Part shown: in pieces, positions 1 through 64,000 of the stretch | How positions within the stretch are numbered: position 1 is the first letter of the stretch | How the letters are laid out: every line of letters starts with the position of its first letter | NCBI RefSeq assembly: GCF_014083985.1 | Contig: NZ_CP046907.1 | Location: forward strand, 2,336,001-2,400,000 | Origin: Streptomyces sp. SCUT-3 | GTDB lineage: Bacteria > Actinomycetota > Actinomycetes > Streptomycetales > Streptomycetaceae | Length of the DNA: 64,000 bases | Direction: 5' to 3' | Translations under genes and position numbers: made by a program | Notes under the pieces: model-generated | Database searches by the model: none | Told to the model about the DNA's origin: nothing | The model's input: the letters and a program-made list of their open reading frames with translations, nothing else

Positions 1-1128
1 CTCGATTGCCGCGGCCATGATGTCGGGAAACAGGTCGGGGGTGCAGGCGAATGCCGGAGCGCCCAGGGCGGCCAGGGCGGCCGCGTGTTCCCGGTCGTAG
101 GACGGCGCGCCCTCGTCGGACAGCGCGAGCAGCGCCACGAACTGCACTCCGGACGCCTTCATGGCGGCGACGCGCTTGAGCATCTCGTCCCGGATGCCGC
201 CCTCGTACAGGTCGCTGATCAGGACCACGACGGTCTCGGCGGGCCGGGTGATCTGCGACTGGCAGTAGGCCAGTGCGCGGTTGATGTCGGTGCCGCCGCC
301 GAGCTGGGTGCCGAAGAGCACGTCGACCGGGTCGTCCAGCTGGTCCGTCAGGTCGACCACGGAGGTGTCGAAGACGACGAGCCTGGTGGCTATGGATCGC
401 ATGGAGGCCAGGACCGCGCCGAAGACGCTGGCGTAGACGACCGAGGCGGCCATCGAGCCGGACTGGTCGATGAGCAGGACCACGTCCTTCTTGACGGCCT
501 GCGAGGCGCGGCCGTAGCCGACCAGGCGCTCGGGGACGACGGTGTTGTACTCGGGCAGGTAGTTCTTGAGGTTGGCCCGGATCGTGCGGTCCCAGTCGAT
601 GTCGCGGTGGCGGGGCCGGTTGACGCGCGCCGAGCGGTCCAGGGCGCCGCCGACGGTGGCGCGGGTGCGGGTGGCCAGCTTGGCCTCCAACTGCCGGACG
701 ACCTTGCGGACCACGGCCCGGGCCGTCTCCTTCGTGGTCTCGGGCATGACGCGGTTGAGGGAGAGCAGGGTGCCGACCAGGTGGACGTCGGCCTCCACCG
801 CCTCGAGCATCTCCGGCTCCAGCAGGAGCGAGGACAGGCCGAGGCGGTCGACGGCGTCGCGCTGCATGACCTGGACGACGGAGGTGGGGAAGTACTCGCG
901 GATGTCGCCGAGCCAGCGCGCCACCCGCGGCGCGGAGCCGCCCAGGCCGGCTTCGCGGCGGCCGCCCGCCCCGCCGGTGCCCCTGCCGTCGCCGCCGTAG
1001 AGGGCCGCGAGGGTGCGGTCCATGTCGGCGTCGCGGCCGTGCAGTGCCACGCCGGTGCCGTCGGCCTCGGCGCCGCCGCCGAGGACCAGCCGCCAGCGGC
1101 GCAGCCGCTCGTCCGTGTCCGTGCTCAA
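1..1128 (-). CDS. VWA domain (MoxR-associated) protein, 3' end outside window
   Basis: The leftward frame reads from a TTG at 1128 and is still open at base 1, so the C-terminus is missing. The protein has an N-terminal helical part and then a von Willebrand A fold whose MIDAS motif DQSGSM (about residue 220) follows a hydrophobic strand VVLLI. A later segment, GTQLGGGTDINRAL, supplies further metal-site residues. The TTG overlaps the TGA of the upstream DUF5682 gene (TTGA), with GGAGAGG as ribosome site; no nearer in-frame ATG or GTG exists. Third gene of a MoxR-DUF5682-VWA operon. In MoxR/VWA pairs the VWA protein usually acts as the partner through which the AAA+ ATPase remodels a target. 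The target here is unknown. The fold is secure, the role inferred. Confidence 0.9.
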   Translation of the reverse strand, partial: MSTDTDERLRRWRLVLGGGAEADGTGVALHGRDADMDRTLAALYGGDGRGTGGAGGRREAGLGGSAPRVARWLGDIREYFPTSVVQVMQRDAVDRLGLSSLLLEPEMLEAVEADVHLVGTLLSLNRVMPETTKETARAVVRKVVRQLEAKLATRTRATVGGALDRSARVNRPRHRDIDWDRTIRANLKNYLPEYNTVVPERLVGYGRASQAVKKDVVLLIDQSGSMAASVVYASVFGAVLASMRSIATRLVVFDTSVVDLTDQLDDPVDVLFGTQLGGGTDINRALAYCQSQITRPAETVVVLISDLYEGGIRDEMLKRVAAMKASGVQFVALLALSDEGAPSYDREHAAALAALGAPAFACTPDLFPDIMAAAIE

Positions 1129-3560
1129 CCTGCTGTCCTCTCCGGATGGGTGGGGTGGTCCTGCGGTGCGGCAGGGGTTGCCGGTGCGCGGCCGAGGAGG
1201 AGTCGCAGCACGGGCAGCACGGCCTCGGCCCGTTCGGGGTCCGGCAGGTCGGCGAACCCGGGGACGCCCGTCCCGCCGGTCCCGGCGGAGGCACCCGCCG
1301 TCCCGCCCCCGGCCAGGCGCCGGGCCAGTTCGCCGACGGTGCGCCGCACCCCGGGGTCGAGTCCGGCGAACGTGCGGCGCAGCAGGGGCAGGACGTCGGT
1401 GAAGGCGTGCGCGGGGACGGAGGCGAGCCATCCGTCGAGGAGCGGCAGCAGCCGTTCGTCGTGGACGAGGAGCATGCCGCCCCCGGCGAGGAAGCCCTCG
1501 ATCCACGCCGCGGCGTCGGCGGGCGGGGCCGCCGCCGACAGGGCGAGGCCCATCAGCCGTGCCGTGTCGTCGGCGGTCAGCCGGTCGTCGTCGAGCAGGA
1601 TCCGGGCGGCCCTGCCGCGCAGGAGGCCGGGGACCACGGAGGGGTCCTCGCGCCCGGCCAGGGTGCGCAGGGTGTCCGCCCAGCGCTCCCGCAGCGGGTC
1701 CCGGGCAGGTGCCAGGAGCGAGAGGGCGGCGTGGGCGTCGTCGAGGTGGCCGCGCATCTGGGCCGCCCCGTCGGCGTCGAGGCCGGTGCAGGCGGGCGGC
1801 AGCCCCACGCGGATCCGCTCGGCCAACCCTTCGGCGACGCGCCGCAGGGCGGTGGTGTCGGTGCCGCGGACGTCGCCGTAGCGGGCGGAGCGGACCAGGG
1901 CGGGCAGGGCCCGGGCGAGGTGGCCGACGTCCGCGTCCAGGGCGGCGCGGTCGGCCACGGCCCGCATCACCGCGGGCAGCGCGTCCGGGAGGCCGGCCAG
2001 CAGGCACTGCTCGGCCAGCGCGGTGGCCCCGGCCAGGCCGGACGCGCGCTCGGCGCGGTCCTCGGCGTACGCGGAGGCCGCCGCGAGGACGGTGGTCCCC
2101 CACACGCCGGCCTCGGCGACGCGCACCGCCAGTTCCGGCTCCCACGACAGCCGCCAGCTCTCCCGGAAGGTGCCGGTGCTGCCGGTCCTGGACGCGGTCG
2201 GCTCGCCCCAGGGGACGCCGAGCAGGCGGAGCCGGTGCAGCAGCCGGCTGCGGGCGGCGTCGGTGTCCTTGCGCAGGTCCAGGTCGAGTTCGCGCTCGTG
2301 GGCCTCCGGTTTCAGGCGCAGCGTGCGCTGCAGCCTGGTCAGGTCCTGGTGGAGGGGGACGGCCGGGGCCTCGTCGGGCACCTCGCCGATGTCGTCCCCG
2401 ACGACCATGCGGTCGTGGACGAGGGCGAGCGGCACGTCGGAGCCCTCGCACATCACGGCCCGCACGGCGTCGGTGGCCTCGCCGAGCCCGGGCAGCGGCC
2501 GGCCGCGCACGGCGGCGAGGGTGTCGGCCAGCCGCACCGCCTCGATGACGTGGGCGGAGGAGACGGGCCGGTCCTCCTCCCTGAGGAGTCCGGCGACCCT
2601 GGTCATCCAGCGGACCAGGGGCCGGTCGGGGGAGGTGAACAGGTGCCGGTACCAGCCGGGCGACTCGATGCCCGCGCCGTACCCGCTCCAGTGGCCGAGC
2701 CTGCGGTGGGTCCAGGGGACCCAGGTCATGCCGACCTTCACCTTGGGCAGGCCCTTGAGGAGCTGCCGGTCCGCCCCGACCGGGACCCTGTCCGCCAGGG
2801 CGGGCACGTGCCAGGCGCCGCAGACCACGGCGACGCGGTCGTACGCGCGGCGGGCGTCCCGGACGCGCAGCCGCATGTGGGCCTCGCGCACCGCGTCGCT
2901 GCGCGGTCCGGTGCCGCCGTGCGCGCCGTCGCCGCAGCGCTCGCGCAGGGCGGCCATGGCCTCGGCGAGGGCCGCGAAGGGCGCCAGGGCGTCGCCGTCG
3001 TGGTCGAGGCGGTGCTCGACCACGTCCTCCCACCACCGTTCCGGGTCGTCGTGGCCGGCGGCCCGGGCGAGCACGGCGATCGGGTCGACGCGCGCCTCGC
3101 GCCGCTCCGGCGCCCCGTCGCCCTCCCCCTGCGTGCCCTCAGCCCCTTCCTCCTGCTCCTCCCGCTCCCCCTCGGGGTCCGCGGCGAGGCTGTGCGCGGC
3201 GGGCAGGTCGATGAAGCGGACGGGGACGTCGCGCTCGACCGCCCAGCGCACGGCGACCCACTCGGGCGAGAACTCGGCGAACGGCCAGAACGCCGCCCGG
3301 CCGGCCGCGCCGCCCCCGGCGCCGCCGTCCGCCGCCGCGGAGGGGCGGGTGGTGGTCACCACGTGGGCCAGCAGGGCCACCGGGGGCCTCATGTCCTCGT
3401 GGGCGGCGAGTCGGACCAGCGCGTCGGCCTCCGGCGGGCCCTCGACCAGCAGCACCTCGGGCTTGACCTGTTCCAGTGCGGCGAGCACCGCCCGGGCCGA
3501 GCCGGGCCCGTGGTGCCGGACGCCGAGGAGTGCGACGTCCGCCTGCTGCTCCCCGCCCAT
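1125..3560 (-). CDS. DUF5682 family protein
   Basis: 811 residues, the middle gene of the MoxR-DUF5682-VWA operon. It starts at an ATG whose bases overlap the MoxR stop (ATGA) and ends overlapping the VWA start. The N-terminus has LLGVRHHGPGSAR (about residues 11-23) and a strand ending in LLVEGPPEAD, and near residue 250 comes VVCGAWHVPAL. A GxxH-type N-terminal motif, an acidic motif after a strand and a later GAxH motif resemble the TIKI/TraB/EreA superfamily of putative metal-dependent hydrolases. That assignment is my inference. The rest is a long alpha-helical, leucine- and alanine-rich region. No signal peptide or membrane span is seen, so it is probably cytosolic. Function is not established. 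Confidence 0.88.
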   Translation of the reverse strand: MGGEQQADVALLGVRHHGPGSARAVLAALEQVKPEVLLVEGPPEADALVRLAAHEDMRPPVALLAHVVTTTRPSAAADGGAGGGAAGRAAFWPFAEFSPEWVAVRWAVERDVPVRFIDLPAAHSLAADPEGEREEQEEGAEGTQGEGDGAPERREARVDPIAVLARAAGHDDPERWWEDVVEHRLDHDGDALAPFAALAEAMAALRERCGDGAHGGTGPRSDAVREAHMRLRVRDARRAYDRVAVVCGAWHVPALADRVPVGADRQLLKGLPKVKVGMTWVPWTHRRLGHWSGYGAGIESPGWYRHLFTSPDRPLVRWMTRVAGLLREEDRPVSSAHVIEAVRLADTLAAVRGRPLPGLGEATDAVRAVMCEGSDVPLALVHDRMVVGDDIGEVPDEAPAVPLHQDLTRLQRTLRLKPEAHERELDLDLRKDTDAARSRLLHRLRLLGVPWGEPTASRTGSTGTFRESWRLSWEPELAVRVAEAGVWGTTVLAAASAYAEDRAERASGLAGATALAEQCLLAGLPDALPAVMRAVADRAALDADVGHLARALPALVRSARYGDVRGTDTTALRRVAEGLAERIRVGLPPACTGLDADGAAQMRGHLDDAHAALSLLAPARDPLRERWADTLRTLAGREDPSVVPGLLRGRAARILLDDDRLTADDTARLMGLALSAAAPPADAAAWIEGFLAGGGMLLVHDERLLPLLDGWLASVPAHAFTDVLPLLRRTFAGLDPGVRRTVGELARRLAGGGTAGASAGTGGTGVPGFADLPDPERAEAVLPVLRLLLGRAPATPAAPQDHPTHPERTAG

Positions 3561-4645
3561 CAGTGCGCCACTTCCCGGCAGGCCCGGTAGAAGTCCTTCC
3601 AGCCGTCGCGCTCGCGCACCACGGTCTCCAGGTACTCGTTGAACACCACGCGGTCCGCGGCCGGGTCGCGGACGACCGCGCCGAGGATGCCGGCCGCCAC
3701 GTCCGAGGGCCGCAGCACGCCGTCCCCGAAGTGGGCCGCCAGGGCCAGGCCGTTGGTGACGACCGAGATCGCCTCGGCGGTGGACAGCGTCCCCGAGGGG
3801 GACTTGACCTTCGTGCGCCCGTCGGCGGTGACGCCGTCGCGCAGCTCCCGGAAGACGGTGACGACCCGTCGGATCTCCTCGGCGCCGCGCGGGGCCTCGG
3901 GCAGGTCGAGGGAGCGGCCGATCTGCTCGACGCGCCGCGCGACGATGTCGACCTCCTCCTCCACCCCGGCGGGCAGCGGCAGCACCACCGTGTTGAAGCG
4001 GCGGCGCAGGGCGCTGGAGAGCTCGTTGACCCCGCGGTCGCGGTCGTTGGCGGTGGCGATGACGTTGAAGCCGCGGACCGCCTGGACCTCCTCGTTCAGC
4101 TCCGGGACGGGCAGCGTCTTCTCGGACAGGACGGTGATCAGCGCGTCCTGGACGTCGGCCGGTATGCGGGTGAGCTCCTCGATGCGGGCGATGCGGCCCT
4201 CCCCCATGGCGCGCATGACCGGGCTGGGCACCAGGGCGTCGCGGCTGGGGCCGTGGGCGAGCAGCTGGGCGTAGTTCCAGCCGTAGCGGATCGCCTCCTC
4301 GGCGGTGCCGGCGGTGCCCTGGACCAGCAGGGTGGAGTCGCCCGCGACGGCCGCGGCCAGGTGCTCGGAGACCCAGGTCTTGGCCGTGCCGGGGACGCCG
4401 AGCAGCAGCAGGGCGCGGTCGGTGGCGAGCGTGGTGACGGCGACCTCGACGATGCGGCGCGGGCCGACGTACTTGGGCGTGATGACGGTGCCGTCCGGCA
4501 GTTCACCGCCGAGGAGGTAGGTGGCCACGGCCCACGGCGAGAGGTTCCAGCGCGCGGGGCGGGGGCGGTCGTCGGCGGCCGCGAGGGCGGCGAGCTCCTC
4601 GGCGAACGCCTCCTCGGCGTGCGGCCGCAGCACGGCAGTGGTCAT
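3560..4645 (-). CDS. MoxR-type AAA+ ATPase
   Basis: 361 residues. The Walker A motif is GVPGTAKT (about residues 102-109). The Walker B region reads RIARIEELTRIP, an atypical form without the usual DE, and is followed by VQDALITVLSEK. A sensor 1 asparagine lies in VIATANDRDRG and an arginine-finger type ALRRRF follows. MoxR ATPases use ATP to remodel or insert cofactors into client proteins together with VWA partners, and such a partner lies two genes downstream. First gene of a three-gene leftward operon with 4-bp overlaps at both junctions, so strict co-translation is likely. The promoter should lie between 4646 and about 4790. Client and physiological role are unknown. Confidence 0.93.
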   Translation of the reverse strand: MTTAVLRPHAEEAFAEELAALAAADDRPRPARWNLSPWAVATYLLGGELPDGTVITPKYVGPRRIVEVAVTTLATDRALLLLGVPGTAKTWVSEHLAAAVAGDSTLLVQGTAGTAEEAIRYGWNYAQLLAHGPSRDALVPSPVMRAMGEGRIARIEELTRIPADVQDALITVLSEKTLPVPELNEEVQAVRGFNVIATANDRDRGVNELSSALRRRFNTVVLPLPAGVEEEVDIVARRVEQIGRSLDLPEAPRGAEEIRRVVTVFRELRDGVTADGRTKVKSPSGTLSTAEAISVVTNGLALAAHFGDGVLRPSDVAAGILGAVVRDPAADRVVFNEYLETVVRERDGWKDFYRACREVAH

Positions 4646-4788
4646 GGTGGTCCCCCAACTCGGAGCGGGAATCAGCAGGAAGGCAGCCGGATCCGGCTGT
4701 GCTCCTCACTGTGGACCACCCCACTGACACAGCCGCCCCGCGACCGGCGGACGCCCCGTGGACGGCGGACGGCCCGTGGACGGCGGAC

Positions 4789-4814
4789 GGCCCCGCACCG
4801 TGGGGTGCGGGGCC
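4789..4814 (-). terminator. Terminator hairpin downstream of the lipoprotein gene
   Basis: GGCCCCGCACC pairs with GGTGCGGGGCC, an 11-bp GC stem with a 4-nt loop, 30 bases past the leftward lipoprotein stop. Beside it (4750-4790) is a direct repeat of about 18 bases, units beginning CCGTGGACGGCGGACGG. Confidence 0.7.
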
Positions 4815-4843
4815 GTCGGGGGCGTGCGGTGCGCGGGGCCGGC

Positions 4844-5281
4844 TCAGCCGCCGGCGATCGGGGAGATCGCGATGCAGGCCGCGGTGCCCATCGCCCCGTC
4901 GCCGCTCTTCTGCTCGATGACCTTGCCCTTGTGGGTGATGGTGCACTTCACCTCGCCGCCCTCCATGCCGAGCATGGCGGTGACGGTGGGCGGGTCGATC
5001 CCCTTGAGGGTCACAGTCTTCTTCCACGGCGTCGTGGGCTTCTCGACGTTCTCCAGGTCGTGCGCCGACCTCCCGCCGCCGGGGGCGTAGTCGAGGGACT
5101 CGATGCCGGTCCCGGTGACCTCGTAGGTCACCTCGTACTCCTGCTCGGTGATCTTCTCGACCTCTTCGTTGACCTGCTCCTTGGCCGCCTCCTCGACGGC
5201 GGAGCAGCCCGTCGCCGTGAGGACGAGCCCGGCCGCGGCGAGCGCGGCCAGGGCGGAACGGACGCGCGTGTTCTTCTTCAC
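4844..5281 (-). CDS. MmpS-like secreted lipoprotein
   Basis: About 145 residues from the GTG at 5281, which has a GGGGGAT ribosome site; an upstream in-frame ATG at 5308 is less likely because the signal peptide would start late. The N-terminus is a lipoprotein signal: basic KKNTR, a hydrophobic stretch, then the lipobox LTATGC with the acylated cysteine. The mature part has a strand-rich pattern: VTYEVTGTGIESLDYAP, a W-K-K-T-V-T-L strand, and a C-terminal VKCTITHKGK strand and second cysteine. This resembles the MmpS transport-accessory fold of actinobacteria, though no mmpL gene is nearby. It stands alone between the two arms of the MoxR/SWIM module. Any link to that module is only positional. 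Confidence 0.8.
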   Translation of the reverse strand: MKKNTRVRSALAALAAAGLVLTATGCSAVEEAAKEQVNEEVEKITEQEYEVTYEVTGTGIESLDYAPGGGRSAHDLENVEKPTTPWKKTVTLKGIDPPTVTAMLGMEGGEVKCTITHKGKVIEQKSGDGAMGTAACIAISPIAGG

Positions 5282-5420
5282 TGCGGTGATCCCCCACTCA
5301 AGTTGCAAAGGAACCCGAAACTAGCCGTCACACCGCTTGCCGGGCAAGCACATTGCGGCCCGCCGGGTCCTCCCACGCCTCCCGGGCCGGATGTCAGTGG
5401 CCGGTCCTAGCGTCACCGGC

Positions 5421-6776
5421 ATGGAGGAACGCTGGACTTCGGAACAGGTGCTGGGCCTCGCCCCGGACGCCGCGTCGCGCAAGGCCGGGACCAGGCTGTC
5501 GGCCCCCGGGCCGTGGTCGGACACGGGGTGCACCGCGCCCGCCGGCCGGGAGGGGACGGTGGTGTGGGGGCTGTGCAGGGGCAGCGGCAGCACCCCCTAC
5601 CGCACGGTCGCCGACCTCGGCGGGCCCGCTTACAAGTGCAGTTGCCCGAGCCGGAAGTTCCCGTGCAAGCACGTCCTGGGACTGCTGCTGCTGTGGTCGG
5701 CCGGCCCGGGCGGCGCGGTGGGCCCGGCGGAGCCGCCGGAGTGGGTCGCGCAGTGGCTGTCCGCGCGGGCCGGCGCCGCCACCCGCAAGGCGCAGCGGGC
5801 CGCGGGCGGGGACGGGGACGGGCTCGCGGACCCGGAGGCGGCCCGCCGCCGCGCCGAGCTGCGTGACGCCCGGACGGCCGACGGCGCGGCCGAGCTGGAG
5901 CAGCGGCTGGCCGACGGGGTGCGGGCGGGGCTGGCCGGTGCCGACCGGTCGGACTCCCGGGCGTGGGAGGAGGTCGCCGCGCGGATGGTCGACGCCCAGG
6001 CCCCCGGCCTCGCCGCCCGGGCCGGGGAGCTGGCGGTGGTCCCGTCCTCGGGGCCGGGCTGGCCGGGCCGGCTCCTGGAGGAGTACGCCCTGCTGCACCT
6101 GCTCGCCCGCGGGGTCCGGGCCCTGGACGGCCTGCCCGAGGGGCCGGCCGCAACGGTCCGCTCCCGCGCGGGGCGGTCCGTCGACTCGGCCGCGCTGCTG
6201 AGCACCCGCGCGGTGCGGGACGACTGGCTGGTGCTGGGCAGCCGGGACAGCGCGTCCGAGAGGCTGACGACCCGCCGGATCTGGCTGCGCGGGGCCCGTA
6301 CCGGTGCCGCCGCGCTGGTGCTCTCCTTCGGTGCGGCCGGCCGGGCCCCGGACCTGGTGCTGCCCGTCGGCATGTCCGTCGACGCGGACCTGGCCCACCA
6401 CCCGGCGGCCCGCCCCCTGCGGGCGTCCCTGGGCGAGCGGCACGCCGCGCCCGCGCCCGGCCCGGTGCCGCCGGGGACGGCGGTGGCCGACGCGCTGTCC
6501 GCGTACGGCGACGCCCTGCGCGACGACCCGTGGCTGGACTCCTGGCCCGCCGTCCTGGCCAGCGTGGTGCCCGTCCCCCTGGACGACGGCTGGCAGCTGG
6601 CCGACGCCGACGGCGGGGACGCCCTGCCGGTGGACCCCGGCGCCCGGGGCCGCGCGGGCCTGTGGCGGCTGGCCGCGGTCTCCGGCGGAAGGCCGGTCAC
6701 GGTCTTCGGCGAGTGCGGCCACCGGGGGTTCTCCCCCGTCACCGTCTGGTCCGGCACCGAAGCCGTACCCCTCTGA
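5421..6776 (+). CDS. SWIM zinc-finger protein
   Basis: About 451 residues from ATG 5421 (MEERWTSEQVL); an in-frame upstream extension lacks coding character. A SWIM zinc-binding motif is clear near residues 70-85: CSC, eight residues, then CKH (YKCSCPSRKFPCKHVLGL). The rest is alpha-helical, with WxxxL repeats and a C-terminal beta region ending PVTVWSGTE. SWIM domains bind nucleic acid or protein. Downstream, 79 bases away, is the DUF5691 gene in the same direction; the MoxR operon lies divergently across the lipoprotein gene. This gene set recurs together in Streptomyces genomes from general knowledge, suggesting a functional unit. The biochemical role is unknown. Confidence 0.9.
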   Translation: MEERWTSEQVLGLAPDAASRKAGTRLSAPGPWSDTGCTAPAGREGTVVWGLCRGSGSTPYRTVADLGGPAYKCSCPSRKFPCKHVLGLLLLWSAGPGGAVGPAEPPEWVAQWLSARAGAATRKAQRAAGGDGDGLADPEAARRRAELRDARTADGAAELEQRLADGVRAGLAGADRSDSRAWEEVAARMVDAQAPGLAARAGELAVVPSSGPGWPGRLLEEYALLHLLARGVRALDGLPEGPAATVRSRAGRSVDSAALLSTRAVRDDWLVLGSRDSASERLTTRRIWLRGARTGAAALVLSFGAAGRAPDLVLPVGMSVDADLAHHPAARPLRASLGERHAAPAPGPVPPGTAVADALSAYGDALRDDPWLDSWPAVLASVVPVPLDDGWQLADADGGDALPVDPGARGRAGLWRLAAVSGGRPVTVFGECGHRGFSPVTVWSGTEAVPL

Positions 6777-6855
6777 CCGACCGTCCCGCCGGACCGGCCG
6801 CCCGGCGCCCGCGCCGGCCGGACCGGCCCTGCCACCACCTCCTGCGAGGGTCCCC

Positions 6856-8505
6856 ATGACAACCTCCGCCCGCCCTTCCTCCGCCTCCCCGTCCCCCTCC
6901 TCCGCAACCGCGACTCCCTCCTGGGACGATCTGGTCAGCACCGCCCTGCTCGGTGTGGAGCGCCGCACGCCCCCGTGGCTGCAGGGGGCCGACGACCCCG
7001 CCGCGGCCCTGCTCGACCTGGCCGCCGTCCGAACCGTGCAGCGGCGCGCCGGGCTGCGTCCGGGCACGGCCGCGCCTCTGCCCGAGCCGGCCCGGCCCGA
7101 CCCCCGCCCGGAGCTGCCGCCCGCCGCCCGGCGCCGTCTGGCACTGCTCCTGGCCGACCGGGCGGCGGGCGGTTCCGGTGGCCGGAACGGCTCCGCGCCC
7201 AACCTCGCCGAGCTGCTCCCGCAGTGGCTCGCCGCGGCGAACGCCCACGGCTACCGCGCTCCCGCCCCGCTGCTGGACGCGCTGCTGGACGCCGCCCGGG
7301 CCCGCAGCGACCTGCGTCCGCACGCCCTGGAGCTGGCCGGTCCCGGGGCCCTGTGGCTCGCCGCGCTCAATCCCGACTGGAAGTTCGCCCTCCGCACCAC
7401 CGCCCCCGCCTCCCCCGGCGCCGCCCCGCCGCCCGGGCCGGAGGAGCGGAGCACCCTGTGGCAGGAGGGCCTCTTCGCCGAACGCGTCGCGCTGCTGGCC
7501 CGGCTGCGCGCCACGGACCCCGCGGCCGCCCTGGAGCTGCTGCGCTCCACCTGGGCCCAGGAGCGGGCCGAGGACCGGCTGATGTTCGTCGACGCCCTGC
7601 GCGAGGGGCTGTCGGCCTCCGACGAGCCGTTCCTGGAGGAGGCCCTGTCCGACCGCAGCAGGAACGTGCGGGCGACGGCGGCGGAGCTGCTGTCCGCCCT
7701 GCCCGGGTCGGCGCTCGCGGCCCGCATGGCCTCGCGGGCCCTGGCCTGCGTGAGCGCCGTGCCCGGTCCCGGCGGCGGGCTGCGGCTGGTGGTGGAGGCC
7801 CCGGCCGGGTGCGACGCCGCGATGGAGCGGGACGGGGTGGTGGCCAGGCCGCCGTCGGGCCGCGGCGAGCGGTCGTGGTGGCTGGGCCAGCTGGTCGACG
7901 CCACTCCGCTGTCGGCGTGGACGGAGGCGTTCGGCCTGCCGCCCGCCGCGCTGGTGGAGCTCCCGGTGGCCGACGACTGGCAGGCGGACCTGCACGCGGC
8001 CTGGAGCCGGGCCGCGGTGCGGCAGCGGGACGCCGGGTGGGCCCGCGCCCTGCTCGGCCCGCTCCCGGAGCCGGCGGTGCGCCCGGCCCCGGTCGGCGAC
8101 CCGGCGCGGCTGCTGGCCGTGCTCCCGGAGGAGGAGAGGGCCGCGTGGGTGGCCCGGTTCGTGGAGTCCCAGGGGCTGGCCGAGTCCCACTCCATGCTGG
8201 GCGTGTGCGCGGTGCCGTGGTCGGAGCCGCTGGGCCGGGCGGTGGTGGACGCCCTCGACATCGCCCGGGACGCGGGCAGCTACCCGTGGAGCTTCAGCGG
8301 AGTGATGGGACTGGCGGAGCGTTCCCTGGACCCGTCGGCGGTCGACCGCGTCGCCCCGCTGGCCGCCCTGCCGGAGGAGACGGAGAACGGCTCGCCGGGG
8401 GCGGCCGGCTACTGGTCCGAGGCGTTCGGGCGGCTCGCCGCGACGCTGCGCCTGCGCGCCACGATGCTCCAGGAGCTGCGGCCGGACCCGGCCGCAGCCC
8501 CCTGA
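6856..8505 (+). CDS. DUF5691 family protein
   Basis: 549 residues starting at ATG 6856 (MTTSARPSS), the first start codon after the SWIM stop that leaves a serine-rich leader before the conserved WDDLVSTALLGVERR. No cysteine motif, signal peptide or membrane segment is seen. The body is leucine/alanine-rich helices, with a conserved central LWQEGLFAERVALLARLR and repeated helical pairs such as FLEEALSDRSRNVRATAAELL that look HEAT-like. It is the last gene of the rightward arm of the MoxR/SWIM module. A scaffold role fits helical repeats but is inference. A low-complexity GC region of about 150 bases separates it from icmB, which ends convergently at 8653. Confidence 0.88.
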   Translation: MTTSARPSSASPSPSSATATPSWDDLVSTALLGVERRTPPWLQGADDPAAALLDLAAVRTVQRRAGLRPGTAAPLPEPARPDPRPELPPAARRRLALLLADRAAGGSGGRNGSAPNLAELLPQWLAAANAHGYRAPAPLLDALLDAARARSDLRPHALELAGPGALWLAALNPDWKFALRTTAPASPGAAPPPGPEERSTLWQEGLFAERVALLARLRATDPAAALELLRSTWAQERAEDRLMFVDALREGLSASDEPFLEEALSDRSRNVRATAAELLSALPGSALAARMASRALACVSAVPGPGGGLRLVVEAPAGCDAAMERDGVVARPPSGRGERSWWLGQLVDATPLSAWTEAFGLPPAALVELPVADDWQADLHAAWSRAAVRQRDAGWARALLGPLPEPAVRPAPVGDPARLLAVLPEEERAAWVARFVESQGLAESHSMLGVCAVPWSEPLGRAVVDALDIARDAGSYPWSFSGVMGLAERSLDPSAVDRVAPLAALPEETENGSPGAAGYWSEAFGRLAATLRLRATMLQELRPDPAAAP

Positions 8506-8652
8506 CGGTCCCGCCGCCCGGCCGGGGCCCTTGCGGAAGGCGCCCCGGCGGCCCGGGGCGCGGCCCCGGTTCACGGCCCCGGAGCCCGAGGTCCGAGGAT
8601 CCGGGGGCCGGGGATCCGGGACCCGGGGCGGGGCCGGGTGGGGCGGGGTGCC

Positions 8653-9066
8653 TCAGGCGTCGGCGTGCGCGCCGACGTTGGCCCGGACCCACTCGACCAC
8701 GTCGCCGGTGGGCGTCCCCGGGGTGAAGATCGCGGCGACGCCGGCCTCCTTGAGCGGGGGGATGTCCGCGTCGGGGATGATCCCCCCGGCGAACACCTTG
8801 ATGTCGGCCGCGTCCCGCTCCGCGAGCAGCTCGATCACCTTGGCGCACAGCGTCATGTGGGCACCGGAGAGGATGGACAGGCCGACCCCGTCCGCGTCCT
8901 CCTGGATCGCCGTGTCGACGATCTGCTCGGGGGTCTGGTGCAGGCCGGTGTAGATGACCTCCATGCCCGCGTCCCGCAGCGCCCGTGCGATGACCTTCGC
9001 GCCGCGGTCGTGGCCGTCGAGGCCGGGCTTGGCCACCACAACTCGGATCGGACCGGACACACCCAT
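8653..9066 (-). CDS. icmB: Isobutyryl-CoA mutase small (B12-binding) subunit
   Basis: 137 residues from ATG 9066, with AGGAGG five bases upstream; an extension to 9114 is possible but has no ribosome site. The fold is the cobalamin-binding domain: [20 protein letters not shown], where DGHDRG is the DxHxxG motif whose histidine ligates cobalt. SGAHMTL and GGIIPD then follow in canonical positions. Length and sequence match IcmB, the small subunit that carries B12 for isomerising isobutyryl-CoA and n-butyryl-CoA. The large subunit gene icmA is not in this window, which is normal for Streptomyces. A small subunit of another mutase is the main alternative. Confidence 0.88.
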
Positions 9067-9456
9067 CACTGCCTCCTGCACGACTTGCCTGACCCGGGAT
9101 GCCATAGCTGGCACGAACGTGAACGAACGTTATCCCCAGCATCCCGCAACCGGCTGTTTCGCAGTACTCGGGGAGGGGGAAATCACACTCAGGCACATTT
9201 TCACACCCATCGGTCCAGTGGCGGCCCGCCCCCCGGGCACCACCCCCGGGCCGGTCACACACAGGATCCGCAGGGGATCCGCGCAGGGAGCCGCAACCGG
9301 GCGGCCGCGCCGGCGCACCGCAGGACGGCAGGTGCGGCGACGCAGTCCCCGTCCGCCCCCGCCACGGCCCCGGCCGGGCCGTGCGCACGCGGCCGACCGC
9401 CGAGGACGCGCGGGGACACGGAACGCGCCCCCGCCCCGCCGCACGGGAGGTGGGCC
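9067..9456. other. Divergent intergenic region, icmB / esterase
   Basis: 390 bases without a gene. An imperfect direct and inverted repeat sits at 9115-9131: three copies of GAACG-like half sites, and AACGT paired with ACGTT across six bases, about 50 bases upstream of icmB. It could be an operator for icmB. The remaining sequence up to the esterase is GC-rich without clear structure. Confidence 0.4.
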
Positions 9457-10305
9457 ATGGCCATCCTTTCCTTCTCCTCCTTCTCCCTGCCCCTCTGCGC
9501 CCCGACGGGCCTGGGGGAAGGGTGCCGCCGCACGGCGGCCCTGGCCCGCGCCGTGGGGGTGGACGTCGCCGTCCTGACCGCGCACATGCTGCTCTACCCG
9601 ACCGGCATGGCCCAGGAGCGCCTGCTGCGGATCCCCGACGGCGACGGCGGCGCCCCCCGCACCCCCTCCCCGGACCGGGCGCGCCCCCCGGTGCTGCTGA
9701 TGCACGGGTTCGTGGACAACCGGTCGGTGTTCGCCCTGCTGCGCAGGTCGCTGCACCGCAACGGCTGGACCCACGTCCAGGCGCTCAACTACTCGCCCCT
9801 GACCTGCGACGTGAGGGTCGCCGCCGCTCTGCTGGCACGCCACGTCGAGGAGGTCTGCCGCAGCACCGGCCACAGGCGGCTGGACATCGTCGGGCACAGC
9901 CTCGGCGGGCTGATCGCCCGCTACTACGTCCAGCGCCTGGGCGGTGACGCCCGCGTGCGCACCCTGGTCACGCTCGGCACGCCGCACTCCGGCACCCGCG
10001 CCGCGCTCCTGCTCGCCCCTCACCCGATCGTGCGCCAGATGCGCCCCGGGTCCGGCCTGATCGGCGAACTGGCCATGCCCGCACCGGAATGCCGGACCCG
10101 CTTCGTTGCGTTCTGGAGCGACATGGACCAGGTGATGTCGCCGATCGAGGCCGCCCGGGTGGAGCACCCGGACCTCACCGCGCACAACGTCCTGGTCAGC
10201 GGGGTGGGCCACCTGACACTGCCCGTCCACGGGGAAGTTGCCGCCGGGACGAGGCGGGCGCTGGCCGGCCCCGGAGGACCGGCGGAGGACGACCGCGCCG
10301 CGTAG
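9457..10305 (+). CDS. Alpha/beta-hydrolase (lipase/esterase)
   Basis: 282 residues from ATG 9457, with GGGAGG upstream at about 9445. The lipase hallmarks are present: the oxyanion segment LLMHGFVDN (about residues 85-93), the nucleophile elbow GHSLGG (about residues 148-153), and LGTPHSGT. A candidate catalytic histidine lies in VSGVGHLTLP near the C-terminus. The pattern fits triacylglycerol-lipase-like hydrolases of the LipA/EstA type. The first 45 residues are hydrophobic (LPLCAPTGLG, VDVAVLTAHMLLY) and may anchor it in the membrane; no clear cleavage site is seen. Substrate is unknown. It is read toward the M23 peptidase but separated by 215 bases, so probably a separate unit. Confidence 0.87.
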   Translation: MAILSFSSFSLPLCAPTGLGEGCRRTAALARAVGVDVAVLTAHMLLYPTGMAQERLLRIPDGDGGAPRTPSPDRARPPVLLMHGFVDNRSVFALLRRSLHRNGWTHVQALNYSPLTCDVRVAAALLARHVEEVCRSTGHRRLDIVGHSLGGLIARYYVQRLGGDARVRTLVTLGTPHSGTRAALLLAPHPIVRQMRPGSGLIGELAMPAPECRTRFVAFWSDMDQVMSPIEAARVEHPDLTAHNVLVSGVGHLTLPVHGEVAAGTRRALAGPGGPAEDDRAA

Positions 10306-10520
10306 AACGCCCCTCCCCGGGCGCCGCCCCGCGCCACGCACCCGAACGGGAATCGAACATCCTGTGTCGGACCGTGTGGGCTTGCGGGACACTCCGCCGA
10401 AAGAGGGTCAATTCCCCGTCGCTCGCACGGCCGAATCCCGGCGAAGATTGTGACCGTCCCGTAGTGGGGGATACAGTCGCCGCTAATTCTCCTGCTGTCG
10501 AGGCGAAAGAGAAGTTGGCG

Positions 10521-12083
10521 GTGAACGACAGTCACCCGGCGGGGACGATGTCCCCGAACGATGCCTCGTACGGGTACTACGACGGCGACCCGCTCTTCGG
10601 GCAGGCCGTCGGCCCGGTCGGCGCCCACCCGGCGCACGAGGCACCCCAGGGGTACGCCGCGCTGTACGACACCGGCGGTTACGACACCACCGGGCTCGGC
10701 ACCACCGCCTTCGACACCGGCGCCCACTCGTTCACCGGCGGCTACGCCCAGCAGGCCGACACCACCGCCACCGGCTACGCCCAGGACTACGCGGCCGGCT
10801 ACCAGTACGCTGCCCCGGCATCCCCGTTCGACACCTCCACCGGCGAGATCCCCGCCCACGGCGCCCACGGCTACGGGGCCGGTTACGGAACCGGCTACGA
10901 CGACGGCTACGACACGGGCGGCTACCCCACCGTCACCCACGACTCCGGCGCCCACCCGGTGTTCGTGCCCGGGCAGGCGCAGCCGCAGGAGCAGGGCCCG
11001 GGGACCGGGGAGTACGAGGCGGTCCCGGCGGAGCAGTCCGCCTCTTCCCACGGGGACGGGGCGTCCGGGTACGCGTCCGCGGAGTACGCGCCGTCCGACT
11101 ACGAGTCCGGGTACGACACGGGCGAGTACGGGACCGACGGGTACGGGACGGGCGAGTACGGCACCGGCGAGTACGACGCGGGCGACTACGGCACCGGCGA
11201 GTACGGGACGGTCGGCTCCGCCCCGTCCGACGACGACACCCGGGCCTTCGAGCCGGCCGGCCCGGCGGACCCGGCCGACCGCGCGGACGACGACGACCCG
11301 GCCGTGGTCATCGCCCCCTCCGCCTCCGCCCCGTCCGGCCCCGCCCCCGCGCGGAACCGCCGCCGCAAGGCCGCCAAGCGTTCCGCGCTGCTGACCGTCG
11401 CCGTGCCCTCCGTCGCCGTGATGGGCGTCGCCGCGGTGGCCGCGGCCACCATCACCAGCGGCCCGGAGGCCGACGCCAAGGACACCAGCACCCAGGCCGC
11501 CGACGAGATCGCGAAGAAACCGGTCCAGGAGACCGAGCTGGACCGGCAGCTCGAAGGGCTCAGCGTCGGTGCCGACGACTTCGCCGAGCGCGCCAGCCGC
11601 ACCCAGAAGCGCATCGACCTCAAGGAGCGGCAGGCCGAGGAGCGCCGGCGCGCCGCGGAGGAGGCCGCCCGCAAGGAGGCGATGCGGCCCAAGTTCGCCC
11701 TCCCCGTCGCCCAGCGCGGCCTGAGCGCCGGCTACGGCCAGGCCGGCGTCAACTGGATGTCGCTGCACACCGGCATCGACTTCCCCGTCAGCACCGGCAC
11801 CCCCGTCATGGCGGCCACCGACGGCACCGTGAGCACCCAGTGGGACAGCGCCTACGGCAACATGGTGATAGTGACCGCCGCCGACGGCACCGAGACCTGG
11901 TACTGCCACCTGTCCAGTGCCCGCATCCGCTCGGGCACCGTCAAGGCCGGGGACGTCATCGGCTACGCCGGCAGCACCGGAAACTCCACCGGCCCCCACC
12001 TGCACTTCGAGGTGCACCCCGGTGGCGGCCCGGCGATCAACCCGTCCGCCTGGCTGCAGAGCAAGGGACTGAACCCCAACTGA
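10521..12083 (+). CDS. Membrane-anchored M23 (LytM) peptidase
   Basis: 520 residues from GTG 10521 (VNDSHPAGTM). The order is a 280-residue N-terminal region rich in Tyr, Gly, Thr and Ser with repeats like TGEYGTGEYG; a basic stop-transfer NRRRKAAKRS and one hydrophobic span (about residues 291-312); a short charged coiled coil; and a C-terminal M23 domain. The M23 zinc and catalytic residues are in HTGIDF (His, Asp) and HLHFEVH. The family cleaves peptidoglycan crosslinks or activates amidases. By topology the Tyr-rich part is cytosolic and the peptidase is outside. ATG 10548 is an alternative start. A strong terminator follows at 12148. Confidence 0.92.
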   Translation: MNDSHPAGTMSPNDASYGYYDGDPLFGQAVGPVGAHPAHEAPQGYAALYDTGGYDTTGLGTTAFDTGAHSFTGGYAQQADTTATGYAQDYAAGYQYAAPASPFDTSTGEIPAHGAHGYGAGYGTGYDDGYDTGGYPTVTHDSGAHPVFVPGQAQPQEQGPGTGEYEAVPAEQSASSHGDGASGYASAEYAPSDYESGYDTGEYGTDGYGTGEYGTGEYDAGDYGTGEYGTVGSAPSDDDTRAFEPAGPADPADRADDDDPAVVIAPSASAPSGPAPARNRRRKAAKRSALLTVAVPSVAVMGVAAVAAATITSGPEADAKDTSTQAADEIAKKPVQETELDRQLEGLSVGADDFAERASRTQKRIDLKERQAEERRRAAEEAARKEAMRPKFALPVAQRGLSAGYGQAGVNWMSLHTGIDFPVSTGTPVMAATDGTVSTQWDSAYGNMVIVTAADGTETWYCHLSSARIRSGTVKAGDVIGYAGSTGNSTGPHLHFEVHPGGGPAINPSAWLQSKGLNPN

Positions 12084-12147
12084 CGCCCCGCGTCCGTGCC
12101 CCCGGGCAACCGGGGCGCGGACGACCGCCCGCACAGGGACCCGCCGC

Positions 12148-12181
12148 GGACAGGCGGCCGTCCGGGGACGGCCGCCTGTCC
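12148..12181. terminator. Bidirectional terminator between M23 gene and pcrA
   Basis: A perfect 16-bp inverted repeat, GGACAGGCGGCCGTCC with its complement at 12166-12181 and only a GG between the arms. It lies between the convergent stops of the M23 gene (12083) and pcrA (12198). Confidence 0.88.
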
Positions 12182-12197
12182 CGTCACCTCGCCCCGG

Positions 12198-14828
12198 TCA
12201 GAGCTTCTCCACCGGTGCGTAGCGCAGCAGCAGCCGCTTCGGCTTCTCCCCGCCGAAGTCGATGGTCGCCTCGGCCGCGTCCCCGCTGCCCCTGACGCCC
12301 ACCACCGTGCCGAGGCCGAACGAGTCGTGGGTGACCCGGTCCCCCACCGCCAGCGACACGACCTCCCGCTCCCCGGCCCGCCGCGTGGCGAACCCCGACG
12401 GGCCCCGACGGGCCTGCCGTCCCGCCTGCTCGGACGGGAAACCCGCCGTCAGCCCGGACGGCGACGTCCCGGCCGAGCGCACCGCGGACCGCGTGCCGCC
12501 CCGGGCCGGAGCGGGCGGCGCGCCCGTCCGCTTCCAGGTGATCAGGTGCTCCGGGATCTCCTCCAGGAAGCGGGACGGCGGGTTGTAGGAGGGCTGGCCC
12601 CACGCGCTGCGCATGCTCGCCCGCGTCAGGTACAGCCGCTCGCGGGCCCGGGTGATGCCGACGTAGGCGAGCCGCCGCTCCTCCTCCAGCTCCTTGGCCT
12701 GCCCCAGGGCCCGCATGTGCGGGAAGACGCCGTCCTCCATGCCCGTCAGGAAGACCACGGGGAACTCGAGCCCCTTGGCGGTGTGCAGGGTCATCAGCGT
12801 GACGACGCCCTGCGCCTCGCCCTCCTCGTCGTCGGGGATCTGGTCGGAGTCGGCGACCAGCGCCACCCGCTCCAGGAAGTCGGCCAGCGCGGCCGCGCCG
12901 CCCCCGGCGCCGCCCCCGGCCTCCTCGTCCGTCCCGTCGCCGTCCCCGCCGCCGGCCCCGGGGCCGGCCGTGCCCGTCTCCTGCTCGAACTCCAGGGCCA
13001 CCGCCGCGAGCTCCTGGAGGTTCTCCACCCGGGTCTCGTCCTGGGGGTCGGTCGAGGCCTGCAGCTCGGCCAGGTAGCCGGTCTGCTCCAGGACCGCCTC
13101 CACCACCGTCGCGGGCCCCGCGCCCGACTCGACCACGGTGCGCAGCTGCTCCAGCAGCTCGTTGAACCGCCTGACCGCGTTCATCGACCGCGCCGCCAGG
13201 CCGTACGCCTCGTCGACCCGGCGCAGCGCCTGCGCGAAGGAGATCCGCTCGCGCAGCGCCAGCGCCTCGATCATCGCCTCCGCGCGGTCGCCGATGCCGC
13301 GCTTGGGCACGTTGAGGATGCGGCGCAGCGGCACGGTGTCCTCGGGGTTGGCGAGCACCCGCAGGTAGGCCAGGATGTCCCGGACCTCCTTGCGCTCGTA
13401 GAAGCGCACCCCGCCGACGACCTTGTACGGCAGCCCGACCCGGATCAGGACCTCCTCGAAGACGCGGGACTGGGCGTTGGTGCGGTAGAAGATCGCCACG
13501 TCGCCGGGGCGGGCCCGGCCCGAGTCGGTGAGCCGGTCGATCTCCTCGGCGATGTACTGCGCCTCGTCGTGCTCGTGGTCGGCGACGTAGCCGGTGATGG
13601 TCGCGCCCGCGCCGGCCTCGGTCCACAGGTTCTTGGCGCGGCGGTTGGTGTTGCGCTCGATGACCGCGTTGGCTGCGGTGAGGATGGTCTGGGTGGAGCG
13701 GTAGTTCTGCTCCAGCAGGATGGTGGTGGCGTCCGGGTAGTCCTCCTCGAACTGGAGGATGTTGCGGATGGTGGCGCCGCGGAAGGCGTAGATGCTCTGG
13801 TCGGCGTCGCCGACCACGCACAGCTCCGCCGGCTCGACCTGCACCGGGCCGGCCTCCGCCGGGTTCACCGGGTCGCCGTCGACCGTGCGCCGCGGCTGCT
13901 GCCCCACCGCCCCGCCGACCAGCTCGCGCACCAGCGTGTACTGGGCGTGGTTGGTGTCCTGGTACTCGTCGACCAGGACGTGCCGGAACCTGCGCCGGTA
14001 GTGCTCGGCGACGTCCGGGAACGCCTGGAGCAGGTGGACGGTGGTCATGATGATGTCGTCGAAGTCCAGCGCGTTGGCCTCGCGCAGCCGCTGCTGGTAC
14101 AGCGTGTACGCCTCGGCCAGCTTCTTCTCCGTGGCGTTGTCGGCCCGGGCCGCGAAGGTCTCCTCGTCGACGAGCTCGTTCTTGAGGTTGGAGATCTTGG
14201 CGGTGAAGGACTTCGGGGGGAACTGCTTGGGGTCCAGGTCCAGGTCGCGGCAGACCAGGGCCATCAGCCGCTTGGCGTCGGCCGCGTCGTAGATCGAGAA
14301 GCTGGAGGTGAAGCCGAGCTTCTTGCTCTCCCTGCGCAGGATGCGCACGCAGGCGCTGTGGAACGTGGACACCCACATGGAGTTCGCCCGGGGGCCGACC
14401 AGCTGCTCGACGCGCTCCTTCATCTCGGCCGCGGCCTTGTTGGTGAAGGTGATCGCCAGGATCTGCCCGGGGTGCACCCCGCGGGCGCCCAGCAGGTAGG
14501 CGATGCGGTGGGTGAGCACCCGGGTCTTGCCGGAGCCGGCGCCGGCCACGATGAGCAGCGGCGAGCCGATGTGCACGACGGCCTCCCGCTGCTGCGGGTT
14601 CATGCCGTCGAGCAGCCGCTCGGGGTCGACGACACTGCGCGGGGCCCCGTCGCGGTGGTAGGCGTCCCGGGCCGGCAGCGGCGCGTCGAAGACGCCCGCG
14701 AACAGGTCCGCGGGGACGTCCTCCTCCGGCTCGTACTCCGCGGCCTCCCGGTCCTCGGGCGGCGGGGGCTCCTCCTCCGCCGGGCCGAGGTCGGAGAAGA
14801 AGCTGTCGTCGAAAAGGCTGTCGCTCAT
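12198..14828 (-). CDS. pcrA: ATP-dependent DNA helicase PcrA/UvrD
   Basis: 876 residues, the size of actinobacterial PcrA. Superfamily 1A motifs appear in order: Q motif LNPQQREAV, Walker A GAGSGKTRVLTHRIAYL (about residue 95), motif II VDEYQDTN, motif III GDADQSIYAFRGA, motif IV LEQNYRST, and motif VI VGITRARERLYL. It unwinds DNA 3'-5' in repair and in removing RecA or stalled polymerase. A roughly 25-residue insertion rich in Pro, Gln and Gly lies between motifs II and III (GGAVGQQPRRTVDGDP). A Gly/Ala spacer sits near residue 650, and the C-terminal KxRLLLRYAPVEKL tail resembles the RNA-polymerase-binding Tudor-like domain of PcrA. Starts at ATG 14828. Confidence 0.97.
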   Translation of the reverse strand: MSDSLFDDSFFSDLGPAEEEPPPPEDREAAEYEPEEDVPADLFAGVFDAPLPARDAYHRDGAPRSVVDPERLLDGMNPQQREAVVHIGSPLLIVAGAGSGKTRVLTHRIAYLLGARGVHPGQILAITFTNKAAAEMKERVEQLVGPRANSMWVSTFHSACVRILRRESKKLGFTSSFSIYDAADAKRLMALVCRDLDLDPKQFPPKSFTAKISNLKNELVDEETFAARADNATEKKLAEAYTLYQQRLREANALDFDDIIMTTVHLLQAFPDVAEHYRRRFRHVLVDEYQDTNHAQYTLVRELVGGAVGQQPRRTVDGDPVNPAEAGPVQVEPAELCVVGDADQSIYAFRGATIRNILQFEEDYPDATTILLEQNYRSTQTILTAANAVIERNTNRRAKNLWTEAGAGATITGYVADHEHDEAQYIAEEIDRLTDSGRARPGDVAIFYRTNAQSRVFEEVLIRVGLPYKVVGGVRFYERKEVRDILAYLRVLANPEDTVPLRRILNVPKRGIGDRAEAMIEALALRERISFAQALRRVDEAYGLAARSMNAVRRFNELLEQLRTVVESGAGPATVVEAVLEQTGYLAELQASTDPQDETRVENLQELAAVALEFEQETGTAGPGAGGGDGDGTDEEAGGGAGGGAAALADFLERVALVADSDQIPDDEEGEAQGVVTLMTLHTAKGLEFPVVFLTGMEDGVFPHMRALGQAKELEEERRLAYVGITRARERLYLTRASMRSAWGQPSYNPPSRFLEEIPEHLITWKRTGAPPAPARGGTRSAVRSAGTSPSGLTAGFPSEQAGRQARRGPSGFATRRAGEREVVSLAVGDRVTHDSFGLGTVVGVRGSGDAAEATIDFGGEKPKRLLLRYAPVEKL

Positions 14829-14882
14829 CGCCGTCGAGTCTAGGCCGACCGGACGACGCCCCGGCGCGGTACGCCCGGGGAG

Positions 14883-15413
14883 TCAGGAGTCCTTCGGGGA
14901 CCGCCCGCCCCAGGGCCCCGGGGCGGGCGCCGCGTACGGCGCGTGCGGCGCGGGGGACGCGGGGGACGCGGAGCCGGCGGGGGACGCCGGGGACCGCCAC
15001 CGGTGGGGCACGGCGGCGGAGGCCAGCAGGGCGACGGCGACGAACAGGTAGAAGCCACTGGCCCCGGCGGAGAACATGGACCGGGCCGCGTCCTCGCCGA
15101 CGGAGATCGCTTCGTAGAGCTCCATGGCGGTCCCGAGGTCGACGAGCACCACGCCGCCGAGGACGAGGTGGACGCCTCCGGCCAGCAGCGCGGCGACCGG
15201 CGAGACCCACCGGGCGGAGGCGAGGACGGCCACCGCCGCGGCTGCGAGGACCGTGCAGGCCGCGGCCGTCACCGTGTGGGCGGAGCCCCGGCCGTAGAAG
15301 ACCTGCGCCTCCCGCATCATGTCGTTCAGGCCCTTGCTGCCCGCGAAGCAGATCAGGGCCGCGCCGAGCAGTCCGACCGGGACGCCGATTCCGTGCCGTG
15401 CTCCACCGTTCAC
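14883..15413 (-). CDS. Integral membrane protein, four predicted spans
   Basis: About 176 residues from GTG 15413, with GGGGAG six bases upstream; a longer frame to 15626 has no coding character. Four hydrophobic stretches are visible: GVPVGLLGAALICFAG, TVTAAACTVLAAAAVAVLA, ALLAGGVHLVLGGVVLVDLG, and SGFYLFVAVALLASAAV. After these comes a Pro/Ala/Ser-rich basic tail. The pattern is that of small DUF4383/DoxX-like membrane proteins, but I cannot place it in a named family. It lies just downstream of pcrA's start, reading the same way, and ends 54 bases before pcrA begins; co-transcription is possible. Confidence 0.75.
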   Translation of the reverse strand: MNGGARHGIGVPVGLLGAALICFAGSKGLNDMMREAQVFYGRGSAHTVTAAACTVLAAAAVAVLASARWVSPVAALLAGGVHLVLGGVVLVDLGTAMELYEAISVGEDAARSMFSAGASGFYLFVAVALLASAAVPHRWRSPASPAGSASPASPAPHAPYAAPAPGPWGGRSPKDS

Positions 15414-15716
15414 CGTGGTCTCCCCGTGTCGTGCCGGTGTCCTCCCCCGGCCCCGTGCATGATCCTCCGGCCGGCCGTGCGCCCGGCCGCCCGCCAGCGT
15501 GCCACACGGACCGGCACCGCGGCAGGGAGCGCGTACGGGGCCCATCGCCGTTCGGGCGTCGCACAGTTGACGGAATGACCGTTTTTGTCCGGAGGGATTC
15601 GCAACAATGTCCGGTCGCGACTTCACATGACGATCACGGTTTGATTACTGTCGCCCTCGTGCAGGCCGCACCGCTACCGGCGGACGGCGCCGGAACGGTC
15701 TGCCCCGTCGAGTCCG

Positions 15717-15845
15717 GACGTGTCCGGAGCCGGGGACCCACTTGTGTTCCGGGGTGAATCGGGACGGCCCTTCCGGGCCGGACCGTAGGGCGACCTTCCG
15801 ACAGCCCGAACCCGACAGCTAACCCGGTAGGCGGTCCACGGAAGG
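15717..15845 (+). promoter_or_regulatory. c-di-AMP (ydaO/yuaA) riboswitch
   Basis: The leader of the NlpC/P60 gene contains the conserved blocks of the actinobacterial ydaO riboswitch, in order: GCCGGGGACCCA, GTTCCGGGGTGAATC, GTAGGGCGACCTTCC, CCCGAACCCGACAGCTAAC and CGGTAGGCGGT. A CGTG/CACG pair could close P1 (about 15719 and 15837). The aptamer ends at the GGAAGGAG ribosome site for TTG 15854. Bound c-di-AMP turns these switches off in known cases, lowering expression of cell-wall hydrolases. Recognition is by the conserved blocks only; I could not run a covariance model. Confidence 0.92.
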
Positions 15846-15853
15846 AGCGCCTG

Positions 15854-17002
15854 TTGGCGTCGCACCGCAAGCCGCGCACCCCCGTCCTGTCGGCGACGGG
15901 TTCGCGGGCCGCGATAGGCATCAGCACCGCCGCGCTCGCGTCGGTCACCCTGATGGGCGAGGCGGCCACCGCCGCGCCGGCCACCCCCGCCAAGCCCTCC
16001 GTCGAGGAGGTCAAGGACCGGGTCGACTCGCTGTACCGGCAGGCCGAGGTGGCCACCCAGAAGTACAACGGCGCCAAGGAGAAGACCGACTCGCAGCGCG
16101 AGGACGTCGAGAAGCTCCTGGACGAGCTGGCGGAGCAGACCGACGCGATGAACGACGCCCGGCGCAAGCTGGGCGCCTACGCCGCCGAGCAGTACCGCAC
16201 CGGCGGGCTCGCCCCCAGCACCACCTTCCTGCTCTCCCCCGACCCCCAGGCCTACTTCGACCAGGACCACCTGATGGACCGGCTCGGCGGCGAGCAGGAC
16301 ACCGCGGTCAAGGACTTCCGCGACCAGCAGGCGGCCGCGTTCGAGCAGCGGCGCGAGGCGTCCGAGAAACTGGACGACCTGACCGAGACCCAGCAGCAGC
16401 TGGGCACCCAGAAGAAGACGGTCCAGAAGAAGCTGACCGAGGCCCGCGAACTGCTGGCGGACCTGACGGCGGAGGAGAAGGCCCGCCTGGCCGCGATCGA
16501 GCGGCAGAAGGAGCGGGAGGCTGCCGAGCGCGCCGCCGAGCTGGCCGAGGCGGAGAAGGCCAGGGAGGCCGCACAGCAGGAGCAGTCCGCAGGTTCCGGC
16601 ACGAGCACCGGTCCGGGCACGAGCACGGGCACGGGCTCCACCGCGCCCGCCTCGTCCCGGGCGGCCGAGGCGGTGGCCTTCGCCCGTGCGCAGATCGGCA
16701 AGCCGTACGTGTGGGGCGCCTCGGGACCGAGCTCCTACGACTGCTCGGGCCTGACCCAGGCCGCGTGGAAGGCCGCCGGGGTCGCCCTGCCCCGGACGAC
16801 CTGGGACCAGGTCGAGGTGGGCACCCGGGTCTCGATGTCCCAGCTGCAGCCGGGCGACCTGGTCTTCTTCTACAACGACATCAGCCACGTGGGCCTGTAC
16901 GCGGGCGGCGGCATGATGATCCACGCGCCCAAGCCGGGCGACCTCGTCAAGGAGGCGCCGATCACCGAGATGCCGTTCTACGCGGCGGTCCGCCCGGCCT
17001 GA
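15854..17002 (+). CDS. NlpC/P60 family cell-wall peptidase
   Basis: 382 residues from TTG 15854 (MASHRKPRTPV), with GGAAGGAG six bases upstream. A Sec signal (basic SHRKPR, then a hydrophobic stretch to AATAAPA) is followed by a long charged coiled coil (about residues 50-250) rich in Lys, Glu, Ala and Gln. A Ser/Gly/Thr linker comes next, then the NlpC/P60 domain from about residue 270. Catalytic Cys is in YDCSGL, His in DISHVGLYAG, and the third polar residue in MIHAPKPG. It resembles RipA/RpfA-partner endopeptidases that cut D-Glu-DAP bonds in peptidoglycan. A c-di-AMP riboswitch precedes it. A terminator follows at 17052. Confidence 0.95.
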   Translation: MASHRKPRTPVLSATGSRAAIGISTAALASVTLMGEAATAAPATPAKPSVEEVKDRVDSLYRQAEVATQKYNGAKEKTDSQREDVEKLLDELAEQTDAMNDARRKLGAYAAEQYRTGGLAPSTTFLLSPDPQAYFDQDHLMDRLGGEQDTAVKDFRDQQAAAFEQRREASEKLDDLTETQQQLGTQKKTVQKKLTEARELLADLTAEEKARLAAIERQKEREAAERAAELAEAEKAREAAQQEQSAGSGTSTGPGTSTGTGSTAPASSRAAEAVAFARAQIGKPYVWGASGPSSYDCSGLTQAAWKAAGVALPRTTWDQVEVGTRVSMSQLQPGDLVFFYNDISHVGLYAGGGMMIHAPKPGDLVKEAPITEMPFYAAVRPA

Positions 17003-17051
17003 CCGAGGGGGCCGGGCACGGAAGGTACGGGCCGGGCACGGACGGCAGGGG

Positions 17052-17110
17052 CCGTCCGGCGGTACGCGTTCCGGTCTCCCGGGTGTCCCGGGAGACCGGT
17101 CGCCGGACGG
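17052..17110. terminator. Nested bidirectional terminator
   Basis: Outer arms CCGTCCGGCG and CGCCGGACGG (10 bp) enclose inner arms CCGGTCTCCCGGG and CCCGGGAGACCGG (13 bp, TGT loop). It separates the rightward NlpC/P60 gene from the leftward membrane gene. Confidence 0.85.
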
Positions 17111-17132
17111 CGGGGAGCACGGGGGACGGTGG

Positions 17133-17483
17133 TCACCACATGACGGCGATGACGATGTTGGCGATCGTCAGCAGGCCGACCGCGCCGAAGACCGGCGCCG
17201 GGACCTTCTCGTCGTCGCGCTTGACGTAGACCAGGGCGGTGATCACCACCAGGATCAGCAGCTTGATGCCGATCTTGACGTGGTTGAGCGTCGCGCCGTC
17301 CGCCTCGTTGAGGCCGACCAGGGCCAGGCCGGTGACGAGCATGGTGAGCGCGCCGTGGAACATGGCCGGCACCATGCGGGCCGTCCCCGCGCCGATGGAC
17401 TTCATCTGGGTGAGGAAGCCGCCCAGGAGCGAGGCTATGCCGATGAAGTGCAGGACCACGAAGATATTGATGAGTACGTTCAT
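17133..17483 (-). CDS. Small integral membrane protein
   Basis: 116 residues from ATG 17483 (MNVLINIFVVLHFIGIASLL); the longer frame to 18437 overlaps the regulator genes and has no coding character beyond this start. Four hydrophobic segments: IFVVLHFIGIASLLGG, ALTMLVTGLALVGL, IGIKLLILVVITALVYV and FGAVGLLTIANIVIAVMW. Between spans 3 and 4 is a short charged loop (KRDDEK). Such 110-120-residue four-span proteins are widespread in actinobacteria without a known function. It ends the leftward run below the LuxR regulator, 23 bases after that gene's stop, and may be co-transcribed with it. Confidence 0.85.
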   Translation of the reverse strand: MNVLINIFVVLHFIGIASLLGGFLTQMKSIGAGTARMVPAMFHGALTMLVTGLALVGLNEADGATLNHVKIGIKLLILVVITALVYVKRDDEKVPAPVFGAVGLLTIANIVIAVMW

Positions 17484-17506
17484 GGCCGCGAGCCTAGTCT
17501 CAGGCC

Positions 17507-18211
17507 TCAGACCAGCCGCCGGGCGGTGGCCCAGCGGGTGAGCTCGTGCCGGTTGCTCAGCTGGAGCTTGCGCAGCACGGCCGAGACGTGGCTCTCCACG
17601 GTCTTCACCGAGATGAACAGCTGCTTGGCGACCTCCTTGTAGGCGTAGCCGCGGGCGATCAGCCGCAGCACCTCGCGCTCGCGCTGGGTGAGCCGGTCCA
17701 GGTCCTCGTCGGCCGGCGGGGTGTCGGTGGCGGCGAAGGCGTCCAGGACGAAGCCGGCCAGGCGCGGGGAGAAGACTGCGTCGCCGTCCGAGACCCGGAA
17801 GACGGCGTCCACCAGGTCCGGCCCGGTGATGGTCTTGGTGACGTATCCGCGCGCCCCGCCGCGGATGACGCCGATGACGTCCTCGGCGGCGTCGGAGACC
17901 GACAGGGCGAGGAAGCGCACCGGGTTCTCGGCGGCTCCACTCAGGGCCGCGCAGCGGCGCAGCACCTCCACCCCGCCGCCGCCGGGCAGGTGGACGTCGA
18001 GCAGGACGACGTCGGGGCGGGTGGCGGTCACCACGGTCACCGCCTGGTCGACGTCGGCAGCCTCCCCGACGACCTCGACGCCGGTGCGGGCGGTGTCGCC
18101 GATCTCGGCCCGGACGCCGGTGCGGAACATCCGGTGGTCGTCGACGAGGACGACCCGCACCCGGCGGCCCTCCCCCTGCTCCGCCTCCGTGCTGACTGCC
18201 GACTCGTTCAA
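17507..18211 (-). CDS. LuxR-family response regulator
   Basis: 234 residues from TTG 18211, which overlaps the kinase stop as TTGA. Receiver domain: the acidic pair in VVLVDDHRMFR, phosphoacceptor Asp in DVVLLDVHLPGGGG (about residue 70), and conserved Lys in YVTKTI. The C-terminal LuxR/FixJ helix-turn-helix includes LTQREREVLRLIARGYAYKE and VKTVESHVSAVLRKL. It should be phosphorylated by the PspC-containing kinase encoded immediately upstream, and bind DNA as a dimer. A GAACCCCGGG palindrome between the kinase and the divergent PspC gene (19592-19616) is a plausible target, as autoregulation is common for such pairs. The regulon is unknown. Confidence 0.95.
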   Translation of the reverse strand: MNESAVSTEAEQGEGRRVRVVLVDDHRMFRTGVRAEIGDTARTGVEVVGEAADVDQAVTVVTATRPDVVLLDVHLPGGGGVEVLRRCAALSGAAENPVRFLALSVSDAAEDVIGVIRGGARGYVTKTITGPDLVDAVFRVSDGDAVFSPRLAGFVLDAFAATDTPPADEDLDRLTQREREVLRLIARGYAYKEVAKQLFISVKTVESHVSAVLRKLQLSNRHELTRWATARRLV

Positions 18212-19548
18212 GACCCCGCCCTCTCCATCTCCAGCTCCACTTCCGTCCCCCCGCCGGGCGCCCCGCGCAGGGCCGCCCGGCCCCCGTTGCGCCGCATCCT
18301 GCCGACGATCGACTCGCGCACGCCCATCCGGTCGGCCGGCACCCGGTCGGGGTCGAACCCGGGGCCGTGGTCGCGGACGAAGACGAGGACCGTGCGCTCC
18401 TCGACCTCGGCGTAGACCTGGACCGGGCCACCGCCACCGTACTTGGCGGCGTTGACCATCGCCTCGCGCGCGGCCTGGACCTGCGCCCCGAGCCGCTCGT
18501 CGAGCGGGCAGTCGCCGACGCAGACCACCTCGACCGGCACCCCGTGCGCGTCCTCGACCTCGGCGGCAGTGCGCCGGACGCACTCGGCGAGGGTGGCCGG
18601 CTCGTCGTCCTCCCGGCCGTTGCCCTCGGGCCGGTAGAGCCAGGCCCGCAGTTCGCGTTCCTGCGCGCGGGCCAGCCGGGCGACCTCGCGGGGGTCCCCG
18701 GCGTGCCGCTGGATGAGGGTGAGGGTGTGCAGGACGGAGTCGTGCACGTGGGCCGCGACCTCGGCGCGCTCCTGGGCGCGGATGCGCATCAGCCGCTCCT
18801 CGCCCAGGTCCTGCACCATGCGCACCAGATAGGGGCCCCCGAGCAGCGCCACCCCGACGAGCACGGCCAGCGCCGCCTGCATCACGCCGGCCAGCTGCCC
18901 CGCCGCCCCCTGCACGACGACGAAGCCGGTGATGCCGACGACGACGAGGAGGACGCCGGCCGCGCCGCGGGCCACGGGGACGACCCGGCCGCGGCGGCTC
19001 ATCTCGGCCCAGCGGGCGCGGCGCGCGTTGTCCGCCTGCCGCCACACCAGGGCCACGCCCGCGCCGAACAGCAGCAGGGGCCACAGGTAGGCGTGGGCGG
19101 CGCCGAGGTTGAGCCGGTTCAGCAGCGCGGCGGCGCCGACGACCACGGCGATCAGGGCGACGATCTGCCCCTTGTCGGGCTTGCGCGCGGCAGCGGTCCA
19201 GCGGCGTCCGGCGCCGGGGCCCGGCCCGGTCCCCGGTGCGGCCGCGGTCTCCCGGCGCCCCTCCCCCTCGCCGGCTCCCACACCGCCGACGCCCAGGGGC
19301 ACGACGAACCAGAAGGCCGCGTAGAGCAGGATGCCCAGGCCCTGCGCGGCCGTGGTGAGGACGGCGAAGCCGATCCGCACCCAGGAGACCGGCAGGCCCA
19401 GGTGCCCGGCGAGGCCCCGGGCGACCCCGCCCAGCATCCTGCCCTCCGCGCTGCGGTAGAGCCTTCGGACGGACGGCTCCTCGGCGCCGGCCGGCGGCCC
19501 GAAGGCACCGGGGCCCGCCGTGCCCGTCGTTGCGGTCGCTGGTGACAT
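18208..19548 (-). CDS. PspC-domain sensor histidine kinase
   Basis: 446 residues from ATG 19548; an ATG five codons upstream is an alternative. The N-terminus carries a PspC domain (RRLYRSAEGRMLGGVARGL), whose helix-rich end forms the first membrane spans. More hydrophobic segments follow to about residue 240. The dimerisation/phosphoacceptor helix EVAAHVHDSVLHTLTLIQ carries the catalytic histidine. The HATPase part includes AREAMVNAAKYG (N box), VRDHGPGFDPDRV and GGTEVELEME. It belongs to the HisKA_3 type that works with LuxR regulators, here the adjacent gene. PspC links it to envelope stress sensing by family analogy. It is divergent from a second PspC protein, suggesting one envelope-stress unit. 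Confidence 0.93.
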   Translation of the reverse strand: MSPATATTGTAGPGAFGPPAGAEEPSVRRLYRSAEGRMLGGVARGLAGHLGLPVSWVRIGFAVLTTAAQGLGILLYAAFWFVVPLGVGGVGAGEGEGRRETAAAPGTGPGPGAGRRWTAAARKPDKGQIVALIAVVVGAAALLNRLNLGAAHAYLWPLLLFGAGVALVWRQADNARRARWAEMSRRGRVVPVARGAAGVLLVVVGITGFVVVQGAAGQLAGVMQAALAVLVGVALLGGPYLVRMVQDLGEERLMRIRAQERAEVAAHVHDSVLHTLTLIQRHAGDPREVARLARAQERELRAWLYRPEGNGREDDEPATLAECVRRTAAEVEDAHGVPVEVVCVGDCPLDERLGAQVQAAREAMVNAAKYGGGGPVQVYAEVEERTVLVFVRDHGPGFDPDRVPADRMGVRESIVGRMRRNGGRAALRGAPGGGTEVELEMERAGS

Positions 19549-19591
19549 GCCGACGATCGTCACACGCCGGGGGCCGGGACGGCATCAGGGT

Positions 19592-19616
19592 GAACCCCGG
19601 GGCCGTCCCGGGGTTC
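19592..19616. promoter_or_regulatory. Palindromic candidate operator between two PspC genes
   Basis: GAACCCCGGG, five bases, then CCCGGGGTTC: a perfect 10-bp inverted repeat. It is 44 bases from the kinase start and 115 from the divergent PspC gene. Position and symmetry suit a LuxR-type regulator site; a transcript hairpin is the alternative. Confidence 0.45.
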
Positions 19617-19730
19617 GCCCCGGATCCCTCCCGGTGCCGCCGGGCATGGGGGATCCCCCGGGGGGAAATCCGGGGAGGCCCAGGGTTGCGGGCCGTGGGA
19701 ACGGCAGCCCCGGGGGGCCACCATGGACGC

Positions 19731-21101
19731 ATGACGGAGCAGCACACCTCCCCCACGGCCGGTGGCGACACGGGCGCCCCCGGCCCCGGGGGCGCCCCCG
19801 GCGGCAGGGACGAACCCGGACGCGGGGGCGCCCCCGGTCGCACGGACGCCCATGGCGGCGGGGCGTCCGCCCCCGGAGCGGGCGGCGGGACCGGAGCGGG
19901 CGGCGGCCCCGGCCGCGGCCGGCTCGTCCGCAGCCGCAGGCACCGGGTGGTCTCCGGGACCTGCGGGGGCCTGGGCCGGCACTTCGACGTGGACCCGGTG
20001 GTCTTCCGGATCGTGCTGGCCGTCCTCGCGCTGGTGGGCGGCGCCGGACTGCTGGCCTACGGGCTGCTGTGGCTGCTGGTGCCGGTGGAGGGCGAGGAGC
20101 ACAACGAGGTGCACCGGCTGCTGTCCGGCCGGGTCGAGGGGGCGGGGCTGACCGCCGTCCTGGTCTCGTTGGTCGGCTGCGGGCTGTTCCTGGCGATGCT
20201 GGGCGGCAACAGCGACCAGCTGTTCGCCCTGGCGGTGGTGGCCGTGGTCCTCGGCGCCGCCTTCCGGACGCGGCAGCGTCCCGGGGAGGGGACGGCGGAC
20301 ACCGCTTCGACCCCGCCCGTCTCCTCCCCGCCCGCCGCGCAACCGCCCCCCGTCCCCGCGGGCCCCTCGTGGTGGCAGGAGCCGCTGACGAAGGACGGCC
20401 CGCCCGCCGCCGGCCCGCAGCCGTACCGGTGGGGGCCGGCACCCGCCCCGTCCTCCCGGGGCAGGGAGCGCGAGGAGTCGCCGTTCGCCCTGGCCGTCTT
20501 CTCCCTGGCCGTGATCGCCGCGACCGCGGGAACGTCCCTGGCGTGGGACTCGCACCCGGCCGGGACCAGTCTGCAGATCGGCCTGGCCTGCGCCCTGGCC
20601 GTGCTCGGGGCGGGGCTGGTGGTGAGCGCGTGGGCCGGCCGCACGGGCGTGGGCACGGTCTTCACCGCGGTGGTGGTCTCGCTGCTGCTGGCGGGGGTCT
20701 CCGCGCTTCCCGCGTCGGTGGGGGGCGACTGGGGCCACCGGGTGTGGCGCCCGGCGGCGGCGGCCGAGGTCCGCGACGGCTACGCCCTGGGGGGCGGCAC
20801 GGCCGAACTGGACCTCACCGGCGTCTCCGCGCAGGGCCGCACCGTCGGCACGAGGGCGGACGTGGGCACGGGCACCCTGCGGGTGCGGGTGCCCGACGAC
20901 GTCACGGTCCGGATCACCGCGCAGACGGGCATGGGCGCGGTGCGGCTCCCCGGCGACCCGCCCGGCAGGACGGACCTCCACCCCGCCGAGCGGCGCACCG
21001 CCGTGCTGGAGCCCGTGGACGGGGAGAGGTCCCGGGGCGTGCTGGTGCTGGACCTGAACGTGGGTCTCGGACAGGTGGAGGTCGTTCGTGAGGCGGCATG
21101 A
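19731..21101 (+). CDS. PspC-domain membrane protein
   Basis: 456 residues from ATG 19731. A Gly/Ala/Pro-rich leader of about 60 residues precedes the PspC domain: LVRSRRHRVVSGTCGGLG, then a long hydrophobic span with VGGAGLLAYGLLWLLVPVE. After about residue 120 come more hydrophobic spans separated by a Pro-rich stretch (near residues 185-240). The C-terminal 130 residues are soluble beta-strand rich, with VRVPDDVTVRITAQTGMG, like LiaF/toast-rack domains. PspC proteins sense envelope damage in other bacteria. It is divergent from the PspC-kinase and its regulator, and overlaps a small downstream membrane gene by 14 bases. Confidence 0.9.
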   Translation: MTEQHTSPTAGGDTGAPGPGGAPGGRDEPGRGGAPGRTDAHGGGASAPGAGGGTGAGGGPGRGRLVRSRRHRVVSGTCGGLGRHFDVDPVVFRIVLAVLALVGGAGLLAYGLLWLLVPVEGEEHNEVHRLLSGRVEGAGLTAVLVSLVGCGLFLAMLGGNSDQLFALAVVAVVLGAAFRTRQRPGEGTADTASTPPVSSPPAAQPPPVPAGPSWWQEPLTKDGPPAAGPQPYRWGPAPAPSSRGREREESPFALAVFSLAVIAATAGTSLAWDSHPAGTSLQIGLACALAVLGAGLVVSAWAGRTGVGTVFTAVVVSLLLAGVSALPASVGGDWGHRVWRPAAAAEVRDGYALGGGTAELDLTGVSAQGRTVGTRADVGTGTLRVRVPDDVTVRITAQTGMGAVRLPGDPPGRTDLHPAERRTAVLEPVDGERSRGVLVLDLNVGLGQVEVVREAA

Positions 21102-21423
21102 GTTCGAGCCGGCCCGGCTGCTCGCGGGGCTGGCGTTCGCGGGGATCGCGTCCGCGTTCGCGGTCGACGCCGCCGGCTGGCGGGACGTGCCCGGGTGGCT
21201 GGTCGTGCCGGTGCTCGCGGCCGCCCTGGGCCTGGCGGGGCTGGTCTCGGCCGTCACCCGCGCGGTACGCGCCCGCCGGCCCGGCGGCGGACTCCGCGAG
21301 GGCGCACCGGTCGGCGCGGCCCCCGGCGCGGACCCCGGATCGGCCCTCGGACCATGCCCCGGCGCGGACTCCGGCGGCGTCCGAGCCGGTGGGGAGGAGG
21401 CGCCGCGGGCCGGCGGCCGGTGA
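21088..21423 (+). CDS. Small membrane protein next to PspC gene
   Basis: 111 residues from GTG 21088, with GGTGGAGG upstream, overlapping the PspC stop by 14 bases, so likely translationally coupled. The N-terminal half has two hydrophobic spans: ARLLAGLAFAGIASAFAVDAA and WLVVPVLAAALGLAGLVSAV. The second half is a Gly/Ala/Pro-rich soluble tail. No family is recognisable. Its coupling to the PspC gene suggests a role in the same envelope complex, which is inference. The tail's reading frame has the GC bias of real coding sequence, supporting it as a gene. Confidence 0.72.
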   Translation: MRRHEFEPARLLAGLAFAGIASAFAVDAAGWRDVPGWLVVPVLAAALGLAGLVSAVTRAVRARRPGGGLREGAPVGAAPGADPGSALGPCPGADSGGVRAGGEEAPRAGGR

Positions 21424-21502
21424 TCCGGGCCGCCGATTGCGCGGCCCCGGGCGCTGCCGTCGAATATGAACGAACCGACCGTGCGGCCCGGGAGGCGCAG
21501 CC

Positions 21503-22045
21503 ATGAGGATCCTTGTCGCCCATGCGAGCAGGTACGGCGCCACGGAGGCGATCGCGGAACGCATCGCGGAGAGGCTGAGGGAGGCTGGGCACGAGGCGGA
21601 GGCGCGGCCGGTGGAGGAGGTCGGTGACACGGTCGGCTACGGGGCCTTCGTGATCGGCAGCGCGGTCTACTTCGGGAAGTGGCTCGCGGAGGCCGCGCGG
21701 TTCGTCCGCCGGCACCGCGCCGAGCTGGCGGACGGGCGGCCGGTGTGGCTGTTCAGCACCGGCCCCCTGGAGGCCCCGGAGACCGTCGCCGCCGAGGCCG
21801 GGGAGGGGCAGGACGTCCTGGCGGACGCGGCGCCGGAGGAGATCCCCGAGTTCACGGAGCTCCTGCGGGCCCGGGGGCACCGGGTCTTCTTCGGGGCGCT
21901 GGACCCGGACGCCCTCGGCCTGCGTGACCGTCTGGTCAGGGCCCTGCCCGCCGGCCGGCCGCTGCTCCCCGAGGGCGACTTCCGCGTCTGGCCGGACATC
22001 GACGACTGGGCCGCCGGGATCGCCCGCGAACTGGCCCGGGCGTAG
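21503..22045 (+). CDS. Flavodoxin-domain protein (HemG-like)
   Basis: 180 residues from ATG 21503, with a GGGAGG-type site about six bases ahead. The N-terminal FMN-binding loop is ILVAHASRYGATEAIAERIA (phosphate-binding residues S/R/Y/G/T). Later a strand FVIGSAVYFGKW and a third flavin loop, WLFSTGPL, complete the flavodoxin pattern. Length and loops match the menaquinone-dependent protoporphyrinogen oxidase-like flavodoxins often annotated in Streptomyces; whether it oxidises haem precursors here is unproven. It is convergent with the DoxX gene, with a GC hairpin at 22056-22083 between their stops. Confidence 0.86.
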   Translation: MRILVAHASRYGATEAIAERIAERLREAGHEAEARPVEEVGDTVGYGAFVIGSAVYFGKWLAEAARFVRRHRAELADGRPVWLFSTGPLEAPETVAAEAGEGQDVLADAAPEEIPEFTELLRARGHRVFFGALDPDALGLRDRLVRALPAGRPLLPEGDFRVWPDIDDWAAGIARELARA

Positions 22046-22055
22046 GCGGAGGGAG

Positions 22056-22083
22056 CCGGCGGGGGCGGCGGCGCTCCCGCCGG
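22056..22083. terminator. Convergent terminator hairpin
   Basis: CCGGCGGG and CCCGCCGG (8-bp arms with a 12-base GC-rich loop that can pair further) lie between the convergent stops of the flavodoxin and DoxX genes. Confidence 0.55.
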
Positions 22084-22093
22084 AGCCGACGGG

Positions 22094-22723
22094 TCAGCCG
22101 CGGCCGTACGGGTCTCGGCGGCCCGCGCCGTCCGCGCTCGCGGCGTACTCCTCGCGGTACCCGCCGACGTACCCGCCGCGGCGGCCGTTCCCGTAGCCGC
22201 CGTACCCGGGGACGCGGTGTTCGTCGCGGCGGCGCCTGCGGCGGGCCGCGATCGCCGCGTCGAGGGAGAGCAGCGGGGCCCCGGCCAGGATCAGCGGGAG
22301 CCAGGCCATCAGGTAGGCCAGGTCGTTGCCGAGGTAGTACGGCTGGATCTGCCAGGTGACGGTCAGCCACAGGGTCAGCGAGATCAGCGCCCCGCCGAGG
22401 GCGGCGATCCGGGTCAGCAGGCCGACCAGCGTGCCGACGCCGACGGCGACCTCTCCGACCGCGACGGCGAGGGCGAAGTCCCGGGGCGCCTGCTGTGCCA
22501 GTTCGACCAGCGCGGGCACCGCCGCCGTGTTCCCGACCGCGGCGAGGGCCCCGGTGAACGATCCGGTGCCGGAGGCGGCCAGGTAGGCGGGGTCGGTGAG
22601 CTTGTCCAGGCCCGCGTAGACGAAGGTGACTCCGAGGAAGACGCGCAGCGGCAGGAGGGAGTACCGGGCGGCGGCCGCCCTCCACATGCCGTGGCCCTCG
22701 CTGGTGTGGTTCCCGACGGACAT
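22094..22723 (-). CDS. DoxX-family membrane protein
   Basis: 209 residues from ATG 22723. The DoxX pattern is clear: LLPLRVFLGVTFVYAGLDKL (first span with the conserved G..F..AG..K), then further spans VAVGEVAVGVGTLVGLL, LGGALISLTLWLTVTW and LMAWLPLILAGAPLL. The C-terminal 50 residues are a basic RRRRRR cluster and a Gly/Tyr/Arg-rich tail (YGGYGNGRRGGYVGGYREEY), facing the cytosol by the positive-inside rule. DoxX proteins take part in thiosulfate or redox-linked membrane complexes in some organisms. No partner gene is adjacent beyond the convergent flavodoxin. Confidence 0.88.
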   Translation of the reverse strand: MSVGNHTSEGHGMWRAAAARYSLLPLRVFLGVTFVYAGLDKLTDPAYLAASGTGSFTGALAAVGNTAAVPALVELAQQAPRDFALAVAVGEVAVGVGTLVGLLTRIAALGGALISLTLWLTVTWQIQPYYLGNDLAYLMAWLPLILAGAPLLSLDAAIAARRRRRRDEHRVPGYGGYGNGRRGGYVGGYREEYAASADGAGRRDPYGRG

Positions 22724-23033
22724 GACGCCCTGCCTCTCCGGTCGCGGCCGTGCAGGGCACGATTGTGCACCGGGGCACCCTCCCGGAGCCCGTAAGCAGC
22801 GAAACCGCCGCGTCGCGCCGCGCCGTCCGCTACGGTCCCGCGGCCCTGCGGGTCCGCGGAACCGCAGGGCCGCAGGGGTCCGGTCGAACGTGCTCGACGC
22901 CGTTGAGGTCGACGAGGTCGTCGGCGGTGAACCCGTCCTTCGGAGGGACCAGCCGGTTCGGCAGTGGCCCGGCAGTCAACGTTCCTCCCACGGACGGGAT
23001 TCTCGACCCCGCGCCCACCGTGAACGGGACGGT
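22724..23033. other. Intergenic region with possible Uma2-like remnant
   Basis: Over 300 bases with no intact gene. On the minus strand a 62-residue frame (22830-23018) contains RLVPPKDGFTADDLVDL, reminiscent of the N-terminus of Uma2-type (DUF820) nuclease proteins, then loses resemblance. It may be a gene fragment or coincidence. Confidence 0.3.
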
Positions 23034-23078
23034 ACGACGGCGCCGCCACTCGAACGGGTCGAGTGGCGGCGCCGTCGT
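23034..23078 (-). terminator. guaA: Terminator downstream of guaA
   Basis: A perfect 20-bp stem, ACGACGGCGCCGCCACTCGA against its complement, with the 5-nt loop ACGGG. It starts 26 bases past the guaA stop and is the longest perfect hairpin noticed in the window. Confidence 0.9.
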
Positions 23079-23103
23079 TGACCGCCGGGGGCGGTGGGAG
23101 GGG

Positions 23104-24687
23104 TCACTCCCACTCGATGGTGCCCGGGGGCTTGCTCGTCACGTCGAGGACGACGCGGTTGACGTCGGCGACCTCGTTGGTGATGCGGGTGGAGATCCTC
23201 GCCAGGACGTCGTACGGCAGGCGGCTCCAGTCCGCGGTCATGGCGTCCTCGGAGGAGACCGGGCGCAGCACGATCGGGTGGCCGTAGGTGCGGCCGTCGC
23301 CCTGGACGCCGACGCTGCGGACGTCGGCGAGGAGTACGACCGGGCACTGCCAGATGTCGCGGTCCAGGCCGGCCGCGGTCAGCTCCTGGCGGGCGATGGC
23401 GTCGGCCTCGCGCAGCAGGTCCAGGCGCTCCCTGGTGACCTCGCCGACGATGCGGATGCCCAGGCCGGGGCCGGGGAACGGCTGCCGGTGGACGATCTCG
23501 TCGGGCAGGCCGAGCTCGGCGCCGACCATCCGCACCTCGTCCTTGAAGAGGCGGCGCAGCGGCTCGACGAGCCGGAACTCCAGGTCCTCGGGGAGCCCGC
23601 CCACGTTGTGGTGGGACTTGATGTTGGCGGTGCCGGTGCCGCCGCCGGACTCGACGACGTCCGGGTAGAGGGTGCCCTGGACGAGGAACTCGACGCTCTC
23701 GCCGTGCTCGCCGGCCTCGGCGACGATCTCGGCCGCGGCCTGCTCGAAGACGCGGATGAACTCGCGGCCGATGATCTTGCGCTTCTGCTCCGGGTCGGAG
23801 ACCCCGGCCAGCGCCTCCAGGAACTGCTCCTCGGCGTCGACGACCTTCAGCTGGACGCCGGTGGCCGCGACGAAGTCCTTCTCGACCTGCTCGGACTCGC
23901 CCTTGCGCATCAGGCCGTGGTCGACGTAGACGCAGGTCAGCTGCGAGCCGATGGCGCGCTGGACGAGGGCGGCGGCGACCGCGGAGTCCACGCCGCCGGA
24001 CAGGCCGCAGACGGCCCGCTTGGAACCGACCTGCTCGCGGATCGCGGCGATCGACTCCTCCACGACGTTGGTGGTGGTCCAGTCCGGCTTCAGGCCGGCG
24101 CCGCGGTAGAGGAAGTGCTCCAGCAGCATCTGGCCGTGCGTGGAGTGCATGACCTCGGGGTGGTGCTGCACCCCGTAGAGCTTCTTCTCGTCGTTCTCGA
24201 AGGCGGCGACGGGGGTGCCGGGCGTGGTGGCGGTGACCGTGAAGCCCTCCGGCGCCTCGGAGACGGAGTCGCCGTGCGACATCCACACCGACTGGTTCTC
24301 CGGGGTGCCCTCGAAGAGGGTGGAGCCCGGCCGGGTGACCTTCAGCTCGGTGCCGCCGTACTCGCGGGTGCCGGTGTGCGCGACGGTGCCGCCGAGCGCG
24401 CGGGCCATCGCCTGGAAGCCGTAGCAGATGCCGAAGACCGGGACGCCGGCCTCGAAGAGCTCCGGGCCCACGTTGGGCGCGTCCTCCGCGTAGACGGAGG
24501 AGGGGCCGCCGGAGAGCACGATGGCCTTGGGGTTCTTGGCGAGCATCTCGGACACCGGCATGGTGTGCGGGACGATCTCGCTGTAGACCCGCGCCTCGCG
24601 CACGCGGCGGGCGATGAGCTGTGCGTACTGTGCACCGAAGTCGACGACCAGCACGGTGTCGGGTGCGGCGTGGGGCGCTGATGCCAC
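23104..24687 (-). CDS. guaA: GMP synthase (glutamine-hydrolysing)
   Basis: About 527 residues from GTG 24687, with GGAAGG seven bases upstream; an ATG nine codons upstream (24714) is an alternative. The protein converts XMP, ATP and glutamine to GMP. The class I glutamine amidotransferase domain has the nucleophile in [10 protein letters not shown] and the His/Glu pair in [10 protein letters not shown]. The ATP-pyrophosphatase domain has [14 protein letters not shown] (about residue 225), and the C-terminal dimerisation part includes [16 protein letters not shown] and ends KPPGTIEWE. Length is typical for actinobacterial GuaA. A strong hairpin ends the transcript. Confidence 0.98.
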
Positions 24688-24816
24688 AGGGCGGCCTTCC
24701 GGCGGTTGCTGCAAAGGGGTCGTGTCCGATTCTACCGTTGCGGCCCGCGCCCCGGCCCCGCCCCGTTCGTCTCACCATCCGGTCCCGGTGCGACGCCGCC
24801 CGGAGGCGGGTCCATA

Positions 24817-24894
24817 ATGGACGGCATGTTCAGCGCATTCGGCATCTTTACCTATGGCACCGGCTGGTCCGGCTGCCATCGCGCTGCTGCCTGA
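24817..24894 (+). CDS. Aromatic-residue leader peptide of chorismate mutase
   Basis: 25 codons from ATG 24817 (GGAGG at 24802), or 22 from ATG 24826. The peptide reads MDGMFSAFGIFTYGTG then WSGCHRAAA: three Phe, one Tyr and one Trp, mostly within twelve codons. It sits 24 bases before a 32-base GC palindrome and 116 bases before chorismate mutase, the enzyme committing chorismate to Phe and Tyr. That layout is a classical transcription attenuator, where ribosome stalling at Phe/Tyr codons controls read-through. GGTCCGG at 24866-24872 can pair with CCGGGCC inside the left arm of the terminator, giving an antiterminator. Structure is read from sequence; function is inferred. Confidence 0.75.
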   Translation: MDGMFSAFGIFTYGTGWSGCHRAAA

Positions 24895-24917
24895 ACACGA
24901 CAGAGCAGACCTCGCAC

Positions 24918-24949
24918 AGGCGCCCCGGGCCGTACGGCCCGGGGCGCCT
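24918..24949 (+). terminator. Attenuator terminator before chorismate mutase
   Basis: A perfect palindrome from AGGCGCCCCGGGCC to GGCCCGGGGCGCCT with a GTAC centre, followed by GTCGTTT. It is 61 bases ahead of the chorismate mutase start and can act as segment 3:4 of an attenuator. Confidence 0.8.
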
Positions 24950-25009
24950 GTCGTTTCCCGGACCTGCGGACCCGTCGGCGGCCGACCCACGGACAGCAGG
25001 GAGACGACG

Positions 25010-25387
25010 ATGAACACCCGCCTCGAGGACAGGACCACCGCCGCCGCGAACGGCACGGACGCGAGCGGCACGGACACCACCGGCAGCGCCGCGAACGGCA
25101 CGGAGGCGAACGGCACCGGCACGGCGGCCGCGGGCACGGGCGGCACCGAGGCGGTGATCGGCAGCGCCAGGGAACGCATCGACTCCCTGGACGAACGGAT
25201 CATCGCGCTGATGCAGGAGAGGATGTCGGTGTCGCAGTCGATCCAGCGGGCACGGATGGCCTCCGGCGGCCGCCGGGTCGCGCTCTCCCGCGAGATGGAG
25301 ATCATCTCCCGCTACAGCGAGGCACTGGGGCGCCCCGGCACCACCGTGGCCATGACGCTGCTGGAGCTGTGCCGCGGGCAGGTCTGA
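25010..25387 (+). CDS. Chorismate mutase (AroQ type)
   Basis: 125 residues from ATG 25010, with AGGGAG upstream. A 50-residue leader rich in Gly, Thr, Ala and Asn (repeated NGT, GTE) precedes the all-helical AroQ core: RERIDSLDERIIALMQERMS (first helix with the conserved R, D and R), SIQRARMASGGRRVALSREM, then a helix ending LLELCRGQV. It rearranges chorismate to prephenate in Phe and Tyr biosynthesis, in the cytosol. The active-site Arg in helix 1, the Arg-Lys-type SIQRAR and the Arg/Glu of LSREMEI are present. Expression is probably controlled by the attenuator at 24817-24949. It is a single-gene transcript. Confidence 0.92.
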   Translation: MNTRLEDRTTAAANGTDASGTDTTGSAANGTEANGTGTAAAGTGGTEAVIGSARERIDSLDERIIALMQERMSVSQSIQRARMASGGRRVALSREMEIISRYSEALGRPGTTVAMTLLELCRGQV

Positions 25388-26163
25388 CCGCCCTCCCCCC
25401 CCTCGCGCCCGCAGTCCCTCGGAACCCCGGGCCCGCAGAACCCCGGGGCCCGAGGGCGCGGCGGGCCCGGCCGGCCCGCGGGCACGGAGGCCTCCCACGG
25501 TCGCGGGCCGGCCGCATTCCGGATCGCCCGTTCGCGCCCGGGCTTCACCCGTACGGTGCGTGACCGGCCCTCGCGAGAATTCGTTGAACCCGTCGTCCGC
25601 ACCAATCCAGGGGCGGGTCACCCCCGTCCCAGGACGGGTTTCGCACAACCACGCGTGGGCAACGCCGGTCCGCCGGGGCGATGAGGCGTGCAGAAATGCA
25701 CATCGTGGGACCTCGCTCCGGCGCTGTGACCGATCCGCAGGGGACAGCGGCCAGGTCACGACTGAAGGGACGGCCGGCTCCGGGGACGCCCGGAACCGGC
25801 CGTCCGGCAGCACACCGCCGCCTCCGCACGGCCGTGGCACTGCGGGTGCCACTGACAGACACCGACCGGACACGTCGCCGGCCACTCCCGCTCCCGCCTC
25901 CGTCGGCCCGCACTCCCCTGGATCCGGCGATTCCGGGGATGTGATTCATGCCACAAAGAATTCACCGGAAGCATGGGCAACCGATCGCAAGTGCGGCTTT
26001 TGCCCCCTGCGTGGGATCTTGCCGTGCTGTCAGCGCGCGGTTAAGGCCCTCGCGGAACCTCCGCGGCCTCTCTAGTCTCCTGACCGTCGCACCGCACCCC
26101 ACGGCGGCAGCGCTCAATTCTTTTTCTTTTCTTCCAGTTCACCACTGGATACGAGGGGTCTTC
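25388..26163. other. Long gene-free region before the LAETG surface gene
   Basis: 776 bases. The first 120 are GC-rich inverted-repeat fragments around CCCCGGGGCCCGAGG, probably the chorismate mutase terminator. From about 25560 the base composition is more even than the neighbouring genes. A TAGTCT box near 26072 could be a -10 element for the surface protein. A run rich in T and C (TTCTTTTTCTTTTCTTCC, about 26119) lies just before its ribosome site. No protein is convincing in any frame. Confidence 0.4.
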
Positions 26164-27204
26164 ATGAAGCTTCGCCGTGCCATTGCCACGGTCGCAGCGA
26201 CCGCAGCCATCGCGCCCGCTGCCCTGCTGGCCGCCCCGTCCGCCTTCGCGGAGGACGGCGGGACGACCGACAGCGCCGTCGTCACCCAGCCCGCGGACAA
26301 CCCGGGCGAAGAGCCGCCCGCCGCCGAGGAGCCGCCCGCCGCCGAGGAGCCCCCGGCCGAGGAGCCCCCGGCCGCCGAGGAGCCCCCCGCTGCCGAGGAG
26401 CCGCCCGCCGAGGAGCCCCCGGCCGAGGAGGAGCCGCCCGCCGAGGAGCCCCCCGCCGAGGAGGAGCCCCCGGCCGAGGAGCCTCCCGCCGAGGAGGAGC
26501 CGCCCGCCGAGGAGCCCGGTGAGGGCGACGAGGAGTGCGTCGTGGACGCCGACCTCGAGATCGGGCTCTCCGGCCTGCCCTCGAAGGTCGTCGCCGGCTC
26601 CGGCTGGGTCAACTTCGACCTGAACATCTCCAACAACGGCGACACCGACTTCGACGACGTCGCCCCGTGGCTGTACGTCGACGGCGTCGACCACGACTAC
26701 GCGAGCAACCTGCTCGTCCTCCAGGCCCGCGACTCGGCCGGCGGCGAGTGGATCACCGTGGCCGACGAGGTCGGCGCCGGCGGCTACTTCACCTCGTTCT
26801 CCCTGAAGGCCGGCCAGAGCGTCTCCTACGACCTGCGCCTGAAGGTGGACGCCAAGGCCCCGGCCGGCACCGCGTTCGCCGTGGCCGTCGGCGACTACTA
26901 CAACGAGGACGGCACCTGCGGTTACACGGGTGACGACGACTACGTCCCGTACTTCTTCGAGGTGCTGGCCTCCGGCACCGAGCCGGGCGGCCCGGTCGAC
27001 GACTCGAAGCCGCAGACCGGCGGCAAGAAGCCGGTCGAGGTCGACACCGACAAGGTGAAGGAGACCAAGGTCACCGGCGAGCTCGCCGAGACCGGCTCCT
27101 CCTCCGCGCTGCCGACCATCGCCACCATCGGCGGTGTCGCGATGGCGCTCGGCGCCGGCGCCGTCTTCGTGGTGCGCCGCCGCAAGGCCGGCACCGCCGC
27201 CTGA
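26164..27204 (+). CDS. LAETG-anchored surface protein with Pro-Glu repeats
   Basis: 346 residues from ATG 26164. A Sec signal ends near APSAFAED. Residues about 50-120 are a repetitive Pro/Glu stalk of alternating EEPPAEE, AAEEPPA and EEEPPAEE units. Then a compact beta-strand-rich domain follows (about residues 125-280; LEIGLSGLPSKVVAGSGWVN, two cysteines), then a Lys/Thr linker and the C-terminal anchor: LAETG, a hydrophobic span and RRRKAGTAA. LAxTG is the form used by class E sortases of Streptomyces. The repeat is encoded by near-identical codons (26310-26518). The protein's role is unknown; a wall-bound stalked domain is inferred. Confidence 0.9.
   Translation: MKLRRAIATVAATAAIAPAALLAAPSAFAEDGGTTDSAVVTQPADNPGEEPPAAEEPPAAEEPPAEEPPAAEEPPAAEEPPAEEPPAEEEPPAEEPPAEEEPPAEEPPAEEEPPAEEPGEGDEECVVDADLEIGLSGLPSKVVAGSGWVNFDLNISNNGDTDFDDVAPWLYVDGVDHDYASNLLVLQARDSAGGEWITVADEVGAGGYFTSFSLKAGQSVSYDLRLKVDAKAPAGTAFAVAVGDYYNEDGTCGYTGDDDYVPYFFEVLASGTEPGGPVDDSKPQTGGKKPVEVDTDKVKETKVTGELAETGSSSALPTIATIGGVAMALGAGAVFVVRRRKAGTAA
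26310..26518 (+). repeat. In-frame Pro-Glu codon repeat
   Basis: Units of GAGGAGCCCCCGGCC and GAGGAGCCGCCCGCC with small changes repeat about 13 times, encoding EEPPA/EEPPAEE. The high identity suggests slippage-driven length change. Confidence 0.85.
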
Positions 27205-27279
27205 CGCAAGGCCGGCACCGCCGCCCGGCGCAAGGCGGTCCGGCACGGCGTGACCCGTGCGCGGGCCGCGTGCACGACA

Positions 27280-27312
27280 GCGGGCCCGCTCCCTTCCGGG
27301 GAGCGGGCCCGC
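27280..27312 (+). terminator. Terminator after the LAETG gene
   Basis: GCGGGCCCGCTCCC pairs perfectly with GGGAGCGGGCCCGC (14 bp, loop TTCCG). It starts 76 bases after the surface protein stop. Confidence 0.85.
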
Positions 27313-27422
27313 CGCGCGTGCGGACACCGGCCGGTCCCGGCTCGCGCGCCTGCCGGGTGCGGACGGCCACCACTCCTACCCTTTCACCCGGAATGGTCGT
27401 TTCTCCGTGTCGAGGGTGTTCT

Positions 27423-29069
27423 GTGGGCGGAAGCGGGACCGGGGCGAGGCGGACGGCGCTGCGGGACGGCTGGTCGCGGGGGGACGTGGCGGGGGCGCTC
27501 ACGGTGTGGGCGCTGCTCGTGCCCGAGTGCGTGGCGTACGCGCAGATCGCGGGCGTGCCGCCGCAGAACGCCTTCTACGCGGCCCCGGTCGTGCTGCTGG
27601 TGTACGCGCTGCTGGGCAGGTCCCGGTTCCTGGTGGTCGGTGCGACGTCGGCCGCCGCGGTGCTGTCCGCGGCGACGGTGGCGACGGTGGCCGGTCCCGG
27701 CACGGGCCCGGAGGGGGCGGTGGGGGTGTCGGCGGCGCTGGCCGTCCTCACGGGCGCGGTCCTGGTGGGGGCGGGCCTGGCCCGGCTGGGGTTCGTGACC
27801 AACTTCCTCGCGGAGCCGGCCCTGGTGGGTTTCCTGTCCGGAACGGCACTGACGATCATCGTGCGGCAGGCGGCGAAGGTGGCCGGCGTGCCCGGCGGGG
27901 AGGGTGACTTCTTCGAACGGGCCTGGTCGCTGCTGCGCAGGGCCCCGGACTGGTCGCCCGCCGCCCTCGCCGTCGGCGCGGGGGCCCTCGTGCTGCTGCT
28001 CGCCCTGGAGCGCCTGGGCCCGCGGCTCCCCGCCTCGCTGGCCGTGCTCGCCCTCGGACTCGTCGTCTCCGCGGGCGCGGACCTGGCGGACCACGGGGTG
28101 GAGGTGGTGGGGCCGGTCCCGGCCGCGTTGCCCGTCCCGCACCTGCCCGCGATCCCGGCCGAGGACTGGGCGGCGCTGGCCGGCGGCGCGTTCGGCGTCG
28201 CCCTGGTCGTGTTCGCCGAGTCGTTCAGCATCGCCGACCGCTTCGCCCGCGCGCACGGCGACGAGGTCGACGCCGACCGCGAGATGATCGCCGTCGGCGC
28301 GAGCAACGTCGCGGCGGGCCTGGTGCGCGGGTTCGCCGTCTCCGGCAGCACCTCCCGCAGTGCGGCCGCCGAGGCCGCCGGCAGCACCTCCCGGCTGACC
28401 TCCCTGGTCGCCGCCGTCCTGGTCCTGCTCACCGGCGCCTTCCTGACCCCGCTCTTCACCGACCTCCCGGAACCGGTCCTCGGTGCGATCGTGATCGTCG
28501 CCGTCCTCGGTTTCCTCCGCCCCGCCGAGCTGCTCCGGTACCGCCGCCTGGACCGGCCGAGCTTCTGGGTGGCCATGACCGCCCTCGTCGGCGTGCTCCT
28601 GTTCGACCTGCTGCCCGGGCTGTTCCTCGCGGTCGTCCTCTCCCTCGTCCTGTTCGTCGCCTCGGCCGGCGCCGTCCACGTCTCCGTCCTCGGGCGCCTG
28701 CCCGGCAGCCCGCTCTACGGGGACGTCGAGCAGCACCCGGGCGCGGCCACCGTCCCGGGGGTGCTCGTCGTCCGGCCCGACGGGGCCCTGTTCTTCGGGA
28801 ACGTCGACCGGGCCAGGCGGGCGGTCCGCGCCCGAGTCGCCGCCGGCGGCCCGGCCGTGCGCGCGGTGGTCCTGGACCTCGGCGCGTCCTACCGCCTCGG
28901 CGTCCAGGTCCTCGACACCCTCGACGAGCTGCGCGAGGAGCTGGCCGCCGGGAACGTGGCCCTGCACCTCGCCCGGCTCCGGGCCCGCGCGGGGAGCGAG
29001 CTCGACCGTCACCGCCTCGCCGGACGCCTCGCCCGGGCACCAGGCACGCGAGCGTCGAGGACGCCGTGA
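27423..29069 (+). CDS. SulP-family permease with STAS domain
   Basis: About 548 residues from GTG 27423, with GAGG upstream; the ATG at 27393 lacks a ribosome site. The SulP fold begins with WALLVPECVAYAQIAGVPPQNAFYA, where the conserved P-x-x-A-Y-A segment lies. Later spans include LVVFAESFSIADRFA, NVAAGLVRGFAVSGSTSRSA and LPEPVLGAIVIVAVLG. The C-terminal STAS domain runs from VLVVRPDGALFFGNV through AVVLDLGASYRLGVQVLDTL. It likely carries sulfate, bicarbonate or another anion; the substrate cannot be read. The usual DLSAS signature of STAS is DLGAS here. It stands as a separate unit from the LAETG gene. Confidence 0.9.
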   Translation: MGGSGTGARRTALRDGWSRGDVAGALTVWALLVPECVAYAQIAGVPPQNAFYAAPVVLLVYALLGRSRFLVVGATSAAAVLSAATVATVAGPGTGPEGAVGVSAALAVLTGAVLVGAGLARLGFVTNFLAEPALVGFLSGTALTIIVRQAAKVAGVPGGEGDFFERAWSLLRRAPDWSPAALAVGAGALVLLLALERLGPRLPASLAVLALGLVVSAGADLADHGVEVVGPVPAALPVPHLPAIPAEDWAALAGGAFGVALVVFAESFSIADRFARAHGDEVDADREMIAVGASNVAAGLVRGFAVSGSTSRSAAAEAAGSTSRLTSLVAAVLVLLTGAFLTPLFTDLPEPVLGAIVIVAVLGFLRPAELLRYRRLDRPSFWVAMTALVGVLLFDLLPGLFLAVVLSLVLFVASAGAVHVSVLGRLPGSPLYGDVEQHPGAATVPGVLVVRPDGALFFGNVDRARRAVRARVAAGGPAVRAVVLDLGASYRLGVQVLDTLDELREELAAGNVALHLARLRARAGSELDRHRLAGRLARAPGTRASRTP

Positions 29070-29279
29070 CCGCCCTCGCCCCGCCCCCCGCCGACGGGCC
29101 GTGAGCACCGGCCCCGGGCGGGCCGCACCGCCGGGCCGCAACCACCCGTATGCCGGAGAACACCCCGCTGGAGGGGCGCGTCCGCCCCGGCCGGGATGGG
29201 ATGGGAATCCCGGGGCGGGGCGTTCCGGGGCGAGGCATTCCGGCCCGTCCCCCACAGGAGCAGCAGGAGGAGTGGAGCC

Positions 29280-30892
<1,613 letters not shown>

Positions 30893-30936
30893 CCCGTCTC
30901 ACCAAACCCGGCAGGGGAGCGGCCGGCCCGTACGTG

Positions 30937-30939
30937 TAA
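30937..30939. repeat. Target site duplication TAA, left
   Basis: TAA directly before the IS left end; the same TAA follows the right end. A 3-bp duplication fits IS5-family elements that target a CTAR-like site. Confidence 0.7.
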
Positions 30940-31792
30940 GAGGTCATCTCATTTGGTGAGTCTGCGGTAGCAGATGAGGGTGCAGGCGATGCTGGTGAAG
31001 GCGAGGAAGTGGTCGGCTTTGCGCTCGTAGCGGCGGTGGAGGCGCCGGTAGCCGGTGAGCCAGGCCATGGTTCGTTCGATGGTCCAGCGGTGTCGGCCGA
31101 GCCGTTGCGAGGTCTCGACGCCCTTGCGGGCGATGCGGTGCCGGATGCCGCGCCCGGACAGCCATCGGCGCAGGTGGCGGTAGTCGTAGCCCTTGTCGGC
31201 GTGGAGCTTGCCGGGCTTGCGCCGGCGGGGCCCGCGGCGGGAGCGGATCGGGGGGATGCCCTTGACCAGCGGGATCAGGGCCTGGCTGTCGTGGGTGTTG
31301 GCACCGGAGATCCCGACGGACAGGGGCAGACCGGTCCGTTCGGTGATCAGGTGGATCTTCGAGCCGTACTTGCCCCGGTCGACAGGATTCGGACCGGTCA
31401 GGTCCCCTTTTTCATCGCCCGCATGTTCACCGAGTCGATGGCGCACCGGGACCAGTCCAGCTCGCCGCGGGAGCCGAGTTCGTCCAGGACCAGGCGGTAC
31501 AGCTTGGCCCACACCCGGGCCTTGGTCCACTCGGTGAAGCGACGGTGGGCCGTCGCCCCCGACGGCCCGAACGACGCCGCGGGCAGCTGCTGCCACGTAC
31601 AGCCCGACGTCGCCACGAAGATGATCGCGGCCAGCACCTCACGGTCCCCGTGCCGACGTCGGCCGCCGCCTTGAGGCCGCGACGGCGCCTCCGGCACCAC
31701 CCGCTGGAACAGCTCCCACAACTCGTCCGGCACCAGCCGCTCAACCATTCCCACCACGACCGGCAGCCTATCGGGCCAAATGAGATGACTTC
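30940..31792. mobile_element. IS5-family (IS427-like) insertion sequence
   Basis: 853 bp bounded by terminal inverted repeats GAGGTCATCTCATTTGG (30940-30956) and GAAGTCATCTCATTTGG read from the right end (31776-31792): 16 of 17 bases match. TAA flanks both ends. One transposase is encoded in two overlapping frames joined by a likely -1 frameshift. The element lies after the DUF1254 gene's stop and ends 52 bases before the SRPBCC gene, so it may separate that gene from its promoter. Length, repeats and the split transposase all fit the IS427 group. Confidence 0.93.
30949..31748 (-). CDS. IS427-group transposase (ORFA/ORFB, -1 frameshift)
   Basis: ORFA starts at ATG 31748 (MVERLVPDELWELFQRVVPE); GTG 31757 is an alternative. 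It carries the N-terminal IS402-like domain (FVATSGCTWQQLP, GATAHRRFTEWT) and the first DDE aspartate in AIDSVNMRA. Its frame ends at 31398. ORFB continues in the -1 frame: GPNPVDRGKYGSKIHL, SGANTHDSQALIPLV (second Asp), then HRWTIERTMAWLTGYRRL (Glu) to 30949. The shift can occur at an A-rich slip site (GATGAAAAAGGGGACC, about 31398-31415), the usual arrangement for this group, giving a DDE transposase of about 265 residues. ORFA and ORFB look intact. Confidence 0.88.
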
Positions 31793-31795
31793 TAA
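31793..31795. repeat. Target site duplication TAA, right
   Basis: Copy of the TAA at 30937-30939, immediately after the right inverted repeat. Confidence 0.7.
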
Positions 31796-31844
31796 GCCAC
31801 AATGACTGACCGGTACTGCTTTTCCCACGCTCCCTGGAGGCGAC

Positions 31845-32387
31845 GTGCGCTACACGGACGGGCCGGGCACCCGGTGCGAGACCCACATAGATGCGGCACC
31901 GCAGATCGTGTGGAAGCTGGTGGCCGACATCGGCACTCCTGCTCGCACCAGCCCCGAACTGCAGCGCGTCGAATGGCTCGACGGCGCCGACGCCCCCGCG
32001 CTCGGCGCGCGCTTCGCGGGGCACAACCGCAACCCGGTGATCGGCGAATGGCGAACCGTCTCCGAGATCGCCGAACTCGACACCGAACGCGTCTTCTGCT
32101 GGGCCGTCCTGGACGCCGAGGGCCGGTTCGGCGAGCCCGCCCGCACCGCGGACGACGCACTGGCCACCTGGCGGTTCGACCTGGAGCCCGCCGGCGACGG
32201 CACCCTGCTGCGGCACTCCGTCCGGCTCGGGCCGGGCCCCTCCGGGCTCTCCCGGGCGATCGAGCGGATGCCGGAGAAGGAGGAGGAGCTGCTGGCCGGG
32301 CGCCTCGCCCAGCTGCACACGGGCATGGAGGCCACTCTCAAGGGCATCAAGGAACTGGCGGAGGGAACCGTCACCGGGGTCCTCTGA
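31845..32387 (+). CDS. SRPBCC (START-like) family protein
   Basis: 180 residues from GTG 31845, with CTGGAGG upstream. The helix-grip fold shows as an N-terminal strand RCETHIDAAPQIVWKLVADIG, the central GEWRTVSEIAELDTERVFCW strands, a TWRFDLEPAGDGTLLRH hairpin, and a long C-terminal helix LHTGMEATLKGIKELAEG. This is the polyketide-cyclase/dehydrase-like class that binds hydrophobic ligands; the ligand is unknown. No cluster genes are near. An insertion sequence ends 52 bases upstream, so its native promoter may have been displaced. Confidence 0.87.
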   Translation: MRYTDGPGTRCETHIDAAPQIVWKLVADIGTPARTSPELQRVEWLDGADAPALGARFAGHNRNPVIGEWRTVSEIAELDTERVFCWAVLDAEGRFGEPARTADDALATWRFDLEPAGDGTLLRHSVRLGPGPSGLSRAIERMPEKEEELLAGRLAQLHTGMEATLKGIKELAEGTVTGVL

Positions 32388-32472
32388 GCCCGGTGCCGGG
32401 AACGGCACGGGGCGGCGCCCGGCGACGGGGCGGCGCCCCCCCGGGGCCGCTCCCCCGGGCCACCGCCCGCCG

Positions 32473-33462
32473 TCACGCGCGGGGCGGGCGGGTGGAGCGC
32501 CACAGGAGGAAAGCCGCCGAGGCCGCCGCGGCGACGCGCAGGAGGACGGGGAAGCCGTCGGTCATCGCCTCGCCCAGCCGGCCGGCGGCGAGGGGCTCGC
32601 CCAGCGCCCCTCGGTGCGGCCCCACAGCCACAGCAGTGCGCCGCCGGCGACCAGCCCCGGCACCACCAGCACGGTGCCCTGCACCTCCGGGCGGCTGAGC
32701 CGCCGGGAGGTCCAGGCCAGGGCCCAGCCGGCGAGCGCCGCGAGCCACTGCCCGGTCACCGCGCCGCCCACCAGCAGGGCGGCGGCCACCGCGTCCACGA
32801 ACCCCGGCATGCGCCGGGCCGGGGCGGCGGCCGCAGGCGCGGGGGCGGGGGCCGGTACGGGGTCCGGCCGCTTCTTCCGCAGCCACCCCCGCGCACGGCC
32901 GGGGCGGAGGCGGCCGCCCCTCCCGCGGCCCCGTCCTCCCCGGGCCCTTCCCGTCCCCGGCCGCCTGGGCCGGGACGGGCGCGGCGGGGTACGCCGGGGT
33001 GAAGCCGGCGCCCAGGGGGCCGTCGGGGTCGATTCCGCCGACGAAACCGGGCGGCAGTTCGATGCCCCCCGGCGAAGAGGTGAAGGCGCCGGGCACGGAG
33101 CCCGTCAGCGGCCCTCCGAACGCGCCGGGGGCCGGTCCGGGGGCCGGGCCGTCCGGAGTGCCGTACGGCGGTGACGCGGGCGGCGGGCCCGACGGGGCCC
33201 CGGCCGCGCGCTGCCGCGGCAGCCGCCACCACTCGGTACCGCCGGCGGCCGGGGCGCGGCTCTCTGGCTGTTCGGGCACCTGCGGCTGCGGCCGGGACTG
33301 CGGCGGGAGGTGGGGCCGGGGCTCTCCGGCCGCGCCGGCAGCCGCGCCCTGGCCGGCAGCCGCGTCCGGGCCGTCCGGGGCGGACCGTCCGGACGGCTCC
33401 GGGGGTGTGCCGGGCGCGTTCCCCGCCGTCGGCTCGCGCTCCCGGTCGCTCTCGCTGCCCAT
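32473..33462 (-). pseudogene. Conserved hypothetical membrane protein, two frameshifts
   Basis: Starts at ATG 33462 (MGSESDREREP), with a 150-residue Pro/Gly/Ala-rich cytosolic region (GIELPPGFVGGIDPDGPLGA near its end). The frame then changes at about 32880-32900 to the section MPGFVDAVAAALLVGG, AGWALAWTSRRLSRPEVQ, GLVAGGALLWLWGRTEG (two or three spans). It changes back near 32590-32605 for the C-terminus, which has EAMTDGFPVLLRVAAAASAA (span) and ends RSTRPPRA. The two shifts compensate each other, so a full protein can be reconstructed. It is divergent from the helicase-domain gene at 33693. Family unknown. Confidence 0.65.
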
Positions 33463-33692
33463 CGAACCCCCATCGTTCCCACCGAACCGGCCGGGCCGCA
33501 CGCTACCGCTCCGGCCCGGGCCGCGGCAGCACCGTGCTCCCTGCCGAACGTCGTGCCCGGACGGAGGGCCGCCAACCCTGCCTGGGCGCGACACCACCCT
33601 TCGGCACCCGTCCGGCGGTCCCGTGCCGCCCGGCACCCTGCCCCGTCCGGCACCCTGCCCCGTCCGACGGCCGCGCCGCTAATGTTGAGCGG

Positions 33693-36300
33693 ATGGCCAC
33701 CGAGCAGAGCGAAACGGCGGGCCGGGGTCCGCGCACCCTGGCGGAAGACCTGCGCGCCCGCGACGACGAGGCGCTGGCGGCGCTGCTGCGCGCCCGCCCC
33801 GACCTGCTCTCCCCCGTGCCCGGCGACCTCACCCAGCTGGCCACCCGGGCCGGAACCCGCGCCTCGGTGCTGCGCGCGCTGGAGCGCCTGGACCGCTTCG
33901 CCCTGCAGACCGCCGAGGCACTGGCCGTGGCCCCCGAGGGATGCGGGTACGACGAGCTGCTGGGGCTGATGGCCGGGGACGACGGCGACCCGGAGGTGGC
34001 CGCCGCGCTGCCCGGGGCGGTCGCCGTGCTGCGCGAGCGCGCCCTGGTGTGGGGCGGCACGGGCGGGGCCGGCGCCCCCGGCAGGACGGCTGCCCCCGGC
34101 GGGGCGGGGCCGCTGCGGCTGGTGCGTACCGCGCGCGACCTGCTGGCGCCCGGCCCGGGCCAGTCCTCCGCCGCCCCGCCGACCGGGCTGGGGCCGACGT
34201 TCGCCGAGGCCACGGCCGGCATGTCGCCCAGCCGCATGCAGGAGCTGCTGGCCGACGCGGGCCTGCCTGCCACCCACGACCCGGTGAGCGCGGTCGCCGC
34301 GTTCACCGCCTTCCTGACCGACCGGGCCCGCCTCGGCGCCCTGCTGTCCGGCGCGCCCGAGGGGGCCGTGGCGGTCCTGGAGAAGCTGATGTGGGGGCCG
34401 CCGCACGGGGAGGTGTCCGACGCGGCCCGCCACGTCCGGGCGGCCGGGGCCGTCACCCCGGTGGAGTGGCTGACCGCCCGCGGGCTGCTGCTGCCCTCCG
34501 GGCCGCGGCACGTCGTGCTGCCGCGCGAGGTGGCCCTGCACCTGCGGGGCGGCCGGGCGCACCGCGGGACGCAGCCGCGGCCGCCCGCCGTGGAGCCGTT
34601 GCGGCAGCACGGTCCACAGGCTGTGGACGCGGCCGCCGCGGGGCAGGCGTTCGCCGCGCGTGCGCGTCGTGGAGGAGCTGCTCCAGTCGTGGAGCGTGGA
34701 AGGGCCCCCGGTGCTGCGGGCGGGCGGGCTGGGCGTGCGCGACCTCAGACGCACCGCCGCCGCGCTGGAGACGGACGGGCGGACCGCCGCCTTCTGGCTC
34801 GAACTCGCCCACTGCGCCGGGCTGCTGGCGTCCGACGGCGAGGTGGACGAGGCGTGGGCGCCGACCCCGGCGTACGACGAGTGGCTGCGGGAGCCCGCCG
34901 AGCGGCGCTGGGTGCGCCTGGTCGCCGCCTGGCTGGCGGCGACCCGGACGGCGGGCGTGGTCGGCGAGCGCGACGCCAAGGGCCGCGCGACGTCTCCCCT
35001 CGGTCCCGGGCTGGACCGCTCGCTCGCGCCCGAGGTGCGCCGCCTCACCCTCTCGCTCCTCGGCGACCTGCCCGCGGGCGCGTCCGCCTCATCGGACGCG
35101 CTGGTGGCACGCCTGGCCTGGGAGCGGCCGCTGCGCGACGGCGACGGGCTGCGCGACCGGCTGGTGCGGTGGACCGTCGAGGAGGCGGAGCTGCTGGGGG
35201 TGACCGGCCGCGGCGCCCTCGCCTCCCAGGTCCGGCCCCTGCTGGCCGCCGCACACGGCGGGCCGCACGGCGGTGTCCCGGGGGAGGCGGCCCGCGAGGC
35301 CGAGGCCCTGCTCGCGCCGCTGCTGCCCGAGCCGCTGGACCACGTGCTGCTCCAGGCCGACCTGACCGCCGTCGCGCCGGGCCCGCTGCACACCCCCCTG
35401 GCGGAGGCCATGGCCGTGGCCGCGGACGTGGTGTCCAAGGGCGGCGCCACCGTCTACCGGTTCACCCCGGAGTCGGTGCGGCGCGCCCTGGACGCCGGGC
35501 AGTCCGCCGCGGGCCTGCACGCCTTCCTCGCCGAGCACTCCCGCACCCCGGTGCCGCAGCCGCTGACGTACCTGGTGGACGACGTGGCCCGGCGGCACGG
35601 CCGGCTGCGGGTGGGGGCCGCCTCCTCCTACGTGCGCTGCGACGACGACACGCTGCTGGCTGAGATCCTCGCCGACCGGCGGTCGGCCGGGCTGTCGCTG
35701 CGGCGCCTGGCGCCCACCGTGCTGGCCGCGCAGTCCCCGCCGGACGTCCTGCTGGAGCGGCTGCGCGCCATGGGCTACGCCCCGGCCGCCGAGTCCGCCG
35801 GAGGGGACGTCCTGATCGCCCGCGCCGACGCCCGCCGCACTCCGCCGCGCAACGCCCCCGTCCCGGTGGTGGAGGGCCCGCCGGTCCCCGACGAGGTGCT
35901 GACGGGCGCCGCGCTGAAGGCGGTCCGGGCCGGTGACCGCGCCGCCACCGCCGCCCGCCGGGCGCCCGCGGCCGCCCCTGCGGCCGACCGGCCCTCCGCG
36001 GGCCGCTCCTCCGCGGGCCGGGGCCCCACGGGCCGGCAGCCCGGCACCACCTCCGCCGAGATCCTGGCCACCCTCCAGGCCGCCGTGCTCACCGGGGACG
36101 TGGTGTGGATCGGCTACGTCAACGCCGACGGCGCGGCCAGCCGGCGGGTCATCGCCCCGGTGCGGGTCGAGGGCGGGTTCGTCACCGCCCACGACCACAC
36201 CACCGACGAGGTGCGCACCTTCGCCCTGCACCACATCACCGGCGTCGCCGAACTGGAGGAGGACGAGGCGGCGGGCGCCCCGGCGGGCGGGGCGGCCTGA
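33693..36300 (+). pseudogene. Helicase-associated/WYL domain protein, frameshifted
   Basis: Starts at ATG 33693 (MATEQSETAGRGPRTLAEDL). The first 310 residues are a winged, alpha-helical helicase C-terminal-like region (LTQLATRAGTRASVLRALER, AFTAFLTDRARLGALLSG). Between about 34640 and 34665 the frame shifts and continues with RVVEELLQSWSVEGPP, YRFTPESVRRALDAGQSA and TYLVDDVARRHGRLRVG. It ends in a WYL-like domain, VVWIGYVNADGAASRRVIAP. In actinobacteria this gene is found beside the XPB-like helicase, as here (37191), and may help load it. One base change restores a protein of about 868 residues. Confidence 0.85.
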
Positions 36301-36338
36301 CCCCCGGCGCCGGCCGTGCGGGCCGCACCCTCCGCGCC

Positions 36339-37002
36339 CTACGCCGTCCCGGCGGGGTGCGTGCGCCGCTGCCACCAGCGGCGCCGCGGCGGGTGGACGG
36401 CGCGGCCGATGCGGCGGCCCAGCAGCAGGTAGCCGAGCAGGGCGCCCGAGGTGTTGAGGATGACGTCGTCGACGTCGAAGGCGCGCCCGGTCACGACGGC
36501 CCCCTGCACCGTCTCGACCAGCACCATGACCAGGGCGGTCAGCAGCACCACCCGCAGCAGGCCGCGCGCCTTGGGCCACACCACCGGCAGCAGCACGCCG
36601 AAGGGCACCCCGAGCAGCACGTTCCCGCCGATCTGCTTCACGGCGTCGCGCAGTTGCGGCTGGTCGAGGTACTGGCGGATGGAGTCGCCGGGGACGAGGT
36701 TGCTGTGCACCAGTTCCTCGGAGGCCGGTGACGGGACGAGGGTGAGCCGGGCCAGCACGACCGCGAACCCGACCATGGCGGCGAACGCCACCCCCATGAC
36801 GACCACCCGCAGCAGCACCGCGGGCCAGGAGCGCTTCGCCCCGCCGGCCGGGCGTTCCGGGCGTTCGCCCCGTTCGCGCCGTCCGCGCGTCCGCACCGTC
36901 CGGTGCCCCCGCGCCGCCCGCAGCGCCCGCGCGCCCTCCGGACGCGGCACCGTCGTCCGCAGCCGGCGCGCCCCTCTTCCTGAACAGAACCGGCCGGGTC
37001 AT
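36339..37002 (-). pseudogene. VanZ-family membrane protein, probable N-terminal frameshift
   Basis: The conserved body is VanZ-like: VLLRVVVMGVAFAAMVGFAVVLARLTL, then NVLLGVPFGVLLPVVWPKA, VLLTALVMVLVETVQGAVVTGRAFDVDDVILNTSGAL and a basic C-terminus. The reading frame opened at GTG 36950 has no ribosome site. A plausible natural start is ATG 37002 (MTRPVLFRKRG) behind GGGGGTGGGACGACG, but it lies in another frame; a single-base shift around 36930-36950 would join them. VanZ proteins relate to glycopeptide tolerance in some bacteria; here the function is unknown. It lies in the frameshift-rich stretch 29.9-39.1 kb. Confidence 0.7.
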
Positions 37003-37190
37003 CGTCGTCCCACCCCCACCTCGTCGAAGGATCCGTTACCGCCGTTTACCCCGGTTCCTGACTGTCAGTCGGCCCCGTCCCGGCCCTCCGCCGAAGTGCG
37101 CTCCCGCGTTCCGCCCCCGATGGGGGACACTGGACGCTTGGCCGAAACCGTGCGGAAGCGGAAACGGCGGCAGAGGGGAAGGACGCGGCG

Positions 37191-38845
37191 TTGGGCAACG
37201 GGCCACTGATCGTGCAGAGCGACAAGACTCTGCTCTTGGAGGTCGACCACGAGCGGTCGGAGGAGTGCCGGCGGGCGATCGCCCCGTTCGCGGAGCTGGA
37301 GCGCGCCCCGGAGCACATCCACACCTACCGGGTGACCCCGCTGGGGCTGTGGAACGCCCGGGCGGCCGGGCACGACGCCGAGCAGGTCGTCGACGCCCTG
37401 GTGACCCACTCCCGCTACCCGGTGCCGCACGCGCTGCTCGTGGACGTGGCCGAGACGATGTCCCGCTACGGGCGGCTGCAGCTGCTCAAGCACCCTCCCA
37501 CGGCCTGGTGCTGGTCACACGGACCGGCCGGTGCTGGAGGAGGTGCTGCGCTCGAAGAAGATCCAGCCGCTGGTCGGCGACCGGGTGGACCCGGACACCG
37601 TGGTCGTCCACCCGTCCGAGCGCGGCCAGATCAAGCAGGTGCTGCTCAAGCTGGGCTGGCCGGCCGAGGACCTGGCCGGCTACGTGGACGGCGAGGCGCA
37701 CCCCATCGAGCTGGACGAGGACGGCTGGACGCTGCGCCCCTACCAGCGGCAGGCCGTCGAGGGCTTCTGGCACGGCGGCTCCGGCGTCGTCGTGCTGCCC
37801 TGCGGCGCGGGAAAGACCCTGGTCGGGGCGGGGGCGATGGCCACCGCGAAGTCGACGACGCTGATCCTGGTCACAACACCGTCTCGGCCGGCAGTGGAAG
37901 CACGAACTGGTGCGGCGCACCTCGCTGACCGAGGACGAGATCGGCGAGTACAGCGGCACGCGGAAGGAGATCCGCCCGGTCACCATCGCCACCTACCAGG
38001 TGCTGACCACGAAGCGGAAGGGCGCTACCCGCACTTGGAGCTGTTCGACTCCCGCGACTGGGGGCTGATCGTCTACGACGAGGTCCACCTGCTGCCCGCG
38101 CCGGTCTTCAAGTTCACGCCGACCTGCAGGCCCGCCGCCGCCTGGGGCTGACGGCGACGCTGGTGCGCGAGGACGGCCCGCGAGTCGGACGTGTTCTCGC
38201 TGATCGGCCCGAAGCGGTTCGACGCGCCGTGGAAGGAGATCGAGGCGCAGGGGTACATCGCGCCGGCCGAGTGCGTGGAGGTGCGGGTCGCCCTCACCGA
38301 CTCCGAGCGGCTGGCCTACGCCACCGCCGAGCCGGAGGAGAAGTACCGCTTCTGCGCCACGACCGCCTCCAAGCAGCGGGTCACCGAGGCGCTGGTGGCC
38401 CGGCACGCGGGCGAGCAGACCCTGGTGATCGGCCAGTACATCGACCAGCTCGACGAGCTGGGCGAGCACCTGGGCGCGCCTGTGGTCAAGGGCGACACCG
38501 GCAACGCGCAGCGCGAGAAGCTGTTCGACGCCTTCCGCAGCGGCGAGCTGTCGGTGCTGGTGGTCAGCAAGGTCGCCAACTTCTCCGTCGACCTGCCGGA
38601 GGCCGCCGTCGCCATCCAGGTCAGCGGCACGTTCGGCTCCCGGCAGGAGGAGGCGCAGCGCTGGGCCGGGTACTGCGGCCGAAGGCGGACGGGCGGGCGG
38701 CGCGGTTCTACTCGGTGGTCGCCCGGGACCCGTCGACCAGGACTTCGCCGCGCACCGCCAGCGGTTCCTGGCCGAGCAGGGCTACGCCTACCGGATCATG
38801 GACGCCGGCGACCTGGACGACCTGCCGGCGGCCGACGGAATCTGA
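37191..38845 (+). pseudogene. XPB-like DNA repair helicase, at least seven frameshifts
   Basis: Starts at TTG 37191 behind GGGGAAGGA. In order and frame: GPLIVQSDKTLLLEVDHERS; then (shift near 37500) VLEEVLRSKKIQPLVGDRVD and Walker A LPCGAGKTLVGAGAM; a further shift near 37870-37905, QWKHELVRRTSLTEDEI; near 38020, LELFDSRDWGLIVYDEVHLL (motif II); near 38115 and 38175, GLTATLVRED and FSLIGPKRFDAPW; the C-terminal helicase lobe QTLVIGQYIDQLDELGEHL, KVANFSVDLPEAAVAIQVSG; near 38665 LGRVLRPKADG; near 38735 FAAHRQRFLAEQGYAYRIMD. All helicase motifs remain. The intact protein is about 550 residues. Such a pattern fits indel errors better than decay. Confidence 0.93.
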
Positions 38846-38867
38846 GCGGCACCGCCCCGCGCCGCGA

Positions 38868-38891
38868 CCCCCGCCCGTCCGCGGGCGGGGG
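38868..38891. terminator. Terminator between XPB and amidohydrolase genes
   Basis: CCCCCGCCCG and CGGGCGGGGG (10-bp arms) lie between the convergent gene ends at 38845 and 38906. Confidence 0.75.
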
Positions 38892-38905
38892 CTCCGGCCC
38901 GCCGG

Positions 38906-40520
38906 TCAGTCGTCCGCGCGGTGGGTCGGGCGGCCGGCGAGCCAGGTGCCGCGCACCCGGACGTGGCGCAGCTTCATCGGTTCGACGCCGCGCGGGTCCT
39001 CGGACAGCCACACCAGGTCCGCCGGGGCGCCCGCGGCGAGTGTGCCGCGCCCGTCGGCGAACGCCTGGTGGGCGACGCCCGCGGTGCAGGTCGAGTGCCT
39101 GGTCGACGGTCAGCCGCTGGTGCGGGGTCCAGCCCGCTTCGGGGTCCCCGTCGAAGGTGCGGCGGGTGACCGCCACCTGGATGCCCTCCAGCGGCAGGTG
39201 GCTGCTGACCGGCCAGTCGCTGCCGAAGGACAGCCGGGCCCCGCCGCGGGCGAGTTCGCCCATCGGGTACTGGAGGGCGGCGCGCCGCTCACCGACCCGC
39301 GGGACGGTCAGCTCGGTCTGCGTGCCGTCGTACTGCGCCCACAGGGGCTCGAAGTTGGCGATGACGCCGAGGGCCGCGAACCTCGGCAGGTCGGCCGGGT
39401 CGACGACCTGGACGTGGGCGATCACCGGCCGCCGGTCCCGCGTGCCGTTGGCGCGGCGGGCGGACTCGACCGCGTCGAGGGCGGCCCGCACGCCCGCGTC
39501 GCCGATGGCGTGGATGTGCACCTGGAAGCCGTCGGCGTCGAAGGCGCGCACCGCCTCGGTGAGCCGTGCGGGCTCCCAGACCGCCATGCCGCAGCTGTGC
39601 GGGGCGTCGTGGTACGGCTCGAGCATCGCCGCCGTGCCGCCCTCGATCACCCCGTCGGCGAAGAACTTGACCGTCCGGGCCTCCAGCAGCCCGCTGCCGT
39701 CCTCGGCCTCCACCCTCCGGCGGACGGCGGCGAAGGCGGCCCGCTGCTCCTGCCAGTGGTCGGGGTCGGCGCGCAGGGCCAGATCGGCGCGGAAGGACAG
39801 GGCGCCGCGCCGGGCGGCCTCGAGGTAGGCGTCGACCATGGGGGGCTCGACCCAGGCGTCCTGGACCCACGTGACCCCGGCGCGGGCGTAGGCGTCCCCG
39901 GCGACGCGCAGCGCGTCGACGAGTTCGCCGAGGGGCCGGGCGGGCACGCGGTCGAGGACGAGGTCGCAGGCGTGCCACTCGCGCAGGGTGCCCATCGGGC
40001 TGCCGTCGGGGCGGCGGACGATCCAGCCCAGCCGGGGGTCGGGCGTGTCGGCCGTGATGCCCGCGCGGCGCAGCGCCTCGGTGTTGCACCACACGGTGTG
40101 GTAGTCGGAGGCCCGCAGGACCACGGGCCGGTCGGGGACCACCGCGTCGAGCCAGCGGGCGTCGAACTCGCCGCCGGGGGCGAGCTCCGGCTCGTAGCTG
40201 GCACCGACCACCCACTCCTCGTCGGGGTGGGCCGCGGCCCAGCGGCCGACCTCGGCGACGGTCTCCCCGACCGATGCGCAGCCCTTGATCCGCGGGCCGA
40301 AGTGCTCCAGGCCGCCGAAGAGCGGGTGGGCGTGGCCGTCGCCGAAGGCGGGCATGAGGAACCCGCCCCCGAGGTCGACGCTCTCGTCCGCCCCGGGCCG
40401 CAGCGCCTCGGCACCGGCGCCGAGCGCGACGACGCGGCCGTCCCGGACGGCGAGGGCGGTGGTGTCCTCGCCGGTTCCCGTGCGGACGGTCCCGCCGTGC
40501 AGTACCAGCAGTCCGTTCAT
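38906..40520 (-). pseudogene. Amidohydrolase 3 (YtcJ-like), frameshifted near 3' end
   Basis: From ATG 40520: metal-binding FGDGHAHPLFGGLEHF (about residues 57-72), then LRASDYHTVWCNTEALRRAG, RTVKFFADGVIEGGTAAML, FQVHIHAIGDAGVRAALD and LSFGSDWPVSSHLPLEGI. These are the metal and substrate motifs of the YtcJ class of amidohydrolases, which act on N-substituted amides. Near 39085-39095 the frame shifts; the continuing frame reads GTLAAGAPADLVWLSEDPRG, LRHVRVRGTWLAGRPTHRAD and ends at 38906. The repaired protein has about 538 residues. A true substrate is unknown. It is the last member of the frameshift cluster. Confidence 0.85.
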
Positions 40521-40660
40521 GATCCTCGTCCCCCTGAAGCCTCGTGCGGTCCGTACGGCTCGTGCGGTTCGTGCGGTTCATCCGGTTCGTGCGGCCGGAC
40601 GTGTCCGGTGTCCCGGGCGTGCCCGGTGTCCCGGACGCGCCGTTCCCGCTCCGGGGCGCC
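40521..40660. repeat. Short imperfect repeats beside amidohydrolase start
   Basis: Units near CGTGCGGTT repeat about six times (40541-40595), followed by GTGTCCCGGGCGTGCC-like units (40605-40640). They form no terminator and lie in a non-coding gap. Confidence 0.6.
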
Positions 40661-40674
40661 GGGCGTCCGGGGGT

Positions 40675-41970
40675 TCAGTGCCCTGCGGGCTGCTCCGCCG
40701 ACGGCCGCTCCCCGGCGTCGCGGCGCAGGCGGCGGAGCCGGGCCGCGAGCAGCACCAGCAGGGCCAGGCCCAGCAGCGGGTAGGGCGAGGCGAACGGCTG
40801 GAGCCACCACGCCAGGTGCAGGTCGGCGTCGCCGTCCTTGGGCACCAGCCACAGGGAGCGGCAGGTGAACAGCGCGGCCACCGCGGCCACCGCGGCCTGC
40901 CGCCGGCGGCTTCCCCCCGCCTCCGCGGCCAGCAGCACCAGCAGGGGCACGCACCACACCCAGTGGTGCGACCAGCTGATCGGCGACACCAGCAGCGCGG
41001 TGACCGCGCACGCCACCGCGCCCCACGCCTCCGCCCTCGGCAGGGCCGGCCCGGCGGTGGCCGTCCGGGCCGCCACTGCGAGCCCGAACGCGGCCACCGC
41101 GACCGCGGCCGCCGCCCACAGGGCGCCCGGTTCCCTGGTGCGCAGGACGCGGGCCATCAGTCCCTGGAGCGACTGGTTGTCCACGATCCACAGCTCGCCG
41201 ACCCGCTCGGTCTCGAACATCCGGAGGGTGAAGAACTCGACGGTCTCCCCGGGCAGGAAGGCGGCGCCGGCCAGCACCGTCGCGACGAACGCGACCGCCG
41301 CGACCGCCGCCGCGCGCACCCGTCCGGACAGCAGCAGGTAGACGGCGAAGATCCCCGGGGTGAGCTTGACGCCCGCGGCGACGCCGATCGCGATCCCCTT
41401 GCCCCGCGCGGTGTCCGGGCGGCTCAGGTCCCACAGCACCAGCGCCGCGACCAGCAGGTTGACCTGGCCGAACCAGAAGGTCTGGAAAACCGGTTCCAGC
41501 CACAGCCCGAACGCCGCGACCAGCAGCACCGCGGCCGGGCGGCGCGGGGGGCTCGGCCAGTCGGCGCACCGGAACGACAGGTGCGCCAGCACCCCCAGCA
41601 GCACCAGGTTCCCGGCCGTGACCAGCACCTTCAGCACGGGCACGGGCACCACGGCGGTGGGGGTGAACAGCATCGCGGCGAACGGCGGGTAGGTGGCCGG
41701 CAGGTTCCACTCGGTGACGCGCAGGGCGTACAGGTCGTCGCCGTTGAGCACGGCCGCGCCCTCGGCGCGGTAGACCAGCATGTCCGCCATCGGCACCCGC
41801 GCCACCGCGACCAGCACCGTCCAGGCGGCCACCGAGAGGGCGAGCAGGGCGAGCGCCCGCGCCGTGGAGGGGCTCAGGAGGGGAGCAGGGCGCCGTGCCG
41901 GGCCGGTACGCCTTCCGGCGCCGTTTCCGGGCCCGCCGCCTCCGGACCTGCTGCGGATCCGCGCAGACAC
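40675..41970 (-). CDS. GT87-type membrane glycosyltransferase (DUF2029)
   Basis: 431 residues from GTG 41970, with GGAGGG upstream. About ten hydrophobic spans alternate with polar loops; an early loop carries PMADMLVYRAEGAAV, the aspartate-bearing segment usual for polyprenol-phosphate-mannose transferases. Also present: LPATYPPFAAMLFTP, WFGQVNLLVAALVLWDL, AAGVKLTPGIFAVYLLL, the WSHHWVWCVPLLVLL motif, and a C-terminal basic tail. Such enzymes add mannose (or another polyprenol-linked sugar) outside the membrane in lipoglycan assembly or protein glycosylation. The acceptor is unknown. It stands alone, divergent from helD. Confidence 0.87.
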   Translation of the reverse strand: MSARIRSRSGGGGPGNGAGRRTGPARRPAPLLSPSTARALALLALSVAAWTVLVAVARVPMADMLVYRAEGAAVLNGDDLYALRVTEWNLPATYPPFAAMLFTPTAVVPVPVLKVLVTAGNLVLLGVLAHLSFRCADWPSPPRRPAAVLLVAAFGLWLEPVFQTFWFGQVNLLVAALVLWDLSRPDTARGKGIAIGVAAGVKLTPGIFAVYLLLSGRVRAAAVAAVAFVATVLAGAAFLPGETVEFFTLRMFETERVGELWIVDNQSLQGLMARVLRTREPGALWAAAAVAVAAFGLAVAARTATAGPALPRAEAWGAVACAVTALLVSPISWSHHWVWCVPLLVLLAAEAGGSRRRQAAVAAVAALFTCRSLWLVPKDGDADLHLAWWLQPFASPYPLLGLALLVLLAARLRRLRRDAGERPSAEQPAGH

Positions 41971-42245
41971 CAGCCCTCCGTTCGCCGTCCCGGCGCGACA
42001 CTAACCGATCCGGGGCCGTACCGGGAGGAGTTCCCGGCGCCGCCCGGCGGCCGGGCGGGTGACCGGATGGCGACGGAGCGCCGCGGTCACTACACTCTCC
42101 TGCCTTGCCGCCTCCCGAACCGTGATGCGCCGTCCGTGCGCAGCCGTGGGAGGTACCGGCCGTCCAGCAGCCCAGCCGTGTCCGGCGGAGCCGTGCCCGG
42201 GCGGCCGGTGTCTCGCCCGCCCCTTGTCGCTGGAGGCAGTCCGCC

Positions 42246-44381
42246 GTGCCCACGCACGTCCACGCGCCCGACCCCGTGTCCGGCCCCGCACCCCGTTCCC
42301 CGCACGACCCCGTACCCGGTCCCGTGCACGACCCCGTGTCCGACCCCGCGTCCGACGACGGCCCGCTCGGGCGCGAACGCGCCCACCTCGCCGCGTCCCG
42401 CGCCGCCCTGAGGGCGATGCGCGCCGACGCCGAGGCGCTGGACATCTCCGACGTGACCGCCAACTGGGTGAACGCGACTGCGCTGCGCCACCAGATCGAG
42501 CTGCGCATCGCCGCGCTCGCCGACCTCGCGCACACCCCCCTGTTCTTCGGACGCCTCGACTACGACGAGACCGCCGGGGAGAACGCCGGCCGCTTCTACA
42601 TCGGCCGGCGCCACGTCCACGACGCCGCCGGCGAGCCGATGGTGATCGACTGGCGCGCCCCGGTCTCCCAGCCGTTCTACCGGGCCTCGCGCGCCGACCC
42701 GATGGACGTCGCCCTGCGCCGCCGCTTCGGCTACACCGGCGGCGGGCTGACCGCCTACGAGGACGAGCGGCTCACCGACCCCGCCGCCGCCGACACCTCC
42801 TCCGCGCTGCTGCGGGCCGAGATCGAACGGCCCCGCGTCGGCCCCATGCGCGACATCGTCGCGACCATCCAGCCCGAGCAGGACGAGATCGTGCGCGCCG
42901 GGATCGGCGGCACGGTGTGCGTGCAGGGCGCGCCCGGCACGGGGAAGACGGCCGTCGGCCTGCACCGCGTGGCGTACCTGCTGTACGCGCACCGCGAGCG
43001 GCTGGCCCGCTCAGGCGTGCTGGTCGTCGGGCCGAACCGGTCCTTCCTGCAGTACATCGAGCAGGTGCTCCCCGCGCTGGGCGAGGTGGGCGTGGCCCAG
43101 GCCACCGTCGAGGAGCTGGTGGCGCACGTCGAGGTGCGCGGCGAGGACTCCCCGGCCGTGGCGCGGCTGAAGGGCGACGCGCGGATGGCCGAGGTGCTGC
43201 GGCGCGCGGTGCGCGACGGGATCACCGCGCCGACGGAGGGGCTGGTGGTGGTGCGCGGCTCGCGGCGCTGGCGCGTGCCCGTGCACGAACTGGAGGAGAT
43301 CGTCGCCGGGACGGCCGCCCGCGACGTCCGCTACGGCGCGGCGCGGGAGGCGCTGCCGCAGCGGATCGCCCACGCGGTCCTGGTGCGGATGGAGGCGGCC
43401 GGGGAGGCCCCGGACGACCGCGTGCAGGACGCGGTGGCGCGCACCAAGGCGGTCAAGGACCTGGTGAAGGCGGTCTGGCCGCCGGTGGACCCGGCGAGGA
43501 CGGTGCTGCGGCTGCTGTCCGACCCCGCCTTCCTGGCCCGGGCCGCGGACGGGATCCTCGACGCCGACGAACAGAGGCTGCTGCTGTGGGAGCGGCCGCC
43601 CCGCGGCGTGCGCGGCGCCCGCTGGTCGCCCGCGGACGCGGTGCTGGTCGACGAGGCCCACGACCTCGTGCAGCGCACCCCCTCGCTGGGGCACGTGGTC
43701 CTCGACGAGGCGCAGGACCTGTCCCCGATGCAGTACCGGGCGGTCGGACGGCGCTGCAGCACCGGCTCGGCGACCGTGCTGGGCGACCTCGCGCAGGGCA
43801 CCACGCCGTGGGCGACCACGACCTGGGAGGAGGCGCTGGCCCACCTGGGCAAGCCCGGCTCCCGGGTGGAGGAGCTGACCCGGGGCTTCCGCGTGCCGCG
43901 GGAGGTGATCGCCTACGCCTCCCGGCTGCTGCCGCACATCGCACCGGGCCTCGCCGAGGCGACCTCGGTGCGCGACTCCCCCGGGTCGCTGGAGGTCCGC
44001 GCCGCGTCCTCGCCCGGCTCGCCGACCGCCGACACGGTGCGGGCCTGCCTGGAGGCGCTGGAGAACGAGGGGTCCGTCGGCCTGATCGCCGCCGACGCCC
44101 GCGTCGGCGAACTGGGGCGGGCGCTGGCGGACGCGGGCGTGGACTGCCTCGCCCCCGGCGAGGAGACCTCCGCCGAAGCCCGCCTGACCCTGGTGCCGGC
44201 GTCCCTGGCCAAGGGCCTGGAGTACGACTGGGTGGTGCTGGACGAACCCGCCGCGGTGGTGGACGGCGAACCGGACGGGCGGACCGGCCTGCGCCGCCTG
44301 TACGTGGCCCTGACCCGGGCCGTCTCCGGGCTGACCGTCGTCCACTCCGCGCCCCTGCCGGAGCAGTTGGCCGCGCCCTGA
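42246..44381 (+). CDS. helD: HelD/HelR-like RNA polymerase recycling ATPase
   Basis: 711 residues from GTG 42246, with CTGGAGG upstream. An N-terminal low-complexity run (DPVSGPAPRSPHDPVPGPVH) precedes a coiled-coil arm (REREHLAASRAALRAMRAD-like) that in HelD enters the secondary channel of RNA polymerase. ATPase motifs: Walker A QGAPGTGKTAVGLHRVAYLL (about residue 220), LDEAQDLSPMQYRAVGRR, GDLAQGTTPW, ELTRGFRVPREVIAYA, ASLAKGLEYDWVVLDEP, LYVALTRAVSGLTVVH. HelD-type proteins free stalled polymerase; actinobacterial HelR forms also protect it from rifampicin. No rifampicin-associated element was found upstream, so the drug link is not supported here. Confidence 0.93.
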   Translation: MPTHVHAPDPVSGPAPRSPHDPVPGPVHDPVSDPASDDGPLGRERAHLAASRAALRAMRADAEALDISDVTANWVNATALRHQIELRIAALADLAHTPLFFGRLDYDETAGENAGRFYIGRRHVHDAAGEPMVIDWRAPVSQPFYRASRADPMDVALRRRFGYTGGGLTAYEDERLTDPAAADTSSALLRAEIERPRVGPMRDIVATIQPEQDEIVRAGIGGTVCVQGAPGTGKTAVGLHRVAYLLYAHRERLARSGVLVVGPNRSFLQYIEQVLPALGEVGVAQATVEELVAHVEVRGEDSPAVARLKGDARMAEVLRRAVRDGITAPTEGLVVVRGSRRWRVPVHELEEIVAGTAARDVRYGAAREALPQRIAHAVLVRMEAAGEAPDDRVQDAVARTKAVKDLVKAVWPPVDPARTVLRLLSDPAFLARAADGILDADEQRLLLWERPPRGVRGARWSPADAVLVDEAHDLVQRTPSLGHVVLDEAQDLSPMQYRAVGRRCSTGSATVLGDLAQGTTPWATTTWEEALAHLGKPGSRVEELTRGFRVPREVIAYASRLLPHIAPGLAEATSVRDSPGSLEVRAASSPGSPTADTVRACLEALENEGSVGLIAADARVGELGRALADAGVDCLAPGEETSAEARLTLVPASLAKGLEYDWVVLDEPAAVVDGEPDGRTGLRRLYVALTRAVSGLTVVHSAPLPEQLAAP

Positions 44382-44384
44382 CCC

Positions 44385-44420
44385 GGTGTCCCCGCGGTCC
44401 CGCGGGACCGCGGGGACACC
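44385..44420 (+). terminator. Terminator after helD
   Basis: GGTGTCCCCGCGGTCCC and its perfect complement (17-bp arms, 2-base gap) start four bases after the helD stop. Confidence 0.88.
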
Positions 44421-44488
44421 GCTGTGCGGGAAGGAGCCGCGGGCGGGCCGGTGCCGCCCGCACGGGCCCGTCCGCGACAATGGTTCCC

Positions 44489-45223
44489 ATGGCCGCGACG
44501 ACGCATCCCGCACACGAGGCACTGCTGACCCGCTGGAACGGGCTCCTGCGGGCCGTCCGCGACGAGGCGCAGGCGCCCGACCTCCCCGACCCCGCCCCCT
44601 ACGGGCTGGAGCTGCTCCGCCGCTGGGCCGAGCCCCAGCGGCGCTACCACACCACCGACCACCTGCTGGCCGTCCTGGACCGCATCGACCTGCTCGCGGG
44701 CTACGCGGACGACGTGCAGAACGTCCGGCTCGCGGCCTGGTTCCACGACGCCGTCTACCTGCCGGACCGCTCCACCAACGAGGAGCGCAGCGCCCGCCTC
44801 GCCGAACGGGCCCTGCCCGAGGCCGGCGTGGACGCCGCCCGCGCCGCCGAGGTCGCCCGCCTGGTGCTGCTCACCCGGGACCACGACCCGGCCGAGGACG
44901 ACCGGGACGGCGAGGTGCTGTGCGACGCCGACCTGGCGGTCCTCGCCTCCCCGCCCCAGGAGTACGCGGCGTACGCGGCCGCCGTCCGCGAGGAGTACGG
45001 CTTCGTCCCCGACGACGCCTTCCGCGCCGGCCGCGCCCGGGTCCTGCGCTCCCTGCTCGGCATGCCCCGGCTCTTCCGCACGCCGGAGGCGCAGGACCGC
45101 TGGGAGGACGTGGCCCGCCGCAACGCCGCCACCGAGCTGGAACTGCTCGAGGCCGCCGGCGCCGACACCGGGGCCGACACCGACGCCGGGGCCGGTACCG
45201 GGGCCGACACCGAATCGCGGTGA
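44489..45223 (+). CDS. HD-domain metal-dependent phosphohydrolase-like protein
   Basis: 244 residues from ATG 44489; ATG 44480 in frame is an alternative. The HD signature appears as RRYHTTDHLLAVLDRIDLLA, AAWFHDAVYLPDRSTNEE (about residues 79-96, HD pair), LTRDHDPAEDDRDGEVLCDADLAVLA (distal Asp) and RVLRSLLGMPRLF. The enzyme class uses a metal bound by H, HD and D. The physiological substrate is unknown. A C-terminal Gly/Ala/Asp repeat (GADTGADTDAGAGTGADT) ends the protein. It is convergent with the DUF4031 gene. Confidence 0.9.
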   Translation: MAATTHPAHEALLTRWNGLLRAVRDEAQAPDLPDPAPYGLELLRRWAEPQRRYHTTDHLLAVLDRIDLLAGYADDVQNVRLAAWFHDAVYLPDRSTNEERSARLAERALPEAGVDAARAAEVARLVLLTRDHDPAEDDRDGEVLCDADLAVLASPPQEYAAYAAAVREEYGFVPDDAFRAGRARVLRSLLGMPRLFRTPEAQDRWEDVARRNAATELELLEAAGADTGADTDAGAGTGADTESR

Positions 45224-45308
45224 CCGTCCCTCCCCGACGGGGTCCCTCCTCTGCGGGGTCCGTCCTCGCCGGGAGAGGGCGCCCCGGACGTGCAGGAGGT
45301 CCCGGCGG

Positions 45309-45587
45309 TCAGCCGACGGGCGTGCGCCGGCGGTGCTTGGGGCGGCGCAGGCCGGCGCCGGTCAGGCGGCGCAGCAGTTCCTTGCTGCCGACCTCGACGG
45401 CGCCCAGCCGGACCGCGTCCGCGTAGTGCTCCGAGGGGATGTCGTAGTGGTCGCGGTCGAAGGCCCGCGGGGGCGCGCCCAGCCGGGCCGCGAAGGCGTG
45501 CAGTTCGTCGAAGGATGCGTCGCTGACCAGGTGGGACCACATCCGGCCGTGGCCCGGCCAGGTCGGCGGGTCGATGTAGACGCTCAC
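45309..45587 (-). CDS. DUF4031 protein
   Basis: 92 residues from GTG 45587, which overlaps the upstream gene's stop (GTGA). The conserved DUF4031 pattern is complete: MSVYIDPPTWPGHGRMWSHL, SDASFDELHAFAARLG, AFDRDHYDIPSEHYADAVR, ending with a Lys/Arg-rich tail RRPKHRRRTPVG. Its role is unknown. Translational coupling to the upstream CxxC protein suggests they act together. A short region without a clear terminator separates it from the convergent HD gene. Confidence 0.9.
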   Translation of the reverse strand: MSVYIDPPTWPGHGRMWSHLVSDASFDELHAFAARLGAPPRAFDRDHYDIPSEHYADAVRLGAVEVGSKELLRRLTGAGLRRPKHRRRTPVG

Positions 45588-45946
45588 GGCCGCAGTGCCT
45601 CACCCAGTCGGCCCACGGGCGCCAGGGCGACCGTGTTCTTCTCGCACACCCAGTGCGGGTCCGGGCCGAGTTCGGGCTCGACCGTCAGGGCGTGCGGGTC
45701 GCCCTCGTCGCGGCACAGCGGGCACAGCGGCCACCGGCCGTACCGCTCCAGCAGGGCGTCCTGCACGTCCTGGGCGACCAGCCCGGCCAGGTAGTCGGCC
45801 CCCTCGGGCCACTGCTCCGCCCACCACCGCCGGTGCGCCACCGCGTCCTCGACCAGCGAGACGGTGTCCGGGTCGTCCACTCCGCAGGCCGACAGGTCGG
45901 CCAGGACGAGGGCACGGGCCGCGTGCAGAACCGGTTCGAGATCCAT
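45584..45946 (-). CDS. Hypothetical protein with CxxC motif
   Basis: 120 residues from ATG 45946; ATG 45955 three codons upstream is also possible. Features: an N-terminal helix EPVLHAARALVLADLSACG; RRWWAEQWPEGADYLAGLVAQD; then LERYGRWPLCPLCRDEGDPH with a single CxxC that could hold part of a zinc site (a further Cys lies in HWVCEKNTV). No family name can be given. It reads into DUF4031 with a 4-bp overlap and is divergent from murQ, 185 bases away. Confidence 0.82.
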   Translation of the reverse strand: MDLEPVLHAARALVLADLSACGVDDPDTVSLVEDAVAHRRWWAEQWPEGADYLAGLVAQDVQDALLERYGRWPLCPLCRDEGDPHALTVEPELGPDPHWVCEKNTVALAPVGRLGEALRP

Positions 45947-46131
45947 ACGGACCATTGTCGCCCCCGCCCCGCCGCCCCCTTCTCCGCCCGGGCCGCCCCC
46001 TTCTCCCCCGGGACCGCCCGCTCCCCCGCCCGGGGCCGCCCGCCCGAACACCTGCGCCGTCGCCGTGTCCCGGCGAGAATCGGGAGTGGTGCACCCCGCA
46101 CGACGCCCGCCCGGAAGGACTGTGATCCGCC

Positions 46132-47097
46132 ATGAACACGTCGTCCCCCGCCCCGGGGATCCAGCGGCTGCGGCAGGAGCTGGAGTCACTGACCACCGAG
46201 GCGTTCCGCCCCGAACTCTCCGACATCGACCGGCTGGACACCCTGGAGATCGCCGGTCTGATGAACAGCGAGGACGCGGACGTGCCCACCGCCGTGACCG
46301 CGCAACTGCCCCAGATCGCCGCCGCGATCGACGCGATCGCCGAACGGATGGCCCGCGGCGGCCGGCTGGTCTACGCGGGCGCCGGCACCGCGGGCCGGCT
46401 CGGGGTCCTGGACGCCAGCGAGTGCCCGCCGACCTTCAACACCGACCCGGAGCAGGTCGTCGGGCTGATCGCCGGCGGCCCGGAGGCCGTGGTCGCCTCC
46501 GTCGAGGGGGCCGAGGACGACAGGGAACTGGCCGTCGCCGACCTCGAGCGCCTGGGCGTGGAGCCGGCGGACACCGTCGTCGGGATCTCGGCCTCGGGCC
46601 GCACCCCGTACGCGGTCGGCGCCGTCGAGCACGCCCGCTCCGTCGGGGCGCTCACAGTCGGCCTGGCCTGCAACGAGCGCACCCCCCTGGCCGCCGCGGC
46701 CGAGCACGGCATCGAGGTCGTCGTCGGGCCGGAGCTGCTCACCGGCTCCACCCGGCTGAAGGCGGGCACCGCCCAGAAGCTGGTGCTCAACATGATCTCG
46801 ACCATCACGATGATCCGGCTGGGCAAGACCTACGGGAACCTGATGGTCGACGTCCGGGCCACCAACGAGAAGCTGCGGGCCCGTTCCCGCCGCATCGTCG
46901 CGCTGGCCACCGGCGCGTCGGACGAGGAGGTGGAGGAGGCCCTGGCCGCGACGGACGGCGAGGTGAAGAACGCGGTCCTGACCATCCTGGGCGGGGTCGA
47001 CGCCCCCACCGCGGCCCGGCTGCTGGCCGAGTCCAGCGGCCGGCTGCGCCCAGCCCTCGACGCGGCCACGGGCCGGGCCCGCATGATGGGCGAGTGA
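46132..47097 (+). CDS. murQ: N-acetylmuramic acid 6-phosphate etherase
   Basis: 321 residues from ATG 46132. The enzyme removes lactate from MurNAc-6-phosphate to give GlcNAc-6-phosphate during peptidoglycan recycling. The SIS-domain signature and catalytic segment are AGAGTAGRLGVLDASECPPTF (about residues 82-100, with the conserved Glu). TVVGISASGRTPYAVGAVEHA follows, then LTGSTRLKAGTAQKLVLNM and YGNLMVDVRATNEKL. Length is typical. The product feeds NagA, present ten kilobases away (56978), giving a recycling link within the window. A 15-bp hairpin follows. Confidence 0.97.
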   Translation: MNTSSPAPGIQRLRQELESLTTEAFRPELSDIDRLDTLEIAGLMNSEDADVPTAVTAQLPQIAAAIDAIAERMARGGRLVYAGAGTAGRLGVLDASECPPTFNTDPEQVVGLIAGGPEAVVASVEGAEDDRELAVADLERLGVEPADTVVGISASGRTPYAVGAVEHARSVGALTVGLACNERTPLAAAAEHGIEVVVGPELLTGSTRLKAGTAQKLVLNMISTITMIRLGKTYGNLMVDVRATNEKLRARSRRIVALATGASDEEVEEALAATDGEVKNAVLTILGGVDAPTAARLLAESSGRLRPALDAATGRARMMGE

Positions 47098-47148
47098 CGC
47101 CGCCGGGCGTCACCGGACGCCCGGACGCCGCGGCGCCCGGGAACGCCC

Positions 47149-47182
47149 GAGGGCGGCACCCCTTCCGGGGTGCCGCCCTCGA
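47149..47182. terminator. Bidirectional terminator between murQ and groEL
   Basis: CGAGGGCGGCACCCC and GGGGTGCCGCCCTCG, 15-bp perfect stem with loop TTCC, between two convergent gene ends. Confidence 0.9.
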
Positions 47183-47222
47183 GTCCGTACCGGTGCCCGG
47201 CCGGGCTTCGGATCCGGGAGGA

Positions 47223-49023
<1,801 letters not shown>

Positions 49024-49030
49024 CCAATGA

Positions 49031-49057
49031 TTAGCACTCGGCCCCTGCGAGTGCAAG
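49031..49057 (-). promoter_or_regulatory. CIRCE element 2 (HrcA site)
   Basis: TTAGCACTC, nine bases, GAGTGCAAG. The left arm is identical to consensus; the right differs at two bases. It starts seven bases after CIRCE 1, making a tandem pair in front of groEL. Confidence 0.85.
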
Positions 49058-49147
49058 CAGGAAGGTACTTCCCGGCCCCGTTCCCCGGCCTGTTGGCGGA
49101 GCGCCGCCGACCCGGCCGCCGGCCCGGCCGCGGTCCGCGCACACGTC

Positions 49148-49185
49148 GGCGGGCCCGCGCCCCGTGGAGGGGGTGCGGGCCCGCC
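49148..49185 (-). terminator. Terminator downstream of the cold-shock gene
   Basis: GGCGGGCCCGCGCCCC and GGGGTGCGGGCCCGCC (16 pairs including one G-T), starting 27 bases after the csp stop. Confidence 0.8.
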
Positions 49186-49212
49186 GGTGAAGACCGTTGT
49201 GCCGCGGAAGGC

Positions 49213-49416
49213 TCAGCCGGCCACGCGGACCATGTCCGCCTGAGGTCCCTTCTGGCCCTGCGAGATCTCGAACTCGACCCGCTGGCCTTCTTCCAGGGTG
49301 CGGTAGCCGTCCATCTGGATCGCGCTGTAGTGGACGAACACGTCCGCACCACCGTCGACCGCGATGAAGCCGTACCCCTTCTCCGCGTTGAACCACTTGA
49401 CGGTGCCCTGAGCCAT
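49213..49416 (-). CDS. Cold-shock protein (CspA family)
   Basis: 67 residues from ATG 49416 ([20 protein letters not shown]), the usual size. RNP1 is KGYGFIAV and RNP2 is VFVHYSAI, the aromatic nucleic-acid-binding strips of the OB fold. It acts as an RNA chaperone in cold and stationary phase. A 15-codon upstream extension is in frame but lacks coding character. Its transcript leader is long and AT-richer than the surroundings, which is typical for csp mRNAs. It is between groEL and the thrC-MoaD operon, all read leftward. Confidence 0.96.
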
Positions 49417-49771
49417 TCCTAACTCCCCTATTGCCGGCCCTTTCACGGATCCGCACTGCACGGACCCTGGTCACAACAGCGCCGGAACGCGTCGACCGCC
49501 GCTGAATGTATCTGCCCGGATGCCCAGAGCAACAGGTCACTCGGACGAGAATTCGAGGCGGGGAGAATCCGGAATATCCGCAGAAAAGGCGTGATCGCAG
49601 GGCATTGCGGACCGGATAAATGCGGCAATCCACACAAAAGGCGCGGCATTTTGGCGATAAATCGCCGTGCGGGGCCGTGCGCCATCTCGGGCCAGAGCAT
49701 GACCGGGCGCAGTGGTTTGTGCGGGGAACGGTGAAACTCTACCGCGCTTCGACCCCTCCCCCGCACGCGGG
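49417..49771. other. Leader and promoter region of the cold-shock gene
   Basis: 355 bases with no gene. Base composition is clearly richer in A and T than the surroundings. A perfect small hairpin, GGCGAT-AA-ATCGCC (49653-49666), and several A/T-rich stretches lie here. These features fit a structured cold-shock 5' leader; none is proven. Confidence 0.5.
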
Positions 49772-49804
49772 CGCCCCGCCCACCGCGCAGGTGGACGGGG
49801 CGCG
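49772..49804 (-). terminator. Terminator after the thrC-MoaD operon
   Basis: GCGCCCCGCCCACC pairs with GGTGGACGGGGCGC: 13 of 14 bases, one C-A mismatch, loop GCGCA. It starts 46 bases past the MoaD-like stop. Confidence 0.75.
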
Positions 49805-49849
49805 GGCGGACGGGGCGCGGAACGCGCGGGGCGCTCGGCTGCGCCGGGG

Positions 49850-50128
49850 TCAGCAGCCGCCGGCCACCGCCGGGATGATGGAGACGCCGACGCCGTCCGG
49901 GGTCGGCGTCTGCAGGCCCTCCACGAAGCGCACGTCGTCGTCGTTGACGTACACGTTCACGAACCGGCGCAGCTTGCCGGTGTCGTCGAGCACGCGGGCG
50001 GCGATGCCGGTGTGGTTCTTCTCCAGCGACTCGATGACCTCGGCCAGGGTCGCGCCCTCGGCGGTCACCTCGGCCCTGCCGCCGGTGTAGGTGCGCAGGA
50101 TGGTCGGGATGCGGACGTTGACGCTCAT
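49850..50128 (-). CDS. MoaD/ThiS-like small sulfur-carrier protein
   Basis: 92 residues from ATG 50128, overlapping the thrC stop as ATGA. The ubiquitin-like beta-grasp shows as VNVRIPTILRTYTGGRAEV, the helix TLAEVIESLEKNHTGIAARV, VNVYVNDDDVRF and the C-terminal tail VSIIPAVAGGC. MoaD/CysO proteins carry sulfur as a thiocarboxylate on a terminal Gly-Gly. Here the gene ends one residue beyond, with Cys, so a protease (JAMM type) probably must remove it. In mycobacteria the relative CysO serves cysteine synthesis. Coupling to thrC suggests an amino-acid role, unproven. Confidence 0.9.
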   Translation of the reverse strand: MSVNVRIPTILRTYTGGRAEVTAEGATLAEVIESLEKNHTGIAARVLDDTGKLRRFVNVYVNDDDVRFVEGLQTPTPDGVGVSIIPAVAGGC

Positions 50129-51489
50129 GCGAGGCCTGCCTCTCGGCTGTTCCGGTCGTCGGTGGTGTGCTTGCGGAAGAAGTCCGCGTCGCGGAGGGAG
50201 TCCAGGTCCGGGCGGACGACCGCGGAGGGCCCGGTGGTGGGGGCGACCGCGTCCAGGGTCTTGAGCCCGTCGCCGGTGTTGAGGACGACGGTCTCGGCCG
50301 CCGGGTCCAGCTGCCCGGACTCGATCAGCTTGCGCAGCACGCCGACGGTCACGCCGCCCGCGGTCTCCGCGAAGATGCCCTCGGTGCGGGCCAGCAGCTT
50401 GATGGCGTCGACGACCTCTTCGTCGGTGACGTCCTCGACGGCGCCGCCGGTGCGGCGGGCGATGTCGAGCACGTACGGGCCGTCCGCCGGGTTGCCGATG
50501 GCGAGGGATTTGGCGATGGTGTCCGGCTTGACCGGGCGGACCACGTCGTGGCCGTTCTTGAAGGCGGTGGAGACCGGGGAGCAGCCGGCCGCCTGGGCGC
50601 CGAAGATCCGGTAGGGCTTCTCCTCGACCAGGCCCAGCCCGATCAGTTCCTGCAGGCCCTTGTCGATCTTGGTGAGCTGGGATCCGGAGGCGATGGGGAC
50701 GACGATGTTGTCCGGCAGCCGCCAGCCGAGCTGCTCGCAGATCTCGTACGCCAGCGTCTTGGAGCCCTCGCCGTAGTAGGGGCGCAGGTTGACGTTGACG
50801 AAGCCCCAGCCCTCGCCCAGCGGATCGCCGATGAGCTCGGAGCAGAAGCGGTTGACGTCGTCGTAGTTGCCCTCGATGCCGACCAGGTCGCCGCCGTAGA
50901 CGGCGGCCATGACGACCTTGCCCGCCTCCAGGTCGTGCGGGATGAACACGCAGGACTTGAAGCCCGCCCGGGCCGCGGCGGCGCCGACCGCGCCGGCCAG
51001 GTTGCCGGTGGAGGAGCAGGACAGGGTGGTGAAGCCGAAGGCGCGGGCCGCCTCGACGGCGATGGCCACCACCCGGTCCTTGAAGGAGTGGGTGGGGTTG
51101 CCCGAGTCGTCCTTGACGTGCAGGCCGCCGGTCACGCCCAGCTCGCGGGCCAGGTTGTCGGCCCTGACCAGCTTGGTGAAGCCGGGGTTCATGGTGGGGC
51201 GGGAGGCCACGTCCGCCGGGACCGGCAGGAGCGGGGCGTAGCGCCAGATGTTGTCAGGGCCCGCCTCGATCGCCGCGCGCAGGGCCTCGGGGTCGCCGCT
51301 CGGGAACTCGTAGGCCACTTCGAGCGGCCCGAAACACTCCTGACAGGCGAAGACCGGGCCGAGCGGGAACCGCTCCCCGCACTCGCGGCACGACAGCGCC
51401 ACGGCGGGGCCGAAGGCGGTGTCCCGGTCGGTTTCGGGGGCGCCGGTGGTGCCGGGAGCGCTGGTGGTGGCAATCGTCTGCACAGCCAT
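50125..51489 (-). CDS. thrC: Threonine synthase
   Basis: 454 residues from ATG 51489. Converts O-phosphohomoserine to threonine using pyridoxal phosphate. The N-terminus has a zinc-ribbon-like pair, LSCRECGERFP and FACQECFGPLE, a feature of one threonine synthase type. The PLP lysine is in NPTHSFKDRVVAIA (about residue 138). The cofactor phosphate loop is in the STGNLAGA region, with IFGAQAAGCSPVSTAF and VVLNTGDGLKT following. It starts just after a SAM-I riboswitch, and the ribosome site GAGGAGAG overlaps the switch's closing helix, so SAM probably limits translation. Translationally coupled to the downstream MoaD-like gene. Confidence 0.97.
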   Translation of the reverse strand: MAVQTIATTSAPGTTGAPETDRDTAFGPAVALSCRECGERFPLGPVFACQECFGPLEVAYEFPSGDPEALRAAIEAGPDNIWRYAPLLPVPADVASRPTMNPGFTKLVRADNLARELGVTGGLHVKDDSGNPTHSFKDRVVAIAVEAARAFGFTTLSCSSTGNLAGAVGAAAARAGFKSCVFIPHDLEAGKVVMAAVYGGDLVGIEGNYDDVNRFCSELIGDPLGEGWGFVNVNLRPYYGEGSKTLAYEICEQLGWRLPDNIVVPIASGSQLTKIDKGLQELIGLGLVEEKPYRIFGAQAAGCSPVSTAFKNGHDVVRPVKPDTIAKSLAIGNPADGPYVLDIARRTGGAVEDVTDEEVVDAIKLLARTEGIFAETAGGVTVGVLRKLIESGQLDPAAETVVLNTGDGLKTLDAVAPTTGPSAVVRPDLDSLRDADFFRKHTTDDRNSREAGLA

Positions 51490-51506
51490 ATGGCGAGGCC
51501 TCTCTC

Positions 51507-51640
51507 CTCATCTTCCCCGGACGTATTTCGCCACAGGACGGACTTGGCACCTTCCCCGCCGGGGCCTCGCGTCGCTGCGAGTGCCGGCTGGAGGGTTGCC
51601 GGGGCTTCAACGGGCCGTTCCCTCTGCCCCTCTGGATGAG
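51507..51640 (-). promoter_or_regulatory. SAM-I (S-box) riboswitch before thrC
   Basis: Read leftward: P1 arm CTCATC, then CCAGAGGGGCAGAGGGA, ACGGCCCGTTGAAGCCCC, GGCAACCCTCC, later AAGGTGCCAAGTCC, and closing arm GATGAG (51512-51507). These are the S-box core blocks in correct order and spacing (134 nt). The closing arm abuts GGAGAGAGG, the thrC ribosome site, which suggests translational control. Confidence 0.95.
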
Positions 51641-51758
51641 CGGTATGGCACCTGGCGCGGAAAAGCGCGCACAGGGCGTTTGTCGAGGCCGGACAACGCC
51701 GAGATGCGAAGGTCGTGCCTCGTGTCCAAGACTGTAACCGACGGCCCGCAGGCGGGTC

Positions 51759-51790
51759 CGTGACGTCCGTTTGTCGAGACGGACGTCACG
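51759..51790 (+). promoter_or_regulatory. Perfect 12-bp inverted repeat in gpgS leader
   Basis: CGTGACGTCCGT, eight bases, ACGGACGTCACG. It lies 42 bases before the gpgS start and between two GTTTGTCGAG copies (51679 and 51769). Likely an operator or a leader hairpin; its protein is unknown. Confidence 0.5.
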
Positions 51791-51831
51791 CGTCCGGTGC
51801 GGAGCCCGGCCCCGAGGAACGGAGCGATTCC

Positions 51832-52797
51832 ATGATTGACGAAGTGGAGCGCTGGCTCGGTCGGCGTTCGTGGAACGTGTCCGACCGGTCGAAGGACGAG
51901 CTGCTCGCCGCCAAGAGGGCCGCGGGCCCGCGCGGGACGGTCAGTGTGGTCCTGCCCGCACTCAACGAGGAGGAGACGGTCGGCGCGATCGTCACCGCGA
52001 TCCGCGAGGAGCTGGTGGAGGGCCTGCCGCTCGTCGACGAGCTGGTGGTGGTCGACTCCGCCTCCACCGACCGCACGTCCGAGGTGGCCGCCGCCGCGGG
52101 CGCCGTCGTCCACCACCGCGACTCGATCCTGCCGCACATACCCGCGGTGCCGGGCAAGGGCGAGGTGCTGTGGCGCTCGCTGCACGTCACCGGCGGGCAG
52201 ATCGTCTGCTTCGTCGACGCGGACCTGCGCGACTTCGACCCGGCGTTCGTGCTCGGCATCGTCGGCCCCCTCCTGACCGAGCCGGACGTGGACCTCGTCA
52301 AGGCGATGTACGACCGGCCGCTGGAGACCGGCGCCTCGACCGTCCCGGCGGGCGGCGGGCGGGTCACCGAGCTGGTCGCCCGGCCCCTGCTGAACATGCA
52401 CTGGCCGCAGCTGGCCGGTTTCGTCCAGCCGCTCGGCGGCGAGTACGCGGCCCGGCGCTCGCTGCTGGAGCGGCTGCCGTTCCCGGTCGGCTACGGCGTG
52501 GAGCTGGGGATGCTGGTGGACGCCCTGGAGCTGGTCGGCCTGGACGCGCTCGCCCAGGTGGACGTCGGGGTGCGCCACCACCGGCACCAGGACGGCCAGG
52601 CCCTGGGCCGGATGGCCGCGACGATCTACCACACCGCGATGTCCCGGCTGGCCCGCACCCACCTGGTGCGGCCGGTGCTGACCCAGTTCGAGCGGGCGGC
52701 GGACGGCGGCTTCGAACCGCAGGTCCACCCGGTCGTCTCCCAGGAGCGCCCGCCGATGCTCCGCATCCCCGAGTACCGCGCCGCACGGGCCGCCTGA
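51832..52797 (+). CDS. gpgS: Glucosyl-3-phosphoglycerate synthase
   Basis: 321 residues from ATG 51832, with GGAG eight bases upstream. GT81 enzyme: transfers glucose from a nucleotide-sugar donor to 3-phosphoglycerate, first step to glucosylglycerate and related solutes. Seen: VSVVLPALNEEETVGAIVTA (donor loop), VVVDSASTDRTSEVAAAAG, the metal-binding VCFVDADLRDFDPAF, LVARPLLNMHWPQLAGFVQP, GGEYAARRSLLERLPFPVGY and QDLGVRHHRH-like acceptor residues. Length fits the family. It leads the trehalose genes otsA and otsB, so this is a compatible-solute block. Confidence 0.95.
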   Translation: MIDEVERWLGRRSWNVSDRSKDELLAAKRAAGPRGTVSVVLPALNEEETVGAIVTAIREELVEGLPLVDELVVVDSASTDRTSEVAAAAGAVVHHRDSILPHIPAVPGKGEVLWRSLHVTGGQIVCFVDADLRDFDPAFVLGIVGPLLTEPDVDLVKAMYDRPLETGASTVPAGGGRVTELVARPLLNMHWPQLAGFVQPLGGEYAARRSLLERLPFPVGYGVELGMLVDALELVGLDALAQVDVGVRHHRHQDGQALGRMAATIYHTAMSRLARTHLVRPVLTQFERAADGGFEPQVHPVVSQERPPMLRIPEYRAARAA

Positions 52798-52944
52798 GCC
52801 GGACCGGTGCCCCGCCCCGCCCGGCCCGGGCGGCCGGGCGGGCGTGGAGGGTGCGCCCCGCCGCGCCCTCCCACACGCCCCTCGCACCACTCCCGTCACG
52901 CGCTCGCACGTTTGAGCGCCCTGCCGTGCGGCAAGGCTGGCGGC

Positions 52945-54399
52945 ATGGTCTCTCATCGGGCTGCCCGGATCCTGGTCGCCTCCAACCGAGGTCCCGTCTC
53001 GTTCACGGTCCGCGACGACGGCGGGCTCTCCGTCAGGCGCGGCGGCGGCGGACTGGTGTCGGGGCTGAGCGCGATCGGCCCCGACGCGGACGCCCTGTGG
53101 GTGTGCGCGGCACTGTCCGACGGCGACCGGGAGGCCGCCCGCCGCGCCGACCACGGCCGGCTGGACCCCACCGAGACCGGCGGCCGGCGGGTCCGCATGC
53201 TCGACATCGACGCCGCGACCTTCGCCGACGCCTACAACGGCATCGCCAACTCGGTCCTGTGGTTCGTCCACCACATGCTCTACCAGACCCCGCTGGAACC
53301 GGTCTTCGACTCGGATTTCGAACGCCAGTGGGCCTCCTACGAGGCGTACAACGCGGCGTTCGCCGACGCACTGGCCGAGGAGGCCGCGGAGGGCTCCGAG
53401 GTCCTCGTGCAGGACTACCACCTCACCCTCGTCCCCGGAATGCTCCGGGAACGCCGGCCCGACCTGCGGATCGGCCACTTCTCCCACACCCCGTGGGCCC
53501 CGGCCGACTACTACCGGCTGCTGCCGGACGACGTGGCCGCCGAGGTGCTGGGCGGCATCCTCGGCGCCGACCGCGCCGCCTTCCTGACCCGCCGGTGGGC
53601 CGAGGCGTTCGCCGGGTGCTGCACGGAGGTCCTGGGCGCGCGGGTCGAGCGCGACGGGCACGAACTGCGGGTGGTCCACGACGGCCGCACCACGCGGATC
53701 GGCGTGCACGGCCTGGGCGCCGACGCCGACTTCCTGCGCGAGCGCGCGCGCCGCGACGACGTGGAGGAGCGGCTCGCCGCCCTGCGCGAGGAGGTCGGCC
53801 CGGACCGCAAGGTGATCGTGCGCGTGGACCGCACCGAACTGTCCAAGAACATCGTGCGCGGCCTGCTCGCCTACCGGCGGCTGCTCACCGACCACCCCGA
53901 GTGGCGCGGCCGGGTCGTGCACCTCGCCTTCGCCTACCCATCGCGCCACGACCTCGCCGTCTACCGCGAGTACACCGACCGCGTGCGCCGGCTGGCCGAG
54001 GAGATCGACGCCGAGTTCTCCACGCCGGACTGGAAACCGCTGGTCCTGCACGTCAGGGACGACTTCGCCCGCTCCCTGGCGGCCTACCGGATGGCCGACG
54101 TGGCCCTGGTCAACCCGATCCGGGACGGCATGAACCTGGTCGCCAAGGAAGTGCCGGTGATCTCCGAGTCCGGCTGCGCCCTCGTGCTCTCCCGCGAGGC
54201 CGGAGCGGCCGCGGAGCTGGCCGAGGACGCCCTGATGGTCAACCCGTACGACATCGGGGCGACCGCGCGCGCCCTGCACGAGGCCCTGTCGATGCCGGAC
54301 GCCGAACGCGCCGAGCGCGCCAAGCGGCTGGCCGCCGCCTCCACCGCCCTCCCCCCGCAGGCCTGGTTCCTCGACCAGCTCGAGGCCCTGCGCGCCTGA
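52945..54399 (+). CDS. otsA: Trehalose-6-phosphate synthase
   Basis: 484 residues from ATG 52945 (MVSHRAARILVASNRGPVSF). GT20 family: makes trehalose-6-phosphate from a nucleotide-glucose and glucose-6-phosphate. Seen: SNRGPVSF (glucose-phosphate site), VLWFVHHMLYQTP, VLVQDYHLTLVPGMLRER, IGHFSHTPWAPADYYRLLP, KVIVRVDRTELSKNIVRGLL, VALVNPIRDGMNLVAKEV and SREAGAAAEL. Length is normal. Convergent with otsB; the product is dephosphorylated by OtsB to trehalose, a major spore solute in Streptomyces. A start 46 codons earlier is excluded because it has no coding character. Confidence 0.97.
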   Translation: MVSHRAARILVASNRGPVSFTVRDDGGLSVRRGGGGLVSGLSAIGPDADALWVCAALSDGDREAARRADHGRLDPTETGGRRVRMLDIDAATFADAYNGIANSVLWFVHHMLYQTPLEPVFDSDFERQWASYEAYNAAFADALAEEAAEGSEVLVQDYHLTLVPGMLRERRPDLRIGHFSHTPWAPADYYRLLPDDVAAEVLGGILGADRAAFLTRRWAEAFAGCCTEVLGARVERDGHELRVVHDGRTTRIGVHGLGADADFLRERARRDDVEERLAALREEVGPDRKVIVRVDRTELSKNIVRGLLAYRRLLTDHPEWRGRVVHLAFAYPSRHDLAVYREYTDRVRRLAEEIDAEFSTPDWKPLVLHVRDDFARSLAAYRMADVALVNPIRDGMNLVAKEVPVISESGCALVLSREAGAAAELAEDALMVNPYDIGATARALHEALSMPDAERAERAKRLAAASTALPPQAWFLDQLEALRA

Positions 54400-54468
54400 G
54401 GGCGCCCGACCCCGCGCGGCCGCGTCCGGCTGTGCGGGGCCGTACGGGGCCGTGCGCGGCCGGGCCCG

Positions 54469-55326
54469 TCAGGCGCCGAGGGCCGTGGCCAGGGAGCCCA
54501 GCAGGCCGACGACGCCCCCGGGGCCGTCGACGACGAGGTCGGCGCGGGCGGCCAGCTCGGCCACCTCCTCGCTGCCGCTGCACACCAGCAGGCCGGCGAT
54601 CCCCTCGCCGCGCAGTTCCTCCACGGCGCCGAAGGCGGCGAGGTCGCCCAGGTCGTCGCCCGCGTAGAGGACGGACCCGGCCCCGGACTCCCGGAGGTAG
54701 CCGGCGAGCGCGATGCCCTTGTCCATGCCCGGCGGTCGCAGCTCCAGCACCATGCGGCCCGGTTCGAGGTGGAGGCCGTGCCGGTCGGCCAGCTCGCGCA
54801 GCGGGGCGTGCAGCAGGTCGAACGCGGCCTGCGGGCGGGCGGCGCGGCGGGTGTGCACCGCGACGGCCCGGCCGCCCTTGTCCTCGACGTGCACGCCCGC
54901 CAGGTCCGCCGCGGCCGGGCCGGAACCGGCGCCCTCCAGGAGGGCGGGCAGTTCGTCGCGCGCGGCCCGCACCCCGGGGTGCGGCGGCGGCGCGCTGACC
55001 GTCCCGGTGGAGGCCTCCCAGCGCTCGGCGCCGTAGTGGCCCAGGACGGTCATGCGGTCCAGGCCGGGGACGCCGGCGAAACCCCCGTACCGCACGGCGA
55101 CCTCCGCCGGGCGGCCGGTGATCACCACGACCGACCCGATCCGGGGGGCGAGGCGGGCGAGGGCGGCCACCGCGCCGGGGTGCGCCCGGGCGTCCTCGGG
55201 CCTGGCGACGATCGGCGCCAGCGTCCCGTCGAAGTCGAGGGCGACCACGGCCCGCTCCGGGGCGGCCAGCAGCGCTTCGAGCCCCGCGCGGCCCTGGGGG
55301 GTTCTGGGTTCTGGGGTTGCGGCCAT
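54469..55326 (-). CDS. otsB: Trehalose-6-phosphate phosphatase
   Basis: 285 residues from ATG 55326. HAD-type enzyme removing phosphate from trehalose-6-phosphate. Motif 1 (nucleophile) VVALDFDGTLAPIV at about residues 28-41; motif 2 VVVITGRPAEVAVRY; the Lys region VHVEDKGGRAVAVHTRR and VLELRPPGMDKGIALAGYL; motif 4 SVLYAGDDLGDLAAF. The cap domain contains LGHYGAERWEA. It reads toward otsA and ends 70 bases from it, in a GC-rich gap with imperfect hairpins that may end both transcripts. Confidence 0.96.
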   Translation of the reverse strand: MAATPEPRTPQGRAGLEALLAAPERAVVALDFDGTLAPIVARPEDARAHPGAVAALARLAPRIGSVVVITGRPAEVAVRYGGFAGVPGLDRMTVLGHYGAERWEASTGTVSAPPPHPGVRAARDELPALLEGAGSGPAAADLAGVHVEDKGGRAVAVHTRRAARPQAAFDLLHAPLRELADRHGLHLEPGRMVLELRPPGMDKGIALAGYLRESGAGSVLYAGDDLGDLAAFGAVEELRGEGIAGLLVCSGSEEVAELAARADLVVDGPGGVVGLLGSLATALGA

Positions 55327-55367
55327 GGGCGGACACTACCCACACACGCCCCGGCCGTACCTGCGGG

Positions 55368-55847
55368 TCAGCGCCGGCCGCGGCGCGCCTCGCGCATCCG
55401 CCGCAGCCGGTTGACCGTCACGGGGTCGTGGGCGAGCGCCTCCGGCACGTCCAGCAGGGCGTTGAGCAGCTGGTAGTAGCGGGTGGGCGGGATCCCCAGG
55501 CGCTCCCGCACCGCCCGCTCCCGCTGCGCCGGCGTGCGCCACTGGCGCCGGGCGATGTCCAGCACCGCGAGGTCGAGCTCGGAGAGTCCGCCCGGGCGCC
55601 CCCGCGGCTCCTCCCCTGGGCGGGATCCGGCACCGGGATCGCGTCCGGGACCGGGTTCGGGGCCGGCCTCGGGGCTGTTTTCGGGACCGGGTTCGGGGCC
55701 GGGCCCGCGTCCGGCTCCGGGTTCTGCCTCGGTGTCGGGTCCGGGGCCTGCGACGGGCTCCGGCCCGGCCTGCTCCGCGGGCAGCGCGGGGCCGCCGCCC
55801 GCCTCTTCCGGCAGTGGCTGTTCTCCGCGCCGCGCGTCCTCGCCCAT
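55368..55847 (-). CDS. DUF3263 protein with Pro-Gly-Glu repeat
   Basis: 159 residues from ATG 55847. The N-terminal 85 residues are a low-complexity Pro/Gly/Glu/Ala region (PGPDTEAEPGAGRGPGPEPG). The C-terminal DUF3263 part is GLSELDLAVLDIARRQWRTP, RERLGIPPTRYYQLLNALLD and ALAHDPVTVNRLRRMREARR. That helical part looks like a small helix-turn-helix domain, conserved in actinobacteria with unknown function. It is divergent from nagK and shares the dre site region, so DasR could affect it too, which is only positional. Confidence 0.87.
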   Translation of the reverse strand: MGEDARRGEQPLPEEAGGGPALPAEQAGPEPVAGPGPDTEAEPGAGRGPGPEPGPENSPEAGPEPGPGRDPGAGSRPGEEPRGRPGGLSELDLAVLDIARRQWRTPAQRERAVRERLGIPPTRYYQLLNALLDVPEALAHDPVTVNRLRRMREARRGRR

Positions 55848-55950
55848 CTCTCACCCACTACCCGGCAGAACGGTGATTCCGCCTGATCAGACCTCCAATC
55901 TAGCCCGGGAGACGGACAGTCTCCGGTCGACGGGGCGGACCTCCGCGGAC

Positions 55951-55966
55951 AGTGGACTAGACCTGT
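55951..55966. promoter_or_regulatory. DasR binding site (dre-like)
   Basis: AGTGGACTAGACCTGT matches the dre palindrome AGTGGTCTAGACCACT at 13 of 16 positions. It lies 29 bases before nagK. DasR is the GntR-family GlcNAc regulator that is released by glucosamine-6-phosphate and controls nagK-nagA in Streptomyces. Confidence 0.88.
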
Positions 55967-55994
55967 TGACCGCACATCGGCAACACTGTTGCGC

Positions 55995-56981
55995 GTGAGA
56001 CACGTCATCGCCCTGGATGTGGGCGGCACCGGGATGAAGGCGGCCCTGGTGGGGCCGGACGGCGCCCTGCTGCACCGCGCGCTGCGGCCGACCGGCCGGG
56101 AGCACGGGCCCGAGGCCGTGACCGAGGCGGTCCTGCGGTTCGCCGAGGACCTGCGGGCGCACGGTGAGCGCGAGTTCGGCGAGCCGGCGGCCGCGGCCGG
56201 GGTCGGCGTACCCGGTGTGGTGGACGCCGGGACCGGGTCCGTCGCCTACTCGGCCAACCTCGGCTGGCGCGACGTCCCCCTGCGCTCCCTGCTCTCCGAG
56301 CGGCTCGGGGGCGTGCCCGTGGCCCTCGGCCACGACATGCGCGCCGGAGGACTGGCCGAGGGCCGCCTGGGCGCCGGCCGCGGGGTGGACCGGTTCCTCT
56401 ACCTCGCCCTGGGCACCGGCATCTCCGCCGCGATCTGCATCGACGGCCGGATCGAGGCCGGGGCCCACGGCAGCGCCGGGGAGATCGGCCACGTGGTCGT
56501 CCGCCCCGGCGGGCCGGCCTGCGGGTGCGGCGGGCGCGGCTGTCTGGAGAGCCTGGCCTCCGCCTCCGCCGTGGCCCGCGAGTGGGCCGCGGCCTGCGGC
56601 GACCCGGGGGCCACCGCCGAGGACGCGGCGCGCGCCGTCGAGGCGGGAGACCCCCGCGCCCGGCGGGTGTGGGACGGGGCGGTCTCCGCCCTGGCCGACG
56701 GCCTCCTCGTCTGCATCACCCTTCTGGACCCCCGGGCCCTGATCGTCGGCGGCGGGCTGGCCGGGGCCGGGGAGACGCTGTTCGCGCCCCTGCGCGCCGC
56801 GCTCGCCGAGCGCGTCGTCTTCCAGACCCTCCCCACGGTCCTCCCCGCGGCCCTGGGCGACAACGCGGGCTCCCTGGGGGCGGGGCTGCTCGCCTGGGAC
56901 CTGCTCCCGGACGGCGCCGAGCCCGCCGACGCCGCGTCCGCCGCGGGTCCGGCCGTCTCCGTCGAGGCGGCCGCCCGATGA
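55995..56981 (+). CDS. nagK: ROK-family N-acetylglucosamine kinase
   Basis: 328 residues from GTG 55995 (VRHVIALDVGGTG); a TTG two codons earlier is an alternative. ROK kinases phosphorylate GlcNAc with ATP. The ATP-phosphate motif is ALDVGGTGMKAALVG (about residues 5-19). The ROK zinc signature is GHVVVRPGGPACGCGGRGCLE (about residues 170-190: H, C, C, C). The ATP part also includes LALGTGISAAICIDG and LIVGGGLAGAGE. Followed by nagA with a 4-bp overlap, as an operon. A dre site upstream predicts control by DasR. Confidence 0.95.
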   Translation: MRHVIALDVGGTGMKAALVGPDGALLHRALRPTGREHGPEAVTEAVLRFAEDLRAHGEREFGEPAAAAGVGVPGVVDAGTGSVAYSANLGWRDVPLRSLLSERLGGVPVALGHDMRAGGLAEGRLGAGRGVDRFLYLALGTGISAAICIDGRIEAGAHGSAGEIGHVVVRPGGPACGCGGRGCLESLASASAVAREWAAACGDPGATAEDAARAVEAGDPRARRVWDGAVSALADGLLVCITLLDPRALIVGGGLAGAGETLFAPLRAALAERVVFQTLPTVLPAALGDNAGSLGAGLLAWDLLPDGAEPADAASAAGPAVSVEAAAR

Positions 56982-58132
56982 CGGGGCCGACCGTGCTGAC
57001 GGGCGCCCGTGCCGTGCTGCCCGGCGGGGTCGCCGAGGGCGCCGTCCTGGCCGTCGAGGGCGGCCGGTTCACCGAGCCGCCTCCCGGTCCGGTGCCGCCG
57101 CAGTCGGTCGTCGACCTGTCCGGGTACTGGGTCGTCCCCGGCTTCGTGGACCTGCACGTCCACGGCGGCGGCGGGGCCTCGTACTCCGCCGGGACGGCCG
57201 AGGAGGCGCTGGCCGTCGCCGCGCTGCACCGCCGCCACGGCACCACGACCACCGTGGCGTCCACCGTCACCGGCGGCCTGGACGACCTGGCGCGCCAGGC
57301 GGCCGTCCTGTCCGAGCTGGTGGAGCAGGGGGACCTGGCCGGCATCCACTTCGAGGGGCCGTTCATCAGCCCCGGCCGCTGCGGCGCCCACGACCCGGCG
57401 CTGCTGCGCAACCCCGACCCGGCGGACGTGCGCCGGCTGGTGGAGGCCGCACGCGGCGCGGCGCGGATGGTGACCCTCGCACCCGAGCTGCCCGGCGGCC
57501 GGGAGTCCGTGCGGCTGCTCGCCGACCTGGGCGTGATCGCCGCCGTCGGGCACACCGACGCCGACTACGAGACCGTGCTGAAGGCGGTGGACGCCGGGGC
57601 GAGCGTCGCCACGCACCTTTTCAACGCCATGCCCGCCGTCGGCCACCGCGCGCCGGGGCCGGTCCCCGCGCTGCTGGAGGACGAGCGGGTGACCGTCGAG
57701 CTGATCAACGACGGCGTGCACCTGCACCCCTCGGTGCTGGGGCTGGCGTTCCGGGCGGCCGGCGACCGGCGGGTGGCGTTCGTCACCGACGCCATGGGGG
57801 CCGCCGGCGCGGGGGACGGCCGGTACCGGCTGGGCCCGCTGCGGGTCCGGGTGGAAGGCGGTGTGGCGCGGCTGGACGAGGGCGGCGCCATCGCGGGCAG
57901 CACCCTGACCATGGACCGGGCGTTCAAACGGGCCGTCACGGTGGACGGCCTGACGGTGGAGCAGGCCGTGCGGGCGGTGTCGGCGACCCCGGCGCGGCTG
58001 CTCGGGCTGTCCGACCGGATCGGTTCGCTGGAGCCCGGCAAGGACGCCGACCTGGTGGTCCTGGACTCCGGCTTCGACCTGGCCGGGGTCATGCGGCGCG
58101 GCGAGTGGGTGGTGCGCCCCGGGGAGCGGTGA
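56978..58132 (+). CDS. nagA: N-acetylglucosamine-6-phosphate deacetylase
   Basis: 384 residues from ATG 56978, overlapping the nagK stop (ATGA). Metal-dependent amidohydrolase: removes acetate from GlcNAc-6-phosphate. Seen: VVPGFVDLHVHGGGG (first metal histidines), HFEGPFISPGRCGAHDP, AAVGHTDADYETVLKAVDAG, ATHLFNAMPAVGHRAPG, LINDGVHLHPSVLGLAF and the catalytic Asp in FVTDAMGAAG. Length is typical. Product glucosamine-6-phosphate is both a metabolic intermediate and the DasR effector. A separate PfkB gene lies downstream, about 140 bases away. Confidence 0.97.
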   Translation: MTGPTVLTGARAVLPGGVAEGAVLAVEGGRFTEPPPGPVPPQSVVDLSGYWVVPGFVDLHVHGGGGASYSAGTAEEALAVAALHRRHGTTTTVASTVTGGLDDLARQAAVLSELVEQGDLAGIHFEGPFISPGRCGAHDPALLRNPDPADVRRLVEAARGAARMVTLAPELPGGRESVRLLADLGVIAAVGHTDADYETVLKAVDAGASVATHLFNAMPAVGHRAPGPVPALLEDERVTVELINDGVHLHPSVLGLAFRAAGDRRVAFVTDAMGAAGAGDGRYRLGPLRVRVEGGVARLDEGGAIAGSTLTMDRAFKRAVTVDGLTVEQAVRAVSATPARLLGLSDRIGSLEPGKDADLVVLDSGFDLAGVMRRGEWVVRPGER

Positions 58133-58271
58133 GCGCGCCGCCGTCGGGCGGGCCGGTCCGGAGTCCCGTGGGGCCGTGTTCCGGCAGGTCCGGGCTCTGG
58201 GCCGATCATCGCTTCTTTGGCATGATCACTCGCGCACAGCCAAGCGCGCCACCCAGGGAGGGGTGTTCCGG

Positions 58272-59207
58272 GTGATCCTGACGGTCACGCTCGACACCGT
58301 CCTCGACGTCACCCACCGTCTGGGCGGGCCGCTCGTCCCGGGCGCCGTCCACCGGGTGCCGGAGGTCGTCGAACGGCCCTGGGGCGGGGGGCTGGGGGCC
58401 GCCCGGGTGCTCGCCGCGCTCGGCCGGCCGGTCACCGCGCTCGGCTTCGCGGGCGGGACCACCGGAGAGCTGCTGCGCCGTCACCTCGCGGGGGCGGAAG
58501 GGCCGTTGACGGACGCCCTGCTGCCGGTTGGCGGCGCCACCCGGCGGACCGTGACCGTGGTGGAGCCGGACGGCGGGGCGACCGTGCTCGACGGGCCGGG
58601 GCCGACCGTCACCCCCGCCGAGTGGGCCGCCCTCCTGGACGCCTACCGGGACCTGCTGGAGGAGGCGGAGGCCGTGGCGCTGTGCGGCGGCCTGCCGCGC
58701 GGCCTGCCGGTCGGCTCGTACGCGGACCTGGTGCGCGAGGCGCGCGGCCGCGGCGTCCCGGTGCTGCTGGGGTCCGGCGGAGAGGCGCTGCGCCGCGGGG
58801 TGGCCGCGCGGCCGGACGTGCTCGCGCCGGGCCGCGGGGAGCTGGCCCGCCTCACCGGGAGCACCGAGCCCGAACCGGCCGCCCAGGACGCACGGCGCCG
58901 CGGGGCCCGGGCCGTGGTCGTCCCGGCCGGGGCGGGGAGGATGCTCGCGGTGACGGCGGAGGGCTCCTGGTGCGCCTCGGTCACCGGCCGCCCGGCGGCC
59001 GGGGCGGTGCCGCCGGCCGACGGCCCCGCCGGCGCCGGCGACGGCGTGGTGGCGGGCCTGCTGGCCGGGCTGGCCGACGGCCTGGACTGGCCCGGGCGGC
59101 TGGCCGGGGCGCTCGCCCTGTCCGCGGCGTCGGCTGCCGACGGGACCGACCGCGGGGCCCGCGCCCGTGCCCTGTTGGAGGTGGACGTGCGGCCCTGCCC
59201 GCACTGA
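58272..59207 (+). CDS. PfkB-family sugar-phosphate kinase
   Basis: 311 residues from GTG 58272, with GGGAGG eleven bases ahead; GTG 58263 is too close to it. The PfkB fold shows as VTLDTVLDVTHRL (substrate Asp region), PWGGGLGAARVLAALG (the double-Gly motif after the first lobe), LCGGLPRGLPVGSYADL and the catalytic loop DGPAGAGDGVVAGLLAG near the C-terminus with base D. 1-Phosphofructokinase or tagatose-6-phosphate-type activity is typical for this subclass; the substrate is not determined. It follows nagK-nagA and may complete amino sugar use or be unrelated. Confidence 0.88.
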   Translation: MILTVTLDTVLDVTHRLGGPLVPGAVHRVPEVVERPWGGGLGAARVLAALGRPVTALGFAGGTTGELLRRHLAGAEGPLTDALLPVGGATRRTVTVVEPDGGATVLDGPGPTVTPAEWAALLDAYRDLLEEAEAVALCGGLPRGLPVGSYADLVREARGRGVPVLLGSGGEALRRGVAARPDVLAPGRGELARLTGSTEPEPAAQDARRRGARAVVVPAGAGRMLAVTAEGSWCASVTGRPAAGAVPPADGPAGAGDGVVAGLLAGLADGLDWPGRLAGALALSAASAADGTDRGARARALLEVDVRPCPH

Positions 59208-59210
59208 CCG

Positions 59211-59245
59211 ACCGCCCCGGCCCCCGCATCGGGGGCCGGGGCGGT
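59211..59245. terminator. Bidirectional terminator after the PfkB gene
   Basis: ACCGCCCCGGCCCCC and GGGGGCCGGGGCGGT, 15-bp perfect stem, loop GCATC, between convergent gene ends at 59207 and 59270. Confidence 0.9.
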
Positions 59246-59269
59246 CGCGGCGGTCGCGGGGAGGCGGCG

Positions 59270-60199
59270 CTACTTCTCGATGTGCCCCTGTTTCAACCAC
59301 ACCTTGTCGAGGTTGAAGCCGCACTTGTCGCCGTCTTCGCAGGAGATCTTGAGGGTGTTGGTGCCCTTGTTGAGGTTCACCCAGGAGTAGGTCTCGGTCC
59401 ACGCCTTGGACCATTCCTTCTGCCCGGTGAAGTTCCCCATGTTTATCTTCCGGTCCTGCGCGGTGCCGTTGACCGTCAGGGTCGGGGTGGCGGTCTCGCC
59501 GGCGTTGCCGTAGCCGATGTAGAAGGTGTACGGGCCCGCCTCGGGGACGTCGAAGGTCCAGGTCGCCGAGGCGCCGACGACGTTCATGTGGTCGACGTAG
59601 GCGCCGTTGGGGCCGCTGGCCCCGGCGTGCTCGGTGCTGGCGGTGGCCCCGCCGTCGAGCCGCAGGCTGTTGGCGAACGCGGTGAGGGTCTTGAACTTCT
59701 TGGCGTCCTTCTTGTCCTTGCCCTTGTCGTCCCCGTCGGCGGCCTTGTTGTCGGGGTCCTCGCCGCCGGGATCGGCCGGGGCGGTGGCGGCGGGGTCGTC
59801 GGCCTGCTTCTCGTCGTCGTCACCGCTGCTGAGCGCGGCGACGGAGATGCCGACGACGACGGCCGCGACGACCGCGATCGCTCCGATCAGCAGCCCCTTG
59901 CGGTTGGGCCCGCCGCCCTGGGCCGCCCCGGCCGCCTGGCGGCTCGCCGCCCGCCCGCCGGGGGCGGCCGGCCCCTGGCCCCCGGGCTGGGGCTGGGGCT
60001 GGGGCGCCTGCGGGGGGTAGCCGTAGCCGCCGGGGACGGACGGCCTGCGCTCGCCCACCCGGGAGACCTGGTTGTAGGAGGTGCGGGGCACGCCGGGCTG
60101 CCCCGCCGTGCCCTGCCCGGCGCCCTGCTCACCCTCGCCGCGGTACAGGTAGGCGAACGGGTCGTCGTTCTCGGGCGTGCCGTTGGGACCGGCCGTCAT
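59270..60199 (-). CDS. Membrane protein with CBM35-like carbohydrate-binding domain
   Basis: 309 residues from ATG 60199. A cytosolic Gly/Pro/Gln-rich part includes DPFAYLYRGEGEQG and SVPGGYGYPPQ; one membrane span GLLIGAIAVVAAVVVGISVAAL; an acidic linker of Asp/Pro/Lys; then a C-terminal beta-sandwich: SATWTFDVPEAGPYTFYIGY, ATPTLTVNGTAQDRKINMG, TYSWVNLNKGTNTLKISCED, and FNLDKVWL. The last four match the CBM35/CBM6-type fold, with N, W and D at usual sugar-contact places. It probably binds an external glycan such as the wall. The partner is unknown. Confidence 0.87.
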   Translation of the reverse strand: MTAGPNGTPENDDPFAYLYRGEGEQGAGQGTAGQPGVPRTSYNQVSRVGERRPSVPGGYGYPPQAPQPQPQPGGQGPAAPGGRAASRQAAGAAQGGGPNRKGLLIGAIAVVAAVVVGISVAALSSGDDDEKQADDPAATAPADPGGEDPDNKAADGDDKGKDKKDAKKFKTLTAFANSLRLDGGATASTEHAGASGPNGAYVDHMNVVGASATWTFDVPEAGPYTFYIGYGNAGETATPTLTVNGTAQDRKINMGNFTGQKEWSKAWTETYSWVNLNKGTNTLKISCEDGDKCGFNLDKVWLKQGHIEK

Positions 60200-60484
60200 C
60201 CGCTAGCTCACTCCTCAGTGCATCTGATCATGGCGCACACACGCTCGACGATCCATACCAGGGCCGGCACCGGCCCGACAGGAACCGTCTGTGCGGATGA
60301 TCAAAGTTCATGATCGTTCAACCGCCGACACACTGCGTGTTCACTGTGTGTACCACGGTGCGGTGCGGACATAGCTGACCCGTCGCAGCCTACCTGCCCC
60401 GGGCCCCGCGCCTCTTCCGGTGTGACGGAACCGGAGGCTCCGCGGTTCCGCGGAACGCGGCTCGGAGGCGGTCCGGGAGGGCCC
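60200..60484. other. Intergenic, upstream of the CBM35-like gene
   Basis: 285 bases. Contains an A/T-richer stretch at about 60290-60350 with ATGATCAAAGTTCATGATC-like half-symmetry and TGTGTTCACTGTGTG, likely promoter or operator for the CBM35-like gene. The end near 60430-60480 holds weak GC hairpins after cdgB. Confidence 0.4.
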
Positions 60485-62113
60485 TCAGCCCACCCGGCGG
60501 TGGGACCGGGAACGGGACCGCTTCTCGACGTACATCCGCTGGTCGGCCGACTGCAGCACCTCGTCGGCGGTCATCCCGCACCCCGCCCAGCTGACGCCGA
60601 AACTGGCCCCGACCCGCACCGTCCTGCCCTCGACGCGGATCGGCGGGGCGATCGCGCTGCGCAGCCGCACCCCCAGGTCCTCGGCGTCCTCCCGGCCCAG
60701 CCCGTCCGCCAGGACGACGAACTCGTCGCCGCCGAGCCGGGCGACCGTGTCGCCGTCGCGCACCGCGGCGGCCAGCCTGCGGGCCACCTCGACCAGCACG
60801 GCGTCGCCGACGTGGTGGCCGTAGCGGTCGTTGATCGCCTTGAAACCGTCGAGGTCGCAGAAGAGCACGGCGACCCCTTTCTCGCCCTGCGTCCCTCCGC
60901 CGGGGAGGGTGTCGGGGGAGACGACGTGCACGTGGTGCTCGATGAGGGAGGGGAAGCAGTCGGGTGCGTAGCTGTAGGGGTGCTCGTAGCCGTTGTGCGT
61001 GTCCGGGCCCGGTGGTCCGCCGGGGCCGGCGACGGCGGTCTGCGGCCGGTCGCACAGCCGGCCGGCCAGCCTGGAGCGCAGCTCGGCGGCGTTGGGCAGT
61101 CCGGTCAGGCTGTCGTGGCTGGCGCGGTGCGCCAGTTGCAGTTCGCGCCGCTTGCGCTCCTCGATGTCCTCCACGTGGGTGAGCAGGGCGCGCGGGCCGT
61201 CGGTGGCGTCCGCGACCACCGAGTTGCGCAGCGAGACCCACACGTAGGAGCCGTCGCGGCGGGCCAGGCGCAGTTCCGCCCGGCCGCCCTCGGCGGAGGT
61301 GCGCAGCAGGACGCCCAGGTCGTCGGGGTGGACGAGGTCGGCAAAGGCGTAGCGGCGCAGGGAGGCCGCGGAGCGGTCGAGGAGCCGGCACAGGGCGTCG
61401 TTGGCCTTGAGGAGCTTGCCGTTCTGGTCCCCGCCGAGCTCGGTGATGGCCATGCCACTGGGGGCGAATTCGAACGCCTGGCGGAAGCTCTCCTCGCTGG
61501 CGCGCAGCGCCTGCTGCTCGCGCTCCAGCCGGACCAGCGCGCGCTGCATGTTGGCGCGCAGCCGGGCGTTGGTGATGGCGATGGACGCCTGGAAGGCGTA
61601 CATCTGCAGGGCCTCGCGGCTCCAGGGCCCGGGGCGTCTGCCGCCCCGGGGGCGGTCGACGGAGATGACGCCCAGGAGTTCGCCGTTGGAGCTGTACATG
61701 GGGGCGAAGAGGCAGTCGTGGGGGTGCCAGGCGTCGGGGTCGGCGGAGGGTGCGCCGGTCCTGGACCACAGGGGGACGTCGCCGGAGGCCCAGCCGTGGT
61801 CGTGCGGCACGAAGCGCAGCTCGCCCCACTGCTCGCCGACCGCGAGGAGCCGTTCCCACGACTCGCGGGAGCCCACGGCGCCGGTGAGCACCGAGGTGGC
61901 GTCCGGGTCGCCGGAGACGGCGGCGACCACGAGGTCCCCGTCGTTGTGGACGAGGTTCACCGCGGCCATCTCGAATCCCAGGCCGTTGACGACCCCGTCG
62001 ACGACGACCTGCAGCGTCTCTGCCAGGCTGCGGGCGGTGTTGAGGTCCGCCACCATCTGGTGCAGTTGGCGCAGGGTCGCCAACCGGACGTACGGCTCCG
62101 ACTCGGTTTCCAT
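60485..62113 (-). CDS. cdgB: Diguanylate cyclase CdgB (GAF-PAS-GGDEF)
   Basis: 542 residues from ATG 62113, with GGGGAGAG upstream; a start 23 codons earlier (62182) is possible. Domains: GAF (about residues 15-170; LRQLHQMVADLNTARSLAET to MYSSNGELLGVISVDRPRGG), PAS/PAC (about 205-335; GMAITELGGDQNGKLLKAND, FADLVHPDDLGVLL, HVEDIEERKRRELQLAHRAS), then GGDEF from about residue 345. The active-site signature LGGDEFVVL is intact and the RxxD inhibitory site (RDGD, five residues upstream) is present. It makes c-di-GMP from two GTP. Domain order and length match CdgB of Streptomyces, which acts in development. Confidence 0.93.
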   Translation of the reverse strand: METESEPYVRLATLRQLHQMVADLNTARSLAETLQVVVDGVVNGLGFEMAAVNLVHNDGDLVVAAVSGDPDATSVLTGAVGSRESWERLLAVGEQWGELRFVPHDHGWASGDVPLWSRTGAPSADPDAWHPHDCLFAPMYSSNGELLGVISVDRPRGGRRPGPWSREALQMYAFQASIAITNARLRANMQRALVRLEREQQALRASEESFRQAFEFAPSGMAITELGGDQNGKLLKANDALCRLLDRSAASLRRYAFADLVHPDDLGVLLRTSAEGGRAELRLARRDGSYVWVSLRNSVVADATDGPRALLTHVEDIEERKRRELQLAHRASHDSLTGLPNAAELRSRLAGRLCDRPQTAVAGPGGPPGPDTHNGYEHPYSYAPDCFPSLIEHHVHVVSPDTLPGGGTQGEKGVAVLFCDLDGFKAINDRYGHHVGDAVLVEVARRLAAAVRDGDTVARLGGDEFVVLADGLGREDAEDLGVRLRSAIAPPIRVEGRTVRVGASFGVSWAGCGMTADEVLQSADQRMYVEKRSRSRSHRRVG

Positions 62114-62451
62114 CGCTCTCCCCGAGCCCTCGACAACAACTCCTGATTTCTTATCGTCCGATTGCCACGGCCACTGAATCACAGCGAGCAGTTCGCCCGG
62201 TACACAGGGTCAACAATTAAGACCCCATGTGACCCAAGTCACAGCTGTATGTGAAAGATTGATTACAGAACGTTCGATTCCGCCTTCACGTCCTCAACAC
62301 GCTCGGTCCGCGGTCCTGGTCCCCGGACCGGTCCCGGGGCCGGTCCGGGGACCGATGCCCGGACACCCCCGACCGGGCTAACGTTCGAGATGTGTTGCCA
62401 TCACATACAGGCCGGATCCCGTCGTCCCCGCCCGTCCGACATGCTGGAGGA
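62114..62451. other. Divergent region between cdgB and flavin reductase
   Basis: 338 bases, clearly richer in A and T than the surroundings. It holds the palindrome described separately, long A/T-rich stretches (62130-62290) suited to promoters on both strands, and a GC hairpin-like repeat GGTCCCCGGACCGGTCCCGG near 62320. Confidence 0.5.
62228..62243. promoter_or_regulatory. Candidate BldD-type palindrome upstream of cdgB
   Basis: TGTGACCCAAGTCACA: perfect 6-bp arms around CCAA, 115 bases before cdgB. Streptomyces BldD boxes contain GTGAC-GTCAC type arms, so this is a plausible BldD site; a cAMP-receptor-like site (TGTGA-TCACA arms) is the other possibility. Confidence 0.5.
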
Positions 62452-63003
62452 ATGCCCTCTCCGCACGAGCCCCCCGCACCGGTCCCGGCCGCAGAGCACC
62501 GGGTGAGCCCCGACGAGTTCCGCGCCGCCCTGTCCAGGCTGGCCGGCGGAGTCGTCCTCCTCACCGCCCACGACGAGGACGAGGGCCCGCACGGCGAGGA
62601 CGTCGGCATGACCGCCACCGGGTTCATGTCCGTCTCGCTCGAGCCGCCCCTGGTCCTGGTCAGCGTGCGCGAGGGGTCCCGCATGGACGACCTGCTCTCC
62701 CGGCAGCCCCTGTGGGCGGTCTCGGTCCTCTCGGAGAGCCAGCGGCACATCGCCGGGCGCTTCGCCATGCGCGGCCGGCTCAGCGACCGGCTGCTGTTCG
62801 AGGACGTCCCCTACTACCGCGGCGCCTTCTCGGGCTCTCCCGTCCTGGGCGGGGCGCTCGCCGTAGTGGAGTGCCGGACCGAACAGCGCGTGCCCGCCGG
62901 TGACCACACGCTGGTCGTCGGACGGGTGCTCGACGCGTCGACCCCCAGCGCGGGCGGCAACCCGCTGACGTACTTCCGCGGCCGCTACCGCTACCTGCGC
63001 TGA
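62452..63003 (+). CDS. Flavin reductase family protein
   Basis: 183 residues from ATG 62452; an upstream TTG (62392) gives 20 more residues and is an alternative, because the GGAGG near 62446 leaves only a short spacing. Seen: RVSPDEFRAALSRLAGGVVL, GMTATGFMSVSLEPPLVLVS (the FMN-binding T-G-F-x-S motif), WAVSVLSESQRHIAGRFA, GAFSGSPVLGGALAVVECRT and DHTLVVGRVLDAS. These features define FMN-binding NAD(P)H:flavin reductases that supply reduced flavin to monooxygenases. The partner is unknown. Divergent from cdgB. Confidence 0.93.
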   Translation: MPSPHEPPAPVPAAEHRVSPDEFRAALSRLAGGVVLLTAHDEDEGPHGEDVGMTATGFMSVSLEPPLVLVSVREGSRMDDLLSRQPLWAVSVLSESQRHIAGRFAMRGRLSDRLLFEDVPYYRGAFSGSPVLGGALAVVECRTEQRVPAGDHTLVVGRVLDASTPSAGGNPLTYFRGRYRYLR

Positions 63004-63009
63004 CGGTCC

Positions 63010-63062
63010 GACCCCCGGCCCCGGAGCCCCCGGCCCCCGGAGCCCCCGGCCCCCGGAGCCTC
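63010..63062. repeat. Short tandem repeat between flavin reductase and arfB
   Basis: Three near-identical copies of a 16-base unit CCCCCGGCCCCCGGAG, in the gap between convergent stops. Possible terminator or slippage tract. Confidence 0.6.
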
Positions 63063-63076
63063 CGGGCCCCGGCCGG

Positions 63077-63505
63077 TCACGTCCAGTCGCGGCCCGAGCG
63101 CCCGCCCTTGATGTCGCCGCGGCGGCGCTTCTCCCGCAGCCTGCGCTCGTTGATGCCGCGCGGGACCTTCGTCGGACGCCGGGGCCGGGGCGGCGGCGCC
63201 GTCGCCTCGGCCAGCAGCGAGGCCATCCGGGCGGCGGCGGTCTCGCGGTTGCGCCACTGCGAGCGGTGCTCGGAGGCCCGTACGACCAGCACTCCCCCCA
63301 CCAGGCGCCCGGCGAGCCGCTCCAGGGCCCGCTCCTTCCACACCGGGGGGAGGGCGTTCGAGGCTGCCAGGTCGTAGCGCAGCTCCACCTGGGTGTCCGA
63401 GGTGTTCACGTGCTGGCCGCCGGGCCCGGAGGAACGGGAGAAGCGCCACACCAGCTCGGCCTCCGGAACCGAGACCGGGCCGCGGACGCGTATGTCGGCA
63501 GGCAT
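63077..63505 (-). CDS. arfB: Peptidyl-tRNA hydrolase ArfB-like release factor
   Basis: 142 residues from ATG 63505 (MPADIRVRGPVSV); a longer frame to 63541 lacks a ribosome site. The catalytic loop SRSSGPGGQHVNTSDTQVEL carries the GGQ motif (about residues 29-31), and the C-terminal tail is basic: PRRPTKVPRGINERRLREKR then RGDIKGGRSGRDWT. ArfB (YaeJ) rescues ribosomes stalled at the end of broken mRNA by hydrolysing peptidyl-tRNA. The basic tail enters the empty mRNA channel. The length is typical. Divergent from the terD gene. Confidence 0.95.
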   Translation of the reverse strand: MPADIRVRGPVSVPEAELVWRFSRSSGPGGQHVNTSDTQVELRYDLAASNALPPVWKERALERLAGRLVGGVLVVRASEHRSQWRNRETAAARMASLLAEATAPPPRPRRPTKVPRGINERRLREKRRRGDIKGGRSGRDWT

Positions 63506-63661
63506 GACGCCATGATCCCCCGGTCCGGGGCCCGCCGTCACCCGATTTGCCCTGCAAGGAACCGGCGGACGGTGCCGTCACGTTGGAGGGGGTAACGGTA
63601 GCGTCGTCGGCGGGGACGAAACCCCCGCACCCTCGACGCAGGATCCAGGAAAGGGACATCC

Positions 63662-64000
63662 ATGGCTGTAAGCCTGTCCAAGGGCGGCAACGTCTCCCTC
63701 ACCAAGGAGGCCCCGGGCCTGACCGCCGTCACGGTCGGCCTCGGCTGGGACGTCCGGACCACCACGGGCACGGACTTCGACCTCGACGCCAGTGCCATCG
63801 CCGCGAACTCCGCCGGCAGGGTCGTCTCGGACCAGCACTTCGTCTTCTTCAACAACAAGCAGACCCCGGACGGCACCATCGTCCACACCGGTGACAACCT
63901 CACCGGCCAGGGCGAGGGCGACGACGAGCAGATCAACGTCAACCTGCAGGGCCTGCCGGCCGACGTCGAGAAGATCGTCTTCCCGGTCTCGATCTACGAC
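63662..64000 (+). CDS. terD: TerD-family stress protein, 3' end outside window
   Basis: 113 residues of the N-terminus from ATG 63662, with GGAAAGGGAC upstream; the frame is open at the window end. The TerD pattern is strong: VSLSKGGNVSLTKEAPGLTA, VTVGLGWDVRTTTGTDFDLD (metal-binding DLDAS), FVFFNNKQTPDGTIVHTGDN and GEGDDEQINVNLQGLP. TerD proteins bind calcium and belong to tellurite/stress-response systems; Streptomyces genomes carry many paralogues. Whether other ter genes follow is outside the window. Confidence 0.95.
   Translation, partial: MAVSLSKGGNVSLTKEAPGLTAVTVGLGWDVRTTTGTDFDLDASAIAANSAGRVVSDQHFVFFNNKQTPDGTIVHTGDNLTGQGEGDDEQINVNLQGLPADVEKIVFPVSIYD

Follow-up and report, generated by a model that had tools for sequence, protein, structure and literature searches.

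The window analysed is a stretch of 64,000 nucleotides from Streptomyces sp. SCUT-3 (contig NZ_CP046907.1, positions 2,336,001 to 2,400,000), and all coordinates below are counted from its first base. Between guaA and a gene for a chorismate mutase (CM) lies a short open reading frame (ORF) followed by two RNA hairpins. The features are as follows.

23104-24714, minus strand: guaA, the gene upstream of the leader region
24813-24818, plus strand: -10 element CATAAT, from the sequence, with a predicted transcript start at or adjacent to the leader ATG
24826-24894, plus strand: leader peptide ORF MFSAFGIFTYGTGWSGCHRAAA, 22 codons, from the sequence and homologous ORFs in relatives
24847-24855, plus strand: likely control codons TTT (Phe), ACC, and TAT (Tyr), from their conservation in family leaders
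24854-24863, plus strand: segment 1, 5' arm of a pre-emptor hairpin (ATGGCACCGG), from the MFE fold and a swap test
24866-24879, plus strand: segment 2, 3' arm of the pre-emptor hairpin and antiterminator strand (GGTCCGGCTGCCAT), from folding
24916-24931, plus strand: segment 3, left arm of the terminator (ACAGGCGCCCCGGGCC), from folding; predicted to pair with segment 2 if segment 1 is masked
24936-24951, plus strand: segment 4, right arm of the terminator, then a weak T run, GTCGTTTCC, from sequence and folding
24999-25004, plus strand: Shine-Dalgarno sequence GGGAGA of the CM gene, from the sequence
25010-25387, plus strand: stand-alone CM of the AroQ-delta type, Rv0948c ortholog, from Pfam, NCBIfam, and PDB matches

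The protein encoded at 25010-25387 matches Pfam CM_2 (1.7e-8) and NCBIfam PRK07857 (1.3e-33), with PRK07857 and TIGR01808 both above their cut-offs. It also matches PDB 2qbv, the intracellular CM Rv0948c of M. tuberculosis (5.3e-16). These matches bear out the sequence-only reading, made earlier from this DNA, that the downstream gene is a CM. The same genome has a second CM gene of a different clade, TIGR01795 (L001, at G000:C1:566374-566610). No convincing leader was found upstream of this second gene or of the genome's two type II DAHP synthase genes.

The leader ORF runs from the ATG at 24826-24828 to the TGA stop at 24892-24894, and it encodes Phe in three places (codons 2, 5, and 8), followed by Tyr (codon 10) and Trp (codon 14). 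The sequence-only reading had described a frame of 22 to 25 codons with three Phe, one Tyr, and one Trp codon; the 22-codon form stands, and we reject the 25-codon form, since its ATG at 24817 shares bases with the -10 element CATAAT, making it an unlikely start, and the conserved start is at 24826. A CATACT or CATAAT box is equally spaced from the ATG in nearly all homologs. This spacing implies that the leader transcript would itself be leaderless, with the start position that we infer at the ATG or next to it.

The same leader, with core codons, hairpin region, and terminator, is present at each of the 38 CM loci that were retrieved first, conservation that excludes chance. A covariance model built from 30 of these 38 loci finds the leader in 130 of 133 Streptomycetaceae genomes (best E below 1e-12; counted from the table). 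Of the remaining three genomes, two (G115 and G173) lack this CM ortholog, and the third (G219) has its CM gene at a contig end, which cuts the hit. When 22 genomes that lack an Rv0948c-type CM or match it only weakly were searched with the model, no leader was found above 37 bits; a strongly scoring CM_2 gene is present in 22/22 sampled relatives of this kind. The leader therefore tracks the CM gene in both presence and absence, and it is a genuine, family-wide candidate for an attenuator as judged by sequence comparison. Weak reverse-strand matches of the model at the palindrome were discarded, as the palindrome explains them, and four matches from outside the order that have no F/Y frame (L097, L098, L112, and L113) were set aside as chance matches to terminators.

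Codons were recounted in 98 unique family leaders without requiring TTT. The Phe position is TTT in 96 and TTC in 2, and the Tyr position is TAT in 97 and CAC in 1. The conserved core is thus Phe-x-Tyr-Gly in rare codons: TTT accounts for 6 of the 303 Phe codons in window genes (about 2%), and TAT for 1 of the 236 Tyr codons (about 0.4%). The residue between Phe and Tyr differs (Thr, Ser, Gly, or Phe). The single leader in which Tyr is changed to His (L127) retains Phe, suggesting that Phe is the more important signal. The sensed amino acid is probably Phe first and Tyr second. For TAT, part of the conservation may come from RNA pairing in the hairpin formed by segments 1 and 2 (hairpin 1:2); TTT is left unpaired in the fold predicted for the window leader.

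Trp, which the sequence-only reading had named beside Phe and Tyr, is rejected as a sensed residue, since TGG is not conserved; most homologs have CCC or another codon in its place, and in the window it forms part of the RNA loop and of segment 2. The expectation that aromatic codons and both hairpins would be conserved in relatives was checked and held: Phe-x-Tyr, hairpin 1:2, and the stop position are kept, with Trp as the exception.

In leaders of several species (L034, L037, L040, L044, and L025), a 1-nt insertion after the core alters the remaining peptide, and despite this the stop codon is 42-57 nt from TTT, mostly 45. Thus, the C-terminal peptide is free to vary, and the point at which the ribosome ends is not. 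This bears on the suggestion that a nascent peptide arrests the ribosome in response to a signal other than aminoacyl-tRNA. In its favour are the high conservation of the FTYG core and the existence of ligand-sensing leader peptides of similar size. However, the frame can shift past the core, and the residues before it are very variable (MLTHPTFLFTYG, MQNAQWFSYG, MSSRARRFSYG, MLANRRFFYG, and MFELPVTTSFWFGHG), so we consider arrest of this kind most unlikely.

A conserved RNA bound by a protein or small molecule, like a riboswitch, with the ORF merely incidental, would account for the conservation of TTTACCTATGGC as nucleotides, synonymous positions included, across the family. Beyond the family, however, the core varies in codon units. 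A neighbouring family within the order has other codons in the middle (TTT-AGC-TAT, TTT-GGC-TAT, or TTT-TTC-TAT), as expected if conservation acts on the Phe and Tyr codons as units, and TTT-TAC-TAC is also seen outside the family. Furthermore, the start, frame, and stop position of the leader are kept, the conservation of TAT may be due in part to pairing in hairpin 1:2, and no Rfam family matches over the leader at gathering score. We regard a riboswitch-like element as very unlikely.

The 134-nt leader folds at -73.1 kcal/mol, with z = -5.55 relative to shuffled sequences, and the fold consists of the terminator stem and a hairpin into which the Tyr codon partly extends. Hairpin 1:2, which overlaps the control codons, is present in the MFE structure of all 101 leaders tested. 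In a swap test with 14 representatives, its arms fit their own partners with p of about 5e-5, a value in which relatedness is not fully corrected. Compensatory changes are seen in several leaders: TAT/GCCAT to TAC/GCCGT (L095), TGGCC/GGCCA (L106), ATGGCTA/TAGCCAT (L110 and L111), and CCACGG/CCGTGG in the leader with the Tyr-to-His change (L127). In one leader (L116), the arm is wholly rebuilt.

Segments 3 and 4 make up the terminator stem, a GC-rich inverted repeat of 16 bp without mismatches (24916-24931 with 24936-24951), confirming the 32-base palindrome reported from the sequence, and it is conserved, with one pair covarying as GC, AU, and GU. A strict terminator scan found none, which is explained by the weak U-tract; the T run, GTCGTTTCC, is short. 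Pairing of segment 2 with segment 3 is possible in all leaders. It is better than in swapped pairs for 25 representatives (p = 0.0036, with relatedness not fully corrected); within the family alone, the test is not significant (p = 0.17), and in clades such as L118-L129 the pairing is poorer than in swapped sequences.

The stability of the GC-rich stem, and the weak opposite-strand matches of the model at the palindrome, would also fit an ordinary constitutive terminator or an sRNA gene that works independently of translation. Against this are the conserved ORF with its rare aromatic codons, the coevolution of the pre-emptor hairpin, and the loss of the leader along with the CM gene, and together they leave this explanation extremely improbable.

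Since the terminator, at about -42 kcal/mol, greatly exceeds the antiterminator in stability, the switch has to work kinetically. A ribosome covers about 15 nt past the first base of the P-site codon. With the Tyr codon in the A site, coverage would extend to about 24865, so that segment 1 is wholly covered and GGTCCGG (24866-24872) stays accessible. When the RNA up to the terminator loop is folded with a mask to 24862, an 8-bp antiterminator forms and the fold has -31.7 kcal/mol; a stricter mask to 24868 gives weaker pairing, at -24.2. The pairing of GGTCCGG with CCGGGCC of the left arm, as the sequence-only reading had it, is thus formed in the fold once the upstream arm is masked.

We think it very probable that transcription is attenuated here by a ribosome-mediated mechanism of the classical pheL/trpL type, and that CM is most likely switched on when Phe, and perhaps Tyr, runs short. 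In the proposed mechanism, the leaderless transcript would be translated at once. If charged tRNA-Phe and tRNA-Tyr are ample, the ribosome would pass TTT-ACC-TAT and reach the stop; without translation, hairpin 1:2 would form. In either case, segment 3 would be free to pair with segment 4, and transcription would stop near 24955. If Phe or Tyr is short, the ribosome would stall at TTT or TAT, covering segment 1. Segment 2 (GGTCCGG...) would then pair with segment 3, blocking the terminator, and the CM gene would be transcribed. Sequence and comparison establish the ORF, its Phe-x-Tyr codons, hairpin 1:2, the terminator stem, the fixed stop position, and the association with the CM gene; the transcription start, the stalling, and the efficiency of termination are the steps of this mechanism that we infer.

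Similar leaders are found in other actinobacterial families. F/Y leaders also precede CM in the neighbouring family of the same order, and one is found upstream of an Rv0948c-type CM in each of two further families of the class (MSDRRSYFYYGTGSPAAVGRA in L095 and MLATVSFFYGHRDPVSVTAG in L096). In one more family, the gene downstream of such leaders is instead a type I DAHP synthase, at 21 of the 26 loci examined. The aromatic leaders of that family (MQRNFWRFYGYRP...ALR; MRTAFWFWYGDGP...), with GC-rich stems, are those at L134-L149, L151, L153, L157, L158, and L162; there are also single similar cases (L094 and L100). By analogy, the DAHP synthase leaders are probably the counterpart of C. glutamicum aroR. 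It is conceivable, and in our judgment somewhat unlikely, that one ancestral Phe-x-Tyr module with rare TTT and TAT codons spread through the Actinomycetes and became attached either to an Rv0948c-type CM or to DAHP synthase, with different families gating the aromatic pathway at different steps. In Streptomyces, the CM linked to the attenuator would then be an isozyme induced by starvation, alongside a CM that lacks such a leader.

The pheL-pheA attenuator of E. coli senses Phe and controls a CM-prephenate dehydratase fusion, and its leader contains many Phe codons. The Streptomyces leader resembles it in having Phe codons, in the predicted competition between hairpins, and in its likely control of CM activity. 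However, the gene here is a stand-alone AroQ-delta CM, the leader ORF is predicted to be leaderless, and there is one core Phe-x-Tyr. The aroR leader of C. glutamicum (Phe-Tyr-Phe), which precedes aroF, is reported to respond to Phe and not to Tyr limitation (review PMC11802643, describing Neshat et al. 2014). It is an actinobacterial attenuator of the aromatic pathway with Phe and Tyr codons, as the Streptomyces leader very probably is, although it controls DAHP synthase, whereas the Streptomyces leader precedes CM. Given pheL-pheA and aroR, a Phe/Tyr leader before CM is less unusual than had been supposed. The results support the earlier interpretation as right in kind, wrong on Trp, and slightly overstated as to rarity.

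Actinobacterial attenuators are known for Trp, Leu, Ile/Val, and others (PMC1262725, PMC8079986, PMC5784534, PMC13236596). The trpL, leuL, and ilvL leaders of Streptomyces (PMC8079986, PMC1262725) and ilvB1 of M. tuberculosis (PMC13236596) are likewise short ORFs that lie before the structural gene and contain codons of its end product, and several are leaderless. All of these serve other amino acids and genes; among the listed Streptomyces leaders (trpL, leuL, ilvL, and related ones), none is a Phe/Tyr leader, and none precedes CM. Two reports count against reading the present leader as an attenuator: a list of eight attenuators in S. lividans omits the CM leader (PMC8079986), and codon replacement in a similar leader, that of S. 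coelicolor ilvB, was without effect (PMC1262725). A literature search, with subscription papers largely outside its range, found no Phe/Tyr leader before a Streptomyces CM. Thus, this kind of attenuator is well known, and its Phe/Tyr form at the Streptomyces CM is apparently undescribed. The leader would offer a Phe/Tyr sensor, simple and testable, within the core metabolism of the leading genus of antibiotic producers. Many natural products of Streptomyces draw on aromatic precursors, and removal of the terminator might raise the flux from chorismate to Phe and Tyr.

Downstream of the CM gene, a noncoding stretch of about 290 bases (25519-25806) separates it from the next plus-strand gene. 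The stretch is 67-85% identical in most of the relatives compared, and no credible Rfam match was found for it in the window and eight relatives (E up to 0.01). One possibility is a regulatory RNA; another is the 5' UTR of the downstream surface-protein gene. The ORF that follows, at 25948-27204, is the next after CM; its product has no Pfam match and is likely secreted, carrying numerous EEPPA repeats and, at the C terminus, a sortase-like signal, LAETG. Elsewhere in the window, a c-di-AMP (ydaO) riboswitch (15696-15848, plus strand) and a SAM riboswitch (51505-51642, minus strand) are detected at Rfam gathering score.
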